Source: a virus. From it: a stretch of DNA of 22,516 nt. The stretch is from the IMG/VR virus record IMGVR_UViG_3300025128_000378, positions 1-22,516 of that record; one strand, 5' to 3'. The notes under the pieces are model-generated. The model searched no databases, was not told the origin of the DNA, and saw only the letters and a list, made by a program, of their open reading frames with translations. The translations under genes were made by a program, and so were the position numbers. Shown in pieces: positions 1 to 22,516 of the stretch; position 1 is the first letter of the stretch; each line of letters starts with the position of its first letter.

Positions 1-115
1 CATTCTTAGAAACAAAGTCCTTACCCTTAGTCCCGTCTGGTTTATCAAACTGACCTTTACGAGTGATAAACTTTTTATGTTTCTTAGCGAAGTAAGTTAT
101 ATAAAAATTACTCAT
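1..115 (-). CDS. Small hypothetical protein, 3' part cut by the window edge
   Basis: Leftward open frame starting with ATG at 115-113 and still open at base 1; 38 codons are visible. The protein begins MSNFYITYFAKKHKKFITRK and continues Lys-rich. Its start overlaps the stop of the leftward gene 108-263 by 8 bases, and a purine-rich AAGGGTAAGG stands just before the ATG, so the two genes look translationally coupled. It is not recognised. The N-terminus is aromatic, then basic; no motif can be named from this fragment. Confidence 0.6.
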   Translation of the reverse strand, partial: MSNFYITYFAKKHKKFITRKGQFDKPDGTKGKDFVSKN

Positions 116-263
116 CCTTACCCTTCTCTAGTTTTTCTATTCTAGTTGTTAAAAGGTCAGTAATCTCTTTTAGAGATCTAATGTTTTTTTGAAGACCACC
201 CACCAACTTTAGTATCTCTCTGTCTCTGTTGATACTCTCTATGTTTTCTTTTTCTGTGTTCAT
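108..263 (-). CDS. Small coiled-coil-like hypothetical protein (51 aa)
   Basis: Leftward frame of 51 codons plus stop, starting MNTEKENIESINRDREILKL. ATG at 263-261 is preceded by a good Shine-Dalgarno (AAAGGAGAA, 270-277 region) and by a sigma70-like promoter at 285-313. The protein is charged, with a heptad-like Ile/Leu spacing through most of its length and ending LEKGKDE, so a short helical oligomerising protein is likely. It is the first gene of a leftward operon whose next gene (1-115) overlaps it. Function unknown. The promoter, SD and coupling make it more credible than its length alone would. Confidence 0.65.
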   Translation of the reverse strand: MNTEKENIESINRDREILKLVGGLQKNIRSLKEITDLLTTRIEKLEKGKDE

Positions 264-284
264 GTTATTCTCCTTTATATACTC

Positions 285-313
285 ATCCTACATTATTTAG
301 GATACATTGTCAA
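285..313 (-). promoter_or_regulatory. Leftward sigma70-like promoter for gene 108-263
   Basis: On the minus strand TTGACA (313-308) is followed by a 17-nt spacer and TAGGAT (290-285); a start near 278 would give a leader of about 15 nt containing AAAGGAG. The element CCCAAAATGAACA (334-322 on the minus strand) lies exactly 8 nt upstream of the -35 box. The -35 is consensus; the -10 matches 4 of 6. Confidence 0.65.
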
Positions 314-321
314 AGGCTCTG

Positions 322-350
322 TGTTCATTTTGGGTCGCCCAAAATGAACA
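322..350. repeat. Perfect 29-bp palindrome, operator-like
   Basis: TGTTCATTTTGGG (322-334), three-base centre TCG, CCCAAAATGAACA (338-350): 13-bp arms with no mismatch. It is placed between two divergent promoters, with its centre (336) about 58 bp from both predicted start sites. That geometry suits a DNA-binding dimer acting on both. It could alternatively work as an RNA hairpin, but it lies upstream of both predicted transcription starts. Confidence 0.75.
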
Positions 351-359
351 GTAAGTCTA

Positions 360-388
360 TTGACTTATCCCACAATATCCATTATCCT
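360..388 (+). promoter_or_regulatory. Rightward sigma70-like promoter
   Basis: TTGACT (360-365), 17-nt spacer, TATCCT (383-388); start expected near 395. The palindrome arm CCCAAAATGAACA (338-350) lies 9 nt upstream of the -35. The transcript would carry a leader of about 170 nt through the 449-521 fold-back into gene 565. Each hexamer is imperfect (5 of 6 and 4 of 6). Confidence 0.5.
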
Positions 389-429
389 TGGACGGTGGCT
401 GGGGTTGGGGCAGGGAGTATATAGGTTAG

Positions 430-461
430 TGTCCATTTTGGGTCGCGGTGTCCATTTTGGG
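430..461. repeat. Tandem TGTCCATTTTGGG repeats
   Basis: Two copies of TGTCCATTTTGGG at 430-442 and 449-461, offset by 19 bp and joined by TCGCGG. A third copy with the same 19-base extension (TGTCCATTTTGGGTCGCGG) occurs at 836-854. They differ by one base from the palindrome arm at 322-334 (C for T at the fourth base). Confidence 0.75.
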
Positions 462-521
462 TTTTCTGGAGAATGTTCCACGAACATTGTAGCAACAATA
501 GTGGTAAACCCAAAATGAACA
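449..521. repeat. 73-nt fold-back with two nested small hairpins
   Basis: The arm 449-464 (TGTCCATTTTGGGTTT) pairs with 506-521 (AAACCCAAAATGAACA) with one mismatch over 16 bp. Inside lie AATGTTC/GAACATT with a 3-nt loop and ATTGT/ACAAT with a 4-nt loop. In RNA from the promoter at 360-388 this would form a structured leader; as DNA it presents two half-sites facing each other. Confidence 0.55.
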
Positions 522-529
522 TAGAACCA

Positions 530-558
530 TTGACAAGTCAACAACGCTAGGATAATCT
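530..558 (+). promoter_or_regulatory. Strong sigma70-like promoter for gene 565
   Basis: TTGACA (530-535), 17-nt spacer, TAATCT (553-558). The -35 is consensus and the spacing ideal. The element CCCAAAATGAACA (509-521) ends 8 nt before the -35, the same distance as at the leftward promoter. The ATG of the gene (565) is only 7 nt after the -10, so initiation would be at or next to the start codon. Confidence 0.7.
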
Positions 559-564
559 GGGATC

Positions 565-756
565 ATGGATAAAAATAGAATAATAAAAAGAACTAACCCT
601 TTCTCTGGTAAATCTGAGATGTTAACACGTGATGAAGCAATGTTACATGATGTAGTTAAACAAGCGGAAGCTATGGGAGAGCATGACAAAATGCAAAAGG
701 CATTAAGTAAGTTTAGTAGGCTTAATCCTAAAGCATATATGACGCTATTAGATTAA
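565..756 (+). CDS. Small hypothetical protein (63 aa) upstream of terminase
   Basis: ATG at 565, stop at 754-756. The protein is soluble-looking: a short basic N-terminus with NPFSG, then a charged helical stretch (about 20-50) and the ending NPKAYMTLLD. It has its own promoter at 530-558, and the message would be leaderless or nearly so; an AGGA at 549-552 is 12 nt from the ATG and is a poor Shine-Dalgarno. It is followed by GC-rich stem-loops at 778-804 and 843-879 that could end its transcript. It holds the place where a small terminase subunit often lies, but at 63 residues it is short for that and no HTH is evident. A small regulator is equally possible. Not recognised. Confidence 0.65.
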   Translation: MDKNRIIKRTNPFSGKSEMLTRDEAMLHDVVKQAEAMGEHDKMQKALSKFSRLNPKAYMTLLD

Positions 757-777
757 GTTTAACACAGGCCAGTTAAA

Positions 778-804
778 ATAGGCCGCCCCTTCGGGGCGGC
801 CTAT
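778..804. terminator. Strong GC-rich stem-loop, possible terminator
   Basis: ATAGGCCGCCCC (778-789), loop TTC, GGGGCGGCCTAT (793-804): 12-bp perfect arms, 22 bp after the stop of gene 565. There is no T-run on the plus strand after the stem; on the minus strand it is followed by ATTTTAA. It may end transcription in either direction or block RNA decay. Confidence 0.5.
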
Positions 805-835
805 AGGAATGTGTGGGACAAGTCAATATACTTTG

Positions 836-854
836 TGTCCATTTTGGGTCGCGG
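836..854. repeat. Third long copy of the TGTCCATTTTGGGTCGCGG element
   Basis: Identical over 19 bases to 430-448. On the minus strand it reads CCCAAAATGGACA followed 9 nt later by TTGACT (826-821), the arrangement seen at the rightward promoter 360-388. A suitable -10 is not clear (TATAGG at 15-nt spacing). Confidence 0.7.
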
Positions 855-879
855 CCCTTCGGGCCGTTGCCCAAATTTT
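843..879 (+). terminator. Two-part stem-loop followed by TTTT
   Basis: The outer stem TTTGGG (843-848) pairs with CCCAAA (870-875). The inner stem CGGCCC (852-857) pairs with GGGCCG (861-866) around a TTC loop. TTTT follows at 876-879. The left arm is part of the repeated element 836-854, so the element contributes to this hairpin. Likely a weak intrinsic terminator for gene 565. Confidence 0.4.
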
Positions 880-881
880 AC

Positions 882-895
882 GGGCCCCGGGGCCC
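882..895. repeat. 14-bp all-GC palindrome
   Basis: GGGCCCCGGGGCCC is a perfect self-complementary block in an otherwise AT-rich genome. Function unknown; it belongs to the cluster of GC-rich inverted repeats between gene 565 and terminase. Confidence 0.6.
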
Positions 896-980
896 CATAT
901 CGCAACTCAATTACAGGTTGTATCGCCCCCCACCCCCAAAAAATCGCAAAAAGGGGTCCCACTGCTTTCGTATTTATGCT

Positions 981-1009
981 TTGATTTAGACATAGAACCC
1001 TGCTAAAAA
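981..1009 (+). promoter_or_regulatory. Possible weak promoter for the terminase gene
   Basis: TTGATT (981-986), 17-nt spacer, TAAAAA (1004-1009), with the expected start near 1016 and the ATG at 1022. No Shine-Dalgarno precedes this ATG. The ten bases ACATAGAACC (990-999) also occur at 519-528 before gene 565. Low-information hexamers, so tentative. Confidence 0.3.
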
Positions 1010-1021
1010 CATTTTGGTACC

Positions 1022-2488
1022 ATGGACTTGAATAAGGTAAATATAGAAAAATTACCTGCAGATGTACGGAAGACCTTCAAAAGACTACAGCTGCTCCATG
1101 CACAAAAAAAGATACAGAACAAAGCTAAGAGTGACTTTCTATCTTTTGTAAAATGCATGTGGCCAGATTTTGTAGAGGGGTCCCACCACAGGCACATCGC
1201 AGATAAATTTAATAAATTAGCCACGGGCAAAATAAATCGTCTGATTGTTAATATGCCACCAAGACATACTAAATCAGAATTTGCATCTTATCTTTTGCCA
1301 GCGTGGATGGTGGGCCGTAATCCAAAATTAAAGATTATTCAGGCAACGCACACAGGAGAACTGGCTGTGCGGTTCGGTAGAAAAGCAAAACATCTGATTG
1401 ACTCAGACGACTATAAAAAAATTTTTCAAACAACACTACAAGAAGACTCGAAAGCAGCTGGTCGTTGGGAGACGGCACAAGGCGGTGAATACTTTGCTGC
1501 TGGTGTTGGTGGAGCAATCACGGGCCGTGGTGCGGACTTATTGATTATTGACGACCCACACTCGGAGCAAGATGCGTTGTCACCTACAGCGTTAGAGTCA
1601 GCATACGAATGGTATACATCAGGACCACGACAAAGACTTCAACCAGGCGGTAAGATTGTCTTGGTAATGACAAGATGGTCGACCAAAGATTTAACAGCTA
1701 AGTTAGTTGCTAACCAGAAAGAACCAAAGTCTGATCAGTGGCACGTGGTCGAGTTTCCGGCGATCATGGAACACGGACCAGTGTGGCCAGAATATTGGAA
1801 CCAGGAAGAATTAGAAAAGGTCAAAGCTTCATTGCCCGTTGGTAAATGGAATGCACAGTGGATGCAGTCGCCAACGTCTGAGGAAGGTGCGATCTTGAAA
1901 CGTGAATGGTGGAACGTGTACGATAAAGAAACTATACCACCTCTACATCACGTCATACAATCTTACGATACAGCGTTTTTAAAAAAAGAAACTGCGGATT
2001 ATTCTGCAATCACAACGTGGGGTATATTCTATCCAGACGAAGATAGTCCAGCTAATTTACTATTATTAGACGCTGTTAAAGGTAGATACGAGTTTCCAGA
2101 ACTAAGACGACTAGCGTTACAGCAGTATGATTATTGGAAGCCTGAGTCTGTAATCGTTGAAGCAAAAGCATCAGGACTACCACTAACCTACGAGCTTAGG
2201 CAGATGGACATCCCAGTTATTAACTTTACACCTAGTAAAGGAAATGATAAACATGCTAGAGTCAATGCTGTTGCACCTCTTTTTGAGTCTGGTATGATAT
2301 GGGCACCAGATCAAAAATTTGCAGAGGAGGTGATCGAGGAGTGTGCTGCATTCCCCAACGGTGATCACGACGACCTTGTGGACTCTACAACACAAGCTAT
2401 CATGAGATTCAGGCAAGGCGGATTAATTCAACACCCTGAAGACTATATCAACGAAAAAAAAGACCCTAGACCGAGGACTTATTATTAA
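1022..2488 (+). CDS. terL: Terminase large subunit (packaging ATPase/nuclease)
   Basis: 488 residues, full length for the family. It drives DNA into the prohead through the portal and cuts the concatemer. The ATPase half has a variant Walker A at about 79-85 (PPRHTKS), Walker B ADLLIIDD (171-178) followed by PHSEQDA, and the coupling motif VLVMTRWS (213-220). The nuclease half is RNase H-like: D316 in QSYDTAF, E380 in VIVEAKASG, and the acidic cluster DHDD (448-451). The pattern fits the phage large-terminase family with a psiM2-type C-terminal domain (from memory). It has no clear Shine-Dalgarno; possibly leaderless or nearly so. Its stop overlaps the next ATG by one base (TAATG). No small subunit is recognised beside it. 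All catalytic positions appear intact. Confidence 0.96.
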   Translation: MDLNKVNIEKLPADVRKTFKRLQLLHAQKKIQNKAKSDFLSFVKCMWPDFVEGSHHRHIADKFNKLATGKINRLIVNMPPRHTKSEFASYLLPAWMVGRNPKLKIIQATHTGELAVRFGRKAKHLIDSDDYKKIFQTTLQEDSKAAGRWETAQGGEYFAAGVGGAITGRGADLLIIDDPHSEQDALSPTALESAYEWYTSGPRQRLQPGGKIVLVMTRWSTKDLTAKLVANQKEPKSDQWHVVEFPAIMEHGPVWPEYWNQEELEKVKASLPVGKWNAQWMQSPTSEEGAILKREWWNVYDKETIPPLHHVIQSYDTAFLKKETADYSAITTWGIFYPDEDSPANLLLLDAVKGRYEFPELRRLALQQYDYWKPESVIVEAKASGLPLTYELRQMDIPVINFTPSKGNDKHARVNAVAPLFESGMIWAPDQKFAEEVIEECAAFPNGDHDDLVDSTTQAIMRFRQGGLIQHPEDYINEKKDPRPRTYY

Positions 2489-4197
2489 TGAAAACCATTA
2501 CAAATCTAGTTTACAATTTCGTCCGTAAACAACTAGCCAAAAATAATATGGGTCAGGGTAAAGGTATTACATCTCTACCAAACGCTGCCGACATTGAGAT
2601 TGGTATGACAGATGTTTATAATAATTTAAGAAAAGGTGGTTTAGATGCTGTATCAGCAGGCAAAGCTATCAAGAGCGAAGATGATCTGGCTAGAACTTTA
2701 TCAGAGATAAAACAAAAAGAAATATCAGACCAACAATTTTTTAATCAAGATCCAAATAGATTGGACACAATTATGGATAAGATGAACAAAGGTTTGCCCC
2801 TAAATGAGGGTGATCGGTTTGCTCTTGAAGGCTCTGGATTTAAAACAGACATGGACGCGTTCAAAGGTTTTGAACCTAAAGTTATTCAAGGGGGTAAATC
2901 AAAAGGTATAGAAAAATTATTAGAGTCTGGTGATGTTAAAAAAGGTGTAGCACCAAAGACAACTAAGGAAACGATTAAAAGAAAATCTATGATCGATCCT
3001 AAACTTACTGAAGAAGAAAATATAAAAAAGATTATGGAAGAGAACAAAGCTGCTGCAAAAAGATTAGAAGAAAAAATGAAAGACCCTGATAAAAAAGCCA
3101 TGGGTGGCAGAATAGAAATGGTTGGTGGTGGACCAATATCTAAGCTACTAAAAGCTTTGAGTGAGAAGAGTCCGCTTCAAAGATACAAGGACTATATAAA
3201 AAGCGTAGAGAGAAGAGCTAAGGCAGATGATGCTAGTTTAGCTCCTGAAATGTTAGCGGTGGCTTCTACAGGAATATTAGGAAATAGATTTTTACAAAGA
3301 AAAATAAAACAAATGAACGAACAAGACGAGGAAAAAGATAAAAAAGCCATGGGTGGCAGAATAGAGATGTCCGTTGGTGGTGTTATAAACGCTATAAAAA
3401 ATTTATTAAAAAAATCTAAACCTAAAAAATCTGGAGATAAAATTTATGGTGTAGGTGGAGAAGAAATAGATGTCGCTGATTTTAAGAAATCACTTGGTAT
3501 AGATGAAGCTACTGATAAAAAAAGTATGGAAGATCTAGAAAAAAAATTACAAATGATTATTGGTAGAGATAGAACAAAACATGCAGAAGGTGGTTTGATG
3601 AGATTAGGTTTTGAAAAAGGCGGTATGTCTCGTAGAGGATTCATAAAACTTATGGGTGGACTAGCAGCACTACCTGTTGTTGGTAAATTTTTTAAACCAG
3701 CAGCCAAAGTTGCAGAAACAGCAGGACCTGTAGTTCAAGAAGGAGTCAAACTTGGTTACGATAAATTTTTAATGCTGGTAGATAAAATTAAAAGATTAGG
3801 TAAACCTGCAGATAATTTAGCTACAAAAGAACGAGAGAGAGTTATTAGATATGATGGTAAAGATGGAAATGAATACGAACTTGTAGAAGATTTAACGACG
3901 GGTGATGTTAGAGTTACAAAAGATAAAGTAGGTGTTGGAAGCTATAACGATAGAACTTTTGATACTATTGAAGATAGATCTACATTTACACTTAGAAGAA
4001 ACAAAGTTGACGAAAATACAAAAGGTAAAAAACCACCAGATGAATATGAGGAGATGAAAGAAGTGGCTAGTACAGATGGTACGTTTGGTGATATTGATGA
4101 AGTAAGTGATACAGCTGTCAAAGAAGTTTTAGAAGAACTAGGCGAAACTAAAATCAAAAAAGCAGGCGGTGGCCTTGCATATATGTTGGGGATGTAA
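2488..4197 (+). CDS. Gly-motif protein with internal Tat-like segment, probable virion protein
   Basis: 569 residues, unknown function. Starts on a one-base TAATG overlap with terL. Features in order: helical N-terminal part (about 1-200, Lys/Glu-rich), then two near-identical motifs KKAMGGRIEM (202-211 and 285-294) separated by an ERRAK-type helix. At 365-379 comes EGGLMRLGFEKGG, directly followed by MSRRGFIKLMGG then an Ala/Leu/Val stretch to about 402. That is the twin-arginine consensus SRRxFxK plus a hydrophobic segment, but internal. A charged C-terminal domain follows, ending in AGGGLAYMLGM. Position between terminase and portal, and the Gly motifs shared with other genes here, suggest an internal or ejected virion protein. 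ATG 3625 could be an internal start that would expose the Tat-like region. Product unproven. Confidence 0.85.
   Translation: MKTITNLVYNFVRKQLAKNNMGQGKGITSLPNAADIEIGMTDVYNNLRKGGLDAVSAGKAIKSEDDLARTLSEIKQKEISDQQFFNQDPNRLDTIMDKMNKGLPLNEGDRFALEGSGFKTDMDAFKGFEPKVIQGGKSKGIEKLLESGDVKKGVAPKTTKETIKRKSMIDPKLTEEENIKKIMEENKAAAKRLEEKMKDPDKKAMGGRIEMVGGGPISKLLKALSEKSPLQRYKDYIKSVERRAKADDASLAPEMLAVASTGILGNRFLQRKIKQMNEQDEEKDKKAMGGRIEMSVGGVINAIKNLLKKSKPKKSGDKIYGVGGEEIDVADFKKSLGIDEATDKKSMEDLEKKLQMIIGRDRTKHAEGGLMRLGFEKGGMSRRGFIKLMGGLAALPVVGKFFKPAAKVAETAGPVVQEGVKLGYDKFLMLVDKIKRLGKPADNLATKERERVIRYDGKDGNEYELVEDLTTGDVRVTKDKVGVGSYNDRTFDTIEDRSTFTLRRNKVDENTKGKKPPDEYEEMKEVASTDGTFGDIDEVSDTAVKEVLEELGETKIKKAGGGLAYMLGM
3088..3120 (+). 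repeat. 33-bp coding repeat, copy 1 (KKAMGGRIEM)
   Basis: Bases 3088-3120 match 3337-3369 at 32 of 33 positions, both in frame and coding DKKAMGGRIEM. Near identity at the DNA level, including synonymous positions, points to recent duplication or conversion. Confidence 0.8.
3337..3369 (+). repeat. 33-bp coding repeat, copy 2 (KKAMGGRIEM)
   Basis: Second copy of the block at 3088-3120, with one A/G difference in the Glu codon. It lies 249 bp downstream, in the same frame of the same gene. Confidence 0.8.
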
Positions 4198-6116
4198 TGA
4201 AGATAGCACACTACGAACAGATGATGGACTACCTCACAGGCCCAAGAGAAAGGTTTAGAGATGGTGGCAGAACTGGTTTTGACAAAGGCGGTGTAGCTAA
4301 AGTTGTCGAGTACATAAATTCTTTACCTGATGGAACAGAGGTCAGCACAAAAGATATTAGAAATTTTATAGAAAAAAATAATATAAATGCAAGCCCTACC
4401 TCAATAAGTAACATTATTGCAGGGAGTGCACCTGGAAAAGAAAGATTTAAAGATACAATAAAATTTGTTGATCAAAGAGGTGTTATTAAATTTAATGAAG
4501 AAACATTTAAAAAAATAGATGATCTTTTAGAAAATCCAGAGACAAAAAGTTTTAGAGATATAGGTAAGGGACTAGGTTACAAAACACCTAAACCTTCTGG
4601 CAAGAGAGGGGTTACTGTTGGAGGTGGCACACCTTTGACTAGGAACAGTCCTATAATAAAAGCTTACGTAGAATCTAGAAGTGGAAATCCTTTTGAAAGT
4701 TTTAAAGTGGGATCTTACAAAAGAGGGCAGCCTAAAGTTGAAAAAGTTTTAGAGCTACAAGCTAAGGGTATGTCTACAAACGCAATAGCTGAAAAATTGT
4801 TTGAAGGTAATAGAACTAATGTTAAAAGAATTTTTAAATTATTTAGACCTGACGCTATTAAAAAACCTACACTAAAATCAACAACTAATCCGTATGCAAA
4901 CATACAAACTAAAGGCTCTGCAGTAAGAGCTAAAAGAGAAGCCGCTGCTTTTAAAGCAGTAGGTAAAACAACAGCTAACCAAACTAAAAAAGTTATAGAC
5001 ACAATTAAAGATAAAAACGCCGCTATTTTAAAAATGTCGGACGCTGAAATATTAAATGATCCTAAAATTAAATACGCTATGAGTATAGATACTACAGGTT
5101 TAAAAATGGATGAACCAATAAAATTTAATAAATATGAAGATCTTTCTGACAAAGAATTTGTAAAAAAAGTTAGAGAAAAAGCAAAAGCAAAAACATTCTA
5201 TACACCAGAGCATATTTCAGAAGTAGCAAAAGGAAAATTAAACACGGCTTTTCCAAATAATATTGTTAACGCTCCTGGAAGAATGGGCTCACAGGTTCAA
5301 GCAATAAAAGACTATTTAAGAAAAAACCCTGGTGGGGATTTTGCAAAACAAGCAGATGAAGTTTTATTAAAAACAGGTATGCAATTTAAAACAGGAGGAA
5401 CAACTTTTGGTGTTAAAGAAAATATCGAGTTTAATTCTAAAACAAATAAATCAAATATAGTTGAAAATTATTTTAAAACTCCATCGGCAGGCCCAACTCT
5501 TAAATCAAGAGTGCCTGTTGTTACAGATTTGTTTGAAATGGCGAAAAGTATACCTGACGACATAAAAAGAGCAAAATATTTAAAGGCAGGTTTTAAAACT
5601 TTGGGTATAGCGGCAGCACCTTTAGTTATTTATGATACATACAACGCGTACAAACAAGGTAAACCTATACTGGAAACTTTAGAACAAGGTTTAATAGGAA
5701 CAGACATCATCGGTGGTACAAAAAGATTTATGTCTTTAACACCAGAGGAACGTGATGCACGAGCTATTGTTAAGCAAGATGCATTAAAAGATTTAAATAT
5801 AGATATACCAGCAGGTCTTGGTTTTATTGAAGGACCAGATCCAACCTTAGATTTGACCTTAGAAGAGGCACGAGCTAAGGCAGCAGCTGGTGATGAAAGA
5901 GTTAAACAATTAGAGGCTCAAAGAAATTTAGATCGAGCAACTGATAGATCTAATTTTTTTGGTGGCATCAAAGATAAGGTGCTTCCACCACAAGGAATTG
6001 AACTTGCGGGCGGTGGAATAGCTAAAGAAGCTGGCGAACCATCAGGCCCACCACCAGAATCAGGACCTACACCACAAGGCTTGGATTTTTTATTAAATCG
6101 TGGTAGAAAACGATAG
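4197..6116 (+). CDS. Large basic protein with HTH-like segment, probable virion protein
   Basis: 639 residues, start on a TAATG overlap with the preceding gene and GGGGA just upstream. The N-terminus carries the shared motif DGGRTGFDKGG (22-32). Segments around 33-75 and 178-215 look like DNA-binding helices; the second (VLELQAKGMSTNAIAEKL) has the spacing of a resolvase/homeodomain-type helix-turn-helix. A short hydrophobic helix lies at about 467-479 (AGFKTLGIAAAPLVIYD), and a second Gly motif LAGGGIAKEAG at 603-613 is followed by a Pro-rich tail. The length, position before the portal and mix of DNA-binding-like and membrane-like segments suit an internal ejection protein, but it is not recognised and could be a packaging accessory. 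Codon use matches its neighbours. Confidence 0.85.
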   Translation: MKIAHYEQMMDYLTGPRERFRDGGRTGFDKGGVAKVVEYINSLPDGTEVSTKDIRNFIEKNNINASPTSISNIIAGSAPGKERFKDTIKFVDQRGVIKFNEETFKKIDDLLENPETKSFRDIGKGLGYKTPKPSGKRGVTVGGGTPLTRNSPIIKAYVESRSGNPFESFKVGSYKRGQPKVEKVLELQAKGMSTNAIAEKLFEGNRTNVKRIFKLFRPDAIKKPTLKSTTNPYANIQTKGSAVRAKREAAAFKAVGKTTANQTKKVIDTIKDKNAAILKMSDAEILNDPKIKYAMSIDTTGLKMDEPIKFNKYEDLSDKEFVKKVREKAKAKTFYTPEHISEVAKGKLNTAFPNNIVNAPGRMGSQVQAIKDYLRKNPGGDFAKQADEVLLKTGMQFKTGGTTFGVKENIEFNSKTNKSNIVENYFKTPSAGPTLKSRVPVVTDLFEMAKSIPDDIKRAKYLKAGFKTLGIAAAPLVIYDTYNAYKQGKPILETLEQGLIGTDIIGGTKRFMSLTPEERDARAIVKQDALKDLNIDIPAGLGFIEGPDPTLDLTLEEARAKAAAGDERVKQLEAQRNLDRATDRSNFFGGIKDKVLPPQGIELAGGGIAKEAGEPSGPPPESGPTPQGLDFLLNRGRKR

Positions 6117-6124
6117 GAGTTTAA

Positions 6125-8566
6125 ATGGCAGATATAGATAAAGGACTTCCTAACACTCGTACTCAAATTAAAGTTCCGGGAGAAGAGGTCGAGATAAAGG
6201 AAGAAATCAAAGAAAAAGGCCCTGTTGAAATTGTACCTGAAGAAGATGGTGGTGCAACGATTGACTTTGAACCAAGTGCGGTAAACGTACCTGGTACAGA
6301 TTCTCATTTTGATAATCTTGCAGATATTTTACCTGCAGATATTTTAGACCCATTAGGATCTGAATTAAAAAATAATTACATAGATTATAAAATGTCTAGA
6401 AAAGAGTGGGAGAAATCTTACACAACTGGTCTAGATCTTTTAGGATTTAAATACGAAAATAGAACAGAGCCTTTCCAAGGTGCTTCAGGAGCCACGCACC
6501 CTGTACTAGCAGAAGCTGTTACACAGTTCCAAGCGACAGCATATAAAGAATTATTACCAAGTGATGGTCCAGTAAGAACGCAGATCTTAGGAGTTAAAAC
6601 ACCACAAAAAGATCAGCAAGCACACAGAGTAAAAGATTTCATGAATTATTTAATTATGGATCAAATGAAAGAATACGAGCCAGAGTTTGATTCTATGTTA
6701 TTTCATTTACCACTAGCTGGTTCTACATTTAAAAAAGTTTATTACGATGATCTATTAGGAAGAGCAGTTTCTAAATTTGTACCTGCAGATGATTTAATCG
6801 TACCATACACAGCGAACAGTTTAGCAGAAGCAGAGGCTATTATTCACGTTGTAAAAATATCTGAGAATGATTTAAGAAAACAACAAGTAGCAGGTTTTTA
6901 TTCTGATGTAGAGTTAACACCACCAGGTATGACTGTTAATGATGAAGTTTCAAAAAAAGAAAAAGAATTAGAGGGCACTAAAAAATCTGGAAAACAAATT
7001 CCTATGTATACTTTGTTAGAGTGTCATGTGGATCTAGATTTAGAGGGCTTTGAAGATATTGGTCCAGAAGGGAAACCTACTGGTATCAAGCTACCTTACA
7101 TCGTAACTGTTGAAGAAGGTAGCGGAACGGTTCTTTCTATCAGAAGGAACTATGCACCCAATGATCCAAAAAAACAAAGAGTACAATACTTTGTCCACTT
7201 TAAATTTCTGCCAGGACTAGGTTTTTACGGATTTGGATTAATACATATGATTGGCGGATTGAGTAGAACTGCAACAGTAGCTCTCCGCCAATTATTAGAT
7301 GCAGGGACTTTATCAAACTTACCTGCAGGATTTAAACAAAGAGGTGTAAGAGTTAGAGACGAGGCAGCTCCAATACAACCAGGTGAATTTAAAGATGTTG
7401 ATGCACCGGGTGGTAATTTAAGAGAGGCTTTCTTCCCTCTACCATACAAAGAACCATCTGCAACATTACTACAACTGATGGGTATTGTTGTACAAGCTGG
7501 TCAAAGATTCGCGGCCATATCTGAACTACAAATTGGTGAAGGCACACAGAACGCAGCTGTAGGCACAACTATCGCTCTTTTAGAAAGAGGATCGAAAGTG
7601 ATGTCAGCGATACACAAAAGATTGTATAGCTCTATGAGACATGAGTTTAAATTATTATCAAAAATTATTTCTACATATCTACCACCAGAATATCCATACG
7701 ATGTTGTTGGCGGTGCTAGAGTTATTAAACAAACAGACTTTGATGATAGAATAGATATTCTACCCGTTGCAGATCCTAATATATTTTCTATGTCACAAAG
7801 AATAACATTAGCTCAAACTCAATTACAATTAGCTACATCAAATCCACAGATACACAATTTGTATCAAGCATACAGAACTATGTACGAAGCTATTGGTGTA
7901 AAAAATATTGATGGTATTTTACCTCCACCAGCACCTGTTCAACCGATGGATCCAAGTATGGAGCACATTATGGCTATGTCAGGTAAACCTTTTCAAGCTT
8001 TTCCTGGTCAAGATCACAGAGCACATATTACATCACACTTAAATTTTATGTCTACGAACATGGTTAGAAATAATCCTGCTGTCATGGCTGCAATACAAAA
8101 AAATATTTTAGAACATATTAGTTTGATGGCCCAAGAACAGATTCAATTAGAGTTTAGAGAGCAGTTAATGCAGATTCAAATGATGCAACAACAAGCTCCA
8201 GTTAATCCACAAGTGGCTCAACAGCTACAAGTGCTAACTCAACAGATAGAATCTAGAAAAGCAGTGTTGATTGCAGAGATGACTGAAGACTTTATGAGAG
8301 AAGAGAAGAAAATTACATCACAATTTGACTCTGATCCACTGTTAAAATTAAAAGCTAGAGAAGTTGACTTAAAGGCAATGGAAAATGAGCGTAAAAAAGA
8401 GTCCGATCAAGAGAAAAATGATCTTGCAAGAGCAAGATTAATGCAAGCTAAAGACATCTCTGAAGAAAAAATGGATTTAAACGAAAAATTAGCTAAATTA
8501 AGGGCTGGAGTAAGCCTTGCAAAGGCTGATAAACCAGGTATAACTGCAATAGAGGTAAAAGAATAA
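6125..8566 (+). CDS. Portal protein (P22-like head-tail connector)
   Basis: 813 residues, TAGGAG Shine-Dalgarno before ATG 6125. Forms the dodecameric ring at one vertex through which TerL packages and from which DNA leaves. The N-terminal 60 residues are acidic and disordered-looking. The wing/clip region includes FQGASGATHPVLAEA (117-131) and a block FLPGLGFYGFGLIHMIGG typical of P22-type portals; AGQRFAAISELQIGEGTQN belongs to the core. The last about 145 residues are Gln/Met-rich and then charged coiled coil, like the barrel domain of P22-family portals, which also run well over 700 residues. The stop overlaps the next ATG by one base. Neighbours (terL upstream, scaffold and capsid genes downstream) fit. 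Confidence 0.92.
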   Translation: MADIDKGLPNTRTQIKVPGEEVEIKEEIKEKGPVEIVPEEDGGATIDFEPSAVNVPGTDSHFDNLADILPADILDPLGSELKNNYIDYKMSRKEWEKSYTTGLDLLGFKYENRTEPFQGASGATHPVLAEAVTQFQATAYKELLPSDGPVRTQILGVKTPQKDQQAHRVKDFMNYLIMDQMKEYEPEFDSMLFHLPLAGSTFKKVYYDDLLGRAVSKFVPADDLIVPYTANSLAEAEAIIHVVKISENDLRKQQVAGFYSDVELTPPGMTVNDEVSKKEKELEGTKKSGKQIPMYTLLECHVDLDLEGFEDIGPEGKPTGIKLPYIVTVEEGSGTVLSIRRNYAPNDPKKQRVQYFVHFKFLPGLGFYGFGLIHMIGGLSRTATVALRQLLDAGTLSNLPAGFKQRGVRVRDEAAPIQPGEFKDVDAPGGNLREAFFPLPYKEPSATLLQLMGIVVQAGQRFAAISELQIGEGTQNAAVGTTIALLERGSKVMSAIHKRLYSSMRHEFKLLSKIISTYLPPEYPYDVVGGARVIKQTDFDDRIDILPVADPNIFSMSQRITLAQTQLQLATSNPQIHNLYQAYRTMYEAIGVKNIDGILPPPAPVQPMDPSMEHIMAMSGKPFQAFPGQDHRAHITSHLNFMSTNMVRNNPAVMAAIQKNILEHISLMAQEQIQLEFREQLMQIQMMQQQAPVNPQVAQQLQVLTQQIESRKAVLIAEMTEDFMREEKKITSQFDSDPLLKLKAREVDLKAMENERKKESDQEKNDLARARLMQAKDISEEKMDLNEKLAKLRAGVSLAKADKPGITAIEVKE

Positions 8567-8724
8567 TGCCACTAAACGAAAAAGGCCGTAAAATCATGAA
8601 ATCCATGAAAAAAAAATACGGCAAAAAACGTGGTGAAACAGTTTTTTACGCATCTAAGAACAAAGGTGTGATAAAAGGTGTAGAAAAGAAAAAAACAAGG
8701 AGTAAAAATGCAAAAACTAGATAA
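8566..8724 (+). CDS. Very small Lys-rich protein (52 aa)
   Basis: Starts on the TAATG overlap with the portal stop; reads MPLNEKGRKIMKSMKKKYGK and onward with RGETVFYASKNKG. By my count 20 of 52 residues are Lys/Arg against 3 acidic. I remember near-identical short proteins after portal genes in marine phages, always without known function. The segment GETVFYASKNKG is the most protein-specific part. It overlaps the start of the next gene by 17 bases. A candidate DNA-binding or virion-packaged peptide. Confidence 0.8.
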   Translation: MPLNEKGRKIMKSMKKKYGKKRGETVFYASKNKGVIKGVEKKKTRSKNAKTR

Positions 8725-8890
8725 AATTAAAGTTGGCACAGTTCCAGAACAGCAAGTTGAGGTAGATCCTAGATCTAAAACAACAGCTGATCAAGCTTTC
8801 AACTATATTGGCACAGGAAAACCTGAAATGCCAGTTAGAGGACAGAACAGAATGCTAGCTGAGAAAAAAAGAAACTCAAAGGCGTACTAA
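8708..8890 (+). CDS. Small hypothetical protein (60 aa)
   Basis: ATG 8708 with AAGGAG six to seven bases upstream, inside the end of the preceding gene. The protein starts MQKLDKIKVGTVPEQQVEVD; the middle has TTADQAFNYIGTGKPEMPVRG, and the end is basic. Less basic than its neighbours, no membrane segment, no cysteine. Its stop overlaps the next ATG (TAATG), so it is probably co-translated with the holin-like gene. Not recognised. Confidence 0.75.
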   Translation: MQKLDKIKVGTVPEQQVEVDPRSKTTADQAFNYIGTGKPEMPVRGQNRMLAEKKRNSKAY

Positions 8891-9279
8891 TGGCTTGGTT
8901 CAGTTTAGCAAAAATTGCTTTGCAAGCTGGAAGTAAGATATATGCCAATCGTCAAAAGACAAAAATGGCTATGTCAGACGCACAGCTTATGCATGCCGAG
9001 AAAATGGCCCGAGGTGAGGAAGCTTACCAGGGTAAATTACTTGAAGCGAGGCAAAACGACTACAAGGATGAATTTGTTCTCGTAATTATTTCGGCCCCCA
9101 TCATTGTGTTAATGTGGGCAGTGATGTCAGACGACCCAGCAGCTATGGAAAAAGTTAAATTATTCTTTGAATATTTTCAATCGCTCCCTAGTTGGTTCAC
9201 AAATCTTTGGATACTTGTAGTTGCGTCGATTTTTGGTATAAAGGGTACACAAGTATTTAGAAACGGAGGTAAAAAATAA
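8890..9279 (+). CDS. Putative holin-like membrane protein
   Basis: 129 residues. An amphipathic N-terminus (WFSLAKIALQAGSKIY) and a charged middle (20-60) are followed by two hydrophobic helices: about 62-78 (FVLVIISAPIIVLMWAV) and 104-118 (TNLWILVVASIFGIKG), with a charged tail ending RNGGKK. The loop between them has DDPAAMEKVKLFFEYFQSLP. The arrangement resembles the GTA/marine-phage holin type (KDEF before the first helix, FGIKG after the last; from memory). A holin would open the inner membrane for lysis, though no endolysin gene is visible nearby. A membrane-anchored virion protein is the alternative. TAATG overlaps at both ends. Confidence 0.7.
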   Translation: MAWFSLAKIALQAGSKIYANRQKTKMAMSDAQLMHAEKMARGEEAYQGKLLEARQNDYKDEFVLVIISAPIIVLMWAVMSDDPAAMEKVKLFFEYFQSLPSWFTNLWILVVASIFGIKGTQVFRNGGKK

Positions 9280-9683
9280 TGAGAGATGATTATTTTAAAA
9301 AAATAATGACAAAAGATGGTATAAGTAGTATGCCTGGAAGTCAGATCAAACCAAATAGGTTTGTAAAGGCTCAAAAAGAAACAAAAACGCCGAGTGTTAT
9401 AAGACCTAAACCTACAGATAGTTCTGGTCAACCTTTTAAACCAACACCAATGGGTAAAAAAGCCGGTGGTAGAATAGGTTTTCAAAAAGGTTCAGGTAGA
9501 ACTGGAGTAGGGGCTATGGATGTTAAATCTAAAATATCACTTTCTAAGAAGAAAAAGAAAAATAAAAAAAGTGATTTTGGAATGCTATCAGTAAAAGCAG
9601 GAATAGATAAAAATCCCAATCCTACTCATGCAGACAGAATTGCTGCAGGTAAAATGAAAAACAAGAAAAAAGTGATCGGATAA
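9279..9683 (+). CDS. Basic hypothetical protein with GGRIGF motif (134 aa)
   Basis: ATG 9279 on a TAATG overlap, with GGAGG upstream giving a good ribosome site. Low complexity: a Pro/Thr-rich first third, the shared motif KKAGGRIGFQKG (60-71), a poly-Lys run (SKKKKKNKKSD) and then an ending in GKMKNKKKVIG. Strongly basic, probably disordered. The GGRIGF element also appears in the proteins at 2488, 4197 and 9811. Unknown function; a virion-internal DNA-associated protein is my inference. Confidence 0.75.
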   Translation: MRDDYFKKIMTKDGISSMPGSQIKPNRFVKAQKETKTPSVIRPKPTDSSGQPFKPTPMGKKAGGRIGFQKGSGRTGVGAMDVKSKISLSKKKKKNKKSDFGMLSVKAGIDKNPNPTHADRIAAGKMKNKKKVIG

Positions 9684-9811
9684 TGGGTAAAGGTTTATAC
9701 GCAAACATACACGCAAAAAGAAAGCGTGGTGAAAAGATGCGAAAAAAAGGTGCAAAGGGTGCACCAAAAGCATCTGACTTTAAACGAGCAAAACAAACAG
9801 CGAGAGCATAA
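9683..9811 (+). CDS. Tiny basic protein MGKGLYANIHAKRKR (42 aa)
   Basis: 42 residues, starting and ending on TAATG one-base overlaps with its neighbours. The protein begins MGKGLYANIHAKRKRGEKMR and ends AKQTARA. By my count 15 of 42 residues are Lys/Arg. I recall MG-K/R-GLYANI-type peptides from cyanophages and marine phages, function unknown; the conserved opening argues that it is real despite its size. No Shine-Dalgarno, so translation probably relies on re-initiation. Confidence 0.8.
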   Translation: MGKGLYANIHAKRKRGEKMRKKGAKGAPKASDFKRAKQTARA

Positions 9812-10107
9812 TGACTAAACTTTGTCCAAGAGGAAAAGCAGCAGCGAAAAGAAAATTTAAAGTGTATCCGTCAGCATATGCTAATGCCTACGCATCTAAA
9901 ATCTGTGCAGGTAAAATTAAAGATCCATCTGGAGTAAAAAGAAAAGATTTCAGAGGACCTAAACCAAGTAAAGCTATGGGTGGTAGAATATACAAAGCTG
10001 GTGGCGGAGTTGCAGAAGCAGCTGAAAAATTAAGAAGACAAGGTTTAAGAGGTGGCGGTCTTTGTGTCAAAGGGATGAACAGAGAAGCCGTCGGAAAAAA
10101 TTCATAG
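9811..10107 (+). CDS. Basic Cys-containing conserved small protein (98 aa)
   Basis: Start on TAATG. N-terminal block LCPRGKAAAKRKFKVYPSAY then ANAYASKICAGK is one I remember as highly conserved in marine phages and some other viruses; two cysteines (C5, C32) frame it. The second half carries the shared motif KAMGGRIYKAGGG (54-66) and a Gly-rich tail (LRGGGLCVKG). Conserved block plus Gly motif in one small protein suggests a modular makeup. Function unknown; possibly a nucleic-acid-binding virion component. Confidence 0.8.
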   Translation: MTKLCPRGKAAAKRKFKVYPSAYANAYASKICAGKIKDPSGVKRKDFRGPKPSKAMGGRIYKAGGGVAEAAEKLRRQGLRGGGLCVKGMNREAVGKNS

Positions 10108-10111
10108 TACA

Positions 10112-10414
10112 ATGGCTAAAGAAGGTCTAAAAACATGGTTCAAGCAACAATGGGTAGATATTGGAAGCAAGCGAAAAGATGGATCGTTTGCAAAATGTGG
10201 CCGTTCAAAACAAAAGAAGGACGCCAAACGGAAGTACCCAAAATGCGTGCCACTTGCAAAAGCCACACGGATGACCGACTCGCAAAGGGCGAGTGCTGTC
10301 AGACGAAAAAGAGCAGCGGGTAATACAGGACCAAAACCTACAAACGTAAAAACATTTGCAAGAAAAAAAGCCATGATGGGTGGATTCATGGGTAGAAGAA
10401 TGGGTATTAGATAA
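10112..10414 (+). CDS. Basic conserved small protein with WVDIG and CGRS motifs (100 aa)
   Basis: ATG 10112, four bases after the preceding stop, no strong Shine-Dalgarno. Contains WFKQQWVDIGSKRKDG, CGRSKQKKDAKRKYPKCVP and MTDSQRASAVRRKRA, a pattern I recall as a domain of unknown function in marine phages and large viruses (possibly the DUF5872 type; not checked). Two cysteines (CGRS, KCVP) could bind a metal only as part of an oligomer. The end, MMGGFMGRRMGIR, is a degenerate version of the GGR motif. Highly basic. Confidence 0.8.
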   Translation: MAKEGLKTWFKQQWVDIGSKRKDGSFAKCGRSKQKKDAKRKYPKCVPLAKATRMTDSQRASAVRRKRAAGNTGPKPTNVKTFARKKAMMGGFMGRRMGIR

Positions 10415-10587
10415 TGAAAAATAATAAAATGTCCCCAACAAGTGATAAAAAAAATCCTAGAATGAATAGTATGATGGAGCAAGCTCAAAAAAATTATACG
10501 GGTAGTTATATCTCTGGAAGTTTAGGTGGGGTAAAAGTATCTAACAAAAGCTATAAAAAATATTATGGAAAGAAGGTGATGGCATGA
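10414..10587 (+). CDS. Small hypothetical protein (57 aa)
   Basis: Begins on the TAATG overlap with the preceding gene and ends on an ATGA overlap with the next. Reads MKNNKMSPTSDKKNPRMNSM, then a Tyr/Gly/Ser-rich part (NYTGSYISGSLGGVKVS) and a basic end (YKKYYGKKVMA). The tight overlaps on both sides and the absence of any other frame in this gap support it. Not recognised. Confidence 0.7.
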   Translation: MKNNKMSPTSDKKNPRMNSMMEQAQKNYTGSYISGSLGGVKVSNKSYKKYYGKKVMA

Positions 10588-10955
10588 GTAGAAATGATTT
10601 TGGATTAAGGTTTGGTGAACCTAAACAATATTTTGGAAATGTACCCGATGGCAGGCAAGCTATGGCTAATGGTGGTTCAGCCAAAGGTAAAATGCCAGCA
10701 AGAAATAAAAAGAACTTTAGACCTACAAAGTCTGGAGCAGGCATGACTAAAGCCGGGGTCAAAGCCTATAGAAGAATGAATCCCGGTTCTAAACTAAAAA
10801 CAGCCGTGACTGGAAAAGTGAAGCCAGGATCAAAAGCTGCCAAACGCAGAAAATCTTTCTGTGCAAGATCACTAGGACAAATGAAAAAATTCCCTAAAGC
10901 AGCAAAAGATCCAAACTCACGTCTACGTCAGGCAAGAAGGAGATGGAAATGTTAA
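10584..10955 (+). CDS. Highly basic conserved protein with KSFCARS and RRRWKC motifs (123 aa)
   Basis: By my count about 35 Lys/Arg against 4 acidic residues in 123. The ribosome site AAGAAGG lies before ATG 10584. The N-terminus is variable (DFGLRFGEPKQYFGN), then come RPTKSGAGMTKAGVKAYRR, NPGSKLKTAVTGKVKPGSK and RRKSFCARSLGQMKK, with the end SRLRQARRRWKC. The second half is a block I recall as very widely conserved in tailed phages of aquatic bacteria. Two cysteines (FCARS, WKC) flank the basic core. Likely nucleic-acid binding; the precise role is unknown. Confidence 0.85.
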   Translation: MSRNDFGLRFGEPKQYFGNVPDGRQAMANGGSAKGKMPARNKKNFRPTKSGAGMTKAGVKAYRRMNPGSKLKTAVTGKVKPGSKAAKRRKSFCARSLGQMKKFPKAAKDPNSRLRQARRRWKC

Positions 10956-11071
10956 AGAAAAAAAGAACTATTAAAAAAGTTATCAAAGGTTTGAAAAAAG
11001 CCTCGAAGACACACGCTGCACAAGCTAAAGCTTTAAAGGGAGTTATTGGTGCGAAAAAAAAGAGATCCTAA
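10949..11071 (+). CDS. 40-aa Lys-rich peptide
   Basis: ATG 10949 with AAGGAG seven bases upstream, overlapping the end of the preceding gene by 7 bases. Reads MLKKKRTIKKVIKGLKKASK, then THAAQAKALKGVIGAKKKRS. By my count 16 of 40 residues are Lys/Arg and none acidic; it would form a cationic amphipathic helix. The core KKASKTHAAQAKAL resembles short proteins I recall from marine phages. It could coat DNA or disturb membranes; neither is shown by sequence. Confidence 0.75.
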   Translation: MLKKKRTIKKVIKGLKKASKTHAAQAKALKGVIGAKKKRS

Positions 11072-11342
11072 AGTAGGAACTGGCAAAAAACCAAAAGGGT
11101 CTGATAGAAGATTATATACAGACGAAAATCCCAAAGATACAGTTAAAATAAAATTTGCAACACCTGCAGATGCAAGAGCAACTGTTGCAAAGGTAAAAAG
11201 AGTAAACAAACCATTTGCACGAAAGATACAAATACTCACAGTCATGGAGCAAAGAGCTAAGGTCATGGGTAAAAACAAAGTCGTGCAGATAGCAAAGAAA
11301 GGTAAGGATGCAATTAGAAACCGTAATAAACAAACTACTTAG
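11049..11342 (+). CDS. Basic conserved small protein (97 aa), GTG start
   Basis: No ATG fits the N-terminus. GTG at 11049 has AAGGGAG (11036-11042) at six-base spacing, so I prefer it to the TTG at 11046. The protein runs RKKRDPKVGTGKKPKGSDRR, then LYTDENPKDTVKIKFATPADA and a helical half containing AKKGKDAIRNRNKQ. The repeated pattern VKRVNKPFARKIQILTV and the K/R content suggest a folded nucleic-acid-binding protein. I recall this opening from marine phage genomes, function unknown. It overlaps the preceding gene by 23 and the next by 35 bases. Confidence 0.75.
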   Translation: MRKKRDPKVGTGKKPKGSDRRLYTDENPKDTVKIKFATPADARATVAKVKRVNKPFARKIQILTVMEQRAKVMGKNKVVQIAKKGKDAIRNRNKQTT

Positions 11343-11532
11343 ATACATATCTAGACGTGCAGATGAACTATCTGTTGCTGTAACGTCAGGAGGTATTGAC
11401 AGTATGGAAAAATATAACTATATAATAGGACAAATAACAGCCCTAGAGGCAACTAAACAGGAACTCTCTAACCTGCTAGAAAATAAGGAGCAACATGGAA
11501 CAGTTATCGAAATCAATAAAACTACCGAATAA
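11308..11532 (+). CDS. Small helical hypothetical protein (74 aa)
   Basis: ATG 11308 lies inside the end of the preceding gene, with AAGGTAAGG upstream. Reads MQLETVINKLLRYISRRADE, then YNYIIGQITALEATKQELSNLLENKEQ. The heptad-like spacing over about 45 residues suggests a helical hairpin or coiled coil. Not basic, unlike most of the cassette. It overlaps the co-chaperonin gene by 38 bases, so they are probably coupled. Not recognised beyond a memory of similar proteins before marine-phage structural genes. Confidence 0.75.
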   Translation: MQLETVINKLLRYISRRADELSVAVTSGGIDSMEKYNYIIGQITALEATKQELSNLLENKEQHGTVIEINKTTE

Positions 11533-11914
11533 AAAACTGGTAGGTGTCAAAAAAGAAAAAGATTTAACAAAAGAAGATTCACAAAAACTACCACAACCAA
11601 CTGGTTGGAGGATGTTAGTTTTACCTTTCAAAATGAAAGAGAAAACTAAAGGAGGTCTATACATGGCCGAAACAACCTTAGAGAGACAACAAGTTGCGTC
11701 ACAGTGTGGTTTAGTTTTAAGAATGGGTCCAGATTGTTACAAGGACAGGGATAGATATCCTGATGGTCCTTGGTGCAAGGAAGGGGAATGGGTAATGTTT
11801 GCCCGTTATGCTGGATCAAGAATAAGAATAGAGGGAGGAGAGATACGTCTGCTAAACGATGACGAAGTTTTAGCAACCATCAAGAATCCAGAGGATATCT
11901 TGCATGAATATTAA
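11495..11914 (+). CDS. GroES-like co-chaperonin (Cpn10)
   Basis: 139 residues, AAGGAG six bases before ATG 11495. After an about 30-residue basic N-terminal extension come the Cpn10 landmarks: PTGWRMLVLPFKMKEKT (35-51; compare DRVLVKPxxxE), the mobile-loop/roof region KTKGGLYMAET, GLVLRMGPDCY (72-82; compare GxVVAVGPG), KEGEWVMFARYAGSRIRIEG (95-114; compare VGDxVLFxKYAGTEV) and NDDEVLATIK (121-130). A GroES-like heptamer would cap host GroEL, here presumably for capsid folding, as T4 gp31 does. It sits directly upstream of scaffold and capsid genes. The usual IVL-type tripeptide of the mobile loop is replaced by LYM, and an insert with PDCYKDRDRYPDGPWC holds two cysteines. Confidence 0.85.
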   Translation: MEQLSKSIKLPNKKLVGVKKEKDLTKEDSQKLPQPTGWRMLVLPFKMKEKTKGGLYMAETTLERQQVASQCGLVLRMGPDCYKDRDRYPDGPWCKEGEWVMFARYAGSRIRIEGGEIRLLNDDEVLATIKNPEDILHEY

Positions 11915-11929
11915 TCATAGGAGGAAACT

Positions 11930-12886
11930 ATGCCAAAAGAAGAAAAAACAGTAGATATAGATACATCTGGCGAAGGTGCTGAAATATCTATTGAAGAACA
12001 AAAAGACGAATCGGTAGTTGATACCGAGACACCGAAAGAAGAAACAGAAGCCCCTAAAGAAGAATCAGTAGAAACAAAACAAGAAGAAACTAAAGAAGAA
12101 CCAAAAAAAGAAGATGAAAAACTTGAAGAATACAGTAAGGGTGTTCAGTCTAGAATTGCAAAACTTACACGTAAAATGCGTGAAGCTGAAAGGCAAAGAG
12201 ATGCAGCTACTGAATATGCAAAATCAGTTGAAGAAAAAAGACAAGCTTTAGCAAAAAAGTTTGATAAGACTGATGAACAGTATATCAAAAAGTTTGAAAC
12301 GAGTATCACAGCTGGTTTAGAGGCAGCACAAAAAGAACTTGCTGTAGCTATAGAAGCAGGTGATGCTAAAGCACAAGTTGAAGCTAATAAAAGAATTGCT
12401 ACGCTTGCATTTGAAAATGCAAAACTAGAGCAGAGTAAAGAAGCTAGAACAACAGCTTCTACTGGAGGAGAAATATCAAAACCTTCAGAAGCTCCTAGTC
12501 AGCCAACAACACCGGCTGAACCTAGCGATCCGATGGCTGAAGCTTGGGCTTCTAAAAACACATGGTTTGGTAAAGATAGAGCCATGACATACACAGCGTT
12601 CGAAATTCATAAGGATTTAGTCGAAAAAGAAGGTTACGACTCCAATTCTGATGAATATTATGCAGAAATCGATAAAAGAATCCGTGTTGACTTTCCGCAT
12701 AAATTTGCTACAAGTAACAATAAGCAATCGACCGACCCCGTTCAGACGGTGGCTTCTGCTAAAAGAAGCGTAAGGCCAGGTCGCAAAACTGTGAAACTCA
12801 CATCTTCACAGGTAGCAATCGCTAAAAAATTAGGTGTGCCACTCGAAGAGTACGCAAAACAAATTAAAAACACGGGAGGAGCGTAA
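11930..12886 (+). CDS. Capsid assembly scaffolding protein
   Basis: 318 residues, AGGAGG before ATG 11930. A very acidic, low-complexity N-terminus (1-70, many Glu/Lys repeats) is followed by a long helical coiled-coil region (about 70-180, e.g. RIAKLTRKMREAERQRDAA), a Ser/Thr/Pro linker (about 180-205), a small domain with DPMAEAWASKNTWFGKD and a basic C-terminus (VRPGRKTVKLTSSQ) ending EEYAKQIKNTGGA. This composition, and the place just before the major capsid gene, is that of an internal scaffold that nucleates the prohead and then leaves. The LTSSQxxIAKKLG ending recurs in scaffolds of marine phages (from memory). Confidence 0.82.
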   Translation: MPKEEKTVDIDTSGEGAEISIEEQKDESVVDTETPKEETEAPKEESVETKQEETKEEPKKEDEKLEEYSKGVQSRIAKLTRKMREAERQRDAATEYAKSVEEKRQALAKKFDKTDEQYIKKFETSITAGLEAAQKELAVAIEAGDAKAQVEANKRIATLAFENAKLEQSKEARTTASTGGEISKPSEAPSQPTTPAEPSDPMAEAWASKNTWFGKDRAMTYTAFEIHKDLVEKEGYDSNSDEYYAEIDKRIRVDFPHKFATSNNKQSTDPVQTVASAKRSVRPGRKTVKLTSSQVAIAKKLGVPLEEYAKQIKNTGGA

Positions 12887-12887
12887 A

Positions 12888-13349
12888 ATGGAAAAAGAAA
12901 ATAAAACGTCTCGTGCGAGCCAAACACGGTCAAAATCTGAAAGACCAAAAGTGTGGGTTCCACCTTCATCTCTAGATGCACCCCCTGCACCTGATGGATT
13001 CAGGTACAGATGGATAAGAGCCGAAACAGTAGGCTTTCAAGATACGAAGAACGTAGCTGGACGATTAAGAGAAGGCTATGAGCTTGTTCGTGCCGAGGAA
13101 GTTGAAAATGCAGGTGACTTTCCAGTTCTCGAAGACGGGAAATACAAGGGAGTGATTGGGGTTGGAGGCCTTCTACTTGCGAAGGTACCAGTCGAGGTCG
13201 CGAAGCAACGTCAAGAGTATATGGCTAATCGTCATAAACAAAGGAACGAAGCAGTAGCAAACGATCTAATGAGGGAGCAAGATAAGAGGATGCCTATCAA
13301 TGTTGATAGACAATCTCGTGTAACCTTCGGTGGTACAAAGAAAAGTTAA
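12888..13349 (+). CDS. Conserved hypothetical protein between scaffold and capsid genes (153 aa)
   Basis: I choose ATG 12888, which has GGGAGGA at seven-base spacing and follows the scaffold stop directly; an upstream ATG at 12834 in the same frame lies inside the scaffold gene without a ribosome site. Landmarks: PKVWVPPSSLDAPPAPDGFR, RWIRAETVGFQD, RLREGYELVRAEEV, a Gly/Leu patch (GVIGVGGLLLAKVP) and a charged helix with RMPINVDRQSR. I recall this family in the same place in other marine phages; role unknown, probably head assembly. No membrane or signal segment. Confidence 0.8.
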   Translation: MEKENKTSRASQTRSKSERPKVWVPPSSLDAPPAPDGFRYRWIRAETVGFQDTKNVAGRLREGYELVRAEEVENAGDFPVLEDGKYKGVIGVGGLLLAKVPVEVAKQRQEYMANRHKQRNEAVANDLMREQDKRMPINVDRQSRVTFGGTKKS

Positions 13350-13412
13350 ATTTTCGTGGGTTAATCCCTATCATCGAATTAACGTTAACCATTATTGGAA
13401 TAGGAGAAAACT

Positions 13413-13982
13413 ATGGCAAACAAAAACACACAAGGTTTTGGACTTATTGCAGCTGGAAGATTAGGTGGTGGACCATCTATCCAAGGCCAAGGTAAGTACT
13501 TTATCGATGCTGGCCACAGCACAACTATTTACAATGGTGAATGTGTCAAGATCTCAAGCGGTTATGTAGTAGGCGGAAACGGTTCTGCTGCAAATATCGT
13601 AGGTGTTTTGAACGGAATCTTCTTTAATGCGGCAACAACTTTGAAGCCGACATTCTCGAACTTCTACAAAGCAACTATCACACCGGCTAACAGTGAAGAC
13701 ACAACAGCCTTTGTAATGGACGATCCATTCCAGCAATACGTGGTAAGTTCGGACGCGGCGAGAACTCAAGCACAGTTCCTAGCAACATACGACATGAACT
13801 CATCAGCTGGTAGCGATACCACTGGTAAGTCTTCATCGACTTTAGATACTAGTGAAACTAGTGCTGACGGCAAACAGTTCAGACTGATTAGATCAGCAGA
13901 AGATCCTGAAAATGAGGATATTACTGCAGCATTCTTTTCAGGCGTTGTTGTTCCAAACCTTAACTCGTTCAACCAAGTATAA
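13413..13982 (+). CDS. Probable head structural protein (189 aa)
   Basis: TAGGAG precedes ATG 13413. Starts MANKNTQGFGLIAAGRLGGG; the rest is beta-rich with Ser/Thr and small residues, has a central SSAGSDTTGKSSSTLDTSE loop, and ends FSGVVVPNLNSFNQV. The position directly before the major capsid gene and the composition fit a decoration or minor capsid protein. Not certain. The 63-base gap upstream contains small inverted repeats (GGTTAA/TTAACC) but no convincing promoter. Confidence 0.75.
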   Translation: MANKNTQGFGLIAAGRLGGGPSIQGQGKYFIDAGHSTTIYNGECVKISSGYVVGGNGSAANIVGVLNGIFFNAATTLKPTFSNFYKATITPANSEDTTAFVMDDPFQQYVVSSDAARTQAQFLATYDMNSSAGSDTTGKSSSTLDTSETSADGKQFRLIRSAEDPENEDITAAFFSGVVVPNLNSFNQV

Positions 13983-13998
13983 TAGGAGTATATAGACT

Positions 13999-14910
13999 AT
14001 GGCAATATCACGATCGCAACTAGTTAAAGAACTAGAGCCAGGCCTAAATGCACTATTTGGGCTGGAATACAAAAGGTATGAAAATCAGCATGCTGAAATT
14101 TATACTACAGAAAACAGTGACAGAGCTTTTGAAGAAGAAGTAATGTTATCTGGTTTCGCAAACGCACAAGTGAAAGCAGAAGGTGCAGGAGTCTCTTTTG
14201 ACGAAGCACAAGAAACTTTCACAGCTAGATACACTCACGAGACAGTGGCTTTAGCATTTGCTATCACAGAAGAAGCTATCGAAGATAATCTCTACGATAG
14301 ACTAGCTTCTAGATACACAAAAGCTTTAGCAAGATCTATGAGTAACGCTAAACAAGTAAAAGCTGTTGAGTTATTAATCAACGGTTTACCATCAACTGCG
14401 ACTTTCAAGTCTGGAGATGGAAAAGCCTTGTTTACAACGGACCACCCTACAGTAGCAGGTACTTTCTCAAATACCTTAACTACTCAGGCAGATCTTAACG
14501 AAACTTCATTAGAACAGTCGTTAATTGATATTAACGCATTTACTGATGAAAGAGGTCTTAGAGTTGCAGCTAGAGGCGTAAAAATGATTGTTCCTTCGGA
14601 AAATCAATTTACGGCTGAGAGATTGTTAAAATCTCAAGGCAGAACTGGAACAGCTGATAATGACATTAACTCAATCGTGTCTATGGGAATGATTCCTCAA
14701 GGTTATAGAGTGAATAATTACCTAACTGATACTGATTCGTTTTATATCATTACAGACGTACCTAACGGTATGAAAATGTTCAACAGAGCTCCATTAACAA
14801 CTGCAATGGAAGGTGACTTCGACACTGGAAACGTAAGATACAAAGCTAGAGAAAGATACTCATTTGGTGTATCTGACCCTAGAGGTATATTTGGCGTAGA
14901 AGGTGCGTAA
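13999..14910 (+). CDS. Major capsid protein
   Basis: 303 residues, a usual length for an HK97-fold capsid protein without a large added domain. It starts MAISRSQLVKELEPGLNALFG. Characteristic elements: an E-loop/spine-like region with EVMLSGFANAQVKAEG, TARYTHETVALAFAITEEAIEDN and LASRYTKALARSMSNAKQ, then FTTDHPTVAGTFSN and, near the end, KARERYSFGVSDPRGIFG. This resembles the Mu gpT-like capsid group seen in many marine phages. Neighbours are the scaffold upstream and an intrinsic terminator right after the stop, both expected for the most abundant virion protein. Confidence 0.9.
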   Translation: MAISRSQLVKELEPGLNALFGLEYKRYENQHAEIYTTENSDRAFEEEVMLSGFANAQVKAEGAGVSFDEAQETFTARYTHETVALAFAITEEAIEDNLYDRLASRYTKALARSMSNAKQVKAVELLINGLPSTATFKSGDGKALFTTDHPTVAGTFSNTLTTQADLNETSLEQSLIDINAFTDERGLRVAARGVKMIVPSENQFTAERLLKSQGRTGTADNDINSIVSMGMIPQGYRVNNYLTDTDSFYIITDVPNGMKMFNRAPLTTAMEGDFDTGNVRYKARERYSFGVSDPRGIFGVEGA

Positions 14911-14929
14911 TTTGCACTAAAATTAAATT

Positions 14930-14958
14930 AAAAGGGGGCTTTCGGGCCCCCTTTTTTT
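14930..14958 (+). terminator. Intrinsic terminator after the major capsid gene
   Basis: AAAAGGGGGC (14930-14939), 6-nt loop, GCCCCCTTTT (14946-14955), with seven Ts at 14952-14958. It lies 20 bases after the capsid stop. The strongest terminator in the window; it probably caps the capsid message, with some read-through to the genes beyond. Confidence 0.92.
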
Positions 14959-14978
14959 ATGGTAGAAAGGAAGTAATC

Positions 14979-15239
14979 ATGAAAAAATTTCGCGTACAAA
15001 TTAGAGCATATGGCTACTATGCTGATTTTGACCTCATGTCGGAGGACAGCTCAGAAGCCTTTGAAAACGCCCTAGTTGACAAACTAGGAGAAAATGCTAT
15101 AGTATGGGAAAAAGATGGATTCTGTGATTCATCTAGAGTATGGATAACCTATGAGGAGACCATAAATGCAAATGCAAGTCAGAGACCTTTACAAGAAGAA
15201 GAGGGGTCTAGAGACAGAGTGGGCGGTGCATCAGCGTGA
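14979..15239 (+). CDS. Small hypothetical protein (86 aa)
   Basis: AAAGGAAG eight bases before ATG 14979. Reads MKKFRVQIRAYGYYADFDLM, then SEDSSEAFENALVDKLGEN and WEKDGFCDSSRVWITYEE: an alternating strand/helix pattern of a small alpha/beta fold. The last about 25 residues (after 15166) overlap another gene in a different frame and look like low-constraint sequence. I recall similar proteins in marine phages, function unknown. It begins right after the capsid terminator. Confidence 0.75.
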   Translation: MKKFRVQIRAYGYYADFDLMSEDSSEAFENALVDKLGENAIVWEKDGFCDSSRVWITYEETINANASQRPLQEEEGSRDRVGGASA

Positions 15240-15384
15240 TAACCAAAGGTACACTTTGGACATGGTTAGGATTGACAAAAAAATCAGAGAAGTTGTCAAT
15301 CTAATTAAGGAAGAAGAGGCTAAAATAGCTACTCTTTCTGGCAAGATAGAAGACGCTGCACCCGAAGTTTCCGTAGCTACTTAG
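15166..15384 (+). CDS. Small coiled-coil protein (72 aa)
   Basis: ATG 15166 with GAGGAG about nine bases upstream; overlaps the preceding gene by 74 bases. Reads MQMQVRDLYKKKRGLETEWA, then VRIDKKIREVVNLIKEEEAKIATLSGKI: a continuous heptad pattern over about 50 residues. The protein-like pattern continues through the overlap, so this frame is probably the constrained one there. Function unknown; a helical bundle or adaptor is plausible. Confidence 0.7.
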   Translation: MQMQVRDLYKKKRGLETEWAVHQRDNQRYTLDMVRIDKKIREVVNLIKEEEAKIATLSGKIEDAAPEVSVAT

Positions 15385-15546
15385 TAAAAAGCTACATCTT
15401 GGATAAATTCAAACCAAAGCACAGGCTCTCTTGCACTCTTTAAAAAATAAGAGTATAACTTTCTTACTATACAATTATTAAAAGATCGTAGACGCGTATA
15501 GTCGACGGCCTAGAGACTGCGATCTGTAAACTAGGAGGATATAATC
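15385..15546 (+). promoter_or_regulatory. Intergenic leader with internal promoter and hairpin
   Basis: 162 bases without a gene. It contains a sigma70-like promoter (TTGCAC 15431-15436, 17-nt spacer, TATAAC 15454-15459) and then a fold-back in the presumed 5' UTR: AGATCGTAG (15483-15491) pairs with CTGCGATCT (15517-15525) with one G-U pair. AGGAGG precedes ATG 15547. This would allow separate, high-level expression of the next gene, consistent with an abundant virion protein. Confidence 0.5.
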
Positions 15547-16065
15547 ATGGCAAGAACAACATTTTCAGGACCAGTCGTTTCCCAAAGAGGGTTTGTGGCT
15601 GCGGGACCTGATGAAGTGGTAAACATCACAGCAGAAACTACTTTAACTTTCGCTGCCCATGCAGGTAAAGTTATTAAAGTGAATGATGCTGATGGTGCTA
15701 TTACACTTCCAACAATTAAAGCAGATAGCAAAGGTGCTTCTGCTGGACAAGATGACCCTAATGTGAACAGTCACTTAGGTGCAGTCTACAAATTTTTTGT
15801 AGGCACAGATTGTACAGATTGCGATATTAAAACTGACGGGACAGACAAATTTGTTGGTCACGCGACTATCGTAAACGTAGCAGATGGTACTAACAGTACA
15901 TTTGTTCCAGCATCAGCTAACGATGTTATAAGCATGAACGGTGGAACTACAGGTGGAGATAAAGGTAGTACAGTTACTATCACTGCACTTGAGGACAACG
16001 TATATTTAGTAGAAGCTGTGTTAATCGGTACAGGTACCGAAGCAACACCTTTTGCAAATAGTTAA
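15547..16065 (+). CDS. Probable virion surface/decoration protein (172 aa)
   Basis: AGGAGG nine bases before ATG 15547. Starts MARTTFSGPVVSQRGFVAAG; then a beta-rich, Gly/Thr/Asp-rich chain with VVNITAETTLTFAAHAGKVI, FFVGTDCTDCDIKTDGTDK and VTITALEDNVYLVEAVL. It has the look of a capsid-bound or tail beta-sandwich, and the FSGPVxSxxGF opening recurs in marine-phage structural proteins (from memory). Own promoter and leader upstream, hairpin downstream: a likely abundant product. The CTDC pair is unusual for a surface protein. Confidence 0.75.
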   Translation: MARTTFSGPVVSQRGFVAAGPDEVVNITAETTLTFAAHAGKVIKVNDADGAITLPTIKADSKGASAGQDDPNVNSHLGAVYKFFVGTDCTDCDIKTDGTDKFVGHATIVNVADGTNSTFVPASANDVISMNGGTTGGDKGSTVTITALEDNVYLVEAVLIGTGTEATPFANS

Positions 16066-16076
16066 TAATTAACTCG

Positions 16077-16103
16077 GGGCGTCTGGTAATGCAGACGCCC
16101 TTT
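16077..16103 (+). terminator. Stem-loop after gene 15547, possible partial terminator
   Basis: GGGCGTCTG (16077-16085), 6-nt loop, CAGACGCCC (16092-16100), then only TTT before AAAAGGAGG. A perfect 9-bp GC-rich stem but a short T-run, so partial termination or message stabilisation is likely. The next gene's ribosome site begins directly after it. Confidence 0.6.
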
Positions 16104-16117
16104 AAAAGGAGGAAAAC

Positions 16118-16537
16118 ATGGCAGATACAGTATTAAACTTAACAGGTACTACGGCAGTATTTGACGGAGCAAAAAAATTAATCACACACTACAATGTGGT
16201 TTCTGATAGTTCAGGTGGCACAACTAAAATAGTTGATGTTTCAGCTTTAACAACAAACCCTTCAACGGGTGCGGCTTGCTCTAGAGTTAGACTTATGAAA
16301 GTTAGTTTTAATGTTTCAGTTACAGCTCAAGTTGACGCTTTAAGAATGGCTTGGGATGCAGACACTGATGTTGCATTTTTAACTTTAAATGGAGAAATGG
16401 AATTTGATTTCTCTAGCTTTGGTGGTTTAAAAAATACCGAAGCCACTGGAGTAACTGGAGATGTTAATTTAACATTACCAGCCTGCACTAGTGGTGATAC
16501 AGCTACAGTTGTTTGTGAGTGGTTGAAAATATACTAG
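16118..16537 (+). CDS. Hypothetical structural protein (139 aa)
   Basis: Very strong ribosome site AAAGGAGG before ATG 16118. Starts MADTVLNLTGTTAVFDGAKK; beta-rich, with TKIVDVSALTTNPSTGAACSR, FNVSVTAQVDALRMAWDADTD and VNLTLPACTSGDTATVVCEW. Three cysteines. It lies between a probable decoration gene and the connector genes, so a virion role is inferred. Not recognised at family level. Confidence 0.75.
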   Translation: MADTVLNLTGTTAVFDGAKKLITHYNVVSDSSGGTTKIVDVSALTTNPSTGAACSRVRLMKVSFNVSVTAQVDALRMAWDADTDVAFLTLNGEMEFDFSSFGGLKNTEATGVTGDVNLTLPACTSGDTATVVCEWLKIY

Positions 16538-16545
16538 GAGTTTAA

Positions 16546-17295
16546 ATGGCTAATACAACTTCAGGAACGGCTACGTTCGATAAAACTTTTGCTATCGATG
16601 AGATAATAGAAGAATCTTTTGAACGTATTGGATTACAGAACGTAGCTGGTTATCAACTAAAAAATGCAAGAAGATCTTTAAATATTCTTTTTCAAGAATG
16701 GGGAAACAGAGGTATTCACTATTGGGAAATAGATGAGCTTGATTTAGATTTAATAGAAGGACAAGCAGAGTATGATTTTTTTAGATCCTCTGATGACGGC
16801 ACAAGTGCAACATCCACTCCAGCTAGTGTATTCGGAATGTCTGACGTTTTAGAAGCACAATTAAGATCTAACAGAACACAGACAACTCAATCAGATTCAC
16901 CAATGACAAAAGTAGATAGATCTACTTATGCAGCGTTTTCTAACAAACTATCAAAAGGAACACCTAATCAGTACTGGGTAGAGAGATTTATAGATAAAGT
17001 TAGAATACACGTTTATCCAACACCAGATTCAACAAATGCATCAAAAGATATGCATTTTTATTATATTAAAAGAATACAAGATGTGGGTGATTACACTAAT
17101 GCAACAGATGTACCATTTAGATTTGTACCTTGCATGGTATCAGGACTATCTTACTATTTAGCACAAAAATATAAACCAGAATTAATACAACCTATGAAAC
17201 TAGTTTACGAAGATGAGTTTGCTAGAGCGTTGGCAGAAGATGGCTCTGCGTCTAGCACTTACATAACACCAAAAGCTTATTACCCAGGAACATAA
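16546..17295 (+). CDS. Head-completion/tail accessory protein, P22 gp4-like
   Basis: 249 residues, TAGGAG before ATG 16546. Helical first half: IDEIIEESFERIGLQ, LKNARRSLNILFQEWGNRGI, then HYWEIDELDLDLIEGQAEYD. This pattern of an N-terminal helical bundle with RxLNxxxxEWxxRGI followed by G(Q)xEYD resembles P22 tail accessory factor gp4, which extends the portal channel. C-terminal half: WVERFIDKVRIHVYPTPD, FHYYIKR-type strands, VPFRFVPCMVSGLSYYLAQKY and LVYEDEFARALAEDG, a pattern shared by such connector proteins. Its stop overlaps the next ATG by one base. Confidence 0.65.
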   Translation: MANTTSGTATFDKTFAIDEIIEESFERIGLQNVAGYQLKNARRSLNILFQEWGNRGIHYWEIDELDLDLIEGQAEYDFFRSSDDGTSATSTPASVFGMSDVLEAQLRSNRTQTTQSDSPMTKVDRSTYAAFSNKLSKGTPNQYWVERFIDKVRIHVYPTPDSTNASKDMHFYYIKRIQDVGDYTNATDVPFRFVPCMVSGLSYYLAQKYKPELIQPMKLVYEDEFARALAEDGSASSTYITPKAYYPGT

Positions 17296-17885
17296 TGGCA
17301 AAATACGCAACAGGAAAATACGCAAAAGCTATATCAGATAGATCTGGTATGTCTTTTCCATACAAAGAAATGGTTAGAGAATGGAATGGATCTTTTGTGC
17401 ACATATCAGAATTTGAACCAAAGCAACCACAATTAGAACCAAAACCTATGAATGGTGATGCAATATCCTTGCGTAATGTTAGACCACCTAGAACAGAGAA
17501 CGCTGTTCCATATTTATTACCAACAGATGCTTTTGAAACTTATGAAGCAGGATCTAGAATAATAAATGTTACAGCACCAGGACATGGAATAACAAATGGA
17601 GATACTAAAAGATTTAGAGGAGCCCCTCTTGCAACCACTGCATCAGGAGGATCTTTTCAATTTGCAAACCCACAAAGTTTTGATGGCATAACTGGAGTTA
17701 ATATAGCTAAATCTGCTGGTTATACAATTACAACTGGTCTCTATGTAAACGATGCTAGAAATACTAGTGATTTCTCTGTCGCTAATTTTTTCCATTTTAC
17801 AGTTGATACAGATACTGCTACAAAGGGTGGAGTAAAAGGAGGAGGCGATGGCTGTTCAGTTGGACCAGTCACACTATCAGCATAA
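17295..17885 (+). CDS. Conserved hypothetical protein, probable connector or tail component (196 aa)
   Basis: TAATG overlaps at both ends place it strictly within the connector operon. Starts MAKYATGKYAKAISDRSGMS, then FPYKEMVREWNGSFVHISEFE, PKQPQLEPKPMNGD and LRNVRPPRTENAVPYLL. The second half has VTAPGHGITNGDTKRFRG, as in phage fibre/tail proteins in which GHG-x-x-x-GD forms a beta turn, and a Gly-rich end with GGGDGCSVGPV. I remember the first half as common in uncultured marine phages. Function not established. Confidence 0.8.
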   Translation: MAKYATGKYAKAISDRSGMSFPYKEMVREWNGSFVHISEFEPKQPQLEPKPMNGDAISLRNVRPPRTENAVPYLLPTDAFETYEAGSRIINVTAPGHGITNGDTKRFRGAPLATTASGGSFQFANPQSFDGITGVNIAKSAGYTITTGLYVNDARNTSDFSVANFFHFTVDTDTATKGGVKGGGDGCSVGPVTLSA

Positions 17886-18598
17886 TGGCAGGAATTAGTT
17901 ATAGCACTTTGGTTACACAAATTAGAAATTATACAGAAGTAGATTCAAATGTTTTATCTACAGATCAATTAGAAAATATTATTTTAAACGCACAATACAG
18001 AATAATGAGAGATGTTCCTATTGATGCTGATAGACAACAACAAGTTGCTAATTTTGTTGCTGGTCAAGAATCAATAAATGTGCCAGCTGGGGCTCTTTTT
18101 ATAAGAGGCATACAAGTTTATGATACAGCTGGAACAGAACTTACTGGAGCTAACAGATGGCTAGAAAAAAAAGATTTTACATATTTACAAGAATATCAAG
18201 ATGTTACGGGCACATCAGCTGCCCAAGGTAAACCTAAATATTATGCCATGTATGGTGGAGCTACAGGAGATGGTGAAACTAATTCTGGAAGAATTATAGT
18301 TGCTCCTGTTCCTAACACTACTTATAGATTTAGAGTGCATTTTAATAAAATGCCAGCTACCCTAGAGTCTAGTAATCAAACTAATTATATCAGCGTAAAT
18401 TTCCCAAATGGCTTATTATATTGCTGTTTGGCAGAGACTTATGGCTTTTTAAAAGGTCCAGCAGATATGTTGACATTATACGAGCAAAAGTATAGAACGG
18501 AAGTACAGAAGTTTGCTAACGAGCAAGTTGGAAGACGAAGAAGAGACGACTACACTGATGGTACTGTTCGAATACCAATAAACTCAGCAAACCCATAA
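17885..18598 (+). CDS. Phage adaptor protein (SU10-adaptor-like)
   Basis: 237 residues, starts MAGISYSTLVTQIRNYTEVD on a TAATG overlap without Shine-Dalgarno. N-terminal helices (LSTDQLENIILNAQYRIMRD) are followed by strands around FVAGQESINVPAGALFIRGI, then WLEKKDFTYLQEYQ and GKPKYYAMYGG, and a block RFRVHFNKMPATLE. The C-terminal part has FPNGLLYCCLAETYGFLKGP, then YEQKYRTEVQKFANEQVGRRRRDDY. That order (helical N-terminus, WL..KD.., GxPxYY, C-terminal helix with E...Y...) is typical of adaptor proteins that join portal to tail in podoviruses such as SU10. Role by analogy. Confidence 0.68.
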   Translation: MAGISYSTLVTQIRNYTEVDSNVLSTDQLENIILNAQYRIMRDVPIDADRQQQVANFVAGQESINVPAGALFIRGIQVYDTAGTELTGANRWLEKKDFTYLQEYQDVTGTSAAQGKPKYYAMYGGATGDGETNSGRIIVAPVPNTTYRFRVHFNKMPATLESSNQTNYISVNFPNGLLYCCLAETYGFLKGPADMLTLYEQKYRTEVQKFANEQVGRRRRDDYTDGTVRIPINSANP

Positions 18599-18610
18599 TA
18601 GGAGATAAAT

Positions 18611-19063
18611 ATGGCAATTACATCGGCAATAACATCAACTTTTAAAAGAGACCTGTTAAAAGGTAAACATGATTTTCAAGCATCTGGTGGACACACTTTT
18701 AAAATAGCTTTATTTACTAGTTCAGCATCTTTAGGTGCATCCACTGAAGACTACTCTACTTCTAATGAGATAACTAACTCATCAGGAACTGCTTACACAG
18801 CTGGTGGTGCTACTTTAACAAATTCTGGAGTTTCTTTATCTTCAACAACAGCATTTACAGATTTTTCTGATGTATCATTTACATCAGCTTCTTTCACAGC
18901 TAACGGTGCATTAATTTACAATACGACAACAGACGGTGGTTCAAGCACAACTGACGCTGTTGCAGTGATTGCATTTGGTGCTGATAAAACTGTAACTAGT
19001 GGAACTTTCACTATTCAATTTCCTACAGCAGACGCTTCTGACGCGATCATAAGACTAGCATAA
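18611..19063 (+). CDS. Probable tail/virion structural protein (150 aa)
   Basis: TAGGAG before ATG 18611. Starts MAITSAITSTFKRDLLKGKH, then DFQASGGHTFKIALFTSSA, a Ser/Thr-rich beta chain (EITNSSGTAYTAGGATLTNSG) and an ending VTSGTFTIQFPTADASDA with IIRLA. I recall this architecture (KxDLLxGxHDF...HTFKIALFTSSA) as very frequent in marine phages; usually called a structural or tail protein without function. It precedes the fibre genes, so a tail location is likely. No cysteines. Confidence 0.75.
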   Translation: MAITSAITSTFKRDLLKGKHDFQASGGHTFKIALFTSSASLGASTEDYSTSNEITNSSGTAYTAGGATLTNSGVSLSSTTAFTDFSDVSFTSASFTANGALIYNTTTDGGSSTTDAVAVIAFGADKTVTSGTFTIQFPTADASDAIIRLA

Positions 19064-19076
19064 GGAGGCTTTCCTT

Positions 19077-20666
19077 ATGGCATCAACCTGGGGCAATAAC
19101 ACTTGGGGAGCCAATACATGGCAATCTGAAGTAATAGCTGTTTCTTTAACAGGTATATCCATAACATCATCAATTGGTTCTGTAGACGCTTTTAACGAAG
19201 CTGGATGGGGATCAGACGGTTGGGGTGAAGACGGTTGGAGTGGAACTTTTACAGTAACTTTATCAGGTATTTCTTTCTCTGCTTCTGTTGGAGAAATAAC
19301 AGGATTTAATTCTCAAGGTTGGGGAAGAGATGGATGGAGTCTTGAACCGTGGGGTGAGAGTAATGATCCAGCTGTTAACGTAACTGGTCTAGAAATTACA
19401 TCTTCTTTAGGAACAGCAGACGGATTTAATATATCGGGTTGGGGTAGACAAGCATGGAATAATTCAGGATGGGGTGTTCAATACGCTCAGGAACTTGATG
19501 GAATATCCATGTCATCTTCTGTTGGATCTGTAGACGCTTTTGATACTACGACTGTTGAAGTTTCAATGCCTCAACAAATGGATGCACTACAAGGAAGTGC
19601 AACAGCTGATGCAGAAACTATAGTTACTCCAACAGGATTCTCTATCACTTCTTCACTTGGAAACGCTGATGGATTTAACTTTGCTGGTTGGGGTAGACAA
19701 GCATGGAATAACTCAGGATGGGGTGTTGCATTTACTGTAGAAGTTGGTGGAGCATCAATGTCTTCATCTTTAGGCACTGTTGATGCAAGCGATATTCAAC
19801 AAGTAGAATTAACAGGTCAATCTATAACTTCATCACTTGGAGAAATTTCTCCAGCGGATGTAATTGGTATATCTTCACCTGGTGAGATAACATCAACTTT
19901 AGGTGAGATAACAAGTGTTGGAACTTTAGTTGGTTGGGGTAGAAATGGATGGGGAGAAGAGCCTTTTGGTTCATCTGTAAATAGCTTAGTAACTCCTACA
20001 GGTGTAAGTTCTAGCTTTAGTGTTGGATCAATAAGCCCTGCGGACGTAATGGGATTAACTGGTCAAGAGGCTACACCTAGCGTTGGTTCTATAACTCCTG
20101 CAGATGTAATGGGATTAACTGGTCAAGAATCTACATTAAGTGTTGGTTCTTTAGTAGCTGCTGATGTAATAGGAATATCAGGACAATCAATAACGTCATC
20201 TGTTGGATCTTTTGCTACAATACCAGATCAAGCTGTAGGTTTAGAATCTCAATCTATTTCATCTTCTCTAGGATCCGCTGTAGTAACGTCTAATCCTATA
20301 GTTATACCTACGGGTATATCCTCTACAATGTCTGTAGGATCAATATCACCTGCAGATGTTATGGGAGTATCAGGACAATCTATATCCTCTGCTGTAGGAT
20401 CAATAACTCCTGCTGATATAATAATAGGTTTGGAGGGTCTATCTGGCACTTTAAGATTAGGAAATATAACAACAATTCCTATTTACGGAAATGTTGACAC
20501 CGGCTCAAATAATACTTATAGTACACCGTCAACTGGATCGAATAGTAGTTATTCTACTCCAAGCACAGGATCGAATGCCTCTCATGGTAATGTTTCCACT
20601 GGGTCGAATAAAACTTATTCTGATGTTGCAACAGGTTCGAATACAAGTTATAGTGACGTAGCATAG
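19077..20666 (+). CDS. Repeat-rich tail/virion surface protein (529 aa)
   Basis: AAGGAGG upstream of ATG 19077. Three layers of repeats. (a) Trp/Gly blocks such as GWGSDGWGEDGW (43-54), GWGRQAWNNSGWG (121-133, 204-216) and GWGRNGWGEEPFG (286-298). (b) About twelve or more beta-type units of about 20-25 residues with the core G-x-S-I-T-S-S-L/V-G-S/E-I/V, which between 305 and 450 become a regular SVGSISPADVMGLTGQ unit. (c) A C-terminal tandem of five 11-residue units GSNxxYSxxxT (476-529). It is poor in charged residues and rich in Ser/Gly/Thr. Such proteins in marine phages are called tail or structural; the repeats suit an extended beta-solenoid or a surface fibre. Host-binding is inference. 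Confidence 0.8.
   Translation: MASTWGNNTWGANTWQSEVIAVSLTGISITSSIGSVDAFNEAGWGSDGWGEDGWSGTFTVTLSGISFSASVGEITGFNSQGWGRDGWSLEPWGESNDPAVNVTGLEITSSLGTADGFNISGWGRQAWNNSGWGVQYAQELDGISMSSSVGSVDAFDTTTVEVSMPQQMDALQGSATADAETIVTPTGFSITSSLGNADGFNFAGWGRQAWNNSGWGVAFTVEVGGASMSSSLGTVDASDIQQVELTGQSITSSLGEISPADVIGISSPGEITSTLGEITSVGTLVGWGRNGWGEEPFGSSVNSLVTPTGVSSSFSVGSISPADVMGLTGQEATPSVGSITPADVMGLTGQESTLSVGSLVAADVIGISGQSITSSVGSFATIPDQAVGLESQSISSSLGSAVVTSNPIVIPTGISSTMSVGSISPADVMGVSGQSISSAVGSITPADIIIGLEGLSGTLRLGNITTIPIYGNVDTGSNNTYSTPSTGSNSSYSTPSTGSNASHGNVSTGSNKTYSDVATGSNTSYSDVA
19437..19478 (+). repeat. 42-bp Trp/Gly coding repeat, copy 1
   Basis: This stretch, coding GWGRQAWNNSGWGV, matches 19686-19727 at 41 of 42 bases. 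The near identity at synonymous sites suggests recent duplication or conversion. Confidence 0.8.
19686..19727 (+). repeat. 42-bp Trp/Gly coding repeat, copy 2
   Basis: Second copy of 19437-19478, 249 bp downstream in the same frame, with one synonymous T/C change in an Asn codon. Confidence 0.8.
19992..20427 (+). repeat. Degenerate tandem coding repeats (SVGSISPADVMGLTGQ type)
   Basis: Units of about 20-24 codons, each with PADVMG or a variant and SVGS. The unit with ADVMGLTGQ is nearly the same at 20041-20068 and 20101-20128. Repeat boundaries are by eye. Confidence 0.7.
20502..20663 (+). repeat. 33-bp tandem repeats coding GSNxxYSxxxT
   Basis: Four full 33-bp units and a final one of 30 bp (GSNNTYSTPST, GSNSSYSTPST, GSNASHGNVST, GSNKTYSDVAT, GSNTSYSDVA). 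They form the C-terminus of the repeat protein. An exact 11-codon period makes slippage or recombination easy, so copy number may vary between relatives. Confidence 0.85.
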
Positions 20667-20675
20667 GAGAAAAAT

Positions 20676-22064
20676 ATGGCATCAACATTTACCCCTCTGG
20701 GTATAGAAAAACAAGCAACAGGTGAAAACGCCGGTACTTGGGGTACGAAGACTAATACCAATTTAGAAATTATTGAACAAATATCTGGTGGATACACAAC
20801 ACAAGCAGTAACAAGTGGTGGCACAGTTAATTTATCTGTTTCAGATGGATCAACTGGAGCAACTTTATCACACAGAATGATTGAGTTTACAGGGTCATTA
20901 TCTGACAATGCAGTTGTTACAATACCTTTAGATGTTCAAACTTTTTATTTTTTAAGAAATTCAACATCAGGTTCTCACACAGTTCAATTTAAATATGTAA
21001 CTGGCTCAGGAGATAGTTTTACTTTTGCAGCAGGGAACAAAGGCGATGCAGTTGTGTTTGCAACTGCAAACGATAGTACTAATCCAGATATTGATACTTT
21101 ACCAGCAGGTGATGTTACACTTACTGGCACAGAGACTTTAACAAACAAAACTTTAACTGCTCCAAAAATCGCTGATGCAGGTTTTATCGCAGACGCAAAT
21201 GGGAATGAACAAATTATATTTCAAACAACAACTTCAGCAGTAAATGAATTAGAAGTAACTAATGCTGCAACAGGTAATCCACCAATCTTAGGTGCAAGTG
21301 GAGAAACTAACGTTGATGTTCATATTAAACCAAAAGGAACTGGAGAAACTAGAATTGGAACAGGAGCAGCAAATGCTACTCTTACATCCAGTGGTGCTCA
21401 CAATTTAATTTTAGATACTAACTCAGGAACTAATTCAGGTACAATTACAATAACTGATGGTGCAAATGGAAACATTGTTATAGCACCAAACGGATCTGGG
21501 GTAGCTCAAGCCGTAGATGGAGCCGATAATACAGCTGCTATTAAAATTGCAGGTAAAGAAACTATTTGGGTTCCAGCTGTAGCTATGTATCCTAACACTA
21601 CGAATGGTTGTGCTAACATTGCACAGACAGAACTAGGTAACGGACCAGAATTAAAAACTTTAGATTTTGACAAAGATTCAGATGAGTTCGCACAATTTGC
21701 TGTTGCTTTTCCAAAATCATGGAATGAGGGTACAGTAACTTTTCAAGCGTTCTTTACAGCAAACACAACAAACACAGGAACTACATCATGGGCTTTACAA
21801 GGTGTTGCATTAGCAGATGACGGGTCATTAAATACTGCATTTGGAACTGCAGTTGCACCTACAGCTAAAGCTATGAGTGGTACAGCAAACGATTTAGCGG
21901 TTACAGCAGAAAGTGGAGCAGTTACGATAGCAGGCTCACCTAGTACAGATGAGTATGTATTCTTTCAAATATCAAGAGATGTTTCAGCCGACGATCTAAC
22001 AGCTGATGCAAAACTTTTAGGTGTTAAATTATTCTTCACTACTGATGCTGCTAACGACGCATAA
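20676..22064 (+). CDS. Tail fibre protein (462 aa)
   Basis: TAGGAG before ATG 20676. The N-terminal domain begins MASTFTPLGIEKQATGENAG, then TWGTKTNTNLEIIEQISGGY, typical of virion-anchoring heads of marine-phage fibres. A beta-rich stretch (about 45-140) is followed by the linker TGTETLTNKTLTAPKI (150-165), common in phage fibre shafts. Next is a Gly/Asn/Thr-rich shaft (about 195-285), then a C-terminal domain starting ETIWVPAVAMYPNTTNG, with FDKDSDEFAQFAVAFPKSWN (331-350) as its signature. That domain would be the distal knob; receptor binding is inference. No catalytic motif is seen. Codon use is like the rest. Confidence 0.82.
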   Translation: MASTFTPLGIEKQATGENAGTWGTKTNTNLEIIEQISGGYTTQAVTSGGTVNLSVSDGSTGATLSHRMIEFTGSLSDNAVVTIPLDVQTFYFLRNSTSGSHTVQFKYVTGSGDSFTFAAGNKGDAVVFATANDSTNPDIDTLPAGDVTLTGTETLTNKTLTAPKIADAGFIADANGNEQIIFQTTTSAVNELEVTNAATGNPPILGASGETNVDVHIKPKGTGETRIGTGAANATLTSSGAHNLILDTNSGTNSGTITITDGANGNIVIAPNGSGVAQAVDGADNTAAIKIAGKETIWVPAVAMYPNTTNGCANIAQTELGNGPELKTLDFDKDSDEFAQFAVAFPKSWNEGTVTFQAFFTANTTNTGTTSWALQGVALADDGSLNTAFGTAVAPTAKAMSGTANDLAVTAESGAVTIAGSPSTDEYVFFQISRDVSADDLTADAKLLGVKLFFTTDAANDA

Positions 22065-22076
22065 TAGGAGTGATAA

Positions 22077-22516
22077 ATGGATAAAATACAAGACTATCTA
22101 TCTCAAATAGACGGATCTAAAAATAATAAAGGTAATGTCACACACATACCTACAAGATCTTTTGGATTTCAAATTTTAGGTTTTGGTTCTGGTGGAGCTG
22201 TTGATGAATACATTACAGCCACTGGTGGAACAATCACAACTGATGGTGATTTTAAAATTCACACTTTCACAAGTGATGCCACTTTTGCAGTTACGGCAGG
22301 TGGTGGACCAAAAGCAACAGTTGATTATTTTGTAGTTGCTGGCGGCGGTGGAGCAGGATCTGGAGGAGGTGGAGCTGGTGGTTTTAGACTATCAAATGAA
22401 TACGCTCAACCTGGACCTACTATGAGTCCTGTATCTAATCCCACTGGAGTTGTTATATCTGCTGGTGATATTCCAATTACAGTTGGTGGCGGTGGACCAA
22501 CTTCAGCACCAAGATC
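22077..22516 (+). CDS. Glycine-rich tail fibre/surface protein, 3' end beyond the window
   Basis: ATG 22077 with TAGGAG seven bases upstream; open to the window end (146 full codons). Starts MDKIQDYLSQIDGSKNNKGN, then IPTRSFGFQILGFGSGGAVD, FKIHTFTSDATFAV and VDYFVVAGGGGAGSGGGGAG followed by GFR. The sequence H-x-F-x-S-(D)-x-x-F-x-V, then V-x-Y-x-V-V-A-G-G-G-G-A is the signature of the glycine-rich domain found in many marine-phage fibres and receptor-binding tips. Position after another fibre gene supports this. The domain end and any knob are not visible. Confidence 0.82.
   Translation, partial: MDKIQDYLSQIDGSKNNKGNVTHIPTRSFGFQILGFGSGGAVDEYITATGGTITTDGDFKIHTFTSDATFAVTAGGGPKATVDYFVVAGGGGAGSGGGGAGGFRLSNEYAQPGPTMSPVSNPTGVVISAGDIPITVGGGGPTSAPR

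Follow-up and report, generated by a model that had tools for sequence, protein, structure and literature searches.

Promoters of a marine phage carry an element that seems to belong to a SAR11-specific regulator

The promoters that precede the terminase gene of a marine phage contain a short DNA element that recurs at a nearly constant distance from the -35 box, and the same element stands in promoters of the same geometry at the gene of a regulator of SAR11 bacteria. SAR11 bacteria are among the most abundant in the ocean; to our knowledge they have very few regulators, and gene control in SAR11 and its phages is mostly unknown. Comparison of phage and host DNA makes it fairly probable that the phage promoters carry operators of an autoregulated, SAR11-specific factor with two winged-helix-turn-helix (wHTH) domains, most likely for activation. 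The element seems to belong to this SAR11-only regulator, which probably helps to switch on phage genes. If this reading is true, sequence comparison would have supplied SAR11 with an operator, with a promoter rule and with a candidate protein, and a widespread marine phage group would be tied to a SAR11 operator.

The window, meaning the whole stretch of DNA that was analysed (22.5 kb; 22,516 nt), comes from a marine phage that is kin to pelagiphages HTVC027P and HTVC023P. Its terminase large subunit (TerL) is 71-72% identical to those of HTVC027P and 023Pt_psg01 and 60% identical to that of HTVC023P, and the cluster of elements lies immediately upstream of the TerL gene. Relatives have small genes similar to the window's 63-aa gene upstream of TerL (gp39 in HTVC027P), and one close relative (L035) reaches about 7.4 kb further to the left, with the terminase small subunit included. 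The sequence CCCAAAATGRACA occurs in the window in six copies at one mismatch or fewer, all within 322-848, and the full form of the element is ACCCAWWWTGRACA. The features of this region are as follows, with "gap" denoting the distance between the element and the -35 box.

285 to 313, minus strand: leftward sigma70-like promoter (TTGACA 313-308, N17, TAGGAT 290-285), facing a 51-aa open reading frame at 263-108
322 to 335, minus strand: element copy 1, ACCCAAAATGAACA (13-mer 334-322), belonging to the leftward promoter at gap 8
338 to 350, plus strand: element copy 2, at gap 9 to TTGACT
360 to 388, plus strand: rightward sigma70-like promoter (TTGACT 360-365, N17, TATCCT 383-388), with no open reading frame directly downstream
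430 to 443, minus strand: element copy 3, ACCCAAAATGGACA (13-mer 430-442), with no -35 at 8-10 nt
449 to 462, minus strand: element copy 4 (13-mer 449-461), in tandem, 19 bp from copy 3, with no -35 of its own
508 to 521, plus strand: element copy 5 (13-mer 509-521), 43 bp before the ATG at 565, gap 8
530 to 558, plus strand: rightward promoter 3 (TTGACA 530-535, N17, TAATCT 553-558)
565 to 756, plus strand: gene for a 63-aa protein, downstream of element copy 5
778 to 804, no strand: perfect 12-bp GC-rich inverted repeat around a 3-nt loop, adjoining copy 6 and possibly a terminator
836 to 849, minus strand: element copy 6 (13-mer 836-848), with TTGACT 827-822 at gap 9 and a weak -10, beside a GC hairpin
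1022 to 2488, plus strand: TerL gene, which assigns the phage to the HTVC023P/HTVC027P family

The original prediction described three of these promoters, between 285 and 558, as having the element at an almost fixed distance from the -35, and every coordinate, gap and hexamer in that description is correct. It missed a fourth unit of element plus TTGAC, that of the copy at 836. Four copies therefore have TTGAC at 8-9 nt (those at 322 and 836 on the minus strand, and at 338 and 509 on the plus strand), and the combined pattern CCCAAAATGRACA-N8-9-TTGAC occurs four times in the window versus not once in 100 dinucleotide shuffles; the original observation is confirmed and reaches further than first described. 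Between the divergent promoters, copies 1 and 2 are the arms of a perfect 13-bp inverted repeat, separated by 3 bp, and the copies at 430, 449 and 836 have one A replaced by G (CCCAAAATGGACA). In promoter 3, only 6 nt separate the -10 from the ATG of the 63-aa gene, a leaderless geometry.

The same region has further features that recur in the family. A conserved non-coding leader with GGACGGTGGCTGGGG lies downstream of the 338-388 promoter (about 390-500 in the window, 2425-2560 in L024); it is kept in about ten relatives, has two inverted element copies within it, and is a candidate small RNA, with zero Rfam matches in the window and three relatives. A second palindrome, AGGATWATCCT, covers the spacer and the -10 (TAGGAT / ATCCTA) in many family promoters, with or without the element (L024 at 2365-2440, L013, L034, L021, and HTVC027P, L007, at 4626 and 5176), and could represent either a further operator or a form of the -10 peculiar to this family. 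GC-rich hairpins of the CGCCCCTTCGGGGCG type adjoin many element copies (784-798 and 852-866 in the window, and also in L025, L040 and L142). Because these hairpins are directly beside the copies, terminator-like and promoter units are stacked.

The spacing is largely maintained in related phages. A scan of viral contigs in which the gap was free to vary between 7 and 12 matched 37 contigs, and the gap was exactly 9 in 16 of 27 sites after near-identical sites were collapsed (P = 7e-7). Scans that did not require a -35 returned further sites together with many apparent chance matches in unrelated contigs, and counts were therefore limited to 62 loci with common neighbouring genes. These loci hold 71 non-redundant sites, of which 30 have a -35 (a hexamer matching at 5/6 or better) at gap 8, 9 or 10 (5, 20 and 5 cases, respectively). 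Every other gap accounts for three cases or fewer, except gap 40, which mostly reflects 31 + 9 in tandem copies. Two of the phages (L040 and L044) have the perfect consensus TTGACA-N17-TATAAT, and on long phage contigs the sites form one local cluster rather than being spread through the genome. The outcome that the original prediction named as a refutation, relatives with the 13-mer but not its distance to a -35, is seen in a minority. This minority consists of tandem or paired copies with no -35, such as those at 430 and 449 in the window and pairs 57 bp apart in other phages, and of a smaller phage set with the -35 at gap 18-19, about one helical turn further off. The tandem copies are 15, 19-20 or 31 bp apart.

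The element is also found in bacterial genomes. One genome from each of 84,980 bacterial and archaeal species was scanned for the element followed after 8-10 nt by TTGAC, and 21 places matched. Seven of them are in SAR11 single-cell genomes, in each of which the element lies 9 bp before TTTGAC; the flanks of the others look like coding sequence, and these were taken as chance matches. Six of the seven SAR11 places are upstream of an operon for an OpuAC-type glycine betaine transporter, on contigs of up to 468 kb, and the seventh (L191/L280) is in front of a different transport-like gene. Other SAR11 genomes, the presumed HTCC1062 among them, conserve the core TTTGAC promoter of the OpuAC operon but do not have the element, which argues that the operator has been gained or lost by lineage.

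A much larger group of host sites emerged from 247 SAR11-family genomes, in which the relaxed element ACCCAWWWTGRACA accounts for 150 sites among the matches listed, with clearly fewer matches (as read by eye) in a reversed-pattern control. For 87 of these 150 listed sites, the start codon of one and the same kind of protein lies 11-82 bp downstream; this protein is about 310-380 aa long and has two wHTH domains. A set of matches (L260-L274) was dropped as a coding coincidence, being conserved coding sequence inside parA; the parA gene of many SAR11 genomes contains the relaxed element in this way and is a trap for motif counts. Possible further host targets, with the element 40-60 bp before the start codon, include a large lipoprotein-like gene and a binding protein of the tripartite-transporter type (L279 at 345, L298 at 1984, L229 at 1501 and L275 at 2099).

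The dual wHTH protein is the recurrent neighbour of the SAR11 sites. The exact site is present at 62 of 93 strong homologues from a profile search (among the matches listed), and in other homologues the corresponding position holds a copy that differs at one or two bases. Of 289 genomes sampled from the class, two yielded the regulator, both of them SAR11 (G039 and G047). One genome (G070), presumably HTCC1062, has the regulator at C1:1188902-1189840 with two tandem operators. Pfam and NCBIfam have no curated model for the whole protein, and no NCBIfam model scores above its cut-off; the matches are limited to short wHTH domains, with the TrmB and HTH_DeoR domain models passing in some members, and PDB matches are weak and of the wHTH type. 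Literature searches with the 13-mer in both orientations returned unrelated papers only, and neither Pfam nor NCBIfam names the protein specifically; both results agree with the initial statement that no described regulator has this site.

Two observations on related proteins count against the reading favoured here. The element is absent upstream of a 343-349 aa branch of the regulator family; what looked like a changed operator in front of these paralogues turned out to belong to the coding region of the gene before them. In addition, some transporter sites adjoin the gene of a 158-aa SAR11 protein (L189 3159-3635, with homologues in L231-L236), whose single wHTH resembles the first of the two domains in the dual regulator. 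This protein was initially considered as the binder but was rejected, because one transporter site (L182) does not have it nearby and because close homologues are present in genomes with no exact sites.

Phage and host correspond closely at the gene that faces the regulator. The product of this gene is 60-90 aa long and hydrophobic at the C-terminus, and the promoter consists of the element, 9 bp, TTGnnn, some 17 bp, a TTTAAT-like -10, 6 bp and ATG. Candidates were chosen from sites with two mismatches or fewer, with A or T allowed at the last position, and an open small frame is present in 33 of 37 candidates. With the position of TTG left free, it falls at gap 9 in 19 of these 33 non-redundant promoters and at gap 10 in three; the ATG, which the selection required within 38-49 bp, follows the element by 43-45 bp in 32 of the 33. 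Window site 509 has the same layout (element end 521, TTGACA, N17, TAATCT, 6 nt, ATG 565), and its 43 bp from element to ATG agree with the host promoters. The same 14-mer and spacing are found at phage promoters and at the host regulator locus. The original suggestion of a DNA-binding protein at a fixed distance from RNA polymerase gains support, with relatives mostly at 9 nt and host promoters of the same geometry. In many genomes the element is repeated 32 bp further upstream, at 11-16 bp from the start codon of the regulator, which suggests activation of the facing gene combined with feedback on the regulator. In one branch (L204-L220), the copy near the facing gene is 63-76 bp from the ATG, with no clear -35 at gap 9.

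The best reading of these data is activation of the phage promoters by the host factor. In phages of the HTVC023P/HTVC027P family, putative operators 8-10 bp upstream of a sigma70-type -35 near the terminase reproduce the host's own arrangement at the gene opposite the regulator. These promoters would be read by host RNA polymerase, which the host factor, sitting between about -57 and -44 on one helix face, would most likely help to recruit in a class I-type activation, so that phage genes would be tuned to the host state sensed by the regulator. The sequences themselves show the element, how it is spaced, how often it recurs, its position at the regulator gene of the host and the common geometry; we infer both the binding of the regulator to the element and the activation that would follow. 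Contact with RNA polymerase, and so activation, is favoured by the constant distance on one helical face, by the -35 being left intact downstream of the site, and by the weak host -35. At the several phage promoters close to the consensus, the activator is perhaps dispensable. The signal may be osmolyte or nutrient state, to judge from the transporter target. A broader proposition, on which we find ourselves evenly divided, is that the SAR11-only autoregulated dual winged-helix family has a promoter class of its own, element-9-TTG-17--10, with leaderless transcripts in the host, and that this class was taken over by an abundant pelagiphage family, whose expression would then read the host state sensed by the regulator.

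The host regulator could instead repress the phage promoters, either holding genes off in some host states (lysis deferral) or keeping them low until it is titrated. Copies 11-35 bp before the regulator's own start codon are placed where repression is the usual outcome, several phage promoters match the consensus and would fire unaided, and in the CtrA case one phage was repressed while two were activated (PMC9437464). However, a site at about -57 to -44 is clear of the -35 and -10, simple occlusion hardly explains a conserved 9-bp spacing, and the weak -35 boxes of the host facing gene (TTGTGT, TTGTTC) fit an activator, and we consider repression unlikely. Still less probable is the regulator proposed originally, one encoded by the phage, which would be unrelated to the host protein and would make the host likeness secondary. 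The window is a fragment without the early region and most phage proteins are unnamed, which leaves room for such a gene, but the same element and spacing mark the regulator gene on host chromosomes, and the element precedes the host transporter on long contigs as well. In addition, neither the phage database nor the fetched phage loci, most of them fragments but three of them contigs of 50-59 kb, yielded a homologue of the regulator.

The copies might also be chiefly decoys, titrating the host regulator and thereby altering host expression, as could be imagined for the phage region with up to nine copies (L025) and for tandem or paired copies with no -35. We give this very little weight, as a decoy needs no promoter and a large share of the family sites keeps a single constant distance to a -35. 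Finally, it is hardly credible that the pattern is a coincidence, or an inherited repeated intergenic block without regulatory meaning. Copies within one phage can share longer flanks (inverted repeats of 29 and 37 nt), and some host matches, such as those inside parA, do arise by chance; between phages, however, the flanks differ while the element and its distance stay, and relatives show a peak at gap 9 rather than random drift in spacing, a geometry that host promoters repeat.

Activation by the host regulator would apply to some members of the phage family. The exact site is absent from the whole genome of HTVC027P, where one-mismatch matches fall within genes, and from the parts read of HTVC023P and 023Pt_psg01. 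Only part of the family therefore uses the element, and control by the host factor is not universal in it. The hosts of the site-bearing phages are predicted from TerL identity, and a search for isolates using the promoter DNA gave no relevant match. In a transcriptome of HTVC027P in HTCC1062, proVWX expression is reported to be lower (PMC12753301); because neither HTVC027P nor the proX promoter of the presumed HTCC1062 has the site, this result does not bear on the model.

Co-option of host regulators by phages already has precedents in CtrA, Spo0A and LexA. Bacillus phage phi29, with its Spo0A sites, and temperate phages under LexA control, both described in the CtrA study (PMC9437464), likewise involve a host regulator, but there the factor suspends the lytic cycle or couples it to DNA damage, whereas the position of the site in the window phage suggests activation. 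The relative HTVC027P has zero annotated integrases. Among phage-encoded activators, P2 Ogr and P4 Delta act at late promoters through a TGT-N12-ACA site. The likeness is an activator site centred near -55 with the sigma factor unchanged; the window copies differ in having no TGT 12 bp before ACA, the 18-mers that end at the element's ACA starting with GGC, GGT, GTA or CGC. The boxes of lambda CII and T4 MotA overlap or replace the -35, whereas the window element is 8-10 bp upstream of an intact TTGACW. At the OpuAC/proX-type promoters of SAR11, the element again stands 9 bp before TTTGAC, though only some SAR11 genomes have it. A close parallel is provided by phages of Alphaproteobacteria that likewise have host transcription factor sites, those of CtrA, in their promoters (lytic deferment), as shown by binding and expression assays (PMC9437464). 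The regulator family and the site are different: CCCAWWWTGRACA has no TTAA half-sites, and thus no TTAA-N7-TTAA of the CtrA type. In the window phage, moreover, the geometry of the host promoter is matched to the base.
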